Assembly: GCF_021729015.1 (NCBI RefSeq)
Contig: NZ_JAJQQZ010000001.1
Span: 1,240,001-1,304,000, forward strand
Direction: 5' to 3'
Source of the DNA: Halobacterium rubrum
Lineage (GTDB): Archaea; Halobacteriota; Halobacteria; Halobacteriales; Halobacteriaceae
DNA: 64,000 nt
Shown: one piece after another, positions 1 to 64,000 of the stretch
Numbering within the stretch: the first letter of the stretch is position 1
Layout: the number at the start of each line of letters is the position of its first letter
Program-made: the position numbers and the translations under genes
The notes under the pieces: generated by a model
The model's database searches: none
What the model saw: only the letters and a program-made list of their open reading frames with translations
What the model was told of the DNA's origin: nothing

Positions 1-627
1 GACGCCAGCGGCCGCTACAACGGCTTCAGTCAGATCGTCGTCGAGTCCGACCGCGACGGCTTCCAGGCCGACAAGATTACGGGCAAGCTCGGCATCCGCG
101 CCTCGGACACCGCCGAACTCATCCTCGACGACGTCCGCGTCCCCGAGGAGAACCTCATCGGCACGCCCGGCGGCGGCTTCCTCCAGCTGATGCAGTTCTT
201 CGACGAGACCCGGACGATGGTCGCCGCACAGGGCGTCGGCATCGCCCGCGGCGCCAAGGAGCGCGCGCTCGACTACGCCCTCGAACGCGAGCAGTTCGGC
301 CGCCCCATCTCCGAGTTCCAGGCCATCGAGCACAAACTCGCCGAGATGGAGACCAAGACCGAAGCCGCGCGCACGCTCACCCTGAAGTCCGCCTGGAGCG
401 TCGAGAACCGCGACGAACAGCTCACCGCGCTCGCCTCCATGGCCAAGGAGTTCGCGTCCCGGGTCGCCGTCGAGGTCGCCGACGAAGCGGTCCAGATCCA
501 CGGCGGCGCCGGCTACGTCAACGACTTCGACGTCGAGCGGTTCTACCGCGACGCGAAAATCACCCAGATCTACGAGGGCACCACGGAGATCCAGAAGAAC
601 ATCATCGCCCGCGAGATGAAAGATTGA
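1..627 (+). CDS. acyl-CoA dehydrogenase, C-terminal part (5' end outside window)
   Basis: FAD-dependent alpha,beta-dehydrogenation of acyl-CoA thioesters in fatty-acid or branched-chain catabolism. The frame is open from base 1 and gives the last 208 residues. Family signatures seen are REQFGRPISEFQ, VQIHGGAGYVNDFDVER and FYRDAKITQIYEGTTEIQ. The Glu in IYEGT is the usual catalytic base of short and medium-chain enzymes. Loss of the N-terminal third is due only to the window edge. The TGA stop lies at the very edge of an IS200/IS605-like remnant (TTGACATCC starts at 624), so the last codons may have been trimmed by that insertion. Acyl chain specificity cannot be told from this part. Confidence 0.93.
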   Translation, partial: DASGRYNGFSQIVVESDRDGFQADKITGKLGIRASDTAELILDDVRVPEENLIGTPGGGFLQLMQFFDETRTMVAAQGVGIARGAKERALDYALEREQFGRPISEFQAIEHKLAEMETKTEAARTLTLKSAWSVENRDEQLTALASMAKEFASRVAVEVADEAVQIHGGAGYVNDFDVERFYRDAKITQIYEGTTEIQKNIIAREMKD

Positions 628-988
<361 letters not shown>

Positions 989-1044
989 AACTTCCGTAAG
1001 ACGGCACGCACGCTGTCGACGGCGTCGCTGTTCGTCTTCCGTTC

Positions 1045-2277
1045 TCAGTCCGTCTGGGGGACCGGTACGCGGTCGCCCTCCGGCGGCTTCGCCGTCTCGC
1101 CGTGTCGCGCGAGTTCGACGACGAACTCGGTTCCGCCGGCGTCACTCTCGCCGACCGTCACGGTGCCGCCGAACGTCCGCACCGCCGTGTGGACGATGTT
1201 GAGTCCGGTGCCGACCGACCGGCTCTCGAAGAACGCCTCGGAGTCTTCGACGTCCAGCCCCGGGCCGTTGTCGGCGACGCGGACCACGACGGCCTCGTCC
1301 TCGCGAGTCACGTCGACAGAGACCTCCGGGGTCGCGGAGTCGTTGTGCTCGATGCCGTTCGTGACGAGGTTCCGGAACACGGAGTTCAGCAGTTCGTTGC
1401 CGTGGACGGAACACTGGCCGTCGGGGATGTCGGCGTCCACGCGGGCGTCCGGGAACGTGCCCTCGACGCGCGAGACCTCGTCCCGGAGGATGTCGGCGAC
1501 GTCGATGGACGACGAACCCCCGTCCCGGGTGAGCTTCCCGACGACGCCACAGACGTCCTGTATCTCCGCGACCTGCTGGCCGGCGATCTCGAGGTGTTCC
1601 TCGACTTCCGGGTCTCTGGTCCGTCGACGCGCGAGGTCGAGTCGCCCCCGGAGGACGTTCACGACGTTCGGAATGTCGTGGCTGACGAGGTAGTTCAGCA
1701 GTGTGGAGCGCTCCCGGTCGGCCTCGATGCGGTCGATGTGGCGGTCGAGACTCGCAGTCATCCGGCGCAGCGACGCGCCGAACCGGCCGGGCAGCGTCTC
1801 CTCGAGTGCGGGCGCGTCGAAGTCGTGGTCGGCCAGCGCCTCCGCCTGCTCGGCGACCACTGCGAGGTGGTTCTGCATCGCCGCGAACCCCTCAACGAGC
1901 TCCCCGATTTCGTCGCGCTGGCTCGCCGTCGGCGGGTCGCCGTCGAGGTCGCCCTCCGCGATGCGCGTGGCCGCCGCGCGGAGGTCGGTGACTGGTTCGA
2001 CGAAGTCGCGTTCGACGACCAGCACGGTGTTCGCGAGCGCAAGCCCCGCCCCGAGCAGGAGGACGGCGGACGTCGCGGCCCGCACAGTCCCAGAGAGGTA
2101 GAACGGCACTGCGACCTGCGCGACCGAAACCGCGAACTGGATGCCGACCGCCATCAGTACTTTCGCGCGGACGGAGCCGGTGACGCCGACGGCGTCCATC
2201 GTCCACCAGATGAACGACTCGTAGCGTCGCCGGAGTCGGTGCAACACGCCGCTCGTGCCGGAGTGGGTCTGAGTCAT
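1045..2277 (-). CDS. membrane sensor histidine kinase (HAMP-like plus HATPase)
   Basis: Two-component sensor kinase of about 410 aa. Two membrane segments lie near residues 45-90, followed by a HAMP-like stretch (FVEPVTDLRAAATRIAEGDL). The H-box region is LVSHDIPNVVNVLRGRLD. The ATP-binding domain shows an N-box (FRNLVTNGIEHND), G1 (VADNGPGL) and G2 (GTGLNIVHTAVRTFGG). The H-box has IPN where most kinases have LRNPL, a variant I regard as tolerated since the His-Asp pair is kept. No response regulator is adjacent, so the partner must be elsewhere. An upstream ATG at 2340 is possible, but the residues it adds look non-conserved, so the MTQTHSG start was taken. Confidence 0.85.
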   Translation of the reverse strand: MTQTHSGTSGVLHRLRRRYESFIWWTMDAVGVTGSVRAKVLMAVGIQFAVSVAQVAVPFYLSGTVRAATSAVLLLGAGLALANTVLVVERDFVEPVTDLRAAATRIAEGDLDGDPPTASQRDEIGELVEGFAAMQNHLAVVAEQAEALADHDFDAPALEETLPGRFGASLRRMTASLDRHIDRIEADRERSTLLNYLVSHDIPNVVNVLRGRLDLARRRTRDPEVEEHLEIAGQQVAEIQDVCGVVGKLTRDGGSSSIDVADILRDEVSRVEGTFPDARVDADIPDGQCSVHGNELLNSVFRNLVTNGIEHNDSATPEVSVDVTREDEAVVVRVADNGPGLDVEDSEAFFESRSVGTGLNIVHTAVRTFGGTVTVGESDAGGTEFVVELARHGETAKPPEGDRVPVPQTD

Positions 2278-2474
2278 CTGTAGTCCTCGTGGCGCCGTAG
2301 TGGTCGTCCCGTACCCCCTCTTGAACCGAGTGGCTAACATGTAAGTCCACGCCGGTTACCGGTTCGTGAGAACCGCGGAGCTGGGGCTGCCTCTAGGGAG
2401 CGCACGCCGGATAGACCGCGATCGGAGTATCGGGTCACAGCGAGAACGAGCGGCCACTGTCTGCAGGTGTCGAG

Positions 2475-2548
2475 AGCCAAGGGTGCGATTTGAACGCACG
2501 AACTCTCGATTACAAATCGAGTGCTTGAACCACCCAAGCTCCCTTGGC
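2475..2548 (-). tRNA. tRNA-Thr (anticodon TGT)
   Basis: The minus strand folds as a full cloverleaf. The acceptor is GCCAAGG/CCTTGGC, the anticodon stem is CTCGA/TCGAG with loop TTTGTAA (anticodon TGT), and the T arm is GTGCG TTCAAAT CGCAC. The discriminator base is U, as usual for archaeal tRNA-Thr. No CCA is encoded directly after it, and no intron is present. Confidence 0.96.
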
Positions 2549-2560
2549 GCCACTCCGGGA

Positions 2561-3097
2561 TTACGCGTCGTCCTTTGAGTGCGTATCGCTTTCGGTCGAC
2601 GTGTCACCCGCCCCCGAAGTACCGGGGTCTGCCGGTCGCTCGTAGGTGACGCGGTGTGGCTGATAGCCTCGCCGCTCGTAGAGCCGGCGAGCAGCGTCGT
2701 TTGCGGCCAGCGCCTCGACGGCGAGCACGTCGGCACCGTCCTCGCACAGCGCGTCCTCGGCGAAATCGAGCAAGGCACTGCCGAGGCCGTCGCCGCGCTG
2801 GTCGGGCCGGACGTAGACGTTGTCCACGACGCCTCTGGTGGCGTCGGTCTCGTAGAGGCCGGTCTCGGCGTGGAACATCACGAACCCCACGGCGAGGCCG
2901 CCCCGGACCGCGACCGCGACGCCGTCGGCGTGGACGTACTGGGCGACGAGGTCCCGGGCCTGGCCGCGGTTCTCCGCGGCGAGCAGGTGGGAGCCGTGGG
3001 CGCGCTGCTCGGCGGCGAGCGAGACCCACATGTCGGCGACCGTGTCGACGTCCTCGCCGGTCGCCGGCCGGACCCCGACGTCGCTCGGCACGGTCAC
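2561..3097 (-). CDS. GNAT family N-acetyltransferase
   Basis: Acetyl-CoA-dependent N-acetyltransferase of 178 aa, substrate unknown. The acetyl-CoA binding motif VYVRPDQRGDGLGSALLDFAE (motif A, Q/RxxGxG/A type) is clear. It is followed by VLAVEALAANDAARRLYERRGY, the usual alpha4-beta7 part. The acidic C-terminal tail (TSTESDTHSKDD) is low complexity. The GTG start overlaps the pgk stop codon (GTGA), so the gene is translationally coupled to phosphoglycerate kinase. The in-frame reading upstream of this GTG is only antisense-like shadow. The coupling to pgk gives no clear hint at the substrate. It could be a protein or small-molecule acetylase. Confidence 0.87.
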   Translation of the reverse strand: MTVPSDVGVRPATGEDVDTVADMWVSLAAEQRAHGSHLLAAENRGQARDLVAQYVHADGVAVAVRGGLAVGFVMFHAETGLYETDATRGVVDNVYVRPDQRGDGLGSALLDFAEDALCEDGADVLAVEALAANDAARRLYERRGYQPHRVTYERPADPGTSGAGDTSTESDTHSKDDA

Positions 3098-4290
3098 CGA
3101 AGCGCCTCGACCGCGGGCAGGGCCTCGCCCGTGAGCATCCGCAGGGCCGCGCCGCCGCCGGTGCTCACGTGGTCGAACCCGGAGAGCCCGAACTGTCGGA
3201 TGGCGGCGGCCGTGTCGCCGCCGCCGACGATGCTGTACTCGGCCCGGGACGCCGCCTCGAAGACGCCCCGTGTGCCGTCGGCGAACCGCTCGTCCTCGAA
3301 GACGCCCGCGGGACCGTTCAGCACGGCCGTCCCCGTGTCGGCGAGCACGTCGGCGTACGCCTCGACGGTCTCGCTGCCGAGGTCCAGGACCGACTCGCCG
3401 TCCGCCGGGGGAAGCTCGCTGGTCGACAGCTCGTGTCGCTTTCCGTCCCGCTCGACGGCGACGTCGACGGGGAGGTGGAGCCGGTCGTTGTACGCCTCCA
3501 GCAGGTCGCCGGCGCGCGCGATCTCGTTCTCGTAGCCGCGGTCGTGGATGAACGCCGTCGACTCGCGGCCCACGTCGACACCGGCGGCCGCGAGGAAGAC
3601 GTTCGCCACGACGCCCGTGACGAGCACGTCGTCCGCGAGGTCGTGCTCGAGAGCGTGCTCGGCGACGGTCACCGAGTCCGGGACCTTCGCGCCGCCGACG
3701 ACGTACGTCCGCGGCGTCGGGGTGTCCTCGACGGCGCCGAGGACGTCGAGTTCTTCGGCCATCACGCGGCCGGCGTACGCGGGCAGGTGTTCCGGGAACC
3801 CGACGAGCGACGGCTGCGAGCGGTGCGCGGCCGCGAACGCGTCGTTCACGTACGCGTCCAGCGCGGGCGCCAGCCGGTCGACGAGGTACGTCTCGGCGGC
3901 GCGCGCCGGCTCGAACTCCATGTACTCCTCGCTGTAGAACCGCGTGTTCTCGAGGACGACGGCCTCGCCGGCGTCGAGGCCGGCGACGGCGTCGCGGGCG
4001 TCCTGTGAGAACGTCGCGTCGCAGTAGGAGACGGGGGCATCGAGGAGCTCGTCGAGCCGGCCGGCGTGGGACTCCAGTCGCGCGAACTCGTCGCCGCCGG
4101 GCCGTCCCTGGTGGGCGAGTACGGCGACCCGTGCGTCCGCCGCCAGTAGTTCGGCGAGCGTGTCGACGTGCGCGCGGAGGCGGGCGTCGTCGGCCAGCTG
4201 GCCGTCGTCGGTCAGCGGGCTGTTGATGTCGACGCGCACCCCGACCGCGCGGTCGGCCGCCGCCAGGTCGTCGAGGGTCCGTATCGGCAT
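3094..4290 (-). CDS. pgk: phosphoglycerate kinase
   Basis: Transfers phosphate between 1,3-bisphosphoglycerate and ADP in glycolysis and gluconeogenesis. Length is 398 aa, usual for the family. The N-terminal substrate domain has VRVDINSPL, a halophile form of the RxDxNxP motif, then VLAHQGRPG. VLENTRFYSEE carries the conserved Arg of the substrate-binding groove. The C-terminal nucleotide domain has VVGGAKVPDS, NGPAGVFE, and VGGGDTAAA followed by HVSTGGGAALRMLTGE. A TATA-like element is centred 28 nt upstream of the ATG. It is the first gene of a two-gene unit with the acetyltransferase. Confidence 0.97.
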   Translation of the reverse strand: MPIRTLDDLAAADRAVGVRVDINSPLTDDGQLADDARLRAHVDTLAELLAADARVAVLAHQGRPGGDEFARLESHAGRLDELLDAPVSYCDATFSQDARDAVAGLDAGEAVVLENTRFYSEEYMEFEPARAAETYLVDRLAPALDAYVNDAFAAAHRSQPSLVGFPEHLPAYAGRVMAEELDVLGAVEDTPTPRTYVVGGAKVPDSVTVAEHALEHDLADDVLVTGVVANVFLAAAGVDVGRESTAFIHDRGYENEIARAGDLLEAYNDRLHLPVDVAVERDGKRHELSTSELPPADGESVLDLGSETVEAYADVLADTGTAVLNGPAGVFEDERFADGTRGVFEAASRAEYSIVGGGDTAAAIRQFGLSGFDHVSTGGGAALRMLTGEALPAVEALR

Positions 4291-4313
4291 GTACGCGAAG
4301 GGACTTCACGTGT

Positions 4314-4324
4314 CTGTAAATGCG
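4314..4324 (-). promoter_or_regulatory. TATA-like promoter of pgk
   Basis: Minus-strand CGCATTTACAG is centred about 28 nt before the pgk ATG (4290). The spacing suits a leaderless transcript. A second AT-rich tract (4368-4376) lies further upstream. Confidence 0.5.
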
Positions 4325-4435
4325 TTTCCGTACGGCGAGACGCCCCGGGACGCCAGTACTCGGTTTCGAGTAAAACAGTTCGTCGTAGCCCTGTCGACGC
4401 GCGGTGCGCGGCCCGGGCGGGCTGACCGCTACCGG

Positions 4436-5065
4436 TCAGACCGAACGGCACTCCGTGCACAGCAGTCGGCCGTTGACGTTCGCCAGTTCGGCGGCGAGAC
4501 TCCCGCAGCTCTCGCAGACGCCCTGCTCGGCGTAGTCGTTCGGCGCGGCACCCTCGGCGTACTCGTCCGTCGGCCCGTCCGCGAACTCCTCGCCCGTCGA
4601 CTCGGCCATCTCGACGGCGGTGTCGGTGGTGCCCGCCACACTCCCGGGCGCGCCGCCGGTCGCCGGCGTGCTCCCGCCCGACTCGGTGCGGCCCGCCACG
4701 GCCGGCGCGATGTCCCGGGCTTCCACGACACCGGCCACCTCGTCGTCGCTGGTCACGAGCACGCTCGGGTCGCCGGTGCGAGCCATCACGTCACCGGCCT
4801 CCGCGACGGTCGCGTCCTGCGACAGCGACACCGGCGCGTCGGCCATCACGTCCGCGACATCCACCGTCGACAGGTCCTGTTCGTCCGCGACGACCTCGAT
4901 GATGGTGTCCGCGGTGAGCATACCCACGGGGTCGCTCCCCCGCAACACCACCGCCGACGTGGCGTTCTCCTCCCGCAGCAGCGCCACCGCGTCGAGCAGC
5001 CCGTCGGACTCGCTGACGCCGACGAACTCGTGGGACATCACGTCCCTGAGGGCTAACTGGGCCAT
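4436..5065 (-). CDS. CBS-domain protein with C-terminal zinc ribbon
   Basis: A 209-aa protein with two CBS modules (about residues 1-120) and a short C-terminal zinc-ribbon half (CESCG near 183 and CTECR near 204). Between them is a Gly/Thr/Glu-rich linker. CBS pairs bind adenosine nucleotides and sense energy state. The Cys pairs may bind zinc and a nucleic acid or protein partner (inference). The start MAQLALRDVMSHEFVGV gives the usual N-terminal CBS beginning. It is monocistronic, with a TATA-like element 27 nt upstream. The regulated target cannot be told from the neighbourhood. Confidence 0.86.
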   Translation of the reverse strand: MAQLALRDVMSHEFVGVSESDGLLDAVALLREENATSAVVLRGSDPVGMLTADTIIEVVADEQDLSTVDVADVMADAPVSLSQDATVAEAGDVMARTGDPSVLVTSDDEVAGVVEARDIAPAVAGRTESGGSTPATGGAPGSVAGTTDTAVEMAESTGEEFADGPTDEYAEGAAPNDYAEQGVCESCGSLAAELANVNGRLLCTECRSV

Positions 5066-5085
5066 GTGTTCCAGTAACGGAGAGA

Positions 5086-5096
5086 TTCGCTAAAAG
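5086..5096 (-). promoter_or_regulatory. TATA-like promoter of the CBS-domain gene
   Basis: Minus-strand CTTTTAGCGAA is centred about 26 nt before the ATG at 5065. This suits leaderless transcription. Confidence 0.5.
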
Positions 5097-5386
5097 CTGT
5101 CCCCGCAAGTGGTTAGTGGCTGTCCGCCGTATTCGAACGGGGTTTTTCGCACCCGATTTCTGGGTCCGGCGGCGGACTGCGAGCTCCCCACCGGAGCGAA
5201 CGTGCTCGTCCACGCGAGTAGTCTCGTGTTACCCGCTCGCGCTGGCCCCGGTACCCGCCAGCAGTCGCTGCGGTCACTTGCCGGAGAGTCGAGGGGGTAC
5301 TCCGAGACGTGTCGCTGTGCGGAATACTCGGGTTCGAGGCCGCGAAACGCTGCATTCAACACGACTCGCTCGCGTCACCTGTAGCA

Positions 5387-6070
5387 ATGACCATCCCGTC
5401 GTTCGCCATCGGCATCGCCGGGGGGACGGGCGCCGGCAAGACCACGGTCGCCCGCGAGATCACCGACAACGTCGGCGACTCGGTGACGCTCATCCCACTG
5501 GACAACTACTACGAGGACCTCTCACACCTCGACTTCGAGGAGCGCGCGAACGCCAACTACGACCACCCGTCGGCGTTCGAGTGGGAGCTGCTCCGCGAAC
5601 ACATGGACGCCCTGCTCTCCGGGCAGTCCGTCCAGATGCCCCAGTACGACTTCGAACAGCACGTCCGCGAGGAGGAACGCGTGACCGTCGAACCGACCGA
5701 CGTCATCGTCCTCGAGGGCATCCTCGCGCTCTACGACGAGGACGTTAACGACATGCTCGACCTCCACATCTACGTCGAGACGGACGCCGACGTCCGCATC
5801 CTCCGCCGCATCGAGCGCGACGTCGTCGAGCGCGGCCGCGAGCTCGAGGGCGTGATGGACCAGTACCTCACGACGGTCAAGCCGATGCACGAGCAGTTCA
5901 TCGAACCGACGAAGCGCCACGCCGACATCATCATCCCCGAGGGCGCCAACGCCGTGGCCGTCAACCTCCTCGAGGAGAAAGTACAGGCCGAGAGCTCCGA
6001 GATGGCGGCGTGGGCCGCCCGCGAAGACGTCGGCCTCGACGACGCGAACAGCAGCTACGACCCGCAGTAA
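5387..6070 (+). CDS. udk: uridine kinase-like P-loop kinase
   Basis: Probable ATP-dependent (deoxy)nucleoside kinase of 227 aa in pyrimidine salvage, phosphorylating uridine and cytidine. The Walker A motif GGTGAGKTTVA is at residues 11-21. The lid and substrate region DNYYEDLSHL and the loop PQYDFEQHVR are typical of uridine kinase. VIVLEGILALYDE is the Walker B-like strand, and RRIERDVVERGREL is the lid Arg segment. Related phosphoribulokinase or pantothenate kinase activity is less likely because of the DNYY motif. The ATG at 5387 puts the P-loop at the normal distance. Upstream frame extension into 5309 adds unrelated residues and was rejected. Confidence 0.88.
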   Translation: MTIPSFAIGIAGGTGAGKTTVAREITDNVGDSVTLIPLDNYYEDLSHLDFEERANANYDHPSAFEWELLREHMDALLSGQSVQMPQYDFEQHVREEERVTVEPTDVIVLEGILALYDEDVNDMLDLHIYVETDADVRILRRIERDVVERGRELEGVMDQYLTTVKPMHEQFIEPTKRHADIIIPEGANAVAVNLLEEKVQAESSEMAAWAAREDVGLDDANSSYDPQ

Positions 6071-6111
6071 GCAGCGAACTGTTCTCCACTACTGCCGCCG
6101 CCAACGTTTCG

Positions 6112-6173
6112 TCGCCAACGTTTTGCCGCCGCCACCGTTTCGCCGCCAACGTTTTGCCGCCGCCACCGTTTCG
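6112..6173 (+). repeat. 31-bp tandem duplication with a partial third copy
   Basis: Two adjacent units, 6112-6142 and 6143-6173, differ at one base. Each contains GCCAACGTTTTGCCGCCGCC and CACCGTTTCG. A shortened related piece (CCGCCGCCAACGTTTCG) precedes them at 6094-6110. They fill the convergent intergenic space after the kinase gene. No coding role is seen. Confidence 0.85.
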
Positions 6174-6203
6174 CTGACTTTACCTCCGACGCGGTCTACG
6201 CGA

Positions 6204-6527
6204 CTACTCGCTGGGGTGGTAGTCCAGGAAGTCCGCCGCCTGGAGCGCTGCGCCGACCTTCTTGTGGAAGTCGACTTTCGTCTCGAACTCGTCGGCGTCG
6301 ACGTGCTCGAAGATCTCGGACACCGACACGACCGTCTGGTGGTTGAGTCGGACCGGGTGCTCGCCGTACTCCTCGACGAACGAAGCGACGTCGAGGGGGA
6401 AGTCCTCGCCCTCCACGGTCATCTTCGAGAGCACCGCCAGCCCGTACTTGCGGCCGCCCTCGCTGCCCTTCTCGCCGTCCGGGTCGTGGACCCAGTCCCG
6501 CCCCGAGGGGTCTTCCATCTCTGCCAT
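6204..6527 (-). CDS. conserved haloarchaeal protein, DUF5785-like
   Basis: A small acidic soluble protein of 107 aa. It contains DWVHDPDGEKGSEGGRKYG near the N-terminus and VVSVSEIFEHVDADEFETK in the middle. I recognise this as the haloarchaeal DUF5785 family, but the number is from memory. No catalytic motif, signal or membrane segment is visible. The start MAEMEDPSG was chosen because residues from the upstream ATG (6554) do not look conserved and are Arg-rich. It is convergent with the uridine kinase-like gene. Function is unknown. Confidence 0.82.
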   Translation of the reverse strand: MAEMEDPSGRDWVHDPDGEKGSEGGRKYGLAVLSKMTVEGEDFPLDVASFVEEYGEHPVRLNHQTVVSVSEIFEHVDADEFETKVDFHKKVGAALQAADFLDYHPSE

Positions 6528-6563
6528 ACCCCGAACGTCCCCCGCTGGCCTCAAAACGGTTTC

Positions 6564-7571
6564 TCAATCGGCGTCAGCCGGACGGCCGGTGGCCGACGGC
6601 GCTGGCAGCAGGTAGGCCGGCACGACCCTCGTCAGCACCACCATCCCCGAGAGTTCGACGAGCGTCTGAGTCACGACGACGGCCGGCGCGACGGCGTACT
6701 CGGCGGGGAGTGCGAGTGCGAGCGGCAACACGACCAGCGAGTTCCGGGTGACGGACGTGAACACGAGCGCGCGCCGCTCCCCGAGGTCCAGGTCGAGCAC
6801 ACCGCCAGCGACCCGCGCGAGCACGGGCACGACGACGAGGAAAGCGGCGTAGACGGGGACGACGGCCGCGAACTCACCGATGGAGTTCCGGACGCGCGGG
6901 AGCTGTGAGGCGACGACGACGAACAGCGTGACGCCGAGCATCGGCACCGGCAGCCACGCCATCGCCGCCTGCCAGCGCCCGCCGGCCCGCGACCGCTCCG
7001 CCCAGTACTCCGTGAGCCACGCGAGCACTAGCGGCGCGGCGATGATGGTGAGGAAGGCGTCGACGAACGGCCCGGGTTCGACGACCGCCGCGACCTGCGG
7101 GCCGACGAACAGCCAGAGGTACACCGGGAGCAACAGCAGCTGCACGAGCATCAGGACGGGCGTGGTCGCCGTGACCTGTTCGGCGTCGCCGCCCGCGAGG
7201 TCTGTGAAGGTGATGACGTAGTCGATGCAGGGCGTCAACAGGACCAGGAGCGCGCCGACCAGAACCGCCGGGTCGGCCGGCAGGAACCGGGCGAGTCCCC
7301 AGACCACGACCGGGACGACGAGGAAGTTCATCCCCAGCGCTGCGCCGAGGTACCGGGTGTTCGTGAACGCCGCCCGCAGCCGAACGAACGGAATCTCGAG
7401 GAACGTCACGTACAGCAGGGCCGCGAGCACCGGCCCGATGGCCGCTTCGATCGCGTCTGTCGACCCCGGGCTGGCGACGGCCGTCGCAACCGCGAGCGCC
7501 ACGGCGACGGCGTACACGCCGACCTGCCGGCGCTGGAGAAGTGCCGGGCCGTCCGCCGGCAGACCACTCAT
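6564..7571 (-). CDS. ACR3/BASS-type membrane transporter (arsenite or organic anion)
   Basis: An integral membrane protein of 335 aa with about ten hydrophobic segments. LLVLLTPCIDYVITFTDLAGGDAEQ sits where ACR3 arsenite permeases and bile-acid:sodium symporters have their conserved Pro-Cys helix break and GD motif, with the Cys of the ACR3 signature kept. This suggests arsenite efflux or a related anion transport. No ArsR, ArsA or ArsC gene is next to it, so an arsenic role rests only on the fold. It ends 36 bp before the next minus-strand gene and may be cotranscribed with it. Confidence 0.75.
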   Translation of the reverse strand: MSGLPADGPALLQRRQVGVYAVAVALAVATAVASPGSTDAIEAAIGPVLAALLYVTFLEIPFVRLRAAFTNTRYLGAALGMNFLVVPVVVWGLARFLPADPAVLVGALLVLLTPCIDYVITFTDLAGGDAEQVTATTPVLMLVQLLLLPVYLWLFVGPQVAAVVEPGPFVDAFLTIIAAPLVLAWLTEYWAERSRAGGRWQAAMAWLPVPMLGVTLFVVVASQLPRVRNSIGEFAAVVPVYAAFLVVVPVLARVAGGVLDLDLGERRALVFTSVTRNSLVVLPLALALPAEYAVAPAVVVTQTLVELSGMVVLTRVVPAYLLPAPSATGRPADAD

Positions 7572-8177
7572 CGCGTCGGCGTTCGGGGTGCCGGTTCAAA
7601 CCAGCACCGGTGCGCTGTCTCACGGAGCGGTCGGAGATGGGAGCGGGCCCCGGACCCCGAACCCTGAAGTGCGTCGGCTGCGCAGTTCTGGATACGTTGA
7701 ACAGGCCCCTCAGGTCGTCCATCGTCCCGCAGTAGCGGTCGCGGGGCGAGCGAGCGACCGGCTCGCCGGCTGTGGGCGCCGCGGACGCCGACCACTCGCG
7801 CGCGGTCGCGGTTCGCGTCGTCACGCTGTCCGGCACCCGGGCACGCCCCGCCCGTAGCTGGAGGCCTGCCGTTCTCTCGGTGTTTCCACCCTCGAACCCT
7901 CGGTACCGAGGCTCGTCGCCGTCTGTGCCGCCGTGGCCGTCGGCAGCGGAGCGATGCGTGCGCTGTCTCACCCACAGACCGCAGCCAGCGAGCCACACTC
8001 GACTCAGATGCACGCAACCCGACCGACGAGACCGCCGAACCGTTCACAGCGACTGCACCAGCAATCCGACCACCAGCAATCGCACCACCACCAGCGACCG
8101 CACCACCATCGGCAGCCCTACTACCAACAGGAATCCGGGCAGCAGTGGGATTCTCGCGGCCGACTGGAGGTGTCGCC
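7572..8177. other. 606-bp stretch with no recognised gene
   Basis: This lies between two divergent genes, so it should hold at least two promoters. I see no protein with family motifs in either strand. Bases 8050-8130 carry an irregular ACCACCAGC/GCAATC-rich tract on the plus strand, which gives one frame a Thr/Ser-rich and another a Val/Leu-rich composition. Both look like by-products of the repeat. Confidence 0.5.
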
Positions 8178-9404
8178 GTGACCCACGACGGCACCGCTGC
8201 AAGTGGCGAACGAAGGGGCGACAGGAACGAGGACGCGCCGAGTCGGGATGCCGACCTCGCACTCGCCGCGCGCGTCGACGCCCCGCGAGACACCTACGAG
8301 TTCGAGACCGCAGCAGGCGTCTGTTCGCCCGACGAGTTCCGGGCCGCAGAGCTGGCGCTCGTCGAGGTACTCTGGGGACGTGACCTGGGCCGGCTCCTGG
8401 TCGTGGAGGGTAACTACGGCGTTCCGGCGGTGGTGCTGGCCGACGCCGCCGCGGCGGTGGCCGTGACCGAATCCAGCGCTCGAGCGGCCGGGCTCTGCGA
8501 GGCAAATGCCGCCCGGAATGGTGTCGGCGGAGCCGTTCATGTCGCGAACGTTGCCGAGCTCTGGGGGAGAGATTCTGGTAGCGGCGCTGACCGGGCTCGA
8601 AGCGGTGACGTCGACGTGGCCGCGTACGCGCCGAAGTCCTACACCCCACTGCCCGTGGCGAAACAGCGACTGGTGGGCGCGCTGGCGTGCCTGCGTCCGG
8701 GCGGCCAGCTATTCGTGGCGGCCCGCGAGCGAAGCGGGCTCGGGAGATTCGCCGACGTGCTCGGCGACCTCGCCGGGAGTGTCGAGACGGCCGCCGAAGT
8801 GGGGGACTGCTCGGTGCTGGTCGCGTCTCGGCCCGCCTCCGGGTTGCTGGACGACCGCTCGTTCGTCGAGCCGCGGCGGCTGTCCGCGACGGTCGGGGGT
8901 GTCGACCTCTCGCTCGTGTCCGTGCCCGGCGTGTTCGCCGCGGGCAGGCTGGACCACGGCACTCGGTTGCTGCTGGAAACGGCCGACGTCGCGGACGGCG
9001 ACCGCGTGCTCGACCTCTGCTGTGGCTACGGTGCAGCGGGCGTCTGGGCCGGGAGTGCGGCCGACTGCTCGGTGACACTGACCGACGACGACCGCGTGGC
9101 GACCCGGTGTGCCGAGTGCAGTCTCTCCGCCTCGGGAGTCGACGGCGAGGTGGTGACGGCCGACGGCACTGCCGGCGTGAAGAACCAGCGTTTCGACACC
9201 GTGCTCTGCAATCCGCCGACGCACGCCGGCGACGCGGTCCTCCGGGAGCTGTTCGACGGCGCCCGACGCGTGCTGGTCGACAGCGGGACGCTGTGGGTTG
9301 TCCACCACGACGCGCTCGACCTCGACCCACACCTGTCGGTGTTCCAGCGAGTGCAGGTCGCCGCGAGGGGCGAGGAGCACGTCGTTCTCCGGGCCACCAG
9401 GTAG
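8178..9404 (+). CDS. RsmC-like two-domain SAM methyltransferase
   Basis: A 408-aa protein with two tandem Rossmann methyltransferase-like halves, as in 16S rRNA (guanine-N2)-methyltransferase RsmC. The N-terminal half (LLVVEGNYGVPAVVLAD) has degenerate SAM motifs. The C-terminal half has motif I VLDLCCGYGAAGVWAG and motif IV CNPPTH, typical of N2-guanine MTases acting on rRNA. The start is GTG at 8178 (VTHDG). A GTG further up (8145) would add 11 residues. The exact RNA target cannot be told. It ends just before tRNA-Ser on the opposite strand. Confidence 0.8.
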   Translation: MTHDGTAASGERRGDRNEDAPSRDADLALAARVDAPRDTYEFETAAGVCSPDEFRAAELALVEVLWGRDLGRLLVVEGNYGVPAVVLADAAAAVAVTESSARAAGLCEANAARNGVGGAVHVANVAELWGRDSGSGADRARSGDVDVAAYAPKSYTPLPVAKQRLVGALACLRPGGQLFVAARERSGLGRFADVLGDLAGSVETAAEVGDCSVLVASRPASGLLDDRSFVEPRRLSATVGGVDLSLVSVPGVFAAGRLDHGTRLLLETADVADGDRVLDLCCGYGAAGVWAGSAADCSVTLTDDDRVATRCAECSLSASGVDGEVVTADGTAGVKNQRFDTVLCNPPTHAGDAVLRELFDGARRVLVDSGTLWVVHHDALDLDPHLSVFQRVQVAARGEEHVVLRATR

Positions 9405-9444
9405 CCGTGGGGGTGGCGGACTAGAGAGTCAGCGTCGGAAGAAG

Positions 9445-9527
9445 CGGTGAGGCTGGGATTCGAACCCAGGAGGCATGACGCCACCGGTTTTCAAGACCGG
9501 CGCAATAGGCCGCTCTGCCACCTCACC
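9445..9527 (-). tRNA. tRNA-Ser (anticodon TGA)
   Basis: The minus strand has acceptor GGTGAGG/CCTCACC and anticodon stem CCGGT/ACCGG with loop CTTGAAA (anticodon TGA). The variable arm is long, as in class II tRNAs. The T arm is CTGGG TTCGAAT CCCAG, and the discriminator is G, typical of archaeal tRNA-Ser. Confidence 0.96.
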
Positions 9528-9583
9528 GTGCGGGAGGAGGTTGGACAGGGTGAGGGTTGAAACTGTCGTTGTGCGGGAGACGT

Positions 9584-9612
9584 GGCCCCCACCCCGGATT
9601 TCGAGTGTTCTG
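9584..9612 (-). repeat. ORB-like repeat L1
   Basis: Minus strand begins CAGAACACTCGAAATCC and runs into GGGGTGGGGGCC. It shares the 14-mer CAGAACACTCGAAA (inverted) with the copies at 11177 and 11312. Confidence 0.8.
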
Positions 9613-9645
9613 TCCCGGCGGTGGGAGGCCTGGGCGGGAAGGTGG

Positions 9646-9675
9646 GGACGGCCACCCCGATTTGCAAGTGTTCTT
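9646..9675 (-). repeat. ORB-like repeat L2
   Basis: Minus strand begins AAGAACACTTGCAAATC, followed by GGGGTGGCC. It pairs best with the copy at 11239, which has the same ACACTTGCA variant. Confidence 0.78.
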
Positions 9676-9837
9676 GGTGAACGACTGTCGGGTGAGTCGG
9701 GAGAGATAGCCGGATACAAACGACGCCGCCGCGAACTCGCGACTGACTGCGTGTAAAGGCTCTTTCTGGGGGTGTTCTCCGGTCACGACAGCCCGCCGAA
9801 AAGGAGAGAACTCCCGAAACAGCCGAAACTCCAGAAC

Positions 9838-9850
9838 CAAACTATTATTG
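9838..9850 (+). promoter_or_regulatory. TATA-like promoter of orc1/cdc6
   Basis: AACTATTATTG is an AT-rich island about 28-38 nt before the ATG at 9878. It is inside the repeat-bounded origin, so initiator binding could also affect this promoter (inference). Confidence 0.55.
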
Positions 9851-9877
9851 TGGGGTGGCTGGAAGGTAGCCGTAGCG

Positions 9878-11071
9878 ATGAAGACGCCGTTCCGGGACCG
9901 CGTCGAGCTGTTCGCGAACAAGGATGTCCTCAAGGACCACTACGAGCCGGAGGAGATCCTCGAACGCGACGAAGAGATCGACCAGTACGCCAACGCGCTC
10001 CAGGACGTCGTCGACGGCTGGGAGCCCGACAACGTCTTCGTCTACGGGAAGACCGGCGTCGGGAAGACCGCCGTCACCCGGTACATGATGGACGCCCTGG
10101 AGTACGAGGCAGAAGACCGGGACGGCGTCGACAGCGTCGCGAGCGTCGAAGTGAACTGCCACCACCACCCGTCGTCGTACCAGGCGGCGATCGCGCTCGT
10201 GAACGAGCTCCGCGCGGACACCGACCGAGACCCACTGACCACGGGGCTCTCGACGTCGGACGTGCTGAACGCGCTGTTCGACGAAATCGAGGAGCGCGAA
10301 GGGACAGTGCTCATCGTCCTCGACGAGATCGACAACCTCGGCGACGACGACATGCTGCTGTACCAGCTCCCGCGCGCGAAGACGAACGGCAACATCGAGG
10401 ACTCGCAGGTCGCGGTCGTCGGCATCTCGAACGACTACACGTTCCGCAACGACCTCTCGCCGAAGGTCCAGGACACGCTCTGCGAGCGCGAGATCAAGTT
10501 TCCGCCGTACGACGCGAACGAACTCGTCACGATTCTCGACGACCGCGCCGACCGCGCGCTCAGCGACGGTGTGCTCGACGAGGGAGTCATCCCGCAGTGC
10601 GCCGCGCTCGCTGCTCGCGACCGCGGGAGTGCGCGGCAGGCCATCGACCTCCTGCGGGAGTCCGTGAACGTCGCCATCGAGGACGAGCGCGAGACCGTCA
10701 GCGAGGCGGACGTGGACACGGCGGTCGAGCGCGTGGAGCGGGGGCGCATCAAAGACTCCATCAAGGACCTCACGACCCACGGCCAGTACGTCCTGCTGGC
10801 TGTCACCCAGACGGCCGTCGCAGGCGACACGCCCGTCCGTGCGAAAGAGCTCTACGAGGTGTACGAGGACGTCGCCGCCGAGTACGCCTCGGAGCCGCTC
10901 AGCCAGCGCAGCGTCCACGACCACCTCAACGACCTCTCGATGCTGGGGTTCCTCCGCCAGCACGACCGCAACTACGGCCGCGGCGGCGGCCAGTTCTTCG
11001 AGTACGAACTCGACGTCGACGCCGCGATGGTCCAGGAAGCCATCGCGGACGCCGACGACCCTGTGGCCTGA
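9878..11071 (+). CDS. orc1: Orc1/Cdc6 replication initiator
   Basis: An AAA+ origin-binding protein of 397 aa that recognises ORB repeats and starts chromosome replication. Walker A is FVYGKTGVGKTAVTRYMM (about residues 54-71), and Walker B is VLIVLDEIDNLGD. Sensor 1 is VVGISNDYTFRN and sensor 2 is RDRGSARQAIDLLR. The C-terminal winged helix (about 290-385) contains YASEPLSQRSVHDHLNDLSMLGFL. The ATG at 9878 starts MKTPFRDRVELF, a usual beginning for haloarchaeal Orc proteins. The extra ten residues upstream overlap the promoter and were rejected. Its ORB-like repeats on both sides suggest it serves this origin. Confidence 0.95.
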   Translation: MKTPFRDRVELFANKDVLKDHYEPEEILERDEEIDQYANALQDVVDGWEPDNVFVYGKTGVGKTAVTRYMMDALEYEAEDRDGVDSVASVEVNCHHHPSSYQAAIALVNELRADTDRDPLTTGLSTSDVLNALFDEIEEREGTVLIVLDEIDNLGDDDMLLYQLPRAKTNGNIEDSQVAVVGISNDYTFRNDLSPKVQDTLCEREIKFPPYDANELVTILDDRADRALSDGVLDEGVIPQCAALAARDRGSARQAIDLLRESVNVAIEDERETVSEADVDTAVERVERGRIKDSIKDLTTHGQYVLLAVTQTAVAGDTPVRAKELYEVYEDVAAEYASEPLSQRSVHDHLNDLSMLGFLRQHDRNYGRGGGQFFEYELDVDAAMVQEAIADADDPVA

Positions 11072-11176
11072 CCACTCCGACCGGTTCTCCTGCTCTCCTA
11101 CCCGACTTCCGTATGTCGACACTCCTGCTCGACTGTCGTGCGTTCACAGTCTCGCCCAACTGCCGTGCGTCCACAG

Positions 11177-11205
11177 CAGAACACTCGAAAGATGGGGGTG
11201 GGCCG
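11177..11205 (+). repeat. ORB-like repeat R1
   Basis: CAGAACACTCGAAAGAT then GGGGGTGGGCCG, on the plus strand about 105 bp after orc1. Opposite in orientation to L1 and L2. Confidence 0.8.
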
Positions 11206-11238
11206 CTCCCGCAGGTCCGTCCCTCCACACCGCTCTCC

Positions 11239-11268
11239 GAGAACACTTGCAGAGTGGGGTGCCCCCGG
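11239..11268 (+). repeat. ORB-like repeat R3 (variant type)
   Basis: GAGAACACTTGCAGAG then TGGGGTGCCCCCGG. It shares the ACACTTGCA variant with L2, so the two variants are placed on opposite sides. Confidence 0.72.
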
Positions 11269-11311
11269 AACCACCGGGTGCGCGCTCGTCGGCCAGTGGC
11301 GTCTCCGCCAG

Positions 11312-11341
11312 CAGAACACTCGAAATTCGGGGCCGGGGTGG
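11312..11341 (+). repeat. ORB-like repeat R2
   Basis: CAGAACACTCGAAATTC followed by GGGGCCGGGGTGG. This is the outermost right copy and shares 15 bases with L1. Confidence 0.8.
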
Positions 11342-11372
11342 TGTGCTCTCCCGCCCAGCCACCTCGATTGCT

Positions 11373-12146
11373 CTACTCCAGTGTGAGCGTCGGTTCGCTG
11401 CTGTCCCCGTCTCCGCCTTCGACGCGGAGGCCGAGGTCCTCCACGAGCGCCGTCGTGTACGCCGGGACCAGCCGGCTCGCGGCCCGGCGCGCCCGGAGTT
11501 CCGACACGAGCGTCCGGAGGGCGCCAGCCGACTCTACCCGACGGCGTCCCGGGAGGAAGTCCACGTCGTGGCCGGCGTCGACGGCTCGCGCGTTCAGGTT
11601 CTCGAGCGCCGGCGCCGACAGCGCGTTCTCGAAGTCGACGGGTTCGGTGAACCCAGCGAAGTAGATGTCGCCGTCGTCGGCGGGCCCGAGCACGACCTCG
11701 CTGCGGCGGAGCTTCATCGCGGCGCTGTCGACGTCCTTCCGGAGCAGCGTCGGCGCGTCGGGCTCCAGGACGGCAGCGGACTGCACGCCCTCGGTCTCCA
11801 GCAGGTGCGTGACCGTGTTCCCGACGCGCGCCGAGCGGGACGACCCGACCTGCACCTCCACGCGGACGTCCTCCAGCTGGTCGTCGTCGAGGACGTCCGC
11901 CACGAGCGCCCGCACTTCGGCTTCGGCATCGGCGCCCGCGGGAACGTGCTCGTCGGGGAGCTGGTCGTCACTGCGGTAGTTCACGAGCAGGTCGCCGCCG
12001 CTCTCGGCGACGGCGAGCAGGAGGTCCGACACCATCGCCTCGTAGAGCCGGGTCGCCTCGGCGGCGGACAGCGGCGTCTCGGCGGGGAGGTCGGGCAACA
12101 CGAGTCCGTCACGCGGCGGGTCCACCAGTACGGCGACGACGGTCAT
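11373..12146 (-). CDS. DUF2064-like conserved protein next to the origin
   Basis: A 257-aa soluble protein. It begins MTVVAVLVDPPRDGLVLPDL and has ATRLYEAMVSDLLLAVAESG then VRVEVQVGSSRSARVGNTVTHLL. The order resembles DUF2064, a group related to GT-A glycosyltransferases, but the usual DxD metal site is not evident to me. The stop codon is 32 bp from the last ORB-like repeat, so the gene is transcribed toward the origin. The ATG at 12146 was chosen. An upstream ATG (12254) adds 36 unconserved residues. No function can be given, and the closeness to orc1 may or may not be meaningful. Confidence 0.75.
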   Translation of the reverse strand: MTVVAVLVDPPRDGLVLPDLPAETPLSAAEATRLYEAMVSDLLLAVAESGGDLLVNYRSDDQLPDEHVPAGADAEAEVRALVADVLDDDQLEDVRVEVQVGSSRSARVGNTVTHLLETEGVQSAAVLEPDAPTLLRKDVDSAAMKLRRSEVVLGPADDGDIYFAGFTEPVDFENALSAPALENLNARAVDAGHDVDFLPGRRRVESAGALRTLVSELRARRAASRLVPAYTTALVEDLGLRVEGGDGDSSEPTLTLE

Positions 12147-12250
12147 ACCTCGCAGTCCGTGCTCCCGTGGCTTGAACGGCGTGGTACGGAACGGCACCTG
12201 CTCGACCCCCGACCTCGCTGACTCCAACCCCGCTGACTCGTTCGGACCAC

Positions 12251-12370
12251 CCACGACCCCTGTTCGCGTCCCGCGGTCTCACAGCCACCGTTCGCATCCC
12301 CAGAAGTCCTACAGCCACCGTTCGCATCCCCAGAAGCCCTACAGCCACCGTTCGCGTCCCGGGGGTCTAA
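12251..12370 (+). repeat. 30-bp tandem repeat, two near-identical and two degenerate units
   Basis: Units begin at 12251 (degenerate), 12281, 12311 and 12341. The two central copies differ at one base. The core is ACAGCCACCGTTCGCATCCC followed by CAGAAGTCCT. The fourth unit ends in GGGGGTCTAA, which forms part of the TATA-like box of the next gene. No spacers vary between units, so this is not a CRISPR array. Confidence 0.88.
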
Positions 12371-12375
12371 GTTCA
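12366..12375 (+). promoter_or_regulatory. TATA-like promoter overlapping the last tandem repeat unit
   Basis: TCTAAGTTCA is centred about 30 nt before the ATG at 12400. It starts within the fourth 30-bp unit, so the repeat array lies immediately upstream of the basal promoter. Confidence 0.45.
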
Positions 12376-12399
12376 CAGCCGCCGCAGTCCAGCCCGTCC

Positions 12400-12612
12400 A
12401 TGCCATCCGAGAGACTGCTCGGCACGCTCGCCGCTGCCGCTGCGATTCTCACCATCGCCGTCGGCGTCGGCGGCGCGCTCGCGTCCACACCGGCACTGGC
12501 GTCGTCGCTGCCACAGACCGTGACAGCAGCACTGGTCGCCCTCCTCGTCGTCGCCGTCGTGCTCACCGGCGTCACCGGCGCGGGCGGCACAGACCGCACC
12601 CCGTACTGGTAG
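12400..12612 (+). CDS. small two-helix membrane protein
   Basis: A 70-aa protein with two hydrophobic stretches: LLGTLAAAAAILTIAVGVGGALA (residues 6-28) and VTAALVALLVVAVVLTGVTG (about 41-60). The first could instead be a signal anchor. The C-terminal tail GGTDRTPYW is short and polar. No family is recognised. It is expressed from its own promoter beside a 30-bp repeat array and is convergent with the uracil-DNA glycosylase gene. Codon use is like that of its neighbours, so I take it as real. Confidence 0.65.
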   Translation: MPSERLLGTLAAAAAILTIAVGVGGALASTPALASSLPQTVTAALVALLVVAVVLTGVTGAGGTDRTPYW

Positions 12613-12659
12613 GTCCCGGAATCACCGTAGAGAACACCTCTACACGCTGCGCTCGCCAG

Positions 12660-13292
12660 CTACCGGTTCCGCCGCCCCTTCGTCTGGCGGTAGTCGGTGT
12701 CCCGGAACTCGAGGAAGAAGTCGATCCACGCCTCGGTCTGCTCGTCGGTCTGCTCCCGCGGGTGGACCATCGGTACGAGCTCGAATCCACGCCCGCGGAC
12801 CGTCGACGCGTGCAGGTCCTCGACGTCCATGCTCTCCGCCGGCTTCGTCGTGTACTCTTCGCCGAGTTCGGTGAGCGCGCGCTGCCCGATCGGCACCAGC
12901 ACCTCGGGGTTGATCATCCGGACGTCGGCGTTGAGGTACGGCTCGCACTCCCGGACCTCCCCGTCGGTGGCCGCACGGTCGGGGTGCCGGCACCGGGTGA
13001 GGTACGTCACGTACGCGTTCTCCAGCTCCGGTTCGGTGCTCGACGGCAGCGAGTAGTTCAGGCCGACACTTCCCAGGATGTGCTGGAAGCGTTCGCCCGC
13101 CTCGTCGCCGACGAGGGGCACGCCCGCGTCCTCGCTGGCGGCGCTCGGCGACTCGGCGACGAACACGAAGTCCGCGCCGACGTCGCCGTAGCCGTGGACG
13201 ACGCGCTCGCGCTGGTCGCAGAGGCCGGGACAGTTCCGGCAGTCCTCGTCCATCCCGTAGGGGTTCTGCCGGGTCTCCTGTTCGGCGTCCAT
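12660..13292 (-). CDS. uracil-DNA glycosylase family protein (family 4/5-like)
   Basis: Removes uracil from DNA in base-excision repair. Length is 210 aa. The N-terminal CRNCPGLCDQR supplies Cys residues of the kind that hold the Fe-S cluster in thermophile-type UDGs. FVFVAESPSAASEDAGVPLVGDEAG is the catalytic-loop motif (GExPG in relatives, here AESPS). YVTYLTRCRHPD, the adjacent strand, carries a further Cys. MVHPRE near the C-terminus matches the HP-containing leucine-loop motif. The altered GExPG makes substrate range uncertain. The ATG at 13292 was chosen because the residues before it are antisense to another region. Confidence 0.85.
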   Translation of the reverse strand: MDAEQETRQNPYGMDEDCRNCPGLCDQRERVVHGYGDVGADFVFVAESPSAASEDAGVPLVGDEAGERFQHILGSVGLNYSLPSSTEPELENAYVTYLTRCRHPDRAATDGEVRECEPYLNADVRMINPEVLVPIGQRALTELGEEYTTKPAESMDVEDLHASTVRGRGFELVPMVHPREQTDEQTEAWIDFFLEFRDTDYRQTKGRRNR

Positions 13293-13359
13293 CGACCGGC
13301 ACTCGGGACGCCACCGGGAAAGCAACTTCGCTGACGAACGCTCCCCGCGAGTGAAACTC

Positions 13360-14544
13360 CTACTCGTTCCGGGGGCTGCTCGGGTGGTAGTCGGTGTCGT
13401 ACTCGCCGGGCTGGCCGTCCAGCCGGTCGGGGTTGATGCGGCCACCCAGCAGCATGAAGTCCAGAATCGTGCAGTACAGCATCGCCTCGACGACCGGCAC
13501 CGCTCGCGGCGGCAGCGACGGGTCGTGCCGGCCGGTCACGGTGACCTCCTTCTCCTCGCCGGTCTCCCAGTCGACCGTCTCTTGGGTCTTCGGAATCGAC
13601 GTCGGCGCGTGCCACGACGCCTCGCCGTAGATGGGTTCGCCGGTCGTGATGCCGCCCTGGAGGCCGCCGTGGTCGTTGCCCTCCGGAATCGGGTCGCCCT
13701 CGTCGGCGACGATTTCCTCCTCGTCACCCTCCGCAAACGTCCAGTCCTCGTTGCGCTGCTTGCCTGCCACGGAGCGGGCCTCCCGACCCAGGCCAAACTC
13801 GACGCTCGTCGTCGCGGGAATCGAGAACATCGCCTGCCCGAGACGTGCGGGCACGCCGTCGAATCTCGGCGCGCCGAGCCCCCTCGGAACCCCACGAGCT
13901 TCGAAGTAGATGGACCCGCCGATCGAGTCGCCGCGCTCCTGGTAGTCGTCGATGAGGTCCCGCATCTCCTCGGCGGTCTCGGGGTCGGCACACCGCACTT
14001 CGTTCTCCTCGCTATGCTCGAGCATCTCCTCGAAGGAGACGTCCGGCGCTTCGACGTCCCCGATCTGGTTGACGTGAGCCTTGACCTGCACGTCGTGGTC
14101 GGATTGCTCGAGCACCGCCTTCGCCACCGCGCCCGCAGCCACCCAGTTCACGGTCTCGCGGGCCGACGACCGGCCGCCGCCGCCCCAGTTCCGGGTCCCG
14201 AACTTCGCGGAGTACGTGTAGTCGCCGTGCGAGGGACGGGGCGCCGTCACGAACGGCTCGTACTTCCCGGACTGAGCGTCCTTGTTCTCGATGGTCATCC
14301 CGAGCGGCGTCCCGGTCGTGTAGCCGTCCTGGAGCCCGGACTGGATGGAGACCTCGTCGGGTTCGCCCCGGGAGGTCGTGATCATCGACTGACCGGGCTT
14401 CCGCCGGTCGAGCTCCCGCTGGACCGTCTCCTCGTCGAGTGCCACGCCAGCCGGACACCCCGACACCACGACGCCCATCCCGGCACCGTGGCTCTCGCCG
14501 TACGTCGTCACTTCGAAGAGGCGACCGAACCGATTGCCGTTCAT
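13360..14544 (-). CDS. aroC: chorismate synthase
   Basis: Last step of the shikimate pathway, converting 5-enolpyruvylshikimate 3-phosphate to chorismate with reduced FMN. The protein is 394 aa. Conserved blocks are FEVTTYGESHGAGMGVVVSG at the N-terminus, RRKPGQSMITTSRGEPDE, RSSARETVNWVAAGAVAKA and the C-terminal RHDPSLPPRAVPVVEAM. NDHGGLQGGITTGEPI is the usual GGI(S/T)xG site. It is alone in its unit and faces no other aro gene, although aroA, tyrA-like, aroK and aroQ lie within 18 kb. The start is the ATG at 14544. Confidence 0.97.
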   Translation of the reverse strand: MNGNRFGRLFEVTTYGESHGAGMGVVVSGCPAGVALDEETVQRELDRRKPGQSMITTSRGEPDEVSIQSGLQDGYTTGTPLGMTIENKDAQSGKYEPFVTAPRPSHGDYTYSAKFGTRNWGGGGRSSARETVNWVAAGAVAKAVLEQSDHDVQVKAHVNQIGDVEAPDVSFEEMLEHSEENEVRCADPETAEEMRDLIDDYQERGDSIGGSIYFEARGVPRGLGAPRFDGVPARLGQAMFSIPATTSVEFGLGREARSVAGKQRNEDWTFAEGDEEEIVADEGDPIPEGNDHGGLQGGITTGEPIYGEASWHAPTSIPKTQETVDWETGEEKEVTVTGRHDPSLPPRAVPVVEAMLYCTILDFMLLGGRINPDRLDGQPGEYDTDYHPSSPRNE

Positions 14545-14699
14545 TGTCTGAGGATACGGCGCGAGGGGCTTATGACTTGCAGTCCGTGCAACGGACACCG
14601 CCGGCAGTTCGGACCGGGTGGTGCCGCCCGGTCGCCACGCTGGGAGACGGAGGCGACGGACGTCCGGTCCGACTCGGTGGCTCCAGTCAGACTCAGTTG

Positions 14700-16163
14700 C
14701 TACCGCTGGGGGTCCTCGCGTTCGCTCTGGCCGCCGTTCTCGCCGCCGTCGTCGCGTACCGTGAACGATTCGTCGTACGGTGCTGCTCTGGCGCCCGAGA
14801 ACTCGAAGCGTGCGCCGCCGCTGTCGCTGTCGGTGACGGTCGGTGTCCAGTCGTGGGCGGCGGCGATGTCGGCGACGATGTTCAGGCCGAGCCCGCTCCC
14901 GACGTCCTCGGTCGTCCAGCCCAGTTCGAAGACCGACTCGCGGTCCTCGGGCGGAATCCCGGGGCCGTCGTCCTCGACGAAGAACCCGCTGTCCGTGACG
15001 CCGACCCGCACGGTCACGTTCTCGCCGCCGTGCTCGATGGCGTTCCGGTAGAGGTTCTCGAAGAGGTGGCTGAACCGCTCCTCGTCGGCGTACACGATGC
15101 CCGGCGCAACGATGTCGAGGCTGGCGCTGTCGGTGGCGACGTTCGCCCAGCACTGGGCCGCGAACTCGCCGACGTCGATGGCGTCGACGGTCTCGATGTC
15201 GGAGCCGGTTCGAACCATCGTCAGCGCCTCCTCGATGATCTCCCGCATCCGGTCGTGGGCGGACTCGACGGCGCGCAGCCGGTCGGTGTCGCCGGTCTCC
15301 ATGGCGAGCTCGACGTTCCCCTCGGCGACGTTCAGTGGGTTGCGGAGGTCGTGGGACAGCACCTGTGCGACGCGCTCGAGGCGGTCGATCTGCCGGTTCA
15401 GTTCGCGCTCGTACTCGCGTCGCTCGGAGACGTCCCGCAGCATCGCCAGCACCACGCCGTCGTCGACCACGTTGACGCGCTGGGCGCTCACCTCCACCGG
15501 CACCCGGTCGCCGTCGTCGGTGACGACGAGGATGTCGTCGCCGTTCTCGAAGCGGGAGCTCCGCACGCGCTCGCCCGGGTCCAGCGAGAAGAGGTCGACG
15601 TACCGGCCGTTCGGCCCCTCCGGGAAGACGTCGCTGTAGTGGCGGCCGACGAGGTCGTCTTCGGGTTCGCCGACGAGTGCTGCTGCGGCGCGGTTCGCTT
15701 CCAGGACCTCGCCGTCGTCGACGGCGACGACGAACGCGGCGTCGGGCGCGGTGTCGAGGAGCGTCCGGTACTTCCGGCGCAGCGACTGCTGCTCGCTGAC
15801 GTCGCGCACCGCGGCGATTGCGGCAGCACTCTCGCCGCTCTCGCTCTCGACGGGGCTGAGACTGATGTCGACGGGGAACGTCGACCCGTCCTTCCGGCGA
15901 GCCTGCAGTTCGAGTCCGGCACCCATCGGACGTGACTCGGAGTCCTCGAAGTAGGCGTCGACGAGGGACGCGTGGTCGTCGACGTCGTTGGGGACGAGGA
16001 CGCCGACCGACGAGCCGACGAGTTCCTCGGGCTCGTAGCCGAAGAGGTCTCGCACCCGGTCGTTCGCGCGCCGGATGCGGCTGTCTTCGTCGACGACGAG
16101 GATGGCATCGGGTCCTTCGTCGAACAGCGAGGCCAGTCGCTCGGTTTCGGGGTACTCGGACAT
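14700..16163 (-). CDS. PAS-PAS sensor histidine kinase
   Basis: A soluble 487-aa kinase. The first PAS runs from about residue 8 (FDEGPDAILVVDEDSRIRRAND) and the second from about 134 (LLDTAPDAAFVVAVDDGEVLE), each with a PAC-like segment. The dimerisation and phosphoacceptor site is VLSHDLRNPLNVAEGNVELA. The ATP site has LYRNAIEHGG, VEDDGPGIPPEDRESVFELG and GSGLGLNIV. The TATA-like minus-strand GAATAGTTATC (16201-16211) is only about 10-18 nt before the ATG at 16193. The ATG at 16163 (MSEYPET) therefore fits better as the start. No response regulator is adjacent. Confidence 0.88.
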   Translation of the reverse strand: MSEYPETERLASLFDEGPDAILVVDEDSRIRRANDRVRDLFGYEPEELVGSSVGVLVPNDVDDHASLVDAYFEDSESRPMGAGLELQARRKDGSTFPVDISLSPVESESGESAAAIAAVRDVSEQQSLRRKYRTLLDTAPDAAFVVAVDDGEVLEANRAAAALVGEPEDDLVGRHYSDVFPEGPNGRYVDLFSLDPGERVRSSRFENGDDILVVTDDGDRVPVEVSAQRVNVVDDGVVLAMLRDVSERREYERELNRQIDRLERVAQVLSHDLRNPLNVAEGNVELAMETGDTDRLRAVESAHDRMREIIEEALTMVRTGSDIETVDAIDVGEFAAQCWANVATDSASLDIVAPGIVYADEERFSHLFENLYRNAIEHGGENVTVRVGVTDSGFFVEDDGPGIPPEDRESVFELGWTTEDVGSGLGLNIVADIAAAHDWTPTVTDSDSGGARFEFSGARAAPYDESFTVRDDGGENGGQSEREDPQR

Positions 16164-16302
16164 CGAACGGTAGTCGGCATCGAGTACGGTCATCCGCGGG
16201 ATAACTATTCCCTTCAGTCCCGGTGTGTGGAAGGGTCCCGGACGCGGCCAGTCGGGCGGCCGGGGAGTCTCGGACTGGCTGCAGAGACGCCGGCGTCGTT
16301 GG

Positions 16303-17532
16303 TCAGGCGAGGTCGGACGCCCACGCCACCCCGAACGGCACGACGGCCTCCTGGGGGCCGAGGCCGCCGTGCATGCCGGCGAATCCCCACTCGGGGTCGT
16401 CCCGGGTCGGTAGCACCATCCCGTCACGGGGAATCACGAGGAGGTCGCCGGCATTCCGTTCGAACGCCGGTCCCGGGTCGCCCCGTCCCCACAGGCCTGC
16501 GTCGAGCGCTTCGTCGCGACCCAGTACGACGGCGTCGAGGCCGGAAAGCCGCTCTCTGGCAGCCGCCTCGTCGGTGACGCGAAGGTGAAGGTTCCGGGGG
16601 CCGCCGAGCGCGAGCGGCGTCCCCGACCGGTCGGTCCGGACGTGCTCCAGCACTCCCGTCGATTCGAGGGCGACGGTGTTGTCGGCGACGTTCACCTGTC
16701 CGTGGTCGGCGACGAGACAGACGAGCGTCTCGTCGGCGACCGACGGTGCCAGCCGCCCGAACGCCCGCTGGAGCGCGTCCCCGACGGCGGCCGCCTGCGC
16801 GTCGGCGTGGTCGCTCTCGGGACCGTGCTCGTGTGCGGCCGCGTCCACGAGCGGGTAGTAGGCGTACGTGTACGACGGCGCGTCGGCCTCGCGGAGCACG
16901 TCGCGGAGTGCGAGCGCGAACTCGGTCGTGCGCTCGTAGTGGGTGACCGACGCTCCCGCGGTCGCGGCGTCGCCGTACCCGGGGCCGTAGTCGGGCTCGA
17001 CAACGCTGGGGTCGACACCGGCGTCGGCCAGCCGGCTGTACACCGCCGGGCGGTCGAACAGATCGTCGGGCTGCACGGACAGCTCGCCGCCGTCTTTGGC
17101 TGCGTACGGCAGCGTCTCGTAGACGGCGTCGGCCGCCGGGTCGTAGGCGTTCCAGCCGAGCAGCCCGTGCTCGACGGGGTCGCTGGCGGTCGCCATCGTC
17201 GTCACGCAGGCCGCGGTTTCGGAGGGGAACGTCGACGTGAGCGGCGTCACCCGGCCGGAGTCCCGGAACGCCCGGAGGAACGGCACGTCGCCGGCGACGC
17301 GCTCGAACTGCCGGTAGCCGAGGGCGTCGACGAACAGCACGACGACGTGCGAGGGGTCGTCGTGACCCGTCGCGAACACGTCCTCGGGGAGGCCGTTGCC
17401 GAGGTCGACGCCGAGCCGGTCGGCTGCCGCCCCGGGAACGTTCGCGAAGCAGTACCCGTCGTAGTCCGGCGCCAGCAGTCCGTCCGCGAACTCGTCGCCG
17501 GCGAGCTCGCCTGCGCGGTCGTCTTCGAACAC
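16303..17532 (-). CDS. alkaline phosphatase superfamily phosphodiesterase
   Basis: A metal-dependent phosphoesterase of the nucleotide pyrophosphatase/phosphodiesterase or phosphoglycerate mutase-like type, about 409 aa. VVVLFVDALGYRQF provides the first metal Asp. The nucleophile region is TSTFPSETAACVTTMATA, the central His/Asp site is VDAAAHEHGPESDHADAQ, and CLVADHGQVNV holds the conserved DHG. The late site is FAGMHGGLGPQEAVVPFGV. The substrate is unknown. A GTG at 17532 is preferred over a TTG at 17559, as the T-rich tract at 17555-17566 then lies about 28 nt upstream. Confidence 0.85.
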   Translation of the reverse strand: MFEDDRAGELAGDEFADGLLAPDYDGYCFANVPGAAADRLGVDLGNGLPEDVFATGHDDPSHVVVLFVDALGYRQFERVAGDVPFLRAFRDSGRVTPLTSTFPSETAACVTTMATASDPVEHGLLGWNAYDPAADAVYETLPYAAKDGGELSVQPDDLFDRPAVYSRLADAGVDPSVVEPDYGPGYGDAATAGASVTHYERTTEFALALRDVLREADAPSYTYAYYPLVDAAAHEHGPESDHADAQAAAVGDALQRAFGRLAPSVADETLVCLVADHGQVNVADNTVALESTGVLEHVRTDRSGTPLALGGPRNLHLRVTDEAAARERLSGLDAVVLGRDEALDAGLWGRGDPGPAFERNAGDLLVIPRDGMVLPTRDDPEWGFAGMHGGLGPQEAVVPFGVAWASDLA

Positions 17533-17634
17533 GCGTCCACCGACAGCCAGCCGGACCAAAAACCTCCCGTGCGCTACAGCAGTGCTACCGTCCCACAGGA
17601 CGACGAAACCGAGACCAGGCGCAGTCGACCGCCG

Positions 17635-18165
17635 TCAGCCGTCTACCCACTCGTCGTACGCACGCTCCCGGAGCGCGACTTCATCGACGGCGTACTCGTC
17701 CGGTTCGGCGTCCAGCACGTCGAACTGGTCGTCGCGGTCGGCCACCGTCACGCGACCGGTCAGCGGCGCCGCGTTGAAGTCCTCGCGGCCGGCCCGCTGG
17801 TTCAGACAGGCGACGGCGCCCCCCTCGCCGCAGGCGCCGAGCACGTAGTCGACCTCGTCGAACTCCCGAGCGAGCCGGTCGTGGAGGTCCGCACTGACCT
17901 CGATTCGGGTGGCCGGCTGGACGGCGCTGGCGGCGTACTCGGGGTCGTAGTAGCCTTCGACTGTCGCCTCCCCGACGCGGTGAGCGACGTCCAGCACGTC
18001 GGCCTGATACCACTGGGTGTCCTCGGTCCACGAGACGGAGACGGACTTGAACTGGAGGTACGCCGTCGTCCCGGACTCGAAGAGCCCGCCGATGCAGCCG
18101 GCCGTCGCCGCGCCGGCCGCCACCGCCGTCGTCGTCTTCGCGAGGAAGGCACGTCTGGAAGGCAC
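17635..18165 (-). CDS. Tat-exported lipoprotein, unknown role
   Basis: A 176-aa protein with a twin-arginine signal (SRRAFLAKTTTAVAAGAATAGC) ending in an AGC lipobox, so it is probably folded in the cytoplasm, exported by Tat and lipid-anchored. The mature part has FKSVSVSWTEDTQWYQADVLDV and VLGACGEGGAVACLNQRAG, with Cys residues near the middle. No catalytic motif is recognised. It is between the phosphodiesterase gene and aroA, on the same strand but with gaps of about 40-100 bp. The acidic, aromatic-rich composition suits a surface protein of a halophile. Confidence 0.82.
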   Translation of the reverse strand: MPSRRAFLAKTTTAVAAGAATAGCIGGLFESGTTAYLQFKSVSVSWTEDTQWYQADVLDVAHRVGEATVEGYYDPEYAASAVQPATRIEVSADLHDRLAREFDEVDYVLGACGEGGAVACLNQRAGREDFNAAPLTGRVTVADRDDQFDVLDAEPDEYAVDEVALRERAYDEWVDG

Positions 18166-18207
18166 TACTGGCGTCTAGAAACGGGACAGAATACGTCTTG
18201 TGGCCGC

Positions 18208-19503
18208 CTACGCGTCGACGCTCGCGCCGAGGCCGTCGAGCACGTCGAAGAACCCGGGGAAGGAGACGTCGACGTGTTCGCTACCGGCGATGGTCGTCTC
18301 GCCGTCGGCGACGAGGCCGGCGACCGCCAGCGCCATCACGAGCCGGTGGTCACCGCGGCCGTCGACGCTCGCGCCCGACAGATCACTGTCGCCGCCGTGG
18401 ACGACCAGTTCGTCCTGGTGTTCCTCGACGCTCGCACCCAGCTTCGTGAGGGACTCGGCCATTGCGCTCACGCGGTCGGTCTCCTTGTACCGGACGTGTT
18501 CGGCGTCCGTGATGCGGGTCGTGCCGTCGGCGGCCGCGCCCAGCACCGCGATGGTCGGCAGGAGGTCCGGGGTGTCCGCGACCCCGACCGACACACCCGA
18601 CAGGTCCGACTGCTGGACGGCAATCTCGCCCGCGTCCTCGTCCCAGTCCACGTTCGCGCCCATCCGTTCGAGGACGTCGACGATGGCGGCGTCGCCCTGC
18701 GCGCTCGGGTGCATCCCCTCGACGACGACCGGTTTGCCGTCCTCGGCAGCGAGCGCGCCCGCCGCGAGCAGGTAGGACGCCGACGAGAAGTCGCCGGGGA
18801 CGGCGTAGTCGCCGCTCTCGGGGTCGTAGGTCTGGCCGCCCGGCACCCGGTACCCCGGCGCAGCCTCGTGGGCGTCCACGCCGAAGGCCTCCAGCACGTC
18901 GAGGGTGATGTCGACGTACGGCGCGGACTTCAGCTCGGTCGTCAGCTCGATCTCGACGCCGTCGCCGGTGGCCGCGCCGGCCAGCAGCAGCGACGTGACG
19001 AACTGGCTGGAGACGTCGCCGGGCATCGACACCGGCCCGCCCGAGATTGGGCCGTCGACGACCAGCGGCGCCTGTCCGTTCGCGCGGGTGGAGCGCGCCG
19101 TCCCGCCGAGCCCGGAGACCGCCTCCAGGAGGGGGCCGTGTGGCCGCGACCGCAGGGACTCGTCGCCGGTCAGGACGGTGGTGCCGTCGGCGAGCGCGGC
19201 GGCGCCGGTCACCAGTCGCATCGTCGTCCCCGAGTTCGCGCAGTCGACGACGTCGTCCGGGACCGCGGGTCGGCCGCCGAACCCAGTCACGGCCCAGTTC
19301 CCGCCGTCGAGTCGTTCCGTCTCGCCGCCGAGCAGGTCGACGGCCCGAGCCGTCGCGCGCGTGTCGGCGCTCACCAGCGGGTCGCGGACGACCGTGTCGC
19401 CGTCGGCGTAGCCCGCCGCCAGCAGCGCGCGGTGCGTGTAGCTCTTCGACGGCGGTGCTCGCGCCCGGCCCCGTACCCGGGACGTCGAGACTGTCGCGTG
19501 CAT
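18208..19503 (-). CDS. aroA: 3-phosphoshikimate 1-carboxyvinyltransferase (EPSP synthase)
   Basis: Joins shikimate 3-phosphate and phosphoenolpyruvate in the shikimate pathway. Length is 431 aa. [15 protein letters not shown] holds the shikimate/PEP-binding Lys-Ser, while [16 protein letters not shown] and [14 protein letters not shown] form the first lobe. [16 protein letters not shown] and [19 protein letters not shown] form the second lobe. [17 protein letters not shown] near the C-terminus is typical. The start at 19503 (MHATVST) removes an unconserved Arg/Gly-rich extension. It is divergent from the M24 peptidase gene. Confidence 0.97.
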
Positions 19504-19609
19504 ACCCGCCGGGAGGGCGGCCCACGGCATGAGGATTCCGGCGCCGGCACCGCAGCCGACCGGTCCCGCCGTCGCCACGGCGACCGGGCCCCGGTTCCGG
19601 AGGCGGTAG

Positions 19610-19619
19610 CGTTTAGGCG
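19610..19619 (+). promoter_or_regulatory. TATA-like promoter of the M24 peptidase gene
   Basis: GCGTTTAGGC is centred about 27 nt before the ATG at 19641. Confidence 0.45.
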
Positions 19620-19640
19620 CCGCCCCGCACACGGAGTCGC

Positions 19641-20813
19641 ATGGACCCTGACTTCTCGCGGCTCGACGAGTTCCTCGACGACGGCGGCCTCGACGGCTAC
19701 GCCTTCCACGACGACGACTCGAACTCAGACCTCTACTACGTCGCGGGGTTCGGCGCGCCGGACCCGTTCTTCGCCGTCTACACGCCCGAGCAGACGGGCG
19801 TCCTCGTCTCCTCGCTGGAGTACGGTCGTGCGAGCAAGGAGGCCCGCGCGGACGTCGTCGCCCGCCACTCCGACTACGACCTCCGGGCGAAGCGAGAGGA
19901 GTACGGCCCGCAGGAAGCCAAAGACCGCGTGCTCGCCGAGTTCGTCGCCGACCTCGGCTGCGAGTCGCTGGCGGTCGGCGGCCGGTTCCCGGTCGGCGTC
20001 GCGGACGCGCTGCGCGACCACGGCGTCGCCGTCGAATCCGACGACGACAACGTCGTGCAGGACATCCGCGCGACGAAGACCGAGGAGGAAGTCGAGCACG
20101 TCCGCGAGGCCCAGCGCGCGAACGAGGCGGCGATGGCGCGCGCAGAGGAACTCATCCGCGGCGCCGACCGCGAGGACGGCGTGCTCGTCCGCGAAGACGG
20201 CGAGCCACTCACCAGCGAGTACGTCCAGCAGGAGATCGAGATCGAGTTGCTGCGCCACGGCTGCGCGCTCGACGACACCATCGTCGCGGGCGGCCCGCAG
20301 GCGGCCGACGCCCACGAGCGCGGCAGCGGCCCGCTGCCAGCCGACGACCCCATCATCGTCGACATCTTCCCGCGGAACAAGGACTCGAAGTACCACAGCG
20401 ACATGACTCGGACGTTCGCGAACGGCGATCCGGGCGACGCCCACCGCGAGCGCTACGAGGTCACGCGGGAGGCCTTCGAGGCTGCACTGGACGCCATCGA
20501 GCCGGGCGTCACCGGCGAGGACGTCAATCAGGCCGTCGTCGACGTCTTCGACGACCACGACTACCCGAGCATCTTCACGGACCCCGAGACCGAGTCCGGG
20601 TTCATCCACTCGACGGGCCACGGTGTCGGCCTCGACGTCCACGAGATGCCCTCTATCTCCCGCGGCGGGGACGAACTCCGTCCCGGCCACGTCATCACCA
20701 TCGAACCCGGCCTCTACGAGCCCGGCGAGGGCGGCGTCCGCATCGAGGACATCGTCGTCGTCACCGAGGACGGCTACGAGAACCTCACCGACTACGAGAT
20801 ATCGCTGACCTGA
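19641..20813 (+). CDS. M24 family metallopeptidase (Xaa-Pro aminopeptidase-like)
   Basis: Cytoplasmic peptidase of 390 aa, probably cleaving N-terminal residues before proline. The N-terminal creatinase-type domain (1-140) is followed by the pita-bread catalytic domain. Metal ligands visible are the Asp of [21 protein letters not shown] (two Asp), His in [15 protein letters not shown], Glu in [11 protein letters not shown] and Glu in [10 protein letters not shown]. This full set suggests an active enzyme. It has a TATA-like box 27 nt upstream. The next gene is on the opposite strand, so it is a single-gene unit. Confidence 0.93.
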
Positions 20814-20871
20814 CGGCCGGGACACCCCTTCTTCTCCTCGTCCTCCTTCTCCTCGCTCCCTGACGGCTGAC

Positions 20872-21858
20872 CTACTCGTCGCCCGTGTAGTTACCCGTGG
20901 GGTCGCGGGCGAGTGCCTCGGCTCGCGCGACCAGGTCTGCCATCCGCTCGACTGACTGCTCGGCGTCCGCGACCGGGTCGCCGTCGACGTTCTCGTCACC
21001 GTCGCGGGCCGCCTCGACGGCAGCCAGGTCCGCCCGCAGTCGGTCGAGAGACGCCGACAGGTCCGTCGACAGCACCTTCGTCAGCTCCAGCAGGTGGTTG
21101 TCGCGGGCCGGCGCGTCCTCGTCGACGACCGTCCGGAAGTGCACGGAGAGGCCGTTCTCGGCGGGGAACGCCCGCACCTCGAAGGTCTTGCCCAGCGGCG
21201 GGAAGTGCTCGCGGAACGTCACCGGCTCCTGCGACGCCATCGCTCGGTGGTACTCGTCGTAGAACGCGTGGTCGGCCGCCTCCGGGAACGCCGACCAGAT
21301 GTTCCGGCCGAGCACGTCCTCGCGGTCGACCTCGAGGCTGTCCTCGGCGGCGGCGTTCAGGTACGTGAACTCCCAGTCGGCGTTCAGCGCGAAGAAGCCG
21401 TCCGTGACCCGCTCGTAGACGGTTCGCGCGATGTCGTTGACCATCGCGACCTCCTGTTCGGCGCGGTACGACGACGCGGCCTCCTCGGCGGCACCGGCGA
21501 CGGTCGCCAGCGCGTCTGTCGAGTCCGTCTCGCGGACGTACTCGGTGACGTCGTGACCGATGGCGTCGGCCGCCACCGACGAGCCGGTCGCGCGCTCCAG
21601 CACGACCACGGGCACCGTCGGGTCGACCGACCGGACCGCCGACAGCACCGCGAGCGCGTCGGTCGCCGGCGGCTCCTCGTCGTGCTCGACCACGACGCAG
21701 TCGACGCCGTCCGCGACGCGCTCGGCGGCCGCGTCGGCGTCGGCCACCGCCAGCGCCTGGAGGTCTCCACGACTGTGGAGGGCGCGTTCGCCGGCCGCGC
21801 GGCTCCGCGCTGCGGCCGTGACGTACAGCACGACCGGTTCGCTGGGCTCTGCTGCCAC
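20872..21858 (-). CDS. degenerate receiver-PAS protein with vestigial kinase helix
   Basis: A 328-aa protein. Residues 1-125 resemble a receiver fold (VVLYVTAAARS..., VDCVVVEHDEEP, VPVVVLERATG), but the phosphoacceptor region is altered. A PAS domain follows (YERVTDGFFALNADWEFTYLNAA, residues about 150-250). The tail HLLELTKVLSTDLSASLDRLRADL looks like a histidine-kinase dimerisation helix in which the H-box has become LSTDLSASL, with no His. No HATPase domain follows. It is therefore probably a signalling adaptor or regulator rather than a kinase. It sits beside a HalX regulator and a kinase on the same strand. Confidence 0.8.
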   Translation of the reverse strand: MAAEPSEPVVLYVTAAARSRAAGERALHSRGDLQALAVADADAAAERVADGVDCVVVEHDEEPPATDALAVLSAVRSVDPTVPVVVLERATGSSVAADAIGHDVTEYVRETDSTDALATVAGAAEEAASSYRAEQEVAMVNDIARTVYERVTDGFFALNADWEFTYLNAAAEDSLEVDREDVLGRNIWSAFPEAADHAFYDEYHRAMASQEPVTFREHFPPLGKTFEVRAFPAENGLSVHFRTVVDEDAPARDNHLLELTKVLSTDLSASLDRLRADLAAVEAARDGDENVDGDPVADAEQSVERMADLVARAEALARDPTGNYTGDE

Positions 21859-21882
21859 GCGTGGTCACGGGGCGGTCAGCCG

Positions 21883-22479
21883 TTAAGATGTTGTGGCCGT
21901 GTCTTCTTCCTCGTCGCCGACGCCGAGCCCGCGGATGACTGCCAGAAAGTCGTCGTCGTCGAGGTCCTCGACGAGGGTGTCGAGACCGTCGCGCGTCTCC
22001 TCGATGGCCGCACACAGTTCGTCGTAGCGGTCGTTTTCCGCCAGCTCGTCGGCGGACTTCGACGTCTCGAGCGTGGCGCGCTTCGACGCCAGCGCGAAGA
22101 ACTCCTGGACCTCCTCGCTGTACAGCGACCGCGCGAGCAGCCGGCTCACGAGGTCATCGAGTTCGGCGCGCTCGACGGGCTTCACGACGTAGGAGTCGAT
22201 TCCCAGTTCGAGCACGTCGAAGTCGGGGTCGACGGCCGTGACCATCGCGACCTGGCAGTCGTACCCCTCGGTCCGGATCTCGTCGAGGACGTCGTCGCCG
22301 GAGCGCTCGGGGAGGCGCCGGTCGAGCAACACGACGTCCACCGCGTCGTCGAGCTTGGCGAGCGCGCCGTCGGCAGTGTACGCCGTCCGGACGTCGTAGC
22401 TGGTGGCCAGCCAGTCGGCGAACAGGTCTGCGAGTTCGCGCTCGTCCTCGACCACGAGAACCGTCGCCGTCCCAGTCAT
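21883..22479 (-). CDS. response regulator with HalX domain
   Basis: A 198-aa response regulator. The receiver (1-120) has VLVVEDERELADLF (acidic pocket), VDVVLLDRRLPERSGDDVLDEI (phosphoacceptor Asp in LLDRRLP), VAMVTAVDPDFD and SYVVKPVERAEL (conserved Lys). The C-terminal helical HalX domain includes SEEVQEFFALASKRATLE and NDRYDELCAAIEETRDGLD. HalX regulators are common in haloarchaea and often pair with PAS or bacterioopsin-activator-like proteins. It is followed (27 bp) by the membrane kinase gene upstream in transcription order, suggesting a shared signalling unit. Confidence 0.92.
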   Translation of the reverse strand: MTGTATVLVVEDERELADLFADWLATSYDVRTAYTADGALAKLDDAVDVVLLDRRLPERSGDDVLDEIRTEGYDCQVAMVTAVDPDFDVLELGIDSYVVKPVERAELDDLVSRLLARSLYSEEVQEFFALASKRATLETSKSADELAENDRYDELCAAIEETRDGLDTLVEDLDDDDFLAVIRGLGVGDEEEDTATTS

Positions 22480-22506
22480 TGCCGAAATCCAACTCGTGGT
22501 GGCGGT

Positions 22507-23949
22507 TTAGTTCTTTCCCGCCGGCCGGAGCACCACGTCGCCGTCGGCCACTTCCACGGCACCGCCGGTCTGGCTAACCACCCAGTACACGAGCCAGAGA
22601 CCGACGCCCGACCCGTGCTGGAGGGGTGTCTCCTCGACGCCCGAGAGCGCGCGGCGCTCGTTCTCCGGAATCCCGGGGCCGTCGTCGCTGACCCGCACCG
22701 TCAGCGGGTCGCTGGACACCGACACTTCGACGCGCGGCGAGTCGCCGCCGGCGTGCTCGCCGCCGTTCCCGCCGTCCCCTCGGGGCTGCGAGCCGTCGGC
22801 GACCGTCTCCGTCGCCGACGTGGTGTGTTCGACGGCGTTCATCAGGAGTTCGTGGACGGGGAGCCGGAGCCGCTCGTCCACGAGGGCGTCTGCGGACCCG
22901 GAGACGGTGATTGTCGCGTCGGGGTGTTCCTTGCGGACAGCCGTCACTTCGTGGCCCACGAGGTCGTCGACGGGTTCGGCGCCCGCGTCGTCGCGGGCGA
23001 GGGCGTCCTCGAGGCGGCGGGCCTTCTCGCTGGTGTCGAGGAGACTCTCGGCCGCCTCCCGGACGGCCGTCATGTCCTCCTCGACGTCGCTCTCGTCGAC
23101 CTGTGCGGCCAGTCTGTCGGTCCGGCCGAGCACGACGTTCAGGGCGTTCCGGGTGTCGTGGCGGAGCACGCGGTTCAGCACGCGCAGCCGCTGGTCGCGC
23201 TCCTCGCGGCGCGTGACGTCCCGGCACACCCAGACGTAGCCGTCCTCGACGGTCGACATCGACACCTCCTGGGGGTACGTGGTGTCGTCGTCGCGTGCTG
23301 CCGTCACCGTCCCCTGCCAGGCGTCGTCGTCGCCCTCGTCGAGTTCGTCGAGTACTTCAGCGACTCGCTCCCGGGTTACCGGCGGGTACGAGGTCCGCCA
23401 GCTCCGTCCGACGACGGCCGACGCGTCGTCGACGCCGTGCGTAGCGGCGAACGACGAGTTCGCGTACCTGATGGTGCGGTCGTCGTCGAGTACGGCGATG
23501 CCGTCCATCGCCGAGTCCAGCGCCCGCAGCAGCCGCAGCCGGGAGCGAGCGCGCCAGCGGTCCCGTTCGGCGTACGTGCCGGCGACGGCGCCGCCGAGCG
23601 CGCCGACACTGGAGTGCTGGACGAACACGTGCTGGATGGCGATGCTGCCGTAGGCGTTCGCGTAGACGGCCCAGAGGTCGAGCGCCAGCACGAGGCCGGC
23701 GCCGCCGACCGCCCAGACGAACACGGCATCGCCGCGGGGCGCCGTCTGGCTGCCCCGCCAGAACCAGAGGCCGTAGGCGAGGACGCCGACGGCGGGACCG
23801 ACGGTCGCCGCCACGACCATCGGATCGGGAGCGTCGGCGTGCTGACCGAAGTGGAGGACTGCGGTCCCAGTGAGGAGCGCGCCGAGCGCGGCGAGCGCCC
23901 ACTGGCGGCTCGGGTCGGGGGCGTCCAGGGCGTCGGCCTCGAGCGGCAC
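22507..23949 (-). CDS. membrane PAS histidine kinase
   Basis: A 480-aa sensor kinase. The N-terminal 120 residues hold about four membrane helices (LAALGALLTGTAVLHFG, VVAATVGPAVGVLAYGLWFW, FVWAVGGAGLVLALDLWAVYA). A PAS (MDGIAVLDDDRTIRYANSS) follows, then an H-box VLNRVLRHDTRNALNVVLGR. The HATPase has LLMNAVEHTTS, VSDDGPGIPENERRAL and GSGVGLWLVYWVVSQTGG. A minus-strand TATA-like box (GGATTTTTCACC) lies 24-32 nt before the GTG at 23949, so I chose GTG and leaderless transcription. It lies 27 bp upstream of the HalX regulator, a likely partner. Confidence 0.86.
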   Translation of the reverse strand: MPLEADALDAPDPSRQWALAALGALLTGTAVLHFGQHADAPDPMVVAATVGPAVGVLAYGLWFWRGSQTAPRGDAVFVWAVGGAGLVLALDLWAVYANAYGSIAIQHVFVQHSSVGALGGAVAGTYAERDRWRARSRLRLLRALDSAMDGIAVLDDDRTIRYANSSFAATHGVDDASAVVGRSWRTSYPPVTRERVAEVLDELDEGDDDAWQGTVTAARDDDTTYPQEVSMSTVEDGYVWVCRDVTRREERDQRLRVLNRVLRHDTRNALNVVLGRTDRLAAQVDESDVEEDMTAVREAAESLLDTSEKARRLEDALARDDAGAEPVDDLVGHEVTAVRKEHPDATITVSGSADALVDERLRLPVHELLMNAVEHTTSATETVADGSQPRGDGGNGGEHAGGDSPRVEVSVSSDPLTVRVSDDGPGIPENERRALSGVEETPLQHGSGVGLWLVYWVVSQTGGAVEVADGDVVLRPAGKN

Positions 23950-23972
23950 GGCGGTGTGGAGATGGCCGAGGG

Positions 23973-23981
23973 TGAAAAATC
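23973..23981 (-). promoter_or_regulatory. TATA-like promoter of the membrane kinase gene
   Basis: Minus-strand GATTTTTCA is centred about 28 nt before the GTG start at 23949. This supports GTG rather than an earlier start. Confidence 0.5.
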
Positions 23982-24108
23982 CCCACGACGCCCGACCGCC
24001 GGCCACCTGTCCCTCCAGCCGCGGCCACCGGCCGCCCACCGACGCGGGACTGCCCGCCTGCTCCCGGGTGCGAACGTCTTTTGCCGGCAGGGGCGCTACG
24101 CTCCTCCG

Positions 24109-24897
24109 ATGGAGGTACTCGTAGTCGGCGCTGGCGCGGTCGGCCGCTGGGTGGCCGATACGGTGGACGCGCCCGTGGCGTTCGCCGACGTCGACCCGCA
24201 GCGGGCCGAGGACGCAGCCGCGGCCGCCGGAGCGAACGCTCGCGCCGTCGCACTGGACACGGACGAGCAGTTCGCGGTCGTCGCGGTGGCGGTGCCGCTG
24301 CGCGTGGCGGCGGCCGCCGTCGAGCGCCACGCGCCGAAGGCAACCGACGCTGTCGTCGACTTCACGGGCGAGATGGCCGGGCCGCTGGCGGCGATGGCCG
24401 ACGCGGCACCCGACGCCGAGCACGCGAGCTTCCACCCGCTGTTCGCGCCCGAGCACGCGCCGGGTCGCGTCGCCATCACCGAGCAGACGCCGGGGCCGGT
24501 GACCGACGCCGTCCGGGAGTGGTTCGCCGACGCGGGCAACGAACTGGTCGACGTCGGTGCCGGGGAGCACGACGACGCGATGGCGACGATCCAGGGTCGG
24601 ACGCACGCGGCGGTGCTGGCGTTCGCGCTCGCCGCTGACGACGTGCCGGACGCGCTCGCGACACCGGTCTACGAGGAGCTGGCGGCGCTCGCCGACCGCG
24701 TGACCGGCGGCAACCCCCGGGTGTACGGCGACATCCAGTCGGCGTTCGGCGGCGCCGAAGAGGTCGCAGCGGCCGCCCAGCGGCTCGCGGACGCCGTCGA
24801 CGCAGCCGGTGGCGCCGCCGACGAGGACGTCGACAATGGAGCGAGCGGGGACGACGGCGCGGCCTTCGCGGAGGTGTACGACGATGCCGGTCGATAG
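24109..24897 (+). CDS. prephenate dehydrogenase-like protein
   Basis: NAD(P)-dependent oxidoreductase of 262 aa. The Rossmann motif is VLVVGAGAVGRWVADTV. HPLFAPEHAPGRVAITEQTPGPV is the halophile version of the HPMFGP segment of the TyrA family. EHDDAMATIQGRTHAAVLAFALA corresponds to the helical domain that carries the conserved ExHD of prephenate dehydrogenases. This suggests tyrosine biosynthesis from prephenate, which would link it to the nearby aro genes. Assignment to arogenate, prephenate or another substrate is not possible. It overlaps the Rsm22-like gene by 14 bp, and has an acidic extension after residue 235. Confidence 0.78.
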   Translation: MEVLVVGAGAVGRWVADTVDAPVAFADVDPQRAEDAAAAAGANARAVALDTDEQFAVVAVAVPLRVAAAAVERHAPKATDAVVDFTGEMAGPLAAMADAAPDAEHASFHPLFAPEHAPGRVAITEQTPGPVTDAVREWFADAGNELVDVGAGEHDDAMATIQGRTHAAVLAFALAADDVPDALATPVYEELAALADRVTGGNPRVYGDIQSAFGGAEEVAAAAQRLADAVDAAGGAADEDVDNGASGDDGAAFAEVYDDAGR

Positions 24898-26281
24898 GGA
24901 CGCCGTGCTGGACGCCGCGAAGTACCTGCGGGGCGTCCGACCGCTGGACCCCGGGGAGCTCCGGGAGTACGTGGAGGACCAGCCCCACGACGCGGTCGTC
25001 CGGCAGGTGTTGCGCGAGCACGCCGCCGACCTCGGGGTCGTGGAGCGCGACGACGGCACGTTCGTGGTGCCGCCCGAGGAGCCCGTGCGGACGTCGTTCC
25101 ACGGCGTGCAGGCGCTGCCGGAGCGCTACGACCGCGTGGTCGAGGAGGAACTCGTCGCGGAGTACGGCGCCGACTGGCACCGCGACGACAGCGGCGACCG
25201 CCTCCGGGAGACGATTCGACGGTTCAAGGACGACTACTACCGCCGGAACCCCGTCGAGTACGACCGGGAGGTCGCACTGGGGTACGCGGTCTACCACCTC
25301 GCGAGCTACTACGCGGCCGTCCAGTACGTGCTGGCGGACCTCGCGCGGGACGGCTTGCTCGGCCACGACCTCCGCGTGCTGGACCTCGGCGCGGGTGTCG
25401 GCGGCCCTGCGCTCGGGCTGTTCGACTTCCTGCCCGACGAGGCGCTGGTGGACTACCACGCCGTCGAGCCGAGCGCCGCCGCGGACGTGCTGGACGAACT
25501 GCTCGAGGAGACGCCGCGCAACGTCCACGCGACGATTCATCGGGAGACCGCCGAGGACTTCGACCCCGACGGCGAGTACGACCTGGTGCTGGCGTGCTCG
25601 GTGCTCTCGGAGCTCGAGGACGCCGAGTCGGTCGTCCGCCGGTACCTCGACGGTCTGGCCGACGACGGGACGGTCATCGCGCTCGCGCCCGCGGACAAGC
25701 ACACGAGCACGCACCTCCGCGAGGTGGAGCGCACCGTCGAGGACGACCCGGCGACCGTCTACGGGCCGACGCCGCGGCTCTGGCCGGGCCGCCGGCCGTC
25801 GGACCGAGGGTGGACGTTCGACGAGCAGCCAGCCGTCGAGGTGCCAGCCGTGCAGGCCCGGCTCGCCGACGCCAGCCAGGACCCCGGCGAGTTCCGGCAC
25901 ACCGACGTCCGGTTCTCGTACTCGCTGCTGCGACTGGACGACCGCCGCCAGCACGACGTCGAACTGTCCGGCGACCGCCTGCTGACGCTCGGTGACGCCG
26001 ACGACCGCGTCACCGACCGCGCCGACCTGCTGGTCGCCAAGCTCTCCCGGAACCTCGCTGGCGACGGCGACGACACCAACCCGGTGTTCAAGGTGAGCGA
26101 CGGCAGCGAGGACACCGACTGCTACGCCGTGCTCGTCCGGCCGACGAGCCTGAACCGCGACGTCGAGACCGCCGACTACGGCGACCTCCTCTCCGTCGAG
26201 GACGCACTCGTGCTGTGGAACGACGACGAGGACGCCTACAACTTCGTGCTCGACGAGGAGACCGTCGTCGACGCCGTCTGA
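24884..26281 (+). CDS. Rsm22-like small-subunit SAM methyltransferase
   Basis: A 465-aa protein with a class I SAM fold. Motif I is VLDLGAGVGGPALGLFDFLP, and SVLSELEDAESVVRRYLDGLADDGTVIALAPADK covers the post-methylation strands. The N-terminal 140 residues have no known motif. Full-length resemblance is to Rsm22, a methyltransferase-like factor of the small ribosomal subunit, whose usual role in archaea is not settled. I do not see the Cys-rich cluster known from mitochondrial relatives. It is translationally coupled to the prephenate dehydrogenase-like gene (14-bp overlap). Confidence 0.75.
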   Translation: MPVDRDAVLDAAKYLRGVRPLDPGELREYVEDQPHDAVVRQVLREHAADLGVVERDDGTFVVPPEEPVRTSFHGVQALPERYDRVVEEELVAEYGADWHRDDSGDRLRETIRRFKDDYYRRNPVEYDREVALGYAVYHLASYYAAVQYVLADLARDGLLGHDLRVLDLGAGVGGPALGLFDFLPDEALVDYHAVEPSAAADVLDELLEETPRNVHATIHRETAEDFDPDGEYDLVLACSVLSELEDAESVVRRYLDGLADDGTVIALAPADKHTSTHLREVERTVEDDPATVYGPTPRLWPGRRPSDRGWTFDEQPAVEVPAVQARLADASQDPGEFRHTDVRFSYSLLRLDDRRQHDVELSGDRLLTLGDADDRVTDRADLLVAKLSRNLAGDGDDTNPVFKVSDGSEDTDCYAVLVRPTSLNRDVETADYGDLLSVEDALVLWNDDEDAYNFVLDEETVVDAV

Positions 26282-26284
26282 AAA

Positions 26285-26458
26285 AGTCGCGTCCGTGCGT
26301 TGAACAGGCCTCTGTCGCGGGCGCTCGCCACGTACTCGGGGAAACGACCCGGCGTCCACGACGACCGTCTCCTCGACGACGGGGACCGAGCCGTAGTCGG
26401 CCTGCAGGCGGTCGGTCTGCTCGCGGACGAACGCGCGGTTGAGGTGCTCCGTGGACAC
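26285..26458 (-). pseudogene. frameshifted N-terminal remnant, NUDIX-like in character
   Basis: GTG at 26458 opens a short reading MSTEHLNRAFVREQTDRLQ followed by ADYGSVPVVEETVVVD. It looks coding and resembles N-termini of haloarchaeal NUDIX or related hydrolases. After DAGSFP the frame changes at a run of four C residues (near 26340). With one base fewer, the reading continues PEYVASARDRGLFNARTRLF, then meets the end of the Rsm22-like gene and stops. No catalytic domain follows. I interpret it as a decayed gene. The family is a guess from style only. Confidence 0.5.
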
Positions 26459-26553
26459 GACTGGACGCCAACCCAGTCGAGGCCCGTAGAAGTAGCTTCG
26501 GCTGGCCGACGCTTCCCGAAACGCTCTTTCACCGTCGCGCCGACGCTCACACG

Positions 26554-27330
26554 ATGGACGCCGACGAGCCCGAGATTCTCGTGACGAACGACGACGGTAT
26601 CGACGCGCCCGGCATCCGCGCGCTCGCCGAGGGCCTCGAAGCGGTGGGCAACGTCACCGTCGTCGCGCCCGCGGACAACCAGAGCGCGTCGGGGCGCGCG
26701 ATGTCGAGTGAGGTCGCCGTCCACGACCACGACCTCGGGTACGCCGTCGAGGGGACGCCCTCGGACTGTATCGTCGCCGGGCTGGAGGCGCTCGGCCCGT
26801 ACCCGGACCTCGTGGTGTCGGGCGTGAACGAGGGCGGCAACCTCGGGATGTACGTCCTCGGGCGCTCCGGCACCGTCAGCGCGGCCGTCGAGGCGGCGTT
26901 CTTCGGCGTGCCGTCGATAGCGGTCTCGATGTACATGCGTGAGGACCAGTTCGGTGAGCCGACGGAGGTCGCGGACTACGAGCACGCCGTTGACGCCACA
27001 AGGCACCTCGCGCGGGAGGCTGTCGACGCCGGCGTCTTCGAGACGGCCGACTACCTGAACGTCAACGCCCCCCACCCGGAGGCCGACGCCACCGGCGAGA
27101 TGGTCGTCACGCGGCCCTCCCACGCCTACGACATGACCGCCGAGCAGAACGGCGACACGGTCACGCTCCACGACCGGATGTGGGACGCGATGGCGACCGG
27201 CGACGTCCCCGACCCCGAGGGTACCGACCGCCGCGCCGTCCTCGACGGCCACGTCTCCGTCTCGCCGCTGACCGCCCCGCACTCGACCGAACGCCACGAG
27301 GCACTGGACGCGCTCTCGGCCGACTTCTGA
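26554..27330 (+). CDS. surE: 5'/3'-nucleotidase SurE
   Basis: Metal-dependent phosphatase acting on nucleoside monophosphates, 258 aa. The N-terminal LVTNDDGIDAPGIRALAEGL carries the conserved Asp pair. APADNQSASGRAMS holds the Ser and Asn ligands, and VVSGVNEGGNLGMYVLGRSGTVSAA is the typical SurE signature. It has its own start (ATG 26554) with no close upstream gene other than the decayed remnant on the opposite strand. Family identification is clear. The physiological substrate is not. Confidence 0.94.
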   Translation: MDADEPEILVTNDDGIDAPGIRALAEGLEAVGNVTVVAPADNQSASGRAMSSEVAVHDHDLGYAVEGTPSDCIVAGLEALGPYPDLVVSGVNEGGNLGMYVLGRSGTVSAAVEAAFFGVPSIAVSMYMREDQFGEPTEVADYEHAVDATRHLAREAVDAGVFETADYLNVNAPHPEADATGEMVVTRPSHAYDMTAEQNGDTVTLHDRMWDAMATGDVPDPEGTDRRAVLDGHVSVSPLTAPHSTERHEALDALSADF

Positions 27331-27518
27331 GGGCGCCGCGGCGAACAGGTGGCCGCGACCGGGACGCGGCTCCGGGGCTCGCGGACGACCAGCGGTCTAC
27401 AACTGGCAGCTCACGGGCTACTACCGGGCGACCAGCCGGCCAGTAGTCGGCGGGAAGCGGCCACAGCGTGGGCAATTTGGTAATCTGTCACACTCCCGTA
27501 GTGGTGGCTGTACCCGCC

Positions 27519-27950
27519 ATGTCCCAGGAGACCAGCGACACCCCCGGCACGCCGACCGACCGAACCAGCGCGACAACCGACACCGGCCTCGAACCGAACG
27601 TCGCCGGCGCACTCGCCTACGTGCTCGGCATCCTCACCGGCGTCCTCTTCTTCGTGCTCGAACGAGACAACGAGTTCGTGCGCTTCCACGCCGCACAGAG
27701 CATCGTCGTCTTCGGCGCGTTCTTCGTCGCGAGCGTCGGCGTCAGCCTGCTCTCGACGCTCACCTCGGCGGGCCTCGGCGGCGGCGGTGGCTTCTTCGTC
27801 TTCGGCCTGCTGTCGCTGTTCCTCTCTCTCGTCTGGTTCGCCGTCGCCGTCGCCGGGTTCGTGCTCTGGCTGTACCTGATCGTGCGCGCCTACCAGGGCG
27901 AGACGCCGAGAATCCCGGTGGCCGCCGGCATCGCCGACGACCTCGTCTGA
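27519..27950 (+). CDS. DUF4870-type small membrane protein
   Basis: A 143-aa protein with a disordered Thr/Asp-rich N-terminus (1-35) and about three hydrophobic segments: ALAYVLGILTGVLFFVLE, FHAAQSIVVFGAFFVASVGVSLL and FVFGLLSLFLSLVWFAVAVAGFVLWLYLIV. The RFHAAQSI motif and Gly-rich loop (GLGGGGGFFVFG) are typical of DUF4870, a family of unknown function. The ATG at 27519 was chosen, with an AT-rich element (TTGGTAATCT) around 30-40 nt before it. It is the last chromosomal gene before the island bounded by chorismate mutase 3'-end repeats. Confidence 0.82.
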   Translation: MSQETSDTPGTPTDRTSATTDTGLEPNVAGALAYVLGILTGVLFFVLERDNEFVRFHAAQSIVVFGAFFVASVGVSLLSTLTSAGLGGGGGFFVFGLLSLFLSLVWFAVAVAGFVLWLYLIVRAYQGETPRIPVAAGIADDLV

Positions 27951-28007
27951 ACGCACGCCGTCGGCGACGCCACCAGCACGTCGCCGGTCGTCGGCAGCGG
28001 GGCGCGA

Positions 28008-28043
28008 CGCCTACCGCGTTTCCCGCTGCTCGATTTTGTTCAG
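28008..28043 (-). repeat. attachment-like repeat A (copy of chorismate mutase 3' end)
   Basis: Thirty-six bases corresponding to the last codons (LNKIEQRETR) and TAG of the chorismate mutase gene, differing at one base from copy C at 30455. Its left side shares further homology with copy B: the next bases read GATAGCCGAAATCC here and GGTAGCTGAAACCC there. It may be the original distal end of an integration site (inference). Confidence 0.85.
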
Positions 28044-28145
28044 ATAGCCGAAATCCACCATACACACTACTGAAACGATCTGGTGGGAGCCATCAAGAAC
28101 GATCTAGTGGTAAGATTCTTTGTCTATGGTGTCGTATCCTCATCT

Positions 28146-28391
28146 ATGTCAACAGAGACGGATGGCCAGGGACGGCTGTACATCCCGAAGGAGGTGCGGG
28201 AAAAGTACGGCCAGAAGTATCACATCGTCATGTACGAGGACAGAATCGAACTGATACCGGTCGCAGACGATCCACTCGCCGCTGTCCGCGAGGCCGCAGG
28301 CGAACTTCACGACTCGTCCGTCGAGAAGATCCGGGAGGACATCGAGGCCGAGGCGAAAGACGAGGCTGAGGAAGTCGGCGGCGACAGATGA
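28146..28391 (+). CDS. AbrB/MazE-like antitoxin (VapB type)
   Basis: An 81-aa antitoxin. TDGQGRLYIPKEVREKYGQKYHIV matches the swapped-hairpin DNA-binding fold of AbrB-like antitoxins. The rest is an acidic helical tail (EKIREDIEAEAKDEAEEVGG), likely the part that binds the toxin. The gene ends in an ATGA overlap with the PIN-domain gene, the usual order of antitoxin first, which allows coupled translation. The TATA-like TAAGATTCTTTG is about 25-36 nt before the ATG at 28146, and binding there could autoregulate the pair. It lies inside the repeat-bounded island. Confidence 0.9.
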   Translation: MSTETDGQGRLYIPKEVREKYGQKYHIVMYEDRIELIPVADDPLAAVREAAGELHDSSVEKIREDIEAEAKDEAEEVGGDR

Positions 28392-28774
28392 CGGTGTACG
28401 TCGAGACGGACTTCCTGCTCGCACTCGCCAAAGACTCCGATTGGTTACAGGGCTCCGCTGAGGACGCCCTCGCCGAGTACGACGTCGAGACGTCGCCGTT
28501 CTCGTACCTCGAACTCCTCCTCGCCCGGGAACGCTACGAGTTCGATTACGTGCCGCTGGTGGCGAACCTGCTCGAACTCGTCCCCGTGCGGGACGAAGAA
28601 GAGAAACAGGTCGTGCTGAAAGCCGTCAACTACTACGACGAGGGAATGACGCCGTTCGACGCGTTCCACGCGGCGAAAGCGGAAACGCGAGGGATGGACG
28701 TACTCTCCTCCGAGAGAGACTACGAAGACGTCGAGGTGGAACGAGTGCCACTCGAACCGACCGACGACGAGTAA
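28388..28774 (+). CDS. PIN-domain ribonuclease toxin (VapC type)
   Basis: A 128-aa PIN protein that would cleave RNA. The acidic residues expected in the active site are seen in VYVETDFLLAL, SYLELLLAR, TPFDAFHAAKAE and LSSERDYED, so the site looks intact. It starts within the last codon of the antitoxin (ATGA). In haloarchaea the target is not known from the sequence, and many VapC toxins cut tRNA or rRNA. The unit ends 17 bp before attachment-like copy B. Confidence 0.9.
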   Translation: MTVYVETDFLLALAKDSDWLQGSAEDALAEYDVETSPFSYLELLLARERYEFDYVPLVANLLELVPVRDEEEKQVVLKAVNYYDEGMTPFDAFHAAKAETRGMDVLSSERDYEDVEVERVPLEPTDDE

Positions 28775-28790
28775 CGCAGATTCCGTTGCC

Positions 28791-28826
28791 CGCCTACCGC
28801 GTCTCCCGCTGCTCGATCTTGTTCAG
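28791..28826 (-). repeat. attachment-like repeat B (copy of chorismate mutase 3' end)
   Basis: Differs from copy C by one base over 36 and extends toward copy A's flank (GGTAGCTGAAACCC). It separates the two units of the island. After it, 28848-28935 is AT-rich with TATA-like tracts (CTATAATAGGAG, CATTTAAGAACC) but no plus-strand gene. Confidence 0.85.
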
Positions 28827-28965
28827 GTAGCTGAAACCCATACTGCGTAGCGGTGAAATCAAACCCCGATTATGATTCTATTCCGGCGAATACGCGGTTG
28901 AAAACGCTATAATAGGAGTACATTTAAGAACCTCGCCGTATCCTGTAGTCGCCAGTCTCGACCGG

Positions 28966-29382
28966 CTAGCGCGTGTCGAACGAATCGATCACGTCGCTCG
29001 TTGAATACGTCTCGACGAGGTCCTGTTCGTCGAAATCGGAATCATCGCTCCAGATGTCGGCGTCGCTAGCTAGGGCACACGCAACGTACAGCACGTCGTC
29101 AGGATCGCTCTCACCAATCGCGCTATTGGCCTCTTCAATGTAGGGATAGAACTCGTCTGCGGGGACGACCTCGATGTACTGGAACAAAAGGTCGATGAAC
29201 TGCTGGACGCGCTGAGGTCTCATCCCGGACTTCTCGACAATGAGGTCTTCGTAGTTCCCGATTTCGTCGTGGACGAACGTGGGCGTCAACAAGTCGGGTT
29301 CGAGCGTGACGATGAGCTCACGCGTTTTCGAATCAGCAATGAGCGCAGAAATGACGACGTTGGCGTCGATAACCAGCTTCAT
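28966..29382 (-). CDS. PIN-domain putative toxin
   Basis: A 138-aa PIN protein, of the type with N-terminal MKLVIDANVVISALIADSKT. The other acidic positions may be in FVHDEIGNYED, SDPDDVLYVACALAS and WSDDSDFDEQDLVETY. This resembles the PIN proteins described as COG1569-type. It begins 7 nt after the end of the ribbon-helix-helix gene on the same strand, so the two form a unit. It is read toward copy B. The lower GC and extra Ser/Asp-rich codons differ from chromosomal neighbours, which suggests transfer. Confidence 0.85.
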   Translation of the reverse strand: MKLVIDANVVISALIADSKTRELIVTLEPDLLTPTFVHDEIGNYEDLIVEKSGMRPQRVQQFIDLLFQYIEVVPADEFYPYIEEANSAIGESDPDDVLYVACALASDADIWSDDSDFDEQDLVETYSTSDVIDSFDTR

Positions 29383-29389
29383 CCAGGAG

Positions 29390-29620
29390 CTACTCCGATT
29401 GTTCTTCGACGCGCTCGCGTCCACGCTCGTTGATTCGATCCGCAATCTCCGTGACGTCGCTCTCAGTGAGCTCGCTTTGGCTAGTGAGTTCGTCCATCAC
29501 TTCGAGGGCCTCGATTTTCTCCTGGATGGCCTGTCGGGTAACCTCACTCCAGTTGATCTCCGGATGTTTCTCCATCCGGTCTTTGAGCTCGTCGTCTACG
29601 TTGACGGTGATACTTGGCAT
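29390..29620 (-). CDS. ribbon-helix-helix-like antitoxin
   Basis: A 76-aa protein starting MPSITVNVDDELKDRMEKH, then PEINWSEVTRQAIQEKIEAL, a RHH pattern of short strand and two helices. The C-terminal half is acidic and helical and probably holds the PIN toxin. The ATG at 29620 is chosen over the ATG at 29671, since the latter adds MVDPPQNTIFCIYKFSG, not typical of RHH proteins. TATA-like AT-rich bases 29632-29650 are upstream. This is the first gene of the pair, with the PIN gene 7 nt after it. Confidence 0.86.
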   Translation of the reverse strand: MPSITVNVDDELKDRMEKHPEINWSEVTRQAIQEKIEALEVMDELTSQSELTESDVTEIADRINERGRERVEEQSE

Positions 29621-29818
29621 ACCGGAAAATTTGTAGATACAGAATATTGTGTTTTGCGGTGGATCGACCACCTAGAGAACCGTCAAGCCCCACATTGTTT
29701 GGCTACGCACCGCTTCGAACTCTGATTTTGATTTCCAGCTATAAAACGTCGAAATGACCGGTTAGTAGGTCTGCGATTTTGCCACACAGTTTTCATCTAT
29801 GCGGAGATGTAATCTGGT

Positions 29819-30043
29819 ATGGTGACTCGTCCGTCTCTCCGAGGATTTGGCGCAGCCCTCGTTGTTGGTGTCGCAATCGTCTGTATGGGGGTGATTGCGC
29901 TCGGCTTCCTCATGCCCGAGCGACTCTTCGAGAGTACTGTGGGATTAGTCGCCTTCTTCGCCGCCGGCCTCCTAATGGTGGTCTGCGCAGTCGTTGCGAA
30001 CCTCTACGACCTCCGAGGGATTCTCCACAACGAGTTCGGCTAA
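29819..30043 (+). CDS. small two-helix membrane protein in the island
   Basis: A 74-aa protein with helices GFGAALVVGVAIVCMGVIALGFLM (residues 9-32) and VGLVAFFAAGLLMVVCAVVANLYDL (about 41-65), plus a short cytoplasmic tail. No family is recognised. The gene ends TAA directly beside the stop of the following minus-strand gene, with no bases between. Both have the AT-rich codon use of the island. It could be a toxin-like, holin-like or superinfection exclusion protein, but that is only speculation. Confidence 0.65.
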   Translation: MVTRPSLRGFGAALVVGVAIVCMGVIALGFLMPERLFESTVGLVAFFAAGLLMVVCAVVANLYDLRGILHNEFG

Positions 30044-30235
30044 TCACTCACTGAACACTCGCAGTCCAAGATAGTACGTGCCGCCGATGACAACCCCAGA
30101 AATAGCCGCTGTGCCTGCCGCCGCAACCGCCCCCGATGCATAGTTCAACGCGAAGGTGACAATAGCAACGACGACCGCGCCAATCAGTGCTTGTCCAAGA
30201 AGAGACTGCCCCTCCAACCACGCGTTAATCCCCAT
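30044..30235 (-). CDS. small Gly/Ala-rich membrane protein in the island
   Basis: A 63-aa protein, MGINAWLEGQSLLGQALIG followed by AVVVAIVTFALNYASG and TAAISGVVIGGTYYLGLRVF. It has two potential membrane helices and Gly/Ala motifs like those of holin-like proteins, but no family is recognised. It is exactly convergent with the previous gene, stops abutting. The start at 30235 begins within an AT-rich zone (30236-30300). The upstream extension to 30451 adds residues antisense to nothing known and has several unusual residues, so it was not used. Confidence 0.55.
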   Translation of the reverse strand: MGINAWLEGQSLLGQALIGAVVVAIVTFALNYASGAVAAAGTAAISGVVIGGTYYLGLRVFSE

Positions 30236-30454
30236 AATTACCCTCTCACAGCGCACTCCGCTTAATCGTTCGTCTATACTTAGCGAGATCTGGTCATCTA
30301 TACTGAATTCGGATTGCTTGAAACGGTGGTCGTGGCCATGTAGCAGACGAACATCGAATCTTTCGGCTGCTCGTCGAGTCCGGAACGATAGAGCAACTTC
30401 CGGAAGAGGATTTATTTCGTCGGGGCGAAGTATACGCCCTGAAACGCCCAAATT

Positions 30455-30490
30455 CGCCTACCGCGTCTCCCGCTGCTCGATTTTGTTCAG
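30455..30490 (-). repeat. attachment-like repeat C (within the chorismate mutase gene)
   Basis: Covers the end of the chorismate mutase gene, including its TAG stop. Copies A and B each match it at 35 of 36 positions, with one silent change each in the LNKIEQRETR reading. Confidence 0.85.
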
Positions 30491-30724
30491 TTCGATCAGC
30501 AGCCGGAAGATTGCCTTCACGAGGTTGTCGTCGACGCCGAACGCCGCGGCGTTCTCGCCGGCGCGCTCCATTACGGCCTCCTCCTGGGACTCGTCGGTCG
30601 TCGACAGCCCCTGCTCGGCTTTCACGTCGGCGATGGTCTCGGCGACGTACGTGCGTCGCGCGATGAGGTCCACTATCTCGCGGTCGATGCTCTCGATCTC
30701 CTCGCGGAGTTCGTCCAGTGTCAT
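30458..30724 (-). CDS. aroQ: chorismate mutase (AroQ class)
   Basis: Rearranges chorismate to prephenate at the start of Phe and Tyr synthesis. It has 88 aa, usual for an all-helical AroQ. LDELREEIESIDREIVDLIARRTYVAETIADVKAEQGL holds the conserved Arg of helix 1 and the Lys of KAEQG, and LVKAIFRLLIELNKIEQRETR is the last helix. ATG at 30724 overlaps the shikimate kinase stop (ATGA), so the two are coupled. The 3' end is the target-like site of the neighbouring island and its sequence is still complete there. Confidence 0.9.
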   Translation of the reverse strand: MTLDELREEIESIDREIVDLIARRTYVAETIADVKAEQGLSTTDESQEEAVMERAGENAAAFGVDDNLVKAIFRLLIELNKIEQRETR

Positions 30725-31575
30725 GTCGTCCGGGCCCCGGCCAGTTGCGTCGTCGTCACCCTGACCGTCCCCGGGTTCTCGTGCCATAGTGTAGCCACCT
30801 CCTCGATGCCGTCCTCGTCGCCGACCGCGACGTAGCTCGGGCCGGTGCCGGACAGCGAGACACCGGCGGCGTGCGGGAGCGCCACGACTGCGGGGTCCGT
30901 CGGGAAGTCCAGCGCGGCGCAGAACGCCAGCCCATTGACCGTCATCGCCGTGCCGTAGTCGCCGGCCGCGGCGAGGTCAGCGACGTGGTCGGCTAGCGGC
31001 GCGACGCGCTCGCACCGACTGACGTCGGCGTCCGCGGAGTACGCGCGCTCGGGGGGCGTCCAGACGGCGGCGTGCCAGTCGACCTCGTCGCGGAAGACGA
31101 GTTCGTCCTCGCGGTTGTCCGTCAGCGTCAGGCCGCCGAGCATACTCGCCGTCGCGTCGTCGAACGCGCCCGTGACGGTGACGCCGGCGTCCCGTGCCGC
31201 CTGCACGCCGAGTCGGGCTGCGTCGACGCGGTCGACGTCCCCAGCGGCGCCGAGCGCGTCCAGCGTCGCCAGCACCGTCGCGTTCGCCGCCGCACTCGAA
31301 CTCTTCAGCCCCGCCGCGAGCGGGATTTCGCCGTCGGTGCGGACGTGGCCGCCCTCGCCGTCCCCGAAGCGCTCGGCAGTCAGGGACACGCAGCGCTCCA
31401 CGAGGCCGGTGTCGGCGTCCGGGTGGTCGGCGACCTCGCCGGACACCCCGCGCTGTTCGGGTTCCAGCGACACCGACGCCTCGACGTCGAAGTCCAGCGC
31501 GAACGCCGACCCGACGCCAGTCGCCAGCGCGTTCAGAACCGTGCCCGCGGCCGGCGCCACAGCGCGCCCGTCCAT
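30721..31575 (-). CDS. aroK: archaeal shikimate kinase (GHMP type)
   Basis: Phosphorylates shikimate, but belongs to the GHMP kinase family and not to bacterial AroK. Length is 284 aa. The ATP motif is IPLAAGLKSSSAAANATVLATL (Pro-x-x-x-Gly-Leu-x-Ser-Ser type). VSLSGTGPSYVAVGDE is the third conserved motif of GHMP kinases. The ATG at 31575 (MDGRAVAPAAGT) was preferred. It precedes chorismate mutase with an ATGA overlap, a common order in haloarchaea. Divergent from the next gene. Confidence 0.94.
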   Translation of the reverse strand: MDGRAVAPAAGTVLNALATGVGSAFALDFDVEASVSLEPEQRGVSGEVADHPDADTGLVERCVSLTAERFGDGEGGHVRTDGEIPLAAGLKSSSAAANATVLATLDALGAAGDVDRVDAARLGVQAARDAGVTVTGAFDDATASMLGGLTLTDNREDELVFRDEVDWHAAVWTPPERAYSADADVSRCERVAPLADHVADLAAAGDYGTAMTVNGLAFCAALDFPTDPAVVALPHAAGVSLSGTGPSYVAVGDEDGIEEVATLWHENPGTVRVTTTQLAGARTT

Positions 31576-31665
31576 GGGTGACACTCGCTGGCGGTGCACT
31601 TGGGGCTGGCGCTCCGGGCAAACCGCGGCCGTTTTCCCGGCCGGCCGCCAACTCGGAGTCGAGAA

Positions 31666-32097
31666 ATGAGCGCCCGGAACGACGTCGCGCCGAGCACACT
31701 CGGCGTGGAACTGGCCGAAGAGGGCGTCTACGTCGAGTACACGGACGGCCGGGAGACGTTCTACAACGGCGTCCCGGAGCGCGTCGAGGGGACGCTACGA
31801 ACCAACCCCGGCAAGGACGTTCACGTGCTCGTCACGGACCCCACGGAGACGGAGGGCGTGCTCGTGTACGTCAACGACCTCAAGACCCACGACGAGATTC
31901 TGGAGTCCACCGGCGTCGGCCGCGTGCTGCTGGACCCGGGCGAGGAGGAAGAGCTGTTCCCGGGCGTGACGGTGCGAGCGGACGGCTACGCCGTCGAGGT
32001 CGAAGCCGACCCCGAGACGGCTCGGGGTCGCGTGTTCGTGTTCGAGGAGGACGAACTCGGCGAGTACGCCTACGAGCTGTTCGCCGCCGAGGACTGA
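31666..32097 (+). CDS. conserved haloarchaeal protein, DUF5796-like
   Basis: A 143-aa soluble acidic protein. LGVELAEEGVYVEYTDGRETFYNGVP and VHVLVTDPTETEGVLVYVNDLKTHDE, then ESTGVGRVLLDPGEEEELFPGV, match what I remember as the DUF5796 family. Beta-rich content is predicted from alternating residues. No motif for catalysis is seen. It has its own unit, divergent from shikimate kinase. Function is unknown. Confidence 0.8.
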   Translation: MSARNDVAPSTLGVELAEEGVYVEYTDGRETFYNGVPERVEGTLRTNPGKDVHVLVTDPTETEGVLVYVNDLKTHDEILESTGVGRVLLDPGEEEELFPGVTVRADGYAVEVEADPETARGRVFVFEEDELGEYAYELFAAED

Positions 32098-32137
32098 CTG
32101 CCGGGCTGGGGGACCGAGCGGACGGCGGCAGCTGCTG

Positions 32138-32272
32138 TTACTGAAGGTACGACGGTTCCTCGGCGTCGCAGTTCTGTTCGTGCTGGCGCGCGTCGCCCTG
32201 CGCGTCGAACATCAGCCCGCACTCCTCGCAGCGGTACCAGGTCATGTCGTCGCGCTCTGTCTCCTCGACCAT
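32138..32272 (-). CDS. 44-aa zinc-finger-like protein, DUF7128-like
   Basis: A very small acidic protein MVEETERDDMTWYRCEECG..., with Cys at CEECG, His in RQHEQN and Cys in NCDAEE. This gives a C2HC-like zinc site (C-x2-C-x13-H-x4-C), though the exact ligand set is an inference. The family seems to be widespread in haloarchaea (from memory). The gene has ATG and TAA, and codon use is normal, so I regard it as real in spite of its size. It precedes an ABC transporter gene, with no overlap. Confidence 0.75.
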   Translation of the reverse strand: MVEETERDDMTWYRCEECGLMFDAQGDARQHEQNCDAEEPSYLQ

Positions 32273-32294
32273 ACGCGGAACCTCGGTACGTGAC

Positions 32295-32969
32295 CTAAAA
32301 ACCGTTGCCCCGCCCCGCCTCGCTGGCGGCGAGCGTCCGTTCGTAGACTGCGGCCGGGCTGGCGGGTGCGTCGCTGCGGTCCCAGGCTCCCGCGACCCGC
32401 CCGTCGACGACCACCGTCAGCGTCGCGTAGTCCTCGCTGAAGGCGTCGAGGTGGTGGGTGGATGCGACGACGGGGTGGTCGTCGCTGTACCGGACGGCGG
32501 TGGCGACGAGGCGCCGTCGGGTCGCCGGGTCGAGGTCCGCGAGCGGCTCGTCCAGCAGCAGGGCGTCCGGCCGCTTCAGCAGCGCGAGCGCGAGGTCGAG
32601 TTTCTTCCGGAAGCCCCCGGAGAGGTCGCTGGCGGTCCGTCCGACCACCGGCCCGAGGCGGAGCTGGTCGACCAGCGACGCGCGCCAGTCGTCGTCGGCG
32701 TCCGCGAGCGCGCCGAAGACGTCGAGGTTCTCGGCGACCGTGAGGTCGGGGTAGACGTTCGGCGTCTGGAACGCTACACCGAGCGAGTCGGGGACGGTGA
32801 CGCCGCCGCTGTCGGCGCGCGTGAGCCCCGCGAGCACTCGAAGGAGGGTCGTCTTCCCGGAGCCGTTCGGGCCGGCCAGACAGTGCAGACCCTCGTCCCA
32901 CGAGACGGAGACCTCGTCGAGCGCGGTCGCGTCGCCGTACGTCTTCGTGAGGTCGGTGACACCGAGCAC
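32295..32969 (-). CDS. ABC transporter ATP-binding protein
   Basis: A 224-aa ATPase that would drive export with the next-door permease. Walker A LAGPNGSGKTTLLRVLAGL is at about residues 31-49. The Q-loop is VAFQTPNVY, the signature SDLSGGFRKKLDLALALL, Walker B ALLLDEPLADLD, and the H-loop VVASTHHLD. These are complete, so the protein should be active. It starts 2 nt after the permease gene, and they form one operon with the lipoprotein gene. The substrate is unknown. Confidence 0.94.
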   Translation of the reverse strand: MLGVTDLTKTYGDATALDEVSVSWDEGLHCLAGPNGSGKTTLLRVLAGLTRADSGGVTVPDSLGVAFQTPNVYPDLTVAENLDVFGALADADDDWRASLVDQLRLGPVVGRTASDLSGGFRKKLDLALALLKRPDALLLDEPLADLDPATRRRLVATAVRYSDDHPVVASTHHLDAFSEDYATLTVVVDGRVAGAWDRSDAPASPAAVYERTLAASEAGRGNGF

Positions 32970-32971
32970 TC

Positions 32972-34042
32972 TCAGGCCCTCCGTTCGTACAGCTCGGCGG
33001 CGCCGGCGAACGCCAGCGCAGCCACGGCGACCGCGCCCGCGAGCCCGGCCAGCCAGTCGGCGTACGCGCCCACCGGCTCACCGCGGAGCACGAACCCCCG
33101 CGTGGTAATCGCCGCGTAGTGCGTCGGCACCTGCCTGACCAGCCAGCGGCGGGCGGGCGAGAAGAACCCGACTGGGTACGCCAGCCCCGAGAACCCGAGC
33201 ACGAACAGCAACACGAGCAGGTTCGCGATGCGGCCCCAGGCGCCGAACCCGACCAGCAACTGGATGGTCGCCGCCACCAGCCCGAGCAGCAGGAACGTCA
33301 ACACGACCACGAGCAGCGTGCCTGGCCCGAGCACGGACACCGACCCGCCGAGTGCGGCGGTGGTCGCGTCGAACGCCGCTAGCGGCAGGACGAGCAGCAC
33401 GGCGAAGAACGCCAGCTTGCTCGCGACGACGGCGTGCAGGCTCGTTTCGACCCGCAGCCGGTCTAGCACGGCCGCCTCGGACTCGAACGTGTGTGGGAGG
33501 TAACCCAGCGCGACGATGGCGGTCAGCGCGACGAGGAACGTCGGCACGAGGTACGCCGACAGCGAGTGTTCAGTGCCGACAAACTCCCGGGTCACGGCGA
33601 CGTCGCGGGGAATCGCCTCGTCGAGTGCGGTCCGCAACAGCGTGGTGACGCCCCGCGACGGCTCGTGGTAGGGCACGACGCTGCCGTCGATGTAGACCGT
33701 GAACTCGGCTGCGCCGCGCGCCGCGTCGGTCAGCGCGGGCGGCACGGCGACGACGGCGTACACCTGTTCGCGGCCCAGTGCGTCCATCGCCGCCGTCCGC
33801 GACTCGTAGAGCACGGGGTCGCTGAATATCGTGACCGCCGCCCGTACGACCCGGAGGTCGTCGCTGGTCACGGCGGCGGTCTGTGGCGCCACGGCGACCG
33901 GCGCGTCGGTCGGCAGCACGTGCTGGAAGCCGACGGTCACGTACGCGAACACCGCCGGCAACACGAGAAAGATCGCCGCGAGCGCGAGCAGCTTGTGTCG
34001 CCCCCACCGGAGCTCCTTCCCGAGCAGGGACGGGACGTCCAT
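32972..34042 (-). CDS. ABC-2 type transporter permease
   Basis: A 356-aa membrane protein with an N-terminal helix (LLALAAIFLVLPAVFAYVTVG), a large extracellular part (about 45-175) and five C-terminal helices (about 180-350), the standard ABC-2 topology. Some of the segments are TFLVALTAIVALGYLP, LAFFAVLLVLPLAAFDA, LLVVVLTFLLLGLVAATIQLLVGFG and LLVLLFVLGFSGLAYPVGFFSP. It follows the lipoprotein gene with no gap and precedes the ATPase gene by 2 nt. The unit could export a lipid, a peptide or a drug. Confidence 0.9.
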   Translation of the reverse strand: MDVPSLLGKELRWGRHKLLALAAIFLVLPAVFAYVTVGFQHVLPTDAPVAVAPQTAAVTSDDLRVVRAAVTIFSDPVLYESRTAAMDALGREQVYAVVAVPPALTDAARGAAEFTVYIDGSVVPYHEPSRGVTTLLRTALDEAIPRDVAVTREFVGTEHSLSAYLVPTFLVALTAIVALGYLPHTFESEAAVLDRLRVETSLHAVVASKLAFFAVLLVLPLAAFDATTAALGGSVSVLGPGTLLVVVLTFLLLGLVAATIQLLVGFGAWGRIANLLVLLFVLGFSGLAYPVGFFSPARRWLVRQVPTHYAAITTRGFVLRGEPVGAYADWLAGLAGAVAVAALAFAGAAELYERRA

Positions 34043-35164
34043 CTACGCCAGCGCCGCCGCCGGAGCCGTCACCGGCGAGACGGCTGCGCTGTCGCTGTCG
34101 GACTCGGACGCCGAGCCCGACTCGCTGGCCGAGCCGACGCTGGCGCCGTACATCGTCTCCACGAGCGATTCGACGTTCTCCACGGTGTCCGAGTGCGTGA
34201 CCGTCACCGTGTCGCCGTCCTGCTCGACGGAGACGGCGTCGAGGGCCTCCTGCATCTCGTCGCTGCCCATCCCGGAGTACAGCGAGAGCGCGCCGTCCAC
34301 GAGGTCGTAGGTCTGCTTCGCGTCGCTCTCGGACGCTGAGATCATGTTCACCGTCGTCGTGACGTTGCCGTCACCGGTCCCGAACGACATCGAGACGTAC
34401 TCGACGGTGTTCAGCGTCGACGTGTCGATTGGCGCGTCCTCGGCGACCTCTTCGCCGGCGATGTCCTCGGTCGGGGTCGCCATCGCCATCCGGACGTAGC
34501 CGTCGTCGTCGGTGTTCTGGAACGTCGACTTCAGGTCGCCGCCAAGCGTGTCTGCGTCGCCGGCGCGCACGTCGACGACGCTCTCGACGGCGCTCCGGTC
34601 GCCGAGCGCGAACTCGCCGTCACCGAGCACGGCCAGTGTGCGACCCGAGTCCATCTCGCCCTCGTAGCTGTACACGGTGGTGTCGCCGTACGAGCCCTCG
34701 CTGAACTCGGCGTCGGACTCCTCCATCGCCGACACGAGCTCGTCTTCGCTGTACGACGAGGACAGAATCACCGCGGAGGTGCCCGAACCCGCCATCGGGT
34801 CGTCCGCGGTCGTGCCGAACACGGTCATCGACTCGACCTTCTGGAGGTCGAGGCCGCTGTCGGACTCGGCCTGCTCGAACATCGCGTCGATGTCCGCGGG
34901 CGCCTCGTCGTCGTACTCGCCGCGCGCCTCGAGGGCGGTGTTCACGATGGAGCGAAGCGACTCGTCGCTGGCCATCCCGGCGGCGTCGACGTACCCGACG
35001 TACTCGGCGGACGCCGGCACGCTGTCGAGTTTTGCAGCGTCGCCGCCGCCGTCGTTCGCACCGAGCTCGCCGAGCGAGCCAGCGCAGCCGGCGGTCACCA
35101 GGAGAGCGGAGAGCCCGACCGCCAGCAGTGCCAGTCTGTATGTCGAACGGGGACTGCGTGACAT
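34043..35164 (-). CDS. Sec-type lipoprotein linked to an ABC-2 exporter
   Basis: A 373-aa protein with a signal peptide and lipobox (LAVGLSALLVTAGC), then a Gly-rich linker. The mature part (about 45-345) has repeats of beta/alpha character (VPASAEYVGYVDAAGMA, VESMTVFGTTADD, GRTLAVLGDGEFALGDR, MSFGTGDGNVTTTVNMISAS). The end is a Ser/Ala-rich linker with no membrane anchor. No known domain was recognised. It lies directly upstream of a permease and an ATPase, so it may assist or receive cargo, or be independent. Confidence 0.85.
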   Translation of the reverse strand: MSRSPRSTYRLALLAVGLSALLVTAGCAGSLGELGANDGGGDAAKLDSVPASAEYVGYVDAAGMASDESLRSIVNTALEARGEYDDEAPADIDAMFEQAESDSGLDLQKVESMTVFGTTADDPMAGSGTSAVILSSSYSEDELVSAMEESDAEFSEGSYGDTTVYSYEGEMDSGRTLAVLGDGEFALGDRSAVESVVDVRAGDADTLGGDLKSTFQNTDDDGYVRMAMATPTEDIAGEEVAEDAPIDTSTLNTVEYVSMSFGTGDGNVTTTVNMISASESDAKQTYDLVDGALSLYSGMGSDEMQEALDAVSVEQDGDTVTVTHSDTVENVESLVETMYGASVGSASESGSASESDSDSAAVSPVTAPAAALA

Positions 35165-35252
35165 GACCGGGGCTAGGCGCGAGTCGCTTGAATAGCTTGT
35201 GACACGTCTCGGGCGGTGCAGTCCCCGATGAACCGGGACGCGAGGCCGTGGG

Positions 35253-38129
35253 CTACCAGAATGCCTTGGTCCGGGCGTACTCGCGCTCCCGTTCGAGGAT
35301 GTCCCGGTAGAAGTCCGCTTCGTCCTCGCGGTGGCGGTTGATGACGCGAGCGGCGTTCCGCGGCCCGACGCCGCGAGCGGACAGGGCGATGACCGCCTGC
35401 TTGCCGTGGCTCTGAACGATGCTCGCGTTCCGGTACGCGCGCTCCGTCTGGTCGTCCTGCTCGTCGTCTTTGTCGTCGCTCCGGACGGCGGTCACGACCT
35501 CGTCTGCCCACGGCGACAGCGCGGCGACCCGCGTCGACCCGCAGCGCGGGCACTCCGGCTGGTCGGTCACGCGCCGGACTTTCGTCTCGTGGGTCCAGTC
35601 CGTGCAGTGCACGCAGAACAGCTTCACGCGGTCGTCCCGGATGCGCTCTTTGACAGTCTGGACGACGCTCGCGTCGGCGTTCTCGGGCGTCAGCAGCTCG
35701 GTCCCCGACGACCGGCCGCCGGCGCCGACAGCGGTGCGCTCGCCGACGATGTCGACCTCGAGGTCGCCGGACTGTACGCGTTCGAGCACCTCGCCGGCGC
35801 GCTCGACGTCGAGGTCGGTGTGGAACACCTCACGGACGGCCTCGTCGTAGACCGGCGTGTCCTCGAGCGCGCCGAGCAGCCGGGAGAGCCCGACGCCGTC
35901 GCGGCCCTTCCAGCCGTCGTCAGCGGAAGCTGACGGCCTACCGGACGTAGTCCGGTAACGTTTGAGCGCGCCGAACTTCGCGGCGACGTTGGCGAGCGTG
36001 AACTTCAGCGTCTCGGACTGCTTGAGGCTGAGTTCGAGAATCGCCTCGACGTGTTCCGGGTCGGTGTCGCGGAGCACGTCCACGACGTCGTTCGCGCTGA
36101 CTCGCGCCGGCACCTCCAGTTCGACGCGGTACGGGCCGACGTCCAGCCCCACCGAGGACCCGGTCTGCTGGCCGAGCAGCGCCGACAGCAGCCGGCCGAG
36201 CGTCTCGTTGGCCTCGTGGCCGAGGCAGGCGTTCACGACGACGGTCGTGCCGGCCTGCTCGACGACGATGCGGTCGTCGCTGGGCACGGGCGCCGCCTGT
36301 TCGGTCTGCCGGGAGACCTGCCCGAGCGCCCCCCGTGCGGTCCGGTCGTCGGTCGGGTAACGAGCCGTGAACTCCCGGGCGACCGCCTCGTCGGTGCCGC
36401 CAGCCTCGAACTGGCTGCCGGCGGTCGCCCGCATCTCGCCGACCGCCTGGGCGACCTCGTAGGGTACCGGAATCTCCTGGCCCGTCCACGACGGCACCTC
36501 GCCGGTCGGGTCCTCGATGGGCGACACCTCCACCTGCTGGTCGTCCTCGTCGATGTTCGTGATGCGCCACATCTCGCCGCGCTGCACGAACGTCGCCCCG
36601 GGCTCGGCGAAGTTCACGACGAACCGCTCGTCGAGCGTGCCGACCTGCCGGCCGGCCGCCATGTCGTAGACCTCGTAGGTCTCCTCGTCGGGAATCATCG
36701 AGAGGTTCGCGTAGTAGTACTGCCACGTCCCCCCGGACTTCGAGATGGTGTCCTCGTCCTCGTCGACGTACACCACCCGGTTCCGGTGTAGCTCCATCGC
36801 CACCTCCCGGAACGTCTCCTCCGGGAGTTCCTTGAACGGGTACGCCCGCGTGACGACGTTGTACGCGTGCCAGGCCTCGGTCTCCCCGAAGTCCATCGCG
36901 ACGCCGACAATCTGGTTCGCGACGGTGTCGAGGCTGCCGTGGTGAATCTGGGTCTCCTCGACCGCACCCTCACTTGCCCGCCGCGCGATGGCAAGCGCCT
37001 CCAGCGCGTCGTCGGGGTTGCCCGTGACGACGGTGCCCTCGCTGACCTCGTCGCGGCGGTGGCCGGCGCGGCCGACGCGCTGCAGCAGCCGCTTGACCTC
37101 CCGGGGCGAGCTGTACTGGACGACGTGGTCGATGCGACCGACGTCGATGCCCAGCTCCATCGAGGACGTGCACAGCAAGCCGTCGAGCTCGCCGGCCTTG
37201 AAGCGGTCCTCGACGTCGATGCGGGCCTCCTTGGACAGCGACCCGTGGTGGACGCCGATGTTCGCGTCGAGCTCCTTGAACCGCGACCCCAGCGCCTCGG
37301 CCGTCTGCCGGGTGTTCACGAATATCAGGACGGAGTCGTGGCGGTCGACGATCTCTCGGATCGCCCGGACGTGGCTGGCCATCTCCGGGCTCGTCATCAA
37401 TTCGTTGGCCAGCCGCTCGTCGCTGTCCGTGACCTCGGGCTCTCTGACTTCGAAGTCGACCTTCGAGGTGACGTCGACCTCGATAATCTCGCAGCCCCGG
37501 CCGCCGGTGAGGAACGCCCCGACCTCGTGGGGGTCGCCGACCGTCGCCGACAGCCCGACGCGCTGGAAGCTTCCCGCCAGTTCGACGAGGCGCTCCAGGC
37601 CGATGGAGAGCTGTGCGCCGCGCTTCGCGCCCGCCAGCTCGTGGACCTCGTCGACGACGACGTGCTCGACGTCGGCGAGGCCGTCCCGGAGCTTCTTCCC
37701 GGTGAGCATCGCCTGCAGGGTCTCCGGCGTCGTCACGAGCACGTCCGGCGGGTCGTCGGCCTGCTGCTTGCGCTGGTAGTCCGTCGTGTCGCCGTGCCGG
37801 ACGTCCACATCCAGCCCGAGGGTCTCACCCCACCAGTCCAGCCGCTCGCGCATGTCGCGGTTCAGCGCCCGCAGCGGCGTCACGTACAGCGCACCGAACC
37901 CCTCCGGTGCGCCGTCGCCCGACACGAGGCTGTCGAGCACCGGCAGCATCGCCGTCTCCGTCTTCCCGGTCCCGGTGGGCGCCACCACGAGGCCGTTGTG
38001 GCCGTCCGCGAGCGCCGGAATCGCGCGGCGCTGTGGCTCCGTCGGCGTCGTGAAGCCGCGCTCGGACAGCGCCCCCCGGAGCTCGTCGCCGAGCTGGGCG
38101 AACGCGTCCATCCCACCGGTCTCCGACAT
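35253..38129 (-). CDS. lhr: Lhr-type ATP-dependent helicase
   Basis: A large superfamily 2 helicase of 958 aa that unwinds DNA or DNA-RNA hybrids, proposed to act in repair. Motif Q/I is PTEPQRRAIPALADG and VVAPTGTGKTETAMLPVL. Motif II is HVVVDEVHELAG. Motif III is GLSATVGDPHE, and motif VI is QRVGRAGHRRDE. The Lhr core follows. The C-terminal part has a Cys cluster (CVHC near 873 and CPRCG near 892), then an HhH-like end (ALSARGVGPRNAARVI). It starts at ATG 38129, 82 bp downstream of the phosphoesterase gene on the same strand. Confidence 0.92.
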   Translation of the reverse strand: MSETGGMDAFAQLGDELRGALSERGFTTPTEPQRRAIPALADGHNGLVVAPTGTGKTETAMLPVLDSLVSGDGAPEGFGALYVTPLRALNRDMRERLDWWGETLGLDVDVRHGDTTDYQRKQQADDPPDVLVTTPETLQAMLTGKKLRDGLADVEHVVVDEVHELAGAKRGAQLSIGLERLVELAGSFQRVGLSATVGDPHEVGAFLTGGRGCEIIEVDVTSKVDFEVREPEVTDSDERLANELMTSPEMASHVRAIREIVDRHDSVLIFVNTRQTAEALGSRFKELDANIGVHHGSLSKEARIDVEDRFKAGELDGLLCTSSMELGIDVGRIDHVVQYSSPREVKRLLQRVGRAGHRRDEVSEGTVVTGNPDDALEALAIARRASEGAVEETQIHHGSLDTVANQIVGVAMDFGETEAWHAYNVVTRAYPFKELPEETFREVAMELHRNRVVYVDEDEDTISKSGGTWQYYYANLSMIPDEETYEVYDMAAGRQVGTLDERFVVNFAEPGATFVQRGEMWRITNIDEDDQQVEVSPIEDPTGEVPSWTGQEIPVPYEVAQAVGEMRATAGSQFEAGGTDEAVAREFTARYPTDDRTARGALGQVSRQTEQAAPVPSDDRIVVEQAGTTVVVNACLGHEANETLGRLLSALLGQQTGSSVGLDVGPYRVELEVPARVSANDVVDVLRDTDPEHVEAILELSLKQSETLKFTLANVAAKFGALKRYRTTSGRPSASADDGWKGRDGVGLSRLLGALEDTPVYDEAVREVFHTDLDVERAGEVLERVQSGDLEVDIVGERTAVGAGGRSSGTELLTPENADASVVQTVKERIRDDRVKLFCVHCTDWTHETKVRRVTDQPECPRCGSTRVAALSPWADEVVTAVRSDDKDDEQDDQTERAYRNASIVQSHGKQAVIALSARGVGPRNAARVINRHREDEADFYRDILEREREYARTKAFW

Positions 38130-38211
38130 ACCCCTCGGGTAGGGCCGGAGCGCGAATAAGCGCATTGTTCCCGGGGGTTTCCCGGGTAGCTGCACCCGGC
38201 CAGCGGGGCGA

Positions 38212-38955
38212 CTACACACGGCCGAAGTGGCCCAGCCGGGTGCCGTCGAGCAGGTAGAGTTCGGCGTCCGGACACCCCGCGGGGAGGAACGGCGCGAGGA
38301 ATCCCTGCCCCTCGACGTTCACCCACGTCCCGCCCGAGAGGTTGTTGAACGCCGGGAAGACGGCGAGGTCGCCGGGCACCGGTATCTCGCGGTCGTAGTG
38401 GGTCTCGAACGGCTCGGGTTCCAGCGGTCCGCGCAGCCACGCGCGCTCGACTCGCGTCCCGCCGACGTCGTCCTCCAGTCGCACGGCCGGGTGCTCGTGG
38501 CCGACGCAGACCGTCTCGGCCGCCAGCACGTCGGAGCTGGGCCAGGTGTGGCCGTGCGCGAACCCCACGTCGCCGAGGACCGTGCCGTCAGTCGGGGTCA
38601 CCTCGACGCTGTCCGGGAACCCCGCTTCGATGCCGCCGTCGTGGTTGCCCGCGACGAGCGTCACCGGCACGTCCAGCGCGTCGAACAGCGCCTCGAGTTC
38701 CTCGCGCTCGGCGCCGTCCGGCGCCCCGATTGCGTGCCCGAGGTCTCCGAGGAACACAACGCGGTCCGCGCGCTCGTCGCGCACGAGCCGCTGGAGCCGG
38801 CGCCGGCGCTGCGGCCCGCGACTCTCGACTTCCAGTCCCTCCCGCCGCAGCGACACTTCGATGCCGGCGTGGTAGTCGGCCACCACGAGCGCTCGCTCGT
38901 CTCCGAGTGCCGCCGTCGCGGCCGGCTCCCCGGGGACGGGCTCGACGAGCGCCAT
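38212..38955 (-). CDS. rpe: RPA-associated metallophosphoesterase
   Basis: A calcineurin-like phosphoesterase of 247 aa. Motifs are VVADYHAGIE (D, H), VVFLGDLGHAIGA, LVAGNHDGGIEAG (Asn-His), GFAHGHTW and CVGHEHP, which together form a two-metal site. Its ATG overlaps the RPAP1 stop by one base (TGATG), so it is coupled to the RPA operon. In Haloferax the third gene of the rpa1 operon is the calcineurin-like phosphoesterase rpe, and the order here is the same. The substrate may be a nucleic acid end or a nucleotide. Confidence 0.88.
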   Translation of the reverse strand: MALVEPVPGEPAATAALGDERALVVADYHAGIEVSLRREGLEVESRGPQRRRRLQRLVRDERADRVVFLGDLGHAIGAPDGAEREELEALFDALDVPVTLVAGNHDGGIEAGFPDSVEVTPTDGTVLGDVGFAHGHTWPSSDVLAAETVCVGHEHPAVRLEDDVGGTRVERAWLRGPLEPEPFETHYDREIPVPGDLAVFPAFNNLSGGTWVNVEGQGFLAPFLPAGCPDAELYLLDGTRLGHFGRV

Positions 38956-40649
38956 CAGATGGCTTTCAGGTGGTCGTCGCCGGACTCGTAGCACCGACCG
39001 CTCATCAGCGCCGACTGGATGGCCTCCTCGACGTCGCCCTGGTCGGCGTCGAGGTCGTCGGCCGCAGTCGTGAGGACCTCGTCGCGGGGCGCACCGTCGC
39101 CGTCGTCGAGGTCGTCCATCAGGTCGACGACGTAGTCCTCGAGGTCGACGTCGGCGGGCGGCGACTCGTCGTCCTCCGCGTCCGACTCCGGCTCGTCGTA
39201 CGCGTCCTCGGTGAAGTCGTCGAGGTCGTCGTCCCCGTCCCCGTCGGCCTCGTCCTGCGTGAAGACGTTGCCCTCCGCTTCCGCCTCGTCTCCGTCTCCA
39301 CTCTCGCCTTCGTCGCTGCCGGCGTCGAAGTCGCCGAGGTCGTCGCCGGTGTCGCTGTCCTCGCCCACGCTCTCCCCGGCGGCGTCTTCGGCCGCTTCCC
39401 CCGCGGGCTCGACGCCCTCGTCCGGGCCCGGTGCGTCGATGTCGTGTTCGCCGGCTTCCGGAATCTCGCCGCCGGTCGAGAAGCCGACGCCGTACTCTTC
39501 TTTGACCTCCTCGCGCTCCTCCTCGGAGAGCTCGTACATCTCGCCGTCGTCGCCGGCGGCCTGTGCGTCCGCGGCAGCGACCTCCTCGTCGCCGACCTCG
39601 TCCACCGCCTCGGTTTCGTCGACGTCGCTGTCGTCGGCCTGCGAGCCGGTGTCCGCGTCCGGGCTCGCTTCGGCGGCGACTTCGCTCGGCGACGGCGTCT
39701 CCGCCGCCGGTTCGGGACTCGGCTCCCCGTCCCCAGCGAGCTCCGAGGGCGTCCCGTCCTCCGAACCGGTCGCAGCGCCTTCGTCGCTGCGGGTAGGCGT
39801 CGCCTCGGACTCCTCTGCAGTTTCGTCCGCGGGCGCCGCCCCGGTCTCCACGTCCGGCGCCGACGCCGTCTCCTCGGTGCCGCTCGCTGCCGCCGTCGTG
39901 GCGGCGTCGAGGTCGGCGGCGAAGTCGAGGGACTCGTCACCCGCCTGACCCGGGCGCACGTCGAGGTCGCCGGCAGACTCGGCGTCACCGGAGACCACGC
40001 GAGCGGCGCCGACTGCGAGGTCCCGGACGGCCGCCAGGTACGCCGGCGTCGTCCCGTAGTGGTCGAGGGCGCGCGGGATGCCCGACGCGAGACTCGGGTC
40101 GACACCCGCGTCCTCCAGCACCGACTGGAGCTGGTCGCCGCGCTCCACGCGCTCGTGGGCGGCGGCCGCCGTCGCGACGCGGTCGACGGTACGTTCGGCG
40201 GTCGTGACGACCCAGCGGTCCCGGGTCTCGGCGTCGACTTCGCTGACGGTCTCCGGGCGAATCGACGTGTACACCACGTCGCCGTCGTCGGGTTCGAACG
40301 TCCGGGCCTTCCCGGTGACGGCGACGAACGACGGCGTCTCCGCCGACTCCAGGGCTGCGAGCGCCTCGGGCTGGTACTGGCCGGCGTAGACGACGAACGC
40401 GCCGGTCGGGTCGACGACGCGAGCGCGCACCACGTCGTCGTTCACCTGCTCGATCTCCGTCAGGACGCCCACGACGAACAGCCGATTGACGCGCGCGCCG
40501 GTCGGCGTGACAACGTAGTTCGGCGCGCGCTCCTCCTCGCTCTCGGCGTACGAGAAGTCGGCGTCGTCGAACTCCGCCGCGAACAGCCGGTAGGCGACCT
40601 CCCTGCGGTTGACCTCGTCCTCGCCATCGCCGCCGTCGGACTGGCTCAT
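38955..40649 (-). CDS. rpap1: RPA-associated protein RPAP1
   Basis: A 564-aa protein, COG3390 type. The N-terminal 190 residues are folded (REVAYRLFAAEFDDADFSYAESE, VVTPTGARVNRLFVVGVLTEIE, VVYAGQYQPEALAALE), with an OB-like region. A roughly 300-residue disordered and highly acidic linker follows (about 210-500), with Glu/Asp/Ser/Ala repeats. The C-terminal 60 residues (VDLMDDLDDGDGAPRDEVLTTAADDL and the GRCYESGDDHLKAI end) form a winged-helix-like domain. The ATG overlaps the rpa1 stop by ATGA. Its length and position match RPAP1 of the rpa1 operon. Confidence 0.88.
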   Translation of the reverse strand: MSQSDGGDGEDEVNRREVAYRLFAAEFDDADFSYAESEEERAPNYVVTPTGARVNRLFVVGVLTEIEQVNDDVVRARVVDPTGAFVVYAGQYQPEALAALESAETPSFVAVTGKARTFEPDDGDVVYTSIRPETVSEVDAETRDRWVVTTAERTVDRVATAAAAHERVERGDQLQSVLEDAGVDPSLASGIPRALDHYGTTPAYLAAVRDLAVGAARVVSGDAESAGDLDVRPGQAGDESLDFAADLDAATTAAASGTEETASAPDVETGAAPADETAEESEATPTRSDEGAATGSEDGTPSELAGDGEPSPEPAAETPSPSEVAAEASPDADTGSQADDSDVDETEAVDEVGDEEVAAADAQAAGDDGEMYELSEEEREEVKEEYGVGFSTGGEIPEAGEHDIDAPGPDEGVEPAGEAAEDAAGESVGEDSDTGDDLGDFDAGSDEGESGDGDEAEAEGNVFTQDEADGDGDDDLDDFTEDAYDEPESDAEDDESPPADVDLEDYVVDLMDDLDDGDGAPRDEVLTTAADDLDADQGDVEEAIQSALMSGRCYESGDDHLKAI

Positions 40650-41917
40650 GCCTCCACCTCCTCGAGGAAGGCCTCGGCACGCGCAGCCGGGTCGTCGTCG
40701 CTCTCCGCGAACTCGATGGTCTCGAGGTTCGCGCCGTACTCGTCGACCGAGAGGTGGCCCCGAACCCGGAACTCGCGGCCGACCACGTCCTCGGCGATAG
40801 TCTCCGCGACGACGGACTGGTCCATCGCCTCCCGGGCCTGCTCGCGGGCGTCCTCCAGCGTGCCGCCGTAGACGTCCTCGGTGAGGTCGCGGTCCAGAAT
40901 CGCGGTGACGGTGTCGGTGCCGTCGTCCAGAATCGCCTTGACGCGCAGGTCGTCCTCGGCCTCGACCTCGCCGTGCTGGCGGCACTGCCCCTTCTGGACG
41001 ACCCGGCCACAGTCGGGACAGCGCTGGATGAGGCCGGAGCCGTCCCGGACCTCGATGACGTTCCCGACGAGCTCGACGTCGTAGGCGCCGCCGCGGTCGA
41101 CGGCCTCCCGGATCGCCATCCGGGTCGGCCCGCCGACCTCGACCTCGCGGTCGAGCGCCTCGACGGTCGAGAACTCGGAGACGTTCACCGACGGAACGCC
41201 CCGGAACTCGCGGACGTAGACGTCCTCGGCGCGGATGGACGCCCCTTCCTCGATTTCACCGTGCGGGTCCCAGTCGGTGAACGGCAGGCGCGCAGTCTCG
41301 TCGCCGAGCACGCCGGAGAGAATCTCGGTTTCGCCGTCCCGGCCGTCGATGGTTCGCTCCTCGACCTCGGTGACTGTCGCCTCGACGTTCCGCCCGCGGT
41401 CGCCCGGCGAGAGGACGGCGAGGTCGCGGTCGCCGCCCACCTCGTAGGGCACCTCGATGCCATCGTCGGCCTTCGTGACCGTCGATGACTCCCCGAAGTT
41501 CAGCTCGGGCTGGCCCTCCCACTCGCGGACGCTGGCGTTCCCGATGGTGACCGTGTCGCCGGGTTCGAGTCCGAAGTCCTCCCACGCCGTGTAGGAGATG
41601 CGGCCGGTCTCGTCGGCGAGTTCGCCCTCGCCGATGACGTGGTCGTCGCCCTGGTAGCGAATCGACCGCTTCCCGGCGGTCAGCACCGTCACGGTGACGG
41701 TGACGTTCCCGCTGTCCGGGCCGACGTCCGCGATGTCGACGGCAGTCGGCCCCTCGGACGACGAGGAGCCTTCCTCGCCGTACTTCCGCCGGAGGCTGCG
41801 CTTTGCCTCCTCCAGCGGCACGCTGTACTCCACGAGGTTCTGCAGGTTCTCTTTGACCTCCGCTTTGTCTACACCGAGGTCGGAGGCGAGCTCCTCGGCG
41901 TGATCGTCGACGTTCAT
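40646..41917 (-). CDS. rpa1: replication protein A, RPA1 type
   Basis: Single-strand DNA-binding protein for replication and repair, 423 aa. It has an N-terminal helical region (MNVDDHAEELASDLGVDKAEVKE), three OB-fold domains at about 70-165, 175-275 and 280-390, and a zinc finger CPDCGRVVQKGQCRQHG (Cys-x2-Cys-x8-Cys-x2-His) within the last fold. Multiple OB folds and a zinc finger in one chain match haloarchaeal RPA1 rather than the shorter RPA3. TATA-like GCTTATACCC lies 24-33 nt upstream of the ATG. It leads the rpa1-rpap1-rpe operon, with ATGA coupling. Confidence 0.92.
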   Translation of the reverse strand: MNVDDHAEELASDLGVDKAEVKENLQNLVEYSVPLEEAKRSLRRKYGEEGSSSSEGPTAVDIADVGPDSGNVTVTVTVLTAGKRSIRYQGDDHVIGEGELADETGRISYTAWEDFGLEPGDTVTIGNASVREWEGQPELNFGESSTVTKADDGIEVPYEVGGDRDLAVLSPGDRGRNVEATVTEVEERTIDGRDGETEILSGVLGDETARLPFTDWDPHGEIEEGASIRAEDVYVREFRGVPSVNVSEFSTVEALDREVEVGGPTRMAIREAVDRGGAYDVELVGNVIEVRDGSGLIQRCPDCGRVVQKGQCRQHGEVEAEDDLRVKAILDDGTDTVTAILDRDLTEDVYGGTLEDAREQAREAMDQSVVAETIAEDVVGREFRVRGHLSVDEYGANLETIEFAESDDDPAARAEAFLEEVEA

Positions 41918-41940
41918 ACGGCCTAGTCTCGGTCCGCCCG

Positions 41941-41950
41941 GGGTATAAGC
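41941..41950 (-). promoter_or_regulatory. TATA-like promoter of the rpa1 operon
   Basis: Minus-strand GCTTATACCC is centred about 29 nt before the ATG at 41917. This is one of the clearest TATA-like elements here. Confidence 0.6.
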
Positions 41951-42023
41951 GTTCGCGAGCGAGCGTGCGCGCGAGAGAGAGGCGCAGCGAAACCGGTTTG
42001 GGTCGGGCGCCGAACCCGAGGGT

Positions 42024-42683
42024 ATGCACGTCGTCGTGAACGCCGCGATGAGCGCTGACGGCAAGCTCTCCACCCGCCGCCGCGAGCAGGTCGCCATCAG
42101 CGGCCCCGCCGACTTCGAGCGCGTCGACGAACTGCGCGCGAGCGTCGACGCCGTGATGGTCGGCGTCGGCACGGTCCTCGCCGACGACCCCTCACTGACG
42201 CTCGACGACAACGACCGGGTGGCCGCCCGGCAGGAGCGCGGCGAGTCCCCGCACCCCGCCCGTGTTGTCGCCGACTCGCACGCCCGCACGCCTCCGGACG
42301 CCCGGATTCTGGACGGCGCCGCCGAGACGTACGTCCTCGTCGCCGAGGCGGAGCCCGTCGAGCACCGCGAGACGCTGGAAGCCGCCGGCGCCGAAGTGGT
42401 CGTTGCCGGCGAGACCCGCGTCGACATCCCCGACGCGCTCGCCGAACTGGAAGCCCAGGGCGTCGACCGGCTCATGGTCGAGGGCGGCGGCGAGCTCATC
42501 TTCTCGCTGTTCGCCGACGACCTCGTCGACGAACTCTCCGTATTCGTCGCGCCCCAGATAATCGGCGGCCGAGACGCCCCGACGCTCGCCGACGGCGACG
42601 GCTTCGTCGACGACTTCCCCGAACTCGACCTCACGGGCGTCGAGCGCGTCGACGACGGGGTCCTCCTCGAGTACGACTGCTGA
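42024..42683 (+). CDS. diamino-ribosylamino-pyrimidinone-phosphate reductase (RibD C-terminal type)
   Basis: NADPH-dependent reductase of 219 aa in archaeal riboflavin synthesis, reducing the ribosyl side chain of 2,5-diamino-6-ribosylaminopyrimidinone phosphate. VNAAMSADGKLSTRRREQVAIS is the N-terminal dihydrofolate-reductase-like segment. VDAVMVGVGTVLADDPSLT and LMVEGGGELIFSLFADDLVDE are typical. PQIIGGRDAPTLADG matches the substrate loop. It has a GC-rich start with a TTTGGG stretch about 27 nt upstream. It is divergent from rpa1. Confidence 0.92.
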   Translation: MHVVVNAAMSADGKLSTRRREQVAISGPADFERVDELRASVDAVMVGVGTVLADDPSLTLDDNDRVAARQERGESPHPARVVADSHARTPPDARILDGAAETYVLVAEAEPVEHRETLEAAGAEVVVAGETRVDIPDALAELEAQGVDRLMVEGGGELIFSLFADDLVDELSVFVAPQIIGGRDAPTLADGDGFVDDFPELDLTGVERVDDGVLLEYDC

Positions 42684-42843
42684 CGCCGGCGCTGTCGCTG
42701 TCGCTGCTGGTGTTGCTGTTGCTTCTCCAGGTTTCCGACCGCGAGACTGGACGCCCGCACCGCGACGCGTCGCTGGTCGTCGCCGTCGTCGTCGCGAAAC
42801 TGCAGAAACCGTCCCGAGCGAGGCCCGGGCGTCGCGTCGCCAG

Positions 42844-43128
42844 CTAGTGCTGGTGGCCGGTCGCTTCGCCGAACGTCTGCCCGAAGCGCTCCTCGAACTG
42901 GTCGAGTGCCGCCTGCTCGATGGCCTCCAGTTCGTCGTCGACCTGCTCCTCGCTGTGGTGGACAACGGCGTGGGCGCGCTGCGCGAACGCCATCAGCGCG
43001 ATGTCGCCGACGACCTGCGCGTTCGACTCGTCGTCTTCCTCGGCGAACAGGTCCACGAGCCCCGCAGGCAGCGTGACGTCGTCTGTGTTGCCGTCCGGGT
43101 CCTCGATGGTGAACGTGGCTTCGTCCAT
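42844..43128 (-). CDS. small acidic conserved haloarchaeal protein
   Basis: A 94-aa protein (MDEATFTIEDPDGNTDDVTLPAG, then VDLFAEEDDESNAQVVGDIALMAFAQRAH). The helical second half (VHHSEEQVDDELEAIEQAALDQFEERFG) is likely a coiled coil. A His-rich end (GHQH) could bind metal. I recall similar proteins in many haloarchaea but do not recognise a named family. The ATG at 43128 is chosen, since the longer version begins with residues rich in Arg that do not look coding. Function is unknown. Confidence 0.75.
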   Translation of the reverse strand: MDEATFTIEDPDGNTDDVTLPAGLVDLFAEEDDESNAQVVGDIALMAFAQRAHAVVHHSEEQVDDELEAIEQAALDQFEERFGQTFGEATGHQH

Positions 43129-43244
43129 GCTCTCACGGAGGCGGCGGCGCCTCAAATGGGTGTGGGTATCGAGCCACGCTGCTTCACGGTTCCGACGACT
43201 GTCGCTGTGCGCCGGCGGCTGTTCGGTGGTGAGCGTTCCCGGTG

Positions 43245-44018
43245 TCACTCAGTCTCCCCGGCCGCCTCGTCCACCCAGTGTGGCTTCTCGGCGTTCGCGT
43301 CGCCGACGGCCCGAACCGTCATCGACCTGCTGGCGGTCGTGGTCGCCGCCGAGTGACCGCGGTCGAAGGTCAGCGTCGACGAGAACTCGCGCACGTAGCC
43401 GTCCTCGTGGACGACGAGGCGGGCGCTGGCGTTCACTACCTCGTCCATCTCCCAGTAGGACTGGCTGACCGGGACGCTGTCGGGGTCGACGAGGCCGTCC
43501 GCCGCGAAGTAGTACAGGCCGTCGTCGCTGCGCACGTACTCGAAGTCGTAACGCTGGAGGACGGGGTCGGCGGGCAGCGGGAGTTCGTACGCGAACCGCG
43601 AGCCGTCCACGAACCGACGGTCTTCGTCCGTCCGGACGGTGTACTGGACCGACTCGTTGTCGAACGTTCGATACCGCCGGTACGTGCCGGACACGTTCGC
43701 GAACACCTCGCCCTCGCCGTGGTCGGCGTCCCGCCAGTCACTGACGAACCGGTGGTCCCGCCGGTCGACGACGACGGTCCGGGTGTACGAGACGTCGCCG
43801 TTCTCGCTGGTCTCGTGGACGCCGCGGTACCCGCTGGTGTTCGCGAGCGTCTGTCGGTGGGTCGTCGAGAGCTCCCGCGCGTCGCTGGCGTCCATCTCGG
43901 TGACCAGCGCCACGACCTCGGACTCGGTGTACTCGTCGCCGGCTGTCTGCAGGCCGCCGGAACAGCCGGCGACGACGAGGAGGAGGGCAACTGTCAGTGT
44001 GGGGAGGGCTCTGCTCAC
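43245..44018 (-). CDS. lipoprotein of unknown function
   Basis: A 257-aa lipoprotein. The signal MSRALPTLTVALLLVVAGC ends in an AGC lipobox, so it would be lipid-anchored outside the cell. The mature part has many aromatic and acidic residues with a beta pattern (YTRTVVVDRRDHRFVSDW, GTYRRYRTFDNESVQYTVR, DGLYYFAADGLVDPDSVPV). Such proteins with repeated strands resemble the LolA-like or DUF7537 type, from memory. The GTG start at 44018 is supported by a TATA-like element 28 nt upstream. It is separated from the thioredoxin reductase gene by 61 bp. Confidence 0.85.
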   Translation of the reverse strand: MSRALPTLTVALLLVVAGCSGGLQTAGDEYTESEVVALVTEMDASDARELSTTHRQTLANTSGYRGVHETSENGDVSYTRTVVVDRRDHRFVSDWRDADHGEGEVFANVSGTYRRYRTFDNESVQYTVRTDEDRRFVDGSRFAYELPLPADPVLQRYDFEYVRSDDGLYYFAADGLVDPDSVPVSQSYWEMDEVVNASARLVVHEDGYVREFSSTLTFDRGHSAATTTASRSMTVRAVGDANAEKPHWVDEAAGETE

Positions 44019-44040
44019 GGCCGGCTGGTGTCGCGCGCTG

Positions 44041-44051
44041 GGAAAATAGCT
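44041..44051 (-). promoter_or_regulatory. TATA-like promoter of the lipoprotein gene
   Basis: Minus-strand AGCTATTTTCC is centred about 28 nt before the GTG at 44018. This supports GTG as the start. Confidence 0.55.
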
Positions 44052-44079
44052 TCTGGGGGTCCGTCGGGACGGGGTGCAG

Positions 44080-45135
44080 TCAGTCGTCGGCGGTCGCGGT
44101 CTCCTCCTCGCTGCCCTCGCTGGCGACGGCGTCGGCGAGGTCCTCGAGGTAGTCGTCGGCGTCGATGGCCGCCTTCGAGCCCATGCCGGCCGCAGTGACG
44201 GCCTGCTGGTAGTGGTAGTCGACGACGTCGCCGGCGCCGAAGATGCCCTCGACGTCGGTCGCGGTCTGGCCGCCGCCCGTGCCGCCGACCGTCTGCACGT
44301 AGCCCGCGTCGTCCAGTTCGACGCCGGTGTCCTCGAGGAACTCGGTGTTCGGCGTGTGGCCGATGGCGACGAAGAACGCGCCGACGTCGAGCTCGAGCTG
44401 TTCGGTCTCGTCGTCGTCGAGTTTCGCCGTCGGGTGACCGTCGGGGTGGCGGACGAGCGTCGTGCCCGTCACGCCCTCCTCGGGCGACCCGTGGACCTCG
44501 ACGGCTTCGGTGTTCCACAGCACCTCGATGTCGCCGTCCTCGACCTGGTCCTGGACGCGGTCCGCCCAGTAGTCCTCGGCGCGGAGTTCGTCCCGGCGGT
44601 GGACGAGGTAGACGGTGTCCGCGAACTTCGTCAGGAAGCTCGCCTCCTCGGCCGCGGCGTCGCCGCCGCCGACGACGACCATGTCCTCGCCGCGGAAGAA
44701 CGCGCCGTCGCAGGTCGCACACGTCGAGACGCCCTGGCCCATCAGCTCGTCTTCGCCGGGGATGCCGAGGGTGCGCGCACTGGCCCCCGAGGCGACGATG
44801 ACGGCGTCGGCGGTGTAGGCGTCGCCGTTCGACAGCTCGATGCGGAACGGCCGCACGGAGTCGTCGACGGACTCGACGATGCCGTGTTCGAGTTCGGCGC
44901 CGAACCGCTTGGCCTGCGTTTTCATGTCGTTGATGAGTTCGGGGCCGGAGATACCCTCGGGGAACCCGGGGTAGTTCTCCACCTCGCTCGTGAGCGTGAG
45001 CTGGCCGCCCGGCTCGTCACCCTCGAACAGCAGCGGGTCGTTGTTCGAGCGGGCGGCGTATATCGCCGCGCTCAGTGCGGCGATTCCCGAGCCGGCAATC
45101 ACCAGCTTCCGGTGTTCGACGACGTCGTCGGTCAT
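44080..45135 (-). CDS. trxB: thioredoxin reductase (FAD/NAD(P)-binding)
   Basis: Flavoprotein disulfide reductase, 351 aa. FAD-binding strand VIAGSGIAALSAAIYAARS (GxGxxA in place of GxGxxG), redox motif CATC in STCATCDGAFF, NAD(P)-binding VVVGGGDAAAEEASFL, and FVAIGHTPNTEFLEDTG at the end of the FAD domain. GIFGAGDVVDYHYQQAVTAAGMGSKAAIDADDYL is the C-terminal FAD motif. An acidic extension of about 20 residues (EGSEEETATADD) is added. TATA-like GTACAAACGG lies about 29 nt before the ATG at 45135. It may use NADH or a low-potential donor, which cannot be told here. Confidence 0.92.
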   Translation of the reverse strand: MTDDVVEHRKLVIAGSGIAALSAAIYAARSNNDPLLFEGDEPGGQLTLTSEVENYPGFPEGISGPELINDMKTQAKRFGAELEHGIVESVDDSVRPFRIELSNGDAYTADAVIVASGASARTLGIPGEDELMGQGVSTCATCDGAFFRGEDMVVVGGGDAAAEEASFLTKFADTVYLVHRRDELRAEDYWADRVQDQVEDGDIEVLWNTEAVEVHGSPEEGVTGTTLVRHPDGHPTAKLDDDETEQLELDVGAFFVAIGHTPNTEFLEDTGVELDDAGYVQTVGGTGGGQTATDVEGIFGAGDVVDYHYQQAVTAAGMGSKAAIDADDYLEDLADAVASEGSEEETATADD

Positions 45136-45276
45136 GCCTCTACATCGACGACCGGGCCGTTTGTACGTTGTGTTGACGTGCGAGCGTGCCGGTAGCGACG
45201 CCGGCGCCGGGCCGACCGCTGGCGGCTCGCGACCGGCAGCGAAGCACTTACCGCCGGCGTCCACCCAACGGGGCGT

Positions 45277-45561
45277 ATGGCTGCCGACCTCGACGAGAAG
45301 ACCGACCGCTACGAGGGCCTGCTCGCCGACGCGCTCGCCGAAGCCGACCCCGTCCCGCCCGCGGACTCGCCGCTGGGCGAGGCCGCCGCGGAGTACCTCG
45401 AGATGGCCGAGTCCTACCTCGAGGACGGCCGGCACTTCCGCGAGCACGACGACCCCGTGAACGCGCTCGCGGCGTTCTCCTACGGTCACGCGTGGCTGGA
45501 CGCCGGCGCCCGCATCGGGCTGTTCGACGTGCCCGAGGCCGGCCACCTGTTCACGGTCTGA
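45277..45561 (+). CDS. DUF357 domain protein
   Basis: A 94-aa helical protein. DRYEGLLADALAEADPVPPADSPLGEAAAEYLEMAESYLEDG and HDDPVNALAAFSYGHAWLDAGARIGLF match the archaeal DUF357 family. Members are two helices with a conserved (D)ALAxxSYGxGWLDA-like end. Function is unknown. It is 70 bp upstream of a winged-helix gene and could be transcribed with it, though that gene has a TATA-like element of its own. Confidence 0.88.
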   Translation: MAADLDEKTDRYEGLLADALAEADPVPPADSPLGEAAAEYLEMAESYLEDGRHFREHDDPVNALAAFSYGHAWLDAGARIGLFDVPEAGHLFTV

Positions 45562-45631
45562 CCGGGAAACCCCGGGCGACGCCGACGCCGTTCGGGTACC
45601 TTTACGTGACCTCCCCCCGACGGCTCGGGCA

Positions 45632-45910
45632 ATGGAGGCCGCGCTGTGGTACGTGTTGACCGGGACGCGTGGCGGCCCGAACAGGGTGCGGCTCCTGCGC
45701 GCGGTGGACGAACGACCGCGGAACGCGAACCAGCTGGCTGAAGACCTCGATCTGGACTACAAGACGGTGCGCCACCACCTCGACGTGCTCGTGGACAACG
45801 ACATCGTGGAGTCCAGCGGGGACGACTACGGCGCGGTCTATCTGCCGACGGACCGCGTGCGAGAGCACTGGGACACGGTCGAGGACATCATCGAGGAGGC
45901 CGAATCGTGA
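45632..45910 (+). CDS. winged-helix transcriptional regulator (ArsR-like)
   Basis: A 92-aa DNA-binding protein. RVRLLRAVDERPRNANQLAEDLDLDYKTVRHHLDVLVDNDIVES is a helix-turn-helix with a recognition helix YKTVRHHLDVL. The wing (GDDYGAVYLPTDRVREHW) follows. It is preceded by a TATA-like CCTTTACGTG 28 nt from the ATG. Only 76 bp later comes a small membrane protein on the same strand, with its own TATA-like element. In haloarchaea this pair of a HTH regulator and a multi-helix protein recurs (from memory), so they may work together. Confidence 0.85.
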   Translation: MEAALWYVLTGTRGGPNRVRLLRAVDERPRNANQLAEDLDLDYKTVRHHLDVLVDNDIVESSGDDYGAVYLPTDRVREHWDTVEDIIEEAES

Positions 45911-45951
45911 TGAGGCGACACAACGGGGAGAACACGGCGGAATTTGGGAAA

Positions 45952-45960
45952 GTGTATAAC
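45952..45960 (+). promoter_or_regulatory. TATA-like promoter of the small membrane-protein gene
   Basis: GTGTATAAC is centred about 31 nt before the ATG at 45987 and lies after the winged-helix gene's stop. Confidence 0.5.
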
Positions 45961-45986
45961 TGTCGTAGTTGCCAACGGTGGTGTAG

Positions 45987-46289
45987 ATGACAGTCTGGGC
46001 GTCGGTGACTCGGGTGGCGATGGGCCTGAACGTAGCACTGCTGGCGGTGCTGTGTGCGATCTGGGTCCGGAACTACCGCGCGTTCGGGTCGAAGCACGCC
46101 CTCGGCCTGCTGGCGTTCGGCGCGCTCGTGCTGGCGGAGAACGCCCTCGGCCTCTACTACTTCACGTGGCATCCGATGATGGCCGGCTGGTTCTTCGGGC
46201 TGCCGGAGACGCCCGCGTCGGCGATGATGAGCCTGCAGGTACTGGAGACGTTCGCCATCTCGTTTTTGCTGTGGGTTACCTGGGACTGA
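45987..46289 (+). CDS. small membrane protein beside a winged-helix regulator
   Basis: A 100-aa protein with three hydrophobic segments: VTRVAMGLNVALLAVLCAIWV, KHALGLLAFGALVLAENALGLYYF and MMSLQVLETFAISFLLWVTW. The middle has TWHPMMAGWFFGLPET, rich in His, Met and Trp, which might touch metal or a quinone (speculation). No family is known to me with certainty. It is probably linked to the upstream HTH gene as a sensor, partner or target. Confidence 0.7.
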   Translation: MTVWASVTRVAMGLNVALLAVLCAIWVRNYRAFGSKHALGLLAFGALVLAENALGLYYFTWHPMMAGWFFGLPETPASAMMSLQVLETFAISFLLWVTWD

Positions 46290-46481
46290 CCGGGTGGCCG
46301 TCGGCTCCCCTCGCTCCCGCTGGTCGCCGTCGTCGAGCAACTGGACGCCCGAGGATCGCCAGCGCCAGACGCCCTCCTGAACCAGCCAAGAGCACTTCTC
46401 GGACGATTCTGGGGCGTTTTCGGTGGGATTTGGGTGTCAGTTCGGAAAACTGTCTTTTGCCGGATGGCCGACGTGTGTGTC

Positions 46482-48839
46482 ATGCGGCAACGAATCACGG
46501 CACTGGCGCTTTCGGCCGTAGTCGTGGCCTCCCTGTTCGCAGTGGGGCCGGCGACCGCGACCACCGGTACAGACTCCGCTTCCAGCCACGCGTCGGTCAC
46601 CTTCGACGCGCAGACGACCGGCGGGTACACGGTCACCGTCGACTCGGTCACCCTCGAAGACGGCGGGTTCGTCACCGTCCACGACGAATCGCTGGGAGAC
46701 GGTGAGACACTGGGGAGCGTCGTCGGGTCCTCGGTGTACCTCGAGGCGGGGACCCACGAGAACGTCACCGTCCGCCTCGAATCGCCGGTGAGCGAGGACG
46801 CGACGCTGACCGCGATGCCCCACCGCGACACCGACGGGGACCGCGTCTACGAGTTCGTCTCCGCGAACGGCGAGGTCGACGGCCCCTACACCGCGGACGG
46901 CGGTGCGGTCGTCGACTCGGCGACCGTCACGGCCTCCGCGACGGTGACCGCGAGCGACCAGCCGACCGACGGCGAGTCCGTCGTGGTCGACCGCGTCGAA
47001 CTCTCTGAGCCCGGCTTCGTCGCCGTCCACGACAGCAGTCTGCTGGACGGTGCCGTCCTCGACAGCGTCGTCGGACACAGCGAGTACCTCTCGGCCGGCG
47101 TCCACGAGGACGTGCGCGTGACGCTGGACGAGAGCGTGGGTAACGACACGCTGCTGCCGATGCCACACCGGGACACAGACGGCGACCAGACGTACACGTT
47201 CGTGGAGAGTGAGGGCAGCGAGGACGGCCCGTTCACCGACGCCGGGGGCAACGCCGTCGTCGATACGGCCGCCGTGACCACCGAGAGCGAGGCGAACGCC
47301 ACGTTCGACGCGCAGGCGACCGGCGGCCACTCCGTGGTCGTCGACGAGGTGTTCGTCCCCGACGGCGGGTTCGTGACGATTCACGACGCCTCCGTCACGG
47401 AGGGCGCGGTCTTCGACAGCGTTCGCGGGACGAGCACGTACCTCGAACCGGGCCTCCACCGCGACGTGACGGTGACGCTGGACGCGCCGCTGAACGAGTC
47501 CGGGACGCTCGTCGCGATGCCACACCGTGACACCGACGGCGACCAGACGTACACCTTCGTGGAGAGTGAGGGCGACGCCGACGGCCCGTACACGGCCGAC
47601 GGCGAGGCCGTGGTCGACACCGGTGAGGCGACCGTCGCCGCCGCGCTCGACTACGAGACACAGGCGTCCGACGGCCACACCATCACCGTCGACCGCGTGG
47701 ACCTCTCCGAACCCGGCTTCGTCGCCGTCCACGACCCGAGCCTCGGCGCCGGTGACGCGCTCGGGAGCGTGGTCGGGGTCAGCGACCGTCTCGAGGCCGG
47801 CGTCCACGAGGACGTGACGGTCACGCTGGACGCTGCAGTCAACGAGACGCAGGTCCTCACGCCGATGGCGCACGCCGACTCCAACGACGACGGTAACTAC
47901 ACGTTCGTGGAGAGCGAGGGCGCCGAGGACGGTCCGTTCACGGCTGACGGCGGCGCCGTGGTCGACTCGGCGACGACGCTCGTGACGGCGAGCGTCACCG
48001 CCAGCGACCAGTCGACCGACGGCGCCACGGTTACGGTCGACTCCGTGACGCTGGCTGACGGCGGGTTCGTGACGATTCACGACGCCTCCGTCACGGAGGG
48101 CGCGGTCTTCGACAGCGTGCGGGGGACGAGTGCGTACCTCGCGCCCGGCACGCACGAGAACGTCACCGTCACGCTCGCTGACGAACTCGACGCCGACGCG
48201 ACGCTCGTGCCGATGGCGCACCGCGACACCGACGACGACCAGACGTACACGTTCGTGGAGAGCGAGGGCAGCGAGGACGGCCCGTACACGGCCGGCGGCG
48301 AGCCGGTCGTGACGACGGCAGCCGCCGACGCGCCCGAGTCCGCGTCGCTGACGTTCGGCGACCAGACGACCGCGGGCAGCAGTGTCACCGTTGACAGCGT
48401 CACGTGGAACGAGGGCGGCTACGTGGTCATCCACGCGAGCGACGGTGGCGAACCCGGCGAGGTGCTCGGGTACTCGGCGTACCGCGGCCCCGGTACGCAC
48501 GAGGACATCACCATCCAGTTGTCGACTGACGTCGACGCCGAGACGGAACTCGTCGCGATGGCGCACCTCGACACCGACGGCGATCAGGCCTACGAGTTCC
48601 CGGACGCCGACGGTCCGTACGTGATGGACGGGAGTGCCGTCGTCGACGCGGCGACGGTCAGCCCGGCGTCGATGGGTGACGACGGCGGCAACTCGATGGA
48701 CGACGAGACCACGATGGGCGACGACGACTCGATGAACGACGGCAACGACGGCGAGGACGGCGGGAGTGTGCCCGGCTTCGGCGTCGCTGCCGCGCTGGCT
48801 GCGGTGCTGGCGGCGGCCCTGCTCGTGCTGCGCGAGTGA
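46482..48839 (+). CDS. six-repeat surface protein with PGF-CTERM anchor
   Basis: A 785-aa cell-surface protein. A Sec signal (ALALSAVVVASLFAVGPATAT) is followed by six repeats of about 115 residues, each with VDSVTLEDGGFVTVHD-like and YTFVESEGxEDGPYT-like blocks (the DUF7282 type, from memory). The end is an Asp/Gly-rich stretch then GGSVPGFGVAAALAAVLAAALLVLRE. PGF plus helix is the sorting signal for archaeosortase and lipid attachment. N-glycosylation-like NxT/S sites (ENVT, NETQ) occur. TATA-like bases 46450-46458 are about 28 nt from the ATG at 46482. A possible adhesion or matrix protein. Confidence 0.88.
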   Translation: MRQRITALALSAVVVASLFAVGPATATTGTDSASSHASVTFDAQTTGGYTVTVDSVTLEDGGFVTVHDESLGDGETLGSVVGSSVYLEAGTHENVTVRLESPVSEDATLTAMPHRDTDGDRVYEFVSANGEVDGPYTADGGAVVDSATVTASATVTASDQPTDGESVVVDRVELSEPGFVAVHDSSLLDGAVLDSVVGHSEYLSAGVHEDVRVTLDESVGNDTLLPMPHRDTDGDQTYTFVESEGSEDGPFTDAGGNAVVDTAAVTTESEANATFDAQATGGHSVVVDEVFVPDGGFVTIHDASVTEGAVFDSVRGTSTYLEPGLHRDVTVTLDAPLNESGTLVAMPHRDTDGDQTYTFVESEGDADGPYTADGEAVVDTGEATVAAALDYETQASDGHTITVDRVDLSEPGFVAVHDPSLGAGDALGSVVGVSDRLEAGVHEDVTVTLDAAVNETQVLTPMAHADSNDDGNYTFVESEGAEDGPFTADGGAVVDSATTLVTASVTASDQSTDGATVTVDSVTLADGGFVTIHDASVTEGAVFDSVRGTSAYLAPGTHENVTVTLADELDADATLVPMAHRDTDDDQTYTFVESEGSEDGPYTAGGEPVVTTAAADAPESASLTFGDQTTAGSSVTVDSVTWNEGGYVVIHASDGGEPGEVLGYSAYRGPGTHEDITIQLSTDVDAETELVAMAHLDTDGDQAYEFPDADGPYVMDGSAVVDAATVSPASMGDDGGNSMDDETTMGDDDSMNDGNDGEDGGSVPGFGVAAALAAVLAAALLVLRE

Positions 48840-48927
48840 ACCCGCCAGTCCAATAACCACCCGAGGGAGTTGCCGCGCTGCGAGAGCGGCGACAAGGCTT
48901 TTCCCCGTGCCGCTTCCACGATACAGT

Positions 48928-49110
48928 ATGGCACACGAGGCGTTCGTGCAGCTGTCCTGTCCCGAGTGTTCGAAGAACTGGGAGAGCACGCCCAGCGAGC
49001 TGCCCGCCCACGACGAGAACTTCAGCTGTCCGGAGTGTCACGCGACGAGACGCACGGCCCTGTTCGCGCGGACCGACCGCGACCTCGAGAACCTCAAGAA
49101 GCTACAGTAG
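48928..49110 (+). CDS. 60-aa zinc-ribbon protein
   Basis: A short protein with two CxxC knuckles, SCPECSKNWESTPSELPAHD and SCPECHATRRTA. Together they form a zinc ribbon, often of nucleic-acid binding type. The end (DRDLENLKKLQ) is helical. It has an ATG with a TATA-like AGGCTTTTCCCC about 28 nt upstream. It is convergent with the aIF2-beta gene only 5 bp away, which also has a zinc-ribbon. I recall it as a common haloarchaeal small protein. The role is unknown. Confidence 0.82.
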   Translation: MAHEAFVQLSCPECSKNWESTPSELPAHDENFSCPECHATRRTALFARTDRDLENLKKLQ

Positions 49111-49115
49111 ACCGT

Positions 49116-49514
49116 TCAGACAGACGACCGCGCACCGCAGGCCTCGCAGTGCAGGCGTTCGGCACCCTCGACCGTCTCGAGGTTCGTGTCCGGGAGCCCG
49201 CACTCGGGGCATTTGACGTACGTCTCGACGTACTCGTCGAGCGTGTCCGACATCCGACGCTGGCTGAACTCGCCCGTGAGGCGGGCGCGGCCGCTCTCGT
49301 CGATGCTCGCGCTCGTCCCCAGCTCGTTCTGCAGGAACTTCAGAACGTGGTCCTCCTCGCGGCCGAGGTCCGACAGCGTCGACTGGAAGTTCTCGTAGAC
49401 GGTGACGTTGCCTTCCTCCCGGAGTTCGGGGTCGGGGACCTCGAACCGGCTCTCGCTGCCCGCGATGTCGGGCTTCTGGTCCATCGCGCGGTCGAGTTGC
49501 TCTTCGTAGTCCAT
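49116..49514 (-). CDS. eif2b: translation initiation factor aIF2, beta subunit
   Basis: A 132-aa subunit of the archaeal factor that carries initiator tRNA to the ribosome. The core VTVYENFQSTLSDLGREEDHVLKFLQNELGTSASIDESGRARLTGEFS is the alpha-beta domain. The end CPECGLPDTN and CEACGARSSV is the zinc ribbon. The ATG at 49514 begins MDYEEQLDRAM, a usual N-terminus that contacts gamma. TATA-like CCCTTTTGTGCC is about 27 nt before it. The upstream extension adds residues that are not family-like. Confidence 0.94.
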   Translation of the reverse strand: MDYEEQLDRAMDQKPDIAGSESRFEVPDPELREEGNVTVYENFQSTLSDLGREEDHVLKFLQNELGTSASIDESGRARLTGEFSQRRMSDTLDEYVETYVKCPECGLPDTNLETVEGAERLHCEACGARSSV

Positions 49515-49620
49515 ACGCCGTTGAAGTGGCGGCCGGCACAAAAGGGTTTCACGACGAACTCTGGCAACACGGTACAACCCGTTTATCGTTCACGTGCGGT
49601 CGTGTGAACGGTTCTCAGGA

Positions 49621-49632
49621 TAATACTATAAC
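49621..49632 (+). promoter_or_regulatory. TATA-like promoter of the UPF0058 gene
   Basis: TAATACTATAAC is centred about 31 nt before the ATG at 49658. It is a strong AT island in a GC-rich zone, and may mean high expression. Confidence 0.55.
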
Positions 49633-49657
49633 CCCGTGTCCGTTAGGACGTGTTGTC

Positions 49658-49906
49658 ATGAAGAAGCAGGAGCTCATCCACCTTCACGGCCTTCTCGCCG
49701 AGGTCAGCAACTACTACGAGGAGAACGCAGCAGAGGATGTCGACCTCGACGAGTACGAGGAACTCGGGGTACGACCGACGTCTATTCACAAATCCAAGAC
49801 AGACCACAAGGCTGCGGTCTTCGCACTCGCGGGCGGCATTACATCCACGATGGCGACGGAAGACGAGGAAGAGGAGACGGAAGCTGTCCCTGCTTCCGCC
49901 GACTGA
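49658..49906 (+). CDS. UPF0058 family small protein
   Basis: An 82-aa protein. It begins MKKQELIHLHGLLAEVSNYYEE and has YEELGVRPTSIHKSKTDHKAAVFALAGGI. This is the pattern of the UPF0058 family of unknown function. The His residues in HLHG and IHKSKTDH could bind metal. The tail is acidic (EDEEEETEAVPASAD). A clear TATA-like element precedes it. It is a separate unit between aIF2-beta and UPF0212 genes. Confidence 0.88.
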   Translation: MKKQELIHLHGLLAEVSNYYEENAAEDVDLDEYEELGVRPTSIHKSKTDHKAAVFALAGGITSTMATEDEEEETEAVPASAD

Positions 49907-50004
49907 TTCGTCGACGCGCGACGCCTCCCAGTAGCAGTACACACGTCCACACTCCCCAGCGGTAGCTACGCCCGCGCCGTGCCGTCCTGCCGTCGACGCC
50001 TCGT

Positions 50005-50400
50005 TCAGGACGCCTCTGCGTCGCCGCTGGCGTCTCCCGTCTCCTCCTGTTCTTCGGCGTCCTCGTCGACGACGTCGACAGCGAGGACCTCCAGGGGAAT
50101 GTTCTCGAGGCGCTGCCCGATCTCCTTGCGCGCGATGCGGGAGGCGTGTTCCTCGCGTTCGACGTTGAACACCGTCATCGTGAGTTCGAGCGCGACCAGA
50201 CTCTCGTCGGCGGCGACGAACGCCGGTTCCAGGTCCTCCCCGCAGTGCGGGCAGGCGCGCTCACCCATCTCTATCTCGACGTAGTTCAGGTCCGGGTTCA
50301 GCATCTCCCCGGTCTTCGAGATGGCGATGCGAACGGCCTCGTCTGCGGACTGCACGTCGTACACGGGGACTGCAGCCTCGACGACCACCCTACAATCCAT
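50005..50400 (-). CDS. UPF0212 (DUF555) family protein
   Basis: A 131-aa protein. VVVEAAVPVYDVQSADEAVRIAISKTGEMLNPDL and VEIEMGERACPHCGEDLEPAFVAADESLVALEL match the UPF0212 family. CPHCG with a nearby Cys-less region gives only one visible CxxC. The end is acidic. ATG at 50400 (MDCRVVVEA) fits a TATA-like stretch about 30-40 nt upstream. The ATG at 50421 would add MRTYHLA and is possible. It is divergent from the glycosylase gene, with about 88 bp between. Confidence 0.85.
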   Translation of the reverse strand: MDCRVVVEAAVPVYDVQSADEAVRIAISKTGEMLNPDLNYVEIEMGERACPHCGEDLEPAFVAADESLVALELTMTVFNVEREEHASRIARKEIGQRLENIPLEVLAVDVVDEDAEEQEETGDASGDAEAS

Positions 50401-50487
50401 AGCCAAGTGATACGTTCGCATGCCTCGTAGAAGAACTTTGGCCCGAGACCGACGGGGACTTTGCCCCGAACCACCCAGTGCGTGGTG

Positions 50488-51384
50488 ATGGAGCGCGGCG
50501 CTATCCCCCTCGACTCGGTCCCGGGCGCGGTCGACGTCCAGGCGACACTGGAGAGCGGGCAGACGTACCTCTGGTGGCGGCCGGACGGCGACACGTACCG
50601 GACTGACGGACTGACCGGTGGCGACGCCTGGTACCGGACCGCTGTCGACGGCGACGTCGTCGACGTCCGCCAGACCGACACCGCAGTCGAGTGGCGGTCG
50701 ACGACCGACGCCGCACCGCTGGTCCGGGACCTGCTCGGCCTCCGCGACGACCTCCACGAGATCCGCGACGCCACCCACATCGACGACCTGACAGGCGCGG
50801 CCTGGGACGCCTACGAGGGGCTGCGGATCGTCCGTGACCCCTTCTTCGGCTGTCTCGTGTCGTTCATCTGCTCGGCCCAGATGCGGGTCGAGCGCATCTT
50901 CGAGATGCAGGAACGCCTCCGCCGAGAGTACGGCGACCCGATCACGTTCGACGGCGAGACCGTCCACGGCTTCCCCGAGCCCGAAGCGCTCGCGGCCGCC
51001 ACTGAGCAGGACCTGCGCGACCTCAAGCTCGGGTACCGCGCGCCGTACGTCCAGCGCACGGCCGAGCTGGTCGCGTCCGGCGAGCTCACCGAGTGCGACG
51101 TCCGCGGTCGCGCGTACGAACTCGCCCGCGAGGAGCTGACGGGGTTCGTCGGCGTCGGGGACAAGGTCGCTGACTGCGTGCTGTTGTTCTCGCTTGGCTA
51201 CCTCGAGGCCGTGCCATTGGACACGTGGATGCAGACCGCAATCGAGGACCACTACCCGGACTGCGACCGCGGGAACTACGCCGACACCTCGCGGGCGTTC
51301 CGCGAACGGCTCGGGCCGTACGCTGGCTACACGCAGACGTACCTCTTCCACTACCTGCGGTCGGGCGGCGAGGCGTCGGCGTAG
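50488..51384 (+). CDS. 8-oxoguanine/alkyl-adenine DNA glycosylase-like protein
   Basis: HhH-GPD superfamily DNA glycosylase of 298 aa for base-excision repair. The helix-hairpin-helix and catalytic part is FVGVGDKVADCVLLFSLGYLEAVPLDTWMQ, with Lys in GDK and Asp in LDTW as expected for OGG1-type bifunctional enzymes. IVRDPFFGCLVSFICSAQM is the substrate-binding helix region. The start is uncertain. GTG or ATG at 50482-50488 are close together, and ATG 50488 was chosen. The acylphosphatase gene follows after 31 bp, in the same direction. Confidence 0.88.
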   Translation: MERGAIPLDSVPGAVDVQATLESGQTYLWWRPDGDTYRTDGLTGGDAWYRTAVDGDVVDVRQTDTAVEWRSTTDAAPLVRDLLGLRDDLHEIRDATHIDDLTGAAWDAYEGLRIVRDPFFGCLVSFICSAQMRVERIFEMQERLRREYGDPITFDGETVHGFPEPEALAAATEQDLRDLKLGYRAPYVQRTAELVASGELTECDVRGRAYELAREELTGFVGVGDKVADCVLLFSLGYLEAVPLDTWMQTAIEDHYPDCDRGNYADTSRAFRERLGPYAGYTQTYLFHYLRSGGEASA

Positions 51385-51415
51385 CCTTTTCGAGACCGCC
51401 GACCAACTGCCACGT

Positions 51416-51694
51416 ATGAGCGAGCGAGTCCGCGCACACGTGTTCGTCTCCGGGAAGGTACAGGGCGTCTACTACCGCGCGAGCACCCGGGACGCCGCCC
51501 GCGAGGCCGGCGTCGACGGCTGGGTGCGGAACCTCCGGGACGGCCGCGTCGAGGCCGTCTTCGAGGGCGACGAGGCGGCCGTTGAGTCGGTGGTCGAGTG
51601 GTGTCACGAGGGCAGCCCGGCCGCCAGCGTCGGGGACGTGGCTGTCGAGTACGAGGCCCCGGAGGGCGTCGACGGCTTCGAGATACGCCGCTGA
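51416..51694 (+). CDS. acyP: acylphosphatase
   Basis: Hydrolyses acyl phosphates such as 1,3-bisphosphoglycerate or carbamoyl phosphate. Length is 92 aa. VFVSGKVQGVYYRASTRDAAREAGVDGWVRNLRDGRVEAVFEG has the phosphate loop (GKVQGVYYR with catalytic Arg) and the conserved Asn of GWVRN. Start ATG at 51416 places these at the usual positions. It comes 31 bp after the glycosylase gene, probably in the same unit. Confidence 0.94.
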   Translation: MSERVRAHVFVSGKVQGVYYRASTRDAAREAGVDGWVRNLRDGRVEAVFEGDEAAVESVVEWCHEGSPAASVGDVAVEYEAPEGVDGFEIRR

Positions 51695-51776
51695 CTCGGA
51701 CATATCCGGCTAGGTGGCTATGTCTGTCGGTCGCCGAGGAGGTGGTGGGCACAGTCGGGCGGGCACGTTCACCGCG

Positions 51777-51787
51777 GACCTTTTAGG
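51777..51787 (+). promoter_or_regulatory. TATA-like promoter of nnr-moaC
   Basis: CCTTTTAGGAC is centred about 27 nt before the ATG at 51809. Confidence 0.5.
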
Positions 51788-51808
51788 ACGGCCGTCGAAG
51801 GAGCGGCC

Positions 51809-53245
51809 ATGATCGGCAGCGACCGGATGGCGGCGGTCGACCGGAACGCCGAGGCGCTCGGCGTCCCCCGGAAGCAACTGATGGAGTCCAGTGGCAACGC
51901 CGTCGCGCGCGAGGTCCGCAGCGCCGCGGAACCCGGCGCGAGCGTCGCCGTCGTCGCGGGCCGCGGCAACAACGGCGGTGACGCGTTCGTCGCCGCGCGC
52001 TTCCTCGACGACTACGACGTCACCGTCCACCTGCTCGGGCGCACCGAGTCCATCAACTCGACCATCAGCCGGGAGAACTGGAACGCCCTCCGACAGGGCG
52101 ACTACGAGACCGAGGTCGTGACCGACTCCCGGACGCTGGCCCTCGGCGACCCAGACGTCCTCGTCGACGCGCTGCTCGGTACGGGCGTCTCGGGCGCACC
52201 CCGGGAACCCGAAGCCACGGCGGTCCGCAGCATCAACGACACCGGCGCAACCGTCGTCGCCGTCGACGTTCCCTCCGGCGTGGACGCCGACACGGGCGAG
52301 ACGCCGGGCGTCGCCGTCGACGCCGACCGCGTCGTCACCTTCCACGACACCAAGCCCGCGCTCGCCGACCGGGACGATGTCACCGTCGCGGACATCGGCA
52401 TCCCGGACGCCGCCGAGCTGTTCGTCGGGCCGGGCGACCTCCAGCAACTGGAGCGCGACCCCCACGGCCACAAGGGCGACTTCGGCCGCGTGCTCGTCGT
52501 CGGCGGCGGCCCCTACGTGGGTGCGCCGGCGCTGTCCGCGCAGGCCGCGCTCCGGGCCGGCGCCGACCTCGCCTTCCTCGCCGTCCCGGACGAGGTGGCC
52601 GGCGACGTCCAGGGGTTCAGCGAGAATCTCATCGTCGACGGCCTCGTCGGCACCAGGCTGGTCCCCGAGCACGTCCCCGAACTGCTCGACCGCGCCGCCG
52701 ACGTCGACGTGGTCGTGCTCGGCCCGGGCCTCGGCGACGCCGACACGACGCTGGCCGCCGTCGAGGCGTTCCTCGCCGACTTCGACGGCCGCGCGGTTGT
52801 GGACGCCGACGCTCTGCAGGCCGTCCCGGGCGTGGAAACGGACGCCAAGCTCGTCTGCACCCCCCACCAGGGCGAACTCCAGCAGATGGGGGGTCCCAGC
52901 GCAGACGACTGGCGGGACCGAGCGGACGCCGTCGAAGCGTTCGCCGCGGAACTGGGCCACACGCTGCTCGTGAAGGGCGCCCACGACGTCGTCTCGGACG
53001 GCGAGACCACGCGCGTGAACCGCACCGGAAACCCCGGCATGACCGTCGGCGGCACCGGCGACGTGCTCGCGGGTGCCACGGCTGCGATGCTCTCGACGCA
53101 GGACCCCGTTCCGGCGGCGAGCGTCGGCGCGTACGCCACCGGCGACGCCGGCGACCGGGTCGTCGACGAGCACGGCTACGGCCTGCTCGCCACCGACGTC
53201 CTCGACGCCCTCCCCGACGCCCTCTGGGGTGGTCGCGATGCCTGA
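51809..53245 (+). CDS. nnr: bifunctional NAD(P)H-hydrate epimerase / ADP-dependent dehydratase
   Basis: Repairs damaged NADH and NADPH hydrates. It is 478 aa. The N-terminal epimerase domain (1-205) has VVAGRGNNGGDAFVAARFL, VLVDALLGTGVSGAP and VAVDVPSGVDADTG. The C-terminal dehydratase domain (about 215-475) has HKGDFGRVLVVGGGPYVGAPALSAQAALRAGADL, LGPGLGDADT, LVCTPHQGEL and NPGMTVGGTGDVLAGATA, the ribokinase-like ADP site. Both halves look intact. The stop overlaps the moaC start by 8 bp. Confidence 0.94.
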   Translation: MIGSDRMAAVDRNAEALGVPRKQLMESSGNAVAREVRSAAEPGASVAVVAGRGNNGGDAFVAARFLDDYDVTVHLLGRTESINSTISRENWNALRQGDYETEVVTDSRTLALGDPDVLVDALLGTGVSGAPREPEATAVRSINDTGATVVAVDVPSGVDADTGETPGVAVDADRVVTFHDTKPALADRDDVTVADIGIPDAAELFVGPGDLQQLERDPHGHKGDFGRVLVVGGGPYVGAPALSAQAALRAGADLAFLAVPDEVAGDVQGFSENLIVDGLVGTRLVPEHVPELLDRAADVDVVVLGPGLGDADTTLAAVEAFLADFDGRAVVDADALQAVPGVETDAKLVCTPHQGELQQMGGPSADDWRDRADAVEAFAAELGHTLLVKGAHDVVSDGETTRVNRTGNPGMTVGGTGDVLAGATAAMLSTQDPVPAASVGAYATGDAGDRVVDEHGYGLLATDVLDALPDALWGGRDA

Positions 53246-53750
53246 GGGAGGCGGTGCGGGCGAAGGCGGCGACGGCGACGACCTGACCCACACGACCGAC
53301 GACGGCGACGTCCAGATGGTTGACGTCGGCGACAAGCCCGACACGGCTCGCCGAGCGGTCGCTCGCGGCGAGATTCACCTCTCGTCGTCGACCGTCGACG
53401 CCGTCCGCGGCGACGACGTCGAGAAGGGCAACGTGCTCGCGACGGCCAGAGTCGGCGCGATTCAGGCCGTCAAGCACACGTGGGAGACCATCCCAATGTG
53501 CCACCAGATTCCCATCACGAACGTCGACACCGACTTCGACGTGCGCGAGGAGTGCATCGTCCTCGAGGTCGCCGTCGAGACCACGGGGAAGACCGGCTGC
53601 GAGATGGAGGCCCTGGAGGGCGTCACTACGGGGTTGAACGTCGTCTGGGACATGGTGAAGGCTGCCGAGAAAGACGACGACGGCCAGTACCCGGGCACCG
53701 CTGTCCGGGACGTCGAGGTCGTGGCCAAAGAGAAGCGGCCGCTGGAGTAG
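53238..53750 (+). CDS. moaC: molybdenum cofactor biosynthesis protein MoaC
   Basis: Cyclic pyranopterin monophosphate synthase acting after MoaA, 170 aa. MVDVGDKPDTARRAVARGEI, VEKGNVLATARVGAIQAVKHTWETIPMCHQIPITNVDTDF and ETTGKTGCEMEALEGVTTGLNVVWDMVKA are the family signatures. Catalytic Asp and Lys lie in the MVK and KDDDGQYP parts. An N-terminal extension of about 22 residues (EGGGAGEGGDGDDLTH) is halophile-specific. It overlaps nnr by 8 bp, so it is coupled to it. No other moa gene is here. Confidence 0.94.
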   Translation: MPEGGGAGEGGDGDDLTHTTDDGDVQMVDVGDKPDTARRAVARGEIHLSSSTVDAVRGDDVEKGNVLATARVGAIQAVKHTWETIPMCHQIPITNVDTDFDVREECIVLEVAVETTGKTGCEMEALEGVTTGLNVVWDMVKAAEKDDDGQYPGTAVRDVEVVAKEKRPLE

Positions 53751-53762
53751 TCCGTCGGTCAG

Positions 53763-55070
53763 TCAGGCCTCGGCGACCAGCTCGCTCGCCTTCGCGTGTG
53801 AGCGCTCCACGATGGTCGGCCGCGCCTCGAAGTCGATGACGACCTGCTCGTCGCCGTAGTCGACGTCCCGGACGTACGCGTGGTCGTGCACCCACGAGAC
53901 CACGCTCATCGTGTCCTCGGTCATCGGGAGCACGAGGCGCTCGCGCTCGCGAGCCGGGAGCTCGTCGTCGATGCGCTCCCGGAGCTCACCGAGGTTGATT
54001 CCCTCGAGCCCGCTGACGGCCACGGGGTTCGGGGCGAGCGCCGCCAGCGCCTCCATCTTCTCGGCGAGCTCGTCGTCGGCCACACGGTCGACCTTGTTGA
54101 ACACCGTGACGATGGGCGCCTCGTTGCGCTCGTACAGCGTGTCGTGGCTCGTCGCCAGCTTCTCCCGGATGTCGTCGAGGGGCTCGCTGGCGTCCACCAC
54201 CAGCAGGACGAGGTCCGCCTGGTAGACGGACTCCAGCGTCGACTTGAACGACTCCACCAGCCAGTGCGGCAGGTCGCTGATGAACCCGACCGTGTCCGTC
54301 AACAGGACGTTCCGGCGCTCCAGCTCCATCCGCCGGGTCGTCGTCCCCAGCGTCGTGAACAGCCGGTCCTGGGACTCCGCGATGGTGTCGAGGTCCGGGT
54401 GCCGGTCCTCGTTCTCGTCGACGTCGACGTCCTCCGCCAGCCGCCGCAACAGCGTCGACTTCCCCGCGTTCGTGTACCCTGCCAGCGCCACCAGGTCGAA
54501 CCCGGACTCCCGGCGGGTCTCGCGGCGCTGGGCCTCCGTCTTCTCGATCTTCTCCAGTTCGTCCCGAATCCGGGAGATCTGGGCCTTGATGTCCTGCTCG
54601 CGGCTCTCGTCGTACTCGCCCAGCCCCATGAACCCCGGGCGCTCGTCGCGCTTCGCGAGGCTCGTCTTCGCCTCCGCCCGCGGCAGCTCGTACCGCAGCT
54701 CCGCCAGTTCCACCTGCAGCTGGGCCTTCCGGGTGTGGGCGCGCTGCCCGAAGATGTCCAGAATCAGCCGGAACCGGTCGACGACTTCCGTGCCGTCGGG
54801 CAGCTCCTGGCCCAGATTGAACGTCTGGTAGGGCCCGAGCCGGTTGTCGAAGACCACGCGGTCGGCGTCCGTCTGCTCGACGAGCGCGGCGACCTCCGCA
54901 ACCTTCCCCTCGCCCAGCTGGAGCGCGGGGTCGGCGGTCCGGGTCTGCGTGACTTCGCCCGCGACCTCGTAGCCTGCGGCTCGAACGAGCTCCCGGATTT
55001 CGGCGGTCTCTGGGTCGCCGTCGTCGACACGCTTCGCGACGACGGCCCGGTCCGTGATGTCTCCTGTCAC
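53763..55070 (-). CDS. hflX: GTPase HflX
   Basis: Ribosome-associated GTPase of 435 aa. The N-terminal HflX domain (RADRVVFDNRLGPYQTFNL, LDIFGQRAHTRKAQLQVELAELRYELPR) and a coiled coil are followed by the G domain. G1 is ALAGYTNAGKSTLLRRL, G3 is LTDTVGFISDLPHWLVESF, G4 is VFNKVDR, and G5 is VAVSGLEGINL. The GTG start at 55070 is taken because a TATA-like CTTAAGTGG is about 28 nt upstream, giving a leaderless mRNA. The GTG at 55097 would lie inside that element. Confidence 0.93.
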   Translation of the reverse strand: MTGDITDRAVVAKRVDDGDPETAEIRELVRAAGYEVAGEVTQTRTADPALQLGEGKVAEVAALVEQTDADRVVFDNRLGPYQTFNLGQELPDGTEVVDRFRLILDIFGQRAHTRKAQLQVELAELRYELPRAEAKTSLAKRDERPGFMGLGEYDESREQDIKAQISRIRDELEKIEKTEAQRRETRRESGFDLVALAGYTNAGKSTLLRRLAEDVDVDENEDRHPDLDTIAESQDRLFTTLGTTTRRMELERRNVLLTDTVGFISDLPHWLVESFKSTLESVYQADLVLLVVDASEPLDDIREKLATSHDTLYERNEAPIVTVFNKVDRVADDELAEKMEALAALAPNPVAVSGLEGINLGELRERIDDELPARERERLVLPMTEDTMSVVSWVHDHAYVRDVDYGDEQVVIDFEARPTIVERSHAKASELVAEA

Positions 55071-55163
55071 TCGCCCGGTGCTACGCGCCCTGTCCACTTA
55101 AGCCCCGGGCGGGGCGCCCAGACGGGCACAAGAGTCTTACCAGTTGGTGGCCGACTGAACACC

Positions 55164-55481
55164 ATGATGGACATCGACCCAACCACCCTCGGCATCGAGT
55201 TCGGCACGGGGGCGGGCATCGGGGCAATCATCGGGTTCGCGGCGAAGAAGATCGCGAAACTCATCGCCGTCATCGTCGGGCTCGAGCTCGCGCTGTTCAA
55301 GTTCCTCGAATCACGGGGCATCCTCACCGTCGACTGGGACCGACTCAGCGGCGGCATGATGCAGGCCGCCGAGGTCGGCTCCGCCTCCACGCCGCCCTCC
55401 TGGATGAGCACCATCCTCTCGACGCTCTCGGTGAGCGCGGGGTTCACCGGCGGCTTCCTCGTCGGCTTCCGGAAGGGGTAA
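55164..55481 (+). CDS. FUN14 family membrane protein
   Basis: A 105-aa protein with Gly-rich hydrophobic parts: IEFGTGAGIGAIIGFAAKKIAKLIAVIVGLELALFKFLESRGIL at the N-terminus and STLSVSAGFTGGFLVGFRKG at the C-terminus. The order and the Gly-x-x-x-Gly pattern with the final GFxxGFRKG are typical of archaeal FUN14 homologues. Function is unknown in archaea. The stop abuts the SBDS gene's stop (convergent, no spacer). TATA-like bases around 55133-55143 are 27 nt before the ATG. Confidence 0.85.
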   Translation: MMDIDPTTLGIEFGTGAGIGAIIGFAAKKIAKLIAVIVGLELALFKFLESRGILTVDWDRLSGGMMQAAEVGSASTPPSWMSTILSTLSVSAGFTGGFLVGFRKG

Positions 55482-56207
55482 CTACCGGGTCTTCAGGTCG
55501 TCTTTGTCCTTCACGACGCTGGTCTCGCCCTCTCCCTCCGACACTTCGTTCACGCGTCCGTAGAACTCGTCTTGCATCCCCGCGGGGAACGTGATGACGC
55601 CTACCCAGGAGCCGTCGGCTTGCCACTCCTCGCGCTCCAGCTCCCCGAACTCCCGGAGCTTCGCCTGCCCGCTGCCGGCGTAGTCCGCCGGCAACTGGAC
55701 GGCGACGGTCATCTCCTCGAACCGGATCGGAATCACGGGCCGCAGCGCCTCCAGCGCGTCGTCGACCTGCTCCTCGGCGGGCGTCATCGGGTCGACCGTG
55801 AACCCCGCCTCCTCGAGCGCGCTCTCGATGCGGTCCGGCGGATGTGGCGCGCCGTCCATCTGGGGGTTGATGGCGTTCCGCGAGATGGTGTTGATGAGAT
55901 TGCGCTTCTTGCGCTCCTGCATCTCTTCGCGCTGCTCGGCGGTGATCTGTATCTCGCCGTCCTCGATGATCTCCGGGATGATGTCCAGGGGCTCTGTCGT
56001 CCCGAACACCTCCTCCAGGTCCTCCTCGGCGGGCCGGTCGCCCCGGGAGGCGTTCTCGAAGACGTCGCGGGCAGCGATGACGTCCTCGAGTTCGCCCTCG
56101 AACTCACCGCGCTTCATCTCCAGGGCCGCGTCCGGGTCTACGAGCACTTCGAAGCGCTCGCCGTGGGTCTCGAGGCGAGCGGTCACGGCGTCGTCGAGCG
56201 AAATCAT
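55482..56207 (-). CDS. ribosome assembly factor SBDS
   Basis: Archaeal homologue of the Shwachman-Bodian-Diamond protein, 241 aa, releasing aIF6 from the large subunit in ribosome maturation. Domain I is MISLDDAVTARLETHGERFEVLVDPDAALEMKRGE..., domain II is ITAEQREEMQERKKRNLINTISRNAINPQ, and domain III is MTVAVQLPADYAGSGQAKLREFGELEREEWQADGSWVGVITFPAGMQDEFYGRVNE. The ATG at 56207 has a TATA-like GTCTTTTGTGG 27 nt upstream. It lies next to the proteasome and RNase P operon, as in other archaea. Confidence 0.94.
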   Translation of the reverse strand: MISLDDAVTARLETHGERFEVLVDPDAALEMKRGEFEGELEDVIAARDVFENASRGDRPAEEDLEEVFGTTEPLDIIPEIIEDGEIQITAEQREEMQERKKRNLINTISRNAINPQMDGAPHPPDRIESALEEAGFTVDPMTPAEEQVDDALEALRPVIPIRFEEMTVAVQLPADYAGSGQAKLREFGELEREEWQADGSWVGVITFPAGMQDEFYGRVNEVSEGEGETSVVKDKDDLKTR

Positions 56208-56310
56208 ACCACACCCTTCGACGGGGGCCACAAAAGACCTTCTCCCCGACGAGCGTTCGCCGACTCGCCGTCGCCGGATTTCGCCACGCCGCAGGCTGTC
56301 CCCTGTCGCC

Positions 56311-57087
56311 TCAGTCCGGCTCGCCGTCTCGCTCCGGCTCCTCGTCGCTGTCCCCGTCCGCGAGCAGGCCGTACTCCTCCAGGTACTCGGCGACCTCGTC
56401 GTCGGTCAGCCGGACGAGCGACCGCGACTCGGCGTCCACGGTCGCGACGCCCACGGCGTCCGGCGTCACGTGCTCTCGGACCTCCCCGAGCGCCCGCAGC
56501 GCCAGCCCGACACCGTCCGTCAGGTCGAGCTCGGGCTCGTACTCGTCCTCGAGGTACGTCTGCACCTCGGAGCGGTCCTCGCCGACGACCAGCGCCTTCC
56601 ACTCGTAGGGTGTCCCCGACGGGTCTGTCTCGAACAGCCGCGGTCTGCCGTCGCCGTCGATGCCCGCGACCAGCAACGCCACGCCGAACGGCCGCGCGCC
56701 GCCGACCTGCGTGTACTGCTGGACGTGGTCGGTGACGTCTTTCGTCAGCGCCTCCACGCCGATGGGCTCCCCGTACCGGAGCCTGCTCACCTGTGCGTTC
56801 CGCCGCGCGAAGTCCACGAGCTGGCGGGCGTCCGCCACGTGGCCGGCGCTCGCGACGCCGACGTGGTCGTCTACCTTGTGTATCTTCTCGACGGACGCCG
56901 CCTCCATCAGCGGCGACGACAGGCGCTTGGCCACGAGGAGCACGACGCCGTCGGCGGTCCGCACGCCGATGCTCGGCGACCCGCGCTTGACCGCTTCCCG
57001 CGCGTACTCGACCTGATAGAGCCGGCCGTCCGGCGAAAAGATGGTGCTGCCGCGGTCGTAGGCCTGCTGCTGGGATTGTCCCTGCAT
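56311..57087 (-). CDS. psmA: 20S proteasome alpha subunit
   Basis: A 258-aa structural subunit of the outer rings. QAYDRGSTIFSPDGRLYQVEYAREAVKRGSPSIGVRTADGVVLL is the alpha-type N-terminus that gates the pore and has no N-terminal active-site Thr. RPFGVALLVAGIDGDGRPRLFETDPSGTPYEWKALVVG follows. The C-terminal Asp/Glu-rich tail (DSDEEPERDGEPD) is typical of halophiles. The N-terminal MQGQSQQQ can be N-acetylated in Haloferax (known for the family). It comes 8 nt after rnp2 and shares an operon with RNase P genes. Confidence 0.96.
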   Translation of the reverse strand: MQGQSQQQAYDRGSTIFSPDGRLYQVEYAREAVKRGSPSIGVRTADGVVLLVAKRLSSPLMEAASVEKIHKVDDHVGVASAGHVADARQLVDFARRNAQVSRLRYGEPIGVEALTKDVTDHVQQYTQVGGARPFGVALLVAGIDGDGRPRLFETDPSGTPYEWKALVVGEDRSEVQTYLEDEYEPELDLTDGVGLALRALGEVREHVTPDAVGVATVDAESRSLVRLTDDEVAEYLEEYGLLADGDSDEEPERDGEPD

Positions 57088-57095
57088 GGTCGGTG

Positions 57096-57578
57096 TCACC
57101 CGTGGTCGCGTCGCGTCGCGCCGACCCACGACCCGGCGTCGTCGACGTCCACGCGCTCGCCGCGCGCGACCCCGGACCGTTCGCCGCCGCCACCGAACGC
57201 GACGTCGTCCTCGCGTGACGGTTCAGCCGTCTCCCCCAAGTAGTTTTCCTCGGCTGCGCGCATCGTCCCGGAGACGCCGCGAACGGCCACGCGAACGGGG
57301 TCGCCGCGGACCTCGCTGACGCAGGCCAGCGCTGCGCGCGCCCGGTCGACCTCGCCGCGCCGCGCCCGCACCAGCGCCTCGCCGGCGCCGTCCCGGAACG
57401 AGTACTCCACGACGCGCAGGTCCGCGTCCGCGCTCCCCGGGTCGCCCAGGAGGTTCGCGGCCGCGAACCAGACCGCGCGCTGGAACTCGCCGCGGCGGAC
57501 GCCGGCGTCCGGCCACGCCTCCAGTTCGACGGCGAGGTACCGCCAGCGCGGCCGCAGGTGCTTCGGGAGGTGTTTCAT
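57096..57578 (-). CDS. rnp2: ribonuclease P protein component 2 (Pop5)
   Basis: A 160-aa protein part of the RNase P ribonucleoprotein, maturing the tRNA 5' end. MKHLPKHLRPRWRYLAVELEAWPD is the usual start, then FQRAVWFAAANLLGDPGSADADLRVVEYSF and EALVRARRGEVDRARAALACVSEVRGDPVRVAVRGVSGTMRAAEENYLG. The last is the family's conserved GTI/RAxE part. An extra C-terminal region (about 135-160) is specific to halophiles. ATG overlaps the methyltransferase stop (ATGA). Confidence 0.9.
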   Translation of the reverse strand: MKHLPKHLRPRWRYLAVELEAWPDAGVRRGEFQRAVWFAAANLLGDPGSADADLRVVEYSFRDGAGEALVRARRGEVDRARAALACVSEVRGDPVRVAVRGVSGTMRAAEENYLGETAEPSREDDVAFGGGGERSGVARGERVDVDDAGSWVGATRRDHG

Positions 57579-58180
57579 TCCCGGCGGTCGGCAACGAGCA
57601 CGCCGACCTGGTCGTGGACCAGTTCCACCTCGGTGAGCGCGTAGCCGGCGTCGGTGAACGCGTCGGCGAGCACGCCGACCGTCGCCGGGTCGTCGACCTC
57701 GGGGCTGTAGAACGGGTCCTCCGGGTTCGGCTCCCCGAAGAACATCACGTCCCCGAGCACGACGCGCCGGGGCTCGAGGTCGGCGACGACGTCGATGGCC
57801 TCGCGCTTCTCGGCGTCGCTCAGGTGGTGCATCGCGAAGTTCGACGTCACCACGTCGACGTCGCCGTCGTAGTTCGGCTCGCGGAACCGGCCCTCGCCAA
57901 ACGTGACGTTCTCCAGCCCGCGATCGGCCGCCTTCTCGCGGCCCTGCTCCATCATCCCCTCGCTGATGTCCCGGCCCACGACCTCGCCCGCCTCCTCGGC
58001 GAGTCCGAGCGCGATGGCGCCCGTCCCACAGCCGAGGTCCAGGACGGTCTCGTCGCTGGTCACGTCCGCGTGTTCGAGCACGAGCGCGACGCACTCGTTG
58101 TACTCCGGTGTCTCCTCGTCGTCGTACTCCGCCGCCACGTCGTCGAAGCGCGCGGCGTGCTCGTCAAGCGTCTTCTTCAT
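57575..58180 (-). CDS. class I SAM methyltransferase in the RNase P operon
   Basis: A 201-aa enzyme. Motif I is VLDLGCGTGAIALGLAEEAGEV, then VVGRDISEGMMEQGREKA (acidic loop), VTSNFAMHHLSDAEKREAI and LEPRRVVLGDVMFFGEPN. The DAMHHL-like region resembles ubiquinone/menaquinone-type or small-molecule methylases. Its substrate is unknown. It lies between rnp3 and rnp2, overlapping both (17 and 4 bp), so it is translated with them. That position suggests, but does not prove, an RNA or tRNA-linked role. Confidence 0.88.
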   Translation of the reverse strand: MKKTLDEHAARFDDVAAEYDDEETPEYNECVALVLEHADVTSDETVLDLGCGTGAIALGLAEEAGEVVGRDISEGMMEQGREKAADRGLENVTFGEGRFREPNYDGDVDVVTSNFAMHHLSDAEKREAIDVVADLEPRRVVLGDVMFFGEPNPEDPFYSPEVDDPATVGVLADAFTDAGYALTEVELVHDQVGVLVADRRE

Positions 58181-58868
58181 ACCGGCCACGTTCGACGCCC
58201 GGCGCAATGAAGTCCTCGGAGCGCAGCCGGCGGTTCCGCGCCGCCAGGTGCGTCCACTCGCCCAGCCCCGCCCGAATCTGGGACTCGGTGAATCCGAGCT
58301 CCTCGCCGACGGCGACCAGTTCCCGGGGCGCCCGCACGTGGAGGTGGCTGGCCGGCCGCGCGCTCACGACGAACGGCGCGTCGTAGTGCTCGACGAGCTC
58401 CCGGAGCTTCCGCAGCCCCCGCAGGGCCTGCACGCGGTCGCCGCCGCTCTCCCGCAACACCCGCGACAGGTCGAACTCCAGTCGCACGCCGTGGTCCCGC
58501 GCGGCCTTCACGACGACATGGTTGACGTCGCCCCCGCCCGCCATCGGCGACGCCAGCACGTCCACGCGCTCGGACTCCGCCACGAACCGGTTCGTGTCCG
58601 GGGAGTCCGCCCGGGCAGCCAGCACCGTCACCTCGCCGCGAACGCTCCGGATGCGGCCGCTGGCCTGCGACCGGTCGGTCACCGATAGCTCGGCGCCGGT
58701 CACCACGTCCACACCTGCCTCGTCGCTGACGGAGTCGCGGTCCCGCTCGGGTTCGGCGTCCCGCCAGTTTCGCACCACGACGCCGTCGTAGCCGTCGCTG
58801 GCCGCCGTCACCGCCAGCCGCGCGGCCGTGCTCTCGCCTTCGGGGTGGGCGTGGACCGCCTCGTACAC
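58164..58868 (-). CDS. rnp3: ribonuclease P protein component 3 (Rpp30)
   Basis: A 234-aa TIM-barrel-like subunit of RNase P. VYEAVHAHPEGESTAARLAVTAASDGYDGVVVRNW is the N-terminal strand-helix, DVVTGAELSVTDRSQASGRIRSVRGEVTVLAARADSPDTNRF the middle, and VNHVVVKAARDHGVRLEFDLSRVLR then PFVVSARPASHLHVRAPRELVAVGEELGF the end. GTG at 58868 has a minus-strand TATA-like GTTTTTACC 25-30 nt upstream, which decides this start. It is the first gene of rnp3-methyltransferase-rnp2-psmA. Confidence 0.9.
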   Translation of the reverse strand: MYEAVHAHPEGESTAARLAVTAASDGYDGVVVRNWRDAEPERDRDSVSDEAGVDVVTGAELSVTDRSQASGRIRSVRGEVTVLAARADSPDTNRFVAESERVDVLASPMAGGGDVNHVVVKAARDHGVRLEFDLSRVLRESGGDRVQALRGLRKLRELVEHYDAPFVVSARPASHLHVRAPRELVAVGEELGFTESQIRAGLGEWTHLAARNRRLRSEDFIAPGVERGRYEEDA

Positions 58869-58889
58869 GCTCCCGGGTTGGCGACCGAG

Positions 58890-58899
58890 CGGTAAAAAC
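58890..58899 (-). promoter_or_regulatory. TATA-like promoter of the rnp3-psmA operon
   Basis: Minus-strand CGTTTTTACC is centred about 27 nt before the GTG at 58868. No other strong element is seen between rnp3 and psmA. Confidence 0.55.
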
Positions 58900-58977
58900 G
58901 GGTGCGGTCCGGGCGCCGCCCGACTCGACGCCACTGGCCCGGCAACGGCTATGGCGCTCGCCGTGGTAGGAACCCAC

Positions 58978-59169
58978 ATGGGAGACGCACCCGACCCCGA
59001 GAACGTGGACTGGAACGACCCGGACGCCTGTCCGTTCTGTGGCGCCCGACTACCGGACGGCGGCGCCGGCTTCGTCGACCACGCCGACGCCAACCCCGAC
59101 TGTCAGGCGCGCTTCGAGGAGTGGCGGGAGAACGTCGCCGGCGACATCGGCGGCGAGTGGTCCGGCTGA
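58978..59169 (+). CDS. 63-aa zinc-finger-like protein, DUF7501-like
   Basis: MGDAPDPENVDWNDPDACPFCG followed by FVDHADANPDCQARFEEW. CPFCG with His in DHAD and Cys in PDC gives a C-x2-C...H...C site. This zinc-finger pattern with a Trp/Asp-rich start is one I recall as DUF7501. Length and codon use suggest a real gene. It is divergent from rnp3, and its stop is 4 bp from the next gene's stop on the opposite strand. Confidence 0.78.
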   Translation: MGDAPDPENVDWNDPDACPFCGARLPDGGAGFVDHADANPDCQARFEEWRENVAGDIGGEWSG

Positions 59170-59173
59170 GGCG

Positions 59174-59596
59174 TCAGGAAGACAGCGCGTCCCGCGCGTT
59201 CTCCACGGCGGCCTCCTTCTTCGCGGGGTAGGCCTCGACCTTCGCGCGCAGCGAGATGCCGTCGCCGAGCTGGGCGTCCCCGAGGAACGCCTCCTGCTTG
59301 TCGAGGTGGACGAACAGCGAGCAGTTCTCGTCGACGCGCTGGTCGAGCTGACCGCGAATCTGCTCGATGTCGGCGCCGTCGCGGAGCTGGCCGAGGACGT
59401 GGCGCATGTCGTCGGCGAGCTCGACGCGCGTCGACAGCACGACGATGCGGTCGCCGAGGTGGCCCTCGCTGGTCGTGCGCTCGATTTCGAAGTCCTCGGG
59501 GAGGAAGTGCCGGAGCGCGTCCTCTACGCGCGACTCGGCCTCCGTGTCGTAGCAGAACACCCGGAGGTCGATGTAGTGGAACGGAACCTCACTCAT
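59174..59596 (-). CDS. COG1325-type predicted RNA-binding protein (exosome-associated family)
   Basis: A 140-aa protein, MSEVPFHYIDLRVFCYDTEAESRVEDALRHFLPED, then HLGDRIVVLSTRVELADDMRHVLGQLRDG and CSLFVHLDKQEAFLGDAQLGDGISLRAKVEAYPAKK. This fits the archaeal DUF54/COG1325 family, described as a predicted exosome subunit. TATA-like CTTTTACGCG is about 30 nt before the ATG at 59596. Its place near RNase P and proteasome genes is in keeping with the archaeal RNA-quality-control neighbourhood. Confidence 0.85.
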   Translation of the reverse strand: MSEVPFHYIDLRVFCYDTEAESRVEDALRHFLPEDFEIERTTSEGHLGDRIVVLSTRVELADDMRHVLGQLRDGADIEQIRGQLDQRVDENCSLFVHLDKQEAFLGDAQLGDGISLRAKVEAYPAKKEAAVENARDALSS

Positions 59597-59635
59597 TGTT
59601 GCGCCGGCGTACGCTGCCGACGCGTAAAAGACTCG

Positions 59636-59878
59636 TTACTCGTCGTCCTCGGCGTCGGCGTCTGCCTCCTCGTCCTCGTCGTCGCTGCCGACCTCGGCGT
59701 CGGGGGCTGCTTCGAGGCTGTCCTCGGGGACGCCGGCCTCCTGGCCGTCCTCGAAGCTGATGGTGTAGTTGACGTCGCCGAACATCGTCTCGGCGGTCTG
59801 CGTGATCTCGCCCGCTTCGCCGTCGTACTCGCTGTGTTTCTCGTGGAGCACGACCGTGTCGCCCTTCTCGAAGCTCAT
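59636..59878 (-). CDS. small KOW/SH3-like acidic protein
   Basis: An 80-aa protein, MSFEKGDTVVLHEKHSEYDGEAGEITQTAETMFG then DVNYTISFEDGQEAGVPEDSLEAA. The strands recall KOW or SH3-like folds such as those of DUF1918 proteins. The C-terminal 25 residues are a long Asp/Glu tract (DDEDEEADADAEDDE). TATA-like CACTTTTGCG is about 30 nt before the ATG at 59878. Function is unknown. It could bind RNA or protein. Confidence 0.78.
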   Translation of the reverse strand: MSFEKGDTVVLHEKHSEYDGEAGEITQTAETMFGDVNYTISFEDGQEAGVPEDSLEAAPDAEVGSDDEDEEADADAEDDE

Positions 59879-59953
59879 ACCACTCGATTCTCTCGCGGCA
59901 CGCAAAAGTGAATTGATTGCGGGCGGCGGTAGCGGCGCCGCCGACCGCCCTCC

Positions 59954-62095
59954 TCAGAACGCCGACAGCGAGAGGTCGCGTGTCTCGCGGAGCGCGCGCT
60001 CCACCCGGCCGCGGTCCCAGCCGAACGGCGACAGCACGGTCTCGGCTGCCCGGACGAGCCGGTCGGCGTAGTGGTCGGCGTCGTAGCCGCTGGCGTCCTC
60101 GAACGGCAGCCGGACGCGCTGGCGGGTGCGGTCGGCGTCGTCGTCGACGACGACGTACTCGACGCTCTGCCCGGGGTGGCGGTCGACGCCGTGGGCGTCG
60201 TACCGGCGGAGCGCCCCGACGGCGCGCGTCTCGCGGCTGTACTCGCCGGCCGGCTTCGAGACGCGGCGGGTAACCACGAGGTCCGCGGGGTCGACGCGCC
60301 CGCTCCGGAGCGCGGCGAGGTCGCGTTCGAGGGCATCTACGACCGCCTCCGGGCCGCCGTCGTCGAGTGCGTCCAGCCAGCCGCGCTGGCAGTCCGCGAC
60401 GAACGACGGTGTGGACCGCCGCCGCGCCTCGATGCCCCGGAGCTTGTACGTCGGCTCGCGGTCCCCGTCGTCGCCGTCTCCCTCGCTGGCTTCCTTCCCG
60501 AAGTACGTCGTGAGCGCGCCACCGGTGCCGTCCTGCCGGGGGACGAAACACACCCAGTCGTAGTGGCCGTCGCGCTCGAGGCGCACGCCGAGGTCGTCGG
60601 TGACGCGCTCGCAGACCGAATCGATAGGCTCGGGGTCGTCGCGCGGCGTCACCCAGACGCTGTCGACGATGGCTTGGACGACGTGCCAGCCCGCCGCCTC
60701 GAGGGTCTCTTTCGCCGACAGGAGGATGTCTCGCGCGAAGGCGTTGATGGCCTCGTGGCACTCGATGCGCCCGAACTTGCTGTTCCGGTAGCCCTGGTAG
60801 CCGAAACACGACACGAGCACCCACTTGATGGCCGACGACTTCGCTTCGAGGCGCTCGCGCTGCCCGCCGCTGGCACCCTCTGCGAGTGCTTCCTTGATGT
60901 CTCTTCGGTCGTCGAGCAGCGGCCCGAGCACGTCCCCGAGGAAGCCGTCCTCGGGGCAGAGGTTGTAGCCGAGCTCCGGCACCACCTCCCGGTCGGGGTG
61001 GCAGTCGCAGAGCACGGTGTCCGGGCTGACGTTGTACTCGCGGATGATGGTCGGATAGAGGGAGGCGAAGTCAACGGCGTAGACGTCCTCGTGGCGGCCG
61101 ACCTCGGGCGCGAGCGTGGTGCCGCCGCGGTCGGCGGCATGCAGCGTGCGGGCGTCGGTGAACGTCTCGGGCTCCCACTTGTTCCACGGGACGAGCACGC
61201 CCCGCGAGAGCGCTTCCCGGGTCTGCATCGCCGTGAGGACGTTCCCGATGCTCGCCCAGCCCGCCTCCTCGATGGGTTTCCACGAGCGCTCGACGAGGTA
61301 CCGCAGGCCCGCCAGCCCGGACTGCCCCCAGAGAAAGCTGTTGGACTCGTCGAGGACCGCCCGCCCCGGCACCGTGTAGCGGGCGGGCGAGTGGCCGGTG
61401 CGCCCGTAGCTCTCGTACGTGCTCGCCGCCGACAACTGGGTCACGCCGCCAGCCGCCCTGCCCCACTGGAGGTCGACGCCGAGGGCGGCCGCGCGCTCGC
61501 TCGCCAGTTCCAGCAGGCCGCCGTGGCTCACCACGAGCACGTCCGGGTCGACGCGCCCCACTCGGGTGGCGAGCGTCCGCAGCACCGCTGCCTCGTCGCC
61601 CGCGACGCGCTCGCCGTCGATTCGCAGCTCGGTGAGGTCGTCGCGGGCGAGCGCCTCGTCGGTCGTCCGCACCGCGAGCGTCCGCAGGTCTCGGGCCGGC
61701 GACGGGTCGGTGCCGGTCTCCACGCAGTACCGGAACCCCGGCGAGAAGTCCACGTCGTACAGCCGGAACGTCCCGGGCGCGAAGTCGGCCTCGTGGCGCA
61801 CCCGAACCTCGCGGGCGAGCGTCGACACCTCGCCGACGCGCTCGACGTCCACCGCCAGCACTTCCGAGCGCTCGTCGGCGTGCAGGTCGAGGTAGCGGTC
61901 GGCCCACCGCAGCCCGGTGACCTTCGGGTCGTCGTCGAGGGCGTCCGCGAGCGCGCCCAGCGGACCGTCGCTGGCGTGCACGAACACGGTCGGCCGGTAG
62001 TCACGGTCGCGCTCGGCGCGCGCGCCGTCCTCGGTGAGGTGCCACGCCGTCACCCCCTCGGCGTCGCCGGCGTGGACGTCGAAGGCGTACGCCAT
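59954..62095 (-). CDS. polB2: PolB2-like family B DNA polymerase with altered active site
   Basis: A 713-aa family B polymerase. Motif A VDFASLYPTIIREYN (about 341-355) and motif B KSSAIKWVLVSCFGYQG (about 419-435) are intact. Motif C is QAIVDSVWV (about 474-482) where YGDTDS is usual, so the first of the two Asp is Ile. The exonuclease motifs are not recognisable (exo I DIE is absent near LRTLAVRTTDE). Length matches the PolB2 group, known to be reduced and partly inactivated in many archaea. It is last in a three-gene operon, ATG overlapping the previous stop (TGATG). Confidence 0.88.
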   Translation of the reverse strand: MAYAFDVHAGDAEGVTAWHLTEDGARAERDRDYRPTVFVHASDGPLGALADALDDDPKVTGLRWADRYLDLHADERSEVLAVDVERVGEVSTLAREVRVRHEADFAPGTFRLYDVDFSPGFRYCVETGTDPSPARDLRTLAVRTTDEALARDDLTELRIDGERVAGDEAAVLRTLATRVGRVDPDVLVVSHGGLLELASERAAALGVDLQWGRAAGGVTQLSAASTYESYGRTGHSPARYTVPGRAVLDESNSFLWGQSGLAGLRYLVERSWKPIEEAGWASIGNVLTAMQTREALSRGVLVPWNKWEPETFTDARTLHAADRGGTTLAPEVGRHEDVYAVDFASLYPTIIREYNVSPDTVLCDCHPDREVVPELGYNLCPEDGFLGDVLGPLLDDRRDIKEALAEGASGGQRERLEAKSSAIKWVLVSCFGYQGYRNSKFGRIECHEAINAFARDILLSAKETLEAAGWHVVQAIVDSVWVTPRDDPEPIDSVCERVTDDLGVRLERDGHYDWVCFVPRQDGTGGALTTYFGKEASEGDGDDGDREPTYKLRGIEARRRSTPSFVADCQRGWLDALDDGGPEAVVDALERDLAALRSGRVDPADLVVTRRVSKPAGEYSRETRAVGALRRYDAHGVDRHPGQSVEYVVVDDDADRTRQRVRLPFEDASGYDADHYADRLVRAAETVLSPFGWDRGRVERALRETRDLSLSAF

Positions 62096-62397
62096 CAGTC
62101 GGCTCCGGCCCCGGTCGCTTCCTCGATTTCCGCCCCGTCCGCCGCCTGCTGCAGGTCCGCCAGCTGTTCCCGCAGGTCTCGGATGGCCGCCTCCTGGGCG
62201 ACCAGCACGGAGAGGATGGCGGCGCGCTCGGGGTCGGGCGCGTTCAGGTGGCCGGCGGCGTGGGCGTGGTTCCGGGCGCGCTCGAACACGCGGTCGAAGT
62301 CCGGCTTGCGCTCCCGGCGCAGCGCCCGCCGGAACGACTGACAGCGCTGCTCGTAGGCGTCAAGGTGCTGGCGGTACGTCCCGTTCGTCCGCCCCAT
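62095..62397 (-). CDS. 100-aa helical protein between RecA-like and PolB2 genes
   Basis: MGRTNGTYRQHLDAYEQRCQ, then SFRRALRRERKPDFDRVFERARNHAHAAGHLN (basic helix) and an end predicted to be coiled (VLVAQEAAIRDLREQLADLQQAADG). It has no catalytic motif that I recognise. The start overlaps the RecA-like stop by one base (TGATG) and the end overlaps the PolB2 start in the same way. This close coupling suggests a bridging role in a complex, but that is an inference. Family unknown. Confidence 0.8.
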   Translation of the reverse strand: MGRTNGTYRQHLDAYEQRCQSFRRALRRERKPDFDRVFERARNHAHAAGHLNAPDPERAAILSVLVAQEAAIRDLREQLADLQQAADGAEIEEATGAGAD

Positions 62398-63035
62398 CAG
62401 CCCAGCACCTCCTCCAGGTGGGGAACCGGCTGGTCTGGCTCCGGCTCCACCCGGCCCACGAGGTCGACCCAGTACGGGATAGTGGTCTGCCAGCCGCCCC
62501 GGGTCCAGTACGCAGTGGTCGTCTCGCCGTCCTCGCCCTCGAAGCGCCGGCCGAATCTGGTCTCCTCGACGTCGATAGCCCGGTCGGCGTGCTCGCTCAC
62601 TGCGTCCGGGTCCGTCGCGGTGACGAGGACGGGGAGGTCGCGGGCGTCGGCGAGCGCCGCCAGCGTCGACAGCGACGCCTCGCGGAGCCGCTGTGCTTCG
62701 GCGGCCAGCAGGTCGTCGTCGCCGTAGAGGTCGTCGACGGCCGGCGCCACGACGAGGCTCGTCGGCCGCCGGACTTCCCTGACGAGCTGGCGGACGAGCG
62801 CGTGGTGCTGGTGGGCGGTGAACGCCCGCGCCACCCGCACGCGGTCGAGCAGCCGGCGGCGGTCCCCGTGGCCGGTCAGCGCGTACGTCGACGCGTGGTT
62901 GCGCGCGTCCACCCAGCGAGCGAGCCCGTCGCGCTCCCGTAGTTCGGCGGCCACCAGCGCGGCGACGGCGCCGCGGTCGCCGCCGCGCAGCAGCGTCACC
63001 TCGCCCGGTTCGAGCGTCGGTAGTGCGTCCTGCAT
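62397..63035 (-). CDS. RecA/RadA-like protein with degenerate P-loop
   Basis: A 212-aa protein. LEPGEVTLLRGGDRGAVAALVAAEL is at the place of a RecA Walker A (GxxxxGK[ST]), but the Lys and Ser/Thr are missing (GGDRGAVA). TSLVVAPAVDDLYGDDDLL takes the Walker B position with the Asp pair. LPVLVTATDPDAVS resembles the following strand, and the end has WQTTIPYWVDLVGRVEPE. I take it as an inactivated RadA/Rad55-like paralogue. It leads the PolB2 operon, with TATA-like GGCTTATCCG about 27 nt before the ATG. Confidence 0.8.
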   Translation of the reverse strand: MQDALPTLEPGEVTLLRGGDRGAVAALVAAELRERDGLARWVDARNHASTYALTGHGDRRRLLDRVRVARAFTAHQHHALVRQLVREVRRPTSLVVAPAVDDLYGDDDLLAAEAQRLREASLSTLAALADARDLPVLVTATDPDAVSEHADRAIDVEETRFGRRFEGEDGETTTAYWTRGGWQTTIPYWVDLVGRVEPEPDQPVPHLEEVLG

Positions 63036-63057
63036 ACGCGGCGGTCGTGCGACCCGT

Positions 63058-63067
63058 CGGATAAGCC
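63058..63067 (-). promoter_or_regulatory. TATA-like promoter of the PolB2 operon
   Basis: Minus-strand GGCTTATCCG is centred about 27 nt before the ATG at 63035. No internal promoter is evident, since the three genes overlap. Confidence 0.5.
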
Positions 63068-63172
63068 ACAGCGTCCCGGAGTGAAAGTGAAAGTGGCGCG
63101 TTCGCCGCCCCGACCACCCAAAACGCCTTCTCCGTGGCCGTCGAAGCTCCGACGAGACAGACGGTGGCTCGG

Positions 63173-63985
63173 ATGGACGGCTCGGACCTCTCGCCCGCCG
63201 GCGTGCTCGCGCTCACCGGCTACGGACTGGCGGGCCTCGTCAGCGCGCTCGTCGCCGGCGTCGTCCTGCTGGTCGCGCTCCAGCCGGCTCAGCCGGTCGT
63301 CTACGACGCGCTCTACCGCCGGCTCGGCCCGTGGACGGCGACCAGCGCCGCGACCGCCGTCCAGTTCGGCGTGGCGGGCGCGCTCGCGGTCGCCGCTCCC
63401 ACGGTCGTGGCTGCCTACGTCGACGGCGACAACCCCCTGTCGGTGGCTCGCGTGCTCGCGGCCGTCGTCGCCGTCGTCGTCGCCGTTCTCACAGTCGCCG
63501 TCGCTGCAGGCCTCCCGGCGCTGGCCGCGGTCGCCGTCACCCACGCCGCGTTCGTCGCTGTGGGTGTCGTCGTCATCGGTCGCGTGGACGCGTCGTTCGC
63601 CAGTCGCGGCGCGTTCGTCGGCGGCGCCACCACGCTCGCGCTGCTGCTCGTCGTGTTGAGCTTCGGGCTCGGCTGGGGCGGCGGCTACGACGTCGTCGCC
63701 GAACCCGCGCCCGACGCCACCGACGCCGCAGCGAGCTTCGCCGACGCGCCCGACCTCCGCGACGACCTCTTCGCAGCCGACACCTGCGACGACGGCGACG
63801 ACGGCGTCTGCCGACTGCCGCTGCGCGGGTACGCCGACGAGGCAGCGGCGGGCCGGTTCCTCGACGACAACGGCGTCCGCTGTCCGTTCGTGAACCAGCC
63901 CGGCACCGGCGACCGCAGCGGGTCGTTCGTCGCCACCTACGACGGCGACCACTACCGGGTCACCTGCGAGGCGTACGGCGACTGA
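63173..63985 (+). CDS. multi-helix membrane protein with a Cys-containing C-terminal domain
   Basis: A 270-aa protein. Four hydrophobic stretches follow: GLAGLVSALVAGVVLLVALQP, FGVAGALAVAAPTVVAAYV, ARVLAAVVAVVVAVLTVAVAAGLPALAAVAVTHAAFVAVGVVVIG and GGATTLALLLVVLSFGLGWGG. The C-terminal 85 residues are soluble and acidic, with four Cys (TCDDGDDGVCRLP, GVRCPFVNQ and VTCEAYGD) that may form disulfides outside the membrane. No family is recognised. ATG 63173 is chosen. A GTG at 63134 would fall close after the AAAAC element (63120). Confidence 0.7.
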   Translation: MDGSDLSPAGVLALTGYGLAGLVSALVAGVVLLVALQPAQPVVYDALYRRLGPWTATSAATAVQFGVAGALAVAAPTVVAAYVDGDNPLSVARVLAAVVAVVVAVLTVAVAAGLPALAAVAVTHAAFVAVGVVVIGRVDASFASRGAFVGGATTLALLLVVLSFGLGWGGGYDVVAEPAPDATDAAASFADAPDLRDDLFAADTCDDGDDGVCRLPLRGYADEAAAGRFLDDNGVRCPFVNQPGTGDRSGSFVATYDGDHYRVTCEAYGD

Positions 63986-64000
63986 GCCCTACTCGTCGGG

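Follow-up and report, generated by a model that had tools for sequence, protein, structure and literature searches.

The window (the whole 64,000-nucleotide stretch of Halobacterium DNA analysed here, G000:C1:1240001-1304000) carries an Orc1/Cdc6 initiator gene, orc8, which is enclosed in its entirety by inverted arms of ORB repeats of two sequence classes. The five repeats are real and far above chance, and matches across the genome and the family show that they are specific to the orc8 gene. We infer that this is probably a self-contained accessory or conditional Orc1/Cdc6 replication locus with titration and autoregulation, a reading that we hold with moderate confidence and in which Orc8 would bind the boxes, fire the locus, be titrated by the boxes and limit its own synthesis. 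The layout of ORBs around orc8 is already known, as it has been published for H. salinarum. New here are the genus-wide pattern of two ORB classes, the 9-bp ORB-half-like iterons before the orc8 TATA box, an orphan box at thiI that is lost together with orc8, and the clean absence of the ORB-orc8-ORB block from two nested genomes.

The product of the gene matches Pfam PF22703 and PF09079 and NCBIfam TIGR02928 (466 bits), and resembles the structure 2qby_A (Cdc6-1; E 4e-58). It has both the length (397 aa against a threshold of >300 aa) and the AAA+ and winged-helix domains asked of the Orc protein beside a haloarchaeal origin. The orthologue in H. salinarum (L019) is 95% identical and has the same chromosomal neighbours. 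The orc8 knockout primers of PMC1906834 match L019 at the start (CGTCTTCATCGCTTGCCGAGA) and stop (GCGACCGTGTAGACCCCG) of the gene, and thus, by its sequence, the gene in the window is orthologous to orc8 of Halobacterium NRC-1. The named relatives, 92-95% identical, belong to the genus Halobacterium. Assignment to the orc10/oriCa family was considered and is ruled out by the primer match and by the identity values. Plasmid-borne Orc relatives reach at most 50.5% identity to the orc8 protein, below the oriCa family criterion of at least 80% Orc identity given by Wu et al. 2012 (PMC3528665); this comparison is to plasmid-borne relatives rather than chromosomal oriCa members. Between the ORBs no convincing gene other than orc8 was found.

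The initial annotation had placed five ORB copies around the gene, and all five are found at those positions and on those strands (Table 1). The pattern AGAACACTYGNRNNNNGGGG has 6 exact matches in the whole genome (3.07 Mb, 7 contigs), 5 of them at the orc8 locus, and the reversed-pattern control has 0 exact matches in the whole genome. Allowing up to one mismatch gives 12 matches genome-wide and up to two gives 31, against 4 for the reversed control at up to two mismatches. The inverted arms are also recovered by a motif-independent repeat search, which pairs 9586-9612 with 11312-11338 (89% complementary) and 9650-9683 with 11231-11264. Many copies away from any orc gene would have spoken against the annotation; the genome-wide search found no such scatter, but one conserved orphan copy does lie at thiI. 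The division of the five boxes into CTCGAA and CTTGCA classes is likewise real. The proposal that each side of the gene carries at least one box of each class describes the window genome but not H. salinarum, where the downstream boxes are CTCGAA only. A weaker minus-strand copy claimed near 9764-9782 has 4 mismatches to the pattern, was not found at the matching position of the nearest relatives and is probably a chance resemblance. H. salinarum (L019:4375-4394) and the closest relative, G003 (L028:181-200), have a further minus-strand ORB-like box, CTAACACTTGAGACTTGGGGTGGGG, 0.6-1.3 kb upstream of orc8; it was not seen in the window genome.

Table 1. Features of the orc8 locus (positions are those of the window)
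Feature	Position	Strand	Remarks
tRNA-Ser(tga)	9444..9527	-	ARAGORN; left neighbour of the module
ORB L1	9592-9611	-	class CTCGAA; outer position; G-string runs outward to 9586
ORB L2	9655-9674	-	class CTTGCA; inner position
Four tandem ORB-half-like units, 8-9 bp	9808..9842	+	GAACTCCC GAAACAGCC GAAACTCCA GAACCAAAC; directly upstream of the TATA-like box
TATA-like box TATTATT	9843..9849	+	~30 nt before the start codon; TATTAT-like in orthologues
orc8 orthologue, Orc1/Cdc6 initiator, 397 aa	9878..11071	+	AAA+, lid and winged-helix domains
ORB R1	11178-11197	+	class CTCGAA
ORB R3	11240-11259	+	class CTTGCA
ORB R2	11313-11332	+	class CTCGAA; outer module end
DUF2064 gene	11373..12146	-	Pfam PF09837; right neighbour, convergent with orc8

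Orthologues of orc8 (91-98% identity) are found in 10 others of the 13 Halobacterium genomes and are missing from G007 and G012. Across the genomes that carry orc8, identity is 76-90% for thiI and 66-84% for the neighbouring DUF2064 protein, so orc8 is unusually conserved where it is present. All 11 orthologous loci possess two upstream boxes, both on the minus strand, the outer being CTCGAA and the inner CTTGCA. Orthologues with an intact downstream side carry 2-3 boxes there, all on the plus strand, and the box nearest the gene is CTCGAA in nine of the ten such loci and CTTGAA in G001. Over the 11 loci (50 boxes) there are 25 CTTGCA, 23 CTCGAA, 2 CTTGAA and 0 CTCGCA, so that 48 fall in the two main classes; since these boxes are related by descent and are not independent trials, the Fisher value of 5.6e-12 only illustrates the coupling. 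Family-wide, each of the 14 genomes that have an orc8 orthologue also has matches to the pattern. Nine of the 12 genomes without an orthologue lack any match; of the other three, one retains boxes around what is left of an orc8 gene, one has boxes of its own at a homologous orc locus, and one has a single isolated match. The Halarchaeum genome G018 (L128:2240-3176) has a decayed orc8, of which only C-terminal pieces in two frames are left, between intact ORBs.

No plus-strand box lies upstream of orc8 in any of the 11 Halobacterium loci, and hence there is no upstream inverted ORB pair. The homologous orc locus of G023, from another genus, has minus- and plus-strand boxes upstream and more plus-strand boxes downstream, and one Halarchaeum has an upstream box on the plus strand. 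These arrangements suggest that Halobacterium may have lost a former upstream half.

The tandem units that precede the TATA-like box stand where that upstream half would be, and they recur at other orc8-type loci. The best self-match lag is 9 in 16 of 16 loci (tied with lag 13 in G016), with a shuffle p <= 0.012 in 15 of the 16, where the shuffles keep base content only and the orthologues are not independent. The units of G023 read GAACACTTA, which is the left half of that genome's own ORB. We infer a promoter function for the TATTATT box. No other 50-bp segment of the locus is as rich in AT as 9800-9849, with 58% against a window mean of 30%. This AT-rich iteron region could serve for unwinding, for autoregulation, or for both. 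Several other haloarchaeal orc promoters (L038, L040, L051, L053) also have 9-bp tandem repeats before the TATA box, with a different unit in each; such repeats may be common to orc promoters of haloarchaea in general. Elsewhere in the window, at 27000-31000, G+C falls to 55-64% compared with ~70% around it, which possibly marks acquired DNA.

The conserved orphan ORB lies outside the window at G000:C1:1312712-1312731 (L022 5013-5032), upstream of thiI. The sequence RAACAYTYGMRRNNNGGGG has matches in all 11 orc8-bearing genomes and none in G007 or G012. The box itself is present in each of those 11 genomes ~50-70 bp upstream of thiI, where it begins 66-70 bp ahead of the start codon and shortly precedes a conserved stretch of the promoter, GCGATAGGTGTTTACT. 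G007 and G012 retain the promoter stretch and lack the box; this loss together with orc8 is a phylogenetic association with a single loss event. In a box-anchored alignment, identity between the two main clades is 97% over the 19 columns of the site and 33% over the 36 flank columns before it, the former value being somewhat inflated because the anchoring word CGAGTGTTC is part of the 19 columns. The other half of the box, CCCCGGTCTG, is common to 10 of the 11 genomes. Ten of the orphans belong to a third class, CTCGCA, and that of G004 is CTCGAA. The thiI box is absent in Halarchaeum, although relatives of orc8 are present there. Orc8 is the likeliest reader of the thiI box, a predicted binding. 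Tentatively, and with rather more doubt than conviction, we suggest that Orc8 could be an initiator that doubles as a site-specific regulator away from the origin; the fixed-distance box, kept with orc8 and lost with orc8, would couple thiI, a tRNA-thiolation gene, to the level of the initiator.

Other off-locus candidates were examined. An orphan on the dph5 side (G000 C4:92798, G003, G006) falls within the coding sequence of a TrmO-like protein (motif DGTLAVRGVD), and C1:1086899 and the CTCGAARNCCGGGG-like sites (G002, G005, G008, G009, G011) lie in long open frames; all were rejected as coding coincidences. GAACACGTGCAAGACGGGG recurs across genomes, with overlapping open frames at the one copy examined. 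An intergenic ORB-like box was seen shortly 3' of the stop of a hydantoinase-like gene at G000:C1:1199533, G003:C1:2812259 and G004:C1:883463; the genes on its other side differ among the three genomes.

The module can be absent as a unit. In G007 and G012 the end of the DUF2064 gene comes immediately after the tRNA-Ser gene and the GAAACTGTCGTTGT element that flanks it, and everything from L1 to R2 is absent. A tree of thiI and DUF2064 places these two genomes, as sisters, inside the orc8-bearing group (support 99/98). The alternative, in which the 11 genomes with orc8 form a single clade, is rejected by an AU test (p 0.029). The nested position and the AU test thus favour, though not strongly, a single loss of the module over a late gain.

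The initial annotation called the locus an origin of replication, and here the evidence divides. In its favour are conserved two-class G-string ORBs in the adjacent intergenic regions on both sides, specific to the neighbouring orc gene; against it stand the missing upstream inverted pair, an orthologue that is ARS-negative and non-essential, and a weak GC skew. In none of the 11 Halobacterium orc8 loci does a single intergenic region hold an AT-rich element between inverted ORBs, the arrangement used as a criterion in PMC4595724. Wu et al. 2012 (PMC3528665) describe ORBs in both intergenic regions flanking Halobacterium orc8 and say that the marker-frequency data of Coker 2009 show orc8 origin activity. 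According to Berquist et al. 2007 (PMC1906834), the NRC-1 orc8-proximal region gave no autonomous replication and an orc8 knockout was viable. These published data on the orthologue conflict. Dormant haloarchaeal origins have been described (Yang 2015, PMC4595724), and a downstream ORB array is known to act negatively (Wu 2014, PMC3936714). The outcome of the skew-inversion check that the annotation had proposed depends on the scale. Computed on 327 kb (1.05-1.377 Mb), at three arm lengths and on one stretch, the step ranked at the 99.3rd percentile with 50-kb arms, the largest step lying at 1,250,900, but reached only 77% and 81% with 10- and 20-kb arms. Plus-strand skew around orc8 passes from slightly positive to negative, in the same direction as at orc7/oriC1. 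As support for an origin the skew is weak.

We propose that Orc8 most likely binds the flanking ORBs with its winged helix on GAACACTYG and its AAA+ motif on the G-string, by analogy with known Orc1-ORB complexes. L1 and L2 together with the AT-rich iteron promoter region would form the initiation or autoregulation side. The downstream R1/R3/R2 array most likely keeps Orc8 off the start site, in the manner of the ORB-rich oriC2D region at oriC2 of Haloarcula hispanica. With Orc8 held by the downstream array, initiation would be weak or conditional and tied to Orc8 dosage. The observations behind this accessory-origin proposal are the boxes, which are specific for orc8 and keep their order and classes across the genus, a module that is either present or cleanly absent as a whole, and the AT-rich iteron region. 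Several facts weigh against it: the upstream inverted pair is absent, unlike at oriC1 of the same genome, in G023 and in one Halarchaeum; PMC1906834 reports no autonomous replication and a viable knockout; the skew over 10-20 kb is unremarkable; and G007 and G012 live without the module.

Much of the same evidence would suit an Orc8 that is mainly a DNA-binding regulator, self-limiting and with at least one target away from the origin at thiI, at a locus that no longer fires in Halobacterium. The thiI orphan in 11 of 11 orc8-bearing genomes, its absence from the two that lack orc8 and otherwise conserve the thiI promoter, the 97% identity of the site between clades against 33% for its flanks, and the ORB-half iterons at the orc8 promoter all point this way. 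So do the missing upstream pair, the ARS-negative result and dispensable gene in NRC-1 (PMC1906834), and Sulfolobus Orc1-2, a non-initiator Orc1 that regulates transcription (PMC9738581). Set against these are the marker-frequency activity at the orc8 origin cited by Wu et al. 2012 (PMC3528665), the full set of initiator domains in Orc8 and the high rank of the 50-kb skew step. In addition, G007 and G012 are sisters, so orc8 and the thiI box were lost in what counts as one evolutionary event. We regard a mainly regulatory Orc8 as rather unlikely.

An ordinary, fully active bidirectional chromosomal origin initiating in the upstream intergenic region is improbable. It would account for the G-string ORBs, the AT-rich 9800-9849 segment and the adjacent orc gene, and it agrees with the skew step and with the view of the NRC-1 marker-frequency data taken by Wu et al. 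2012 (PMC3528665). Such an origin fits poorly with the absent upstream inverted ORBs, the ARS-negative orthologue, the dispensability of the gene and the loss of the module in two genomes. The block between tRNA-Ser and DUF2064 is precisely present or absent, and its edges coincide with the outer ORBs; this could also arise if the block were a mobile cassette with the ORBs as its terminal inverted repeats, its symmetry coming from mobility rather than replication. The different chromosomal context in Halarchaeum fits this idea, and Wu et al. 2012 (PMC3528665) argue that such origins move between haloarchaea. Yet the module has no transposase or integrase, no target duplication was seen at the junctions, boxes also occur inside the ends (L2, R1, R3), and the Halobacterium loci examined share one location. 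The empty sites are nested in the orc8-bearing group (AU p 0.029), which makes loss the simpler account, and we give a mobile cassette very little credence.

Haloarchaea have many Orc1/Cdc6 paralogues whose separate roles are unclear, and the orc8 locus offers a testable case: its boxes fall into two conserved classes, the module can be removed and has natural empty sites for comparison, and Orc8 has a predicted target outside the origin. As a viable NRC-1 orc8 knockout has already been published, gene regulation by an archaeal initiator can be tested. If the proposal is true, Orc8 would be an archaeal initiator that also regulates genes, as DnaA does in bacteria.

The orc8 locus of H. salinarum/NRC-1 has the orthologous gene (95%), the same neighbours and ORBs in both intergenic regions; it differs in having four boxes rather than five, and its downstream boxes, unlike those of the window genome, are not of both classes. 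The class order, the thiI box and the iterons were not found in the available text of PMC3528665 or PMC1906834, supplements aside. The Halobacterium orc10/oriCa family is similar in belonging to a haloarchaea-specific Orc clade with boxes on both sides of the gene, but orc10 is essential and orc8 is not. At oriC1-orc7 of the same genome (C1 ~107.7 kb, L023:6684-6923) the orc gene also sits beside G-string ORBs; these form a tight inverted pair, TCCACCTGAAACGAGGGGGTGGGGG, with 25-nt arms 190 bp apart, whereas orc8 has no such pair upstream and a different box sequence. Sulfolobus Orc1-2, the DNA-damage regulator (PMC9738581), is likewise an Orc1 paralogue with a proposed target box at an off-origin promoter, though from another lineage; for Orc8 a single conserved putative target was found. 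Haloarcula hispanica oriC2-cdc6E with oriC2D (PMC3936714) shares with orc8 the combination of boxes upstream of the initiator gene and an ORB cluster immediately after it (here R1, R3 and R2). It has 11 boxes in 722 bp compared with three here, and its negative control has been shown genetically, whereas at orc8 such control is suggested by analogy. The oriC2D downstream array is the closest tested parallel to the orc8 module.
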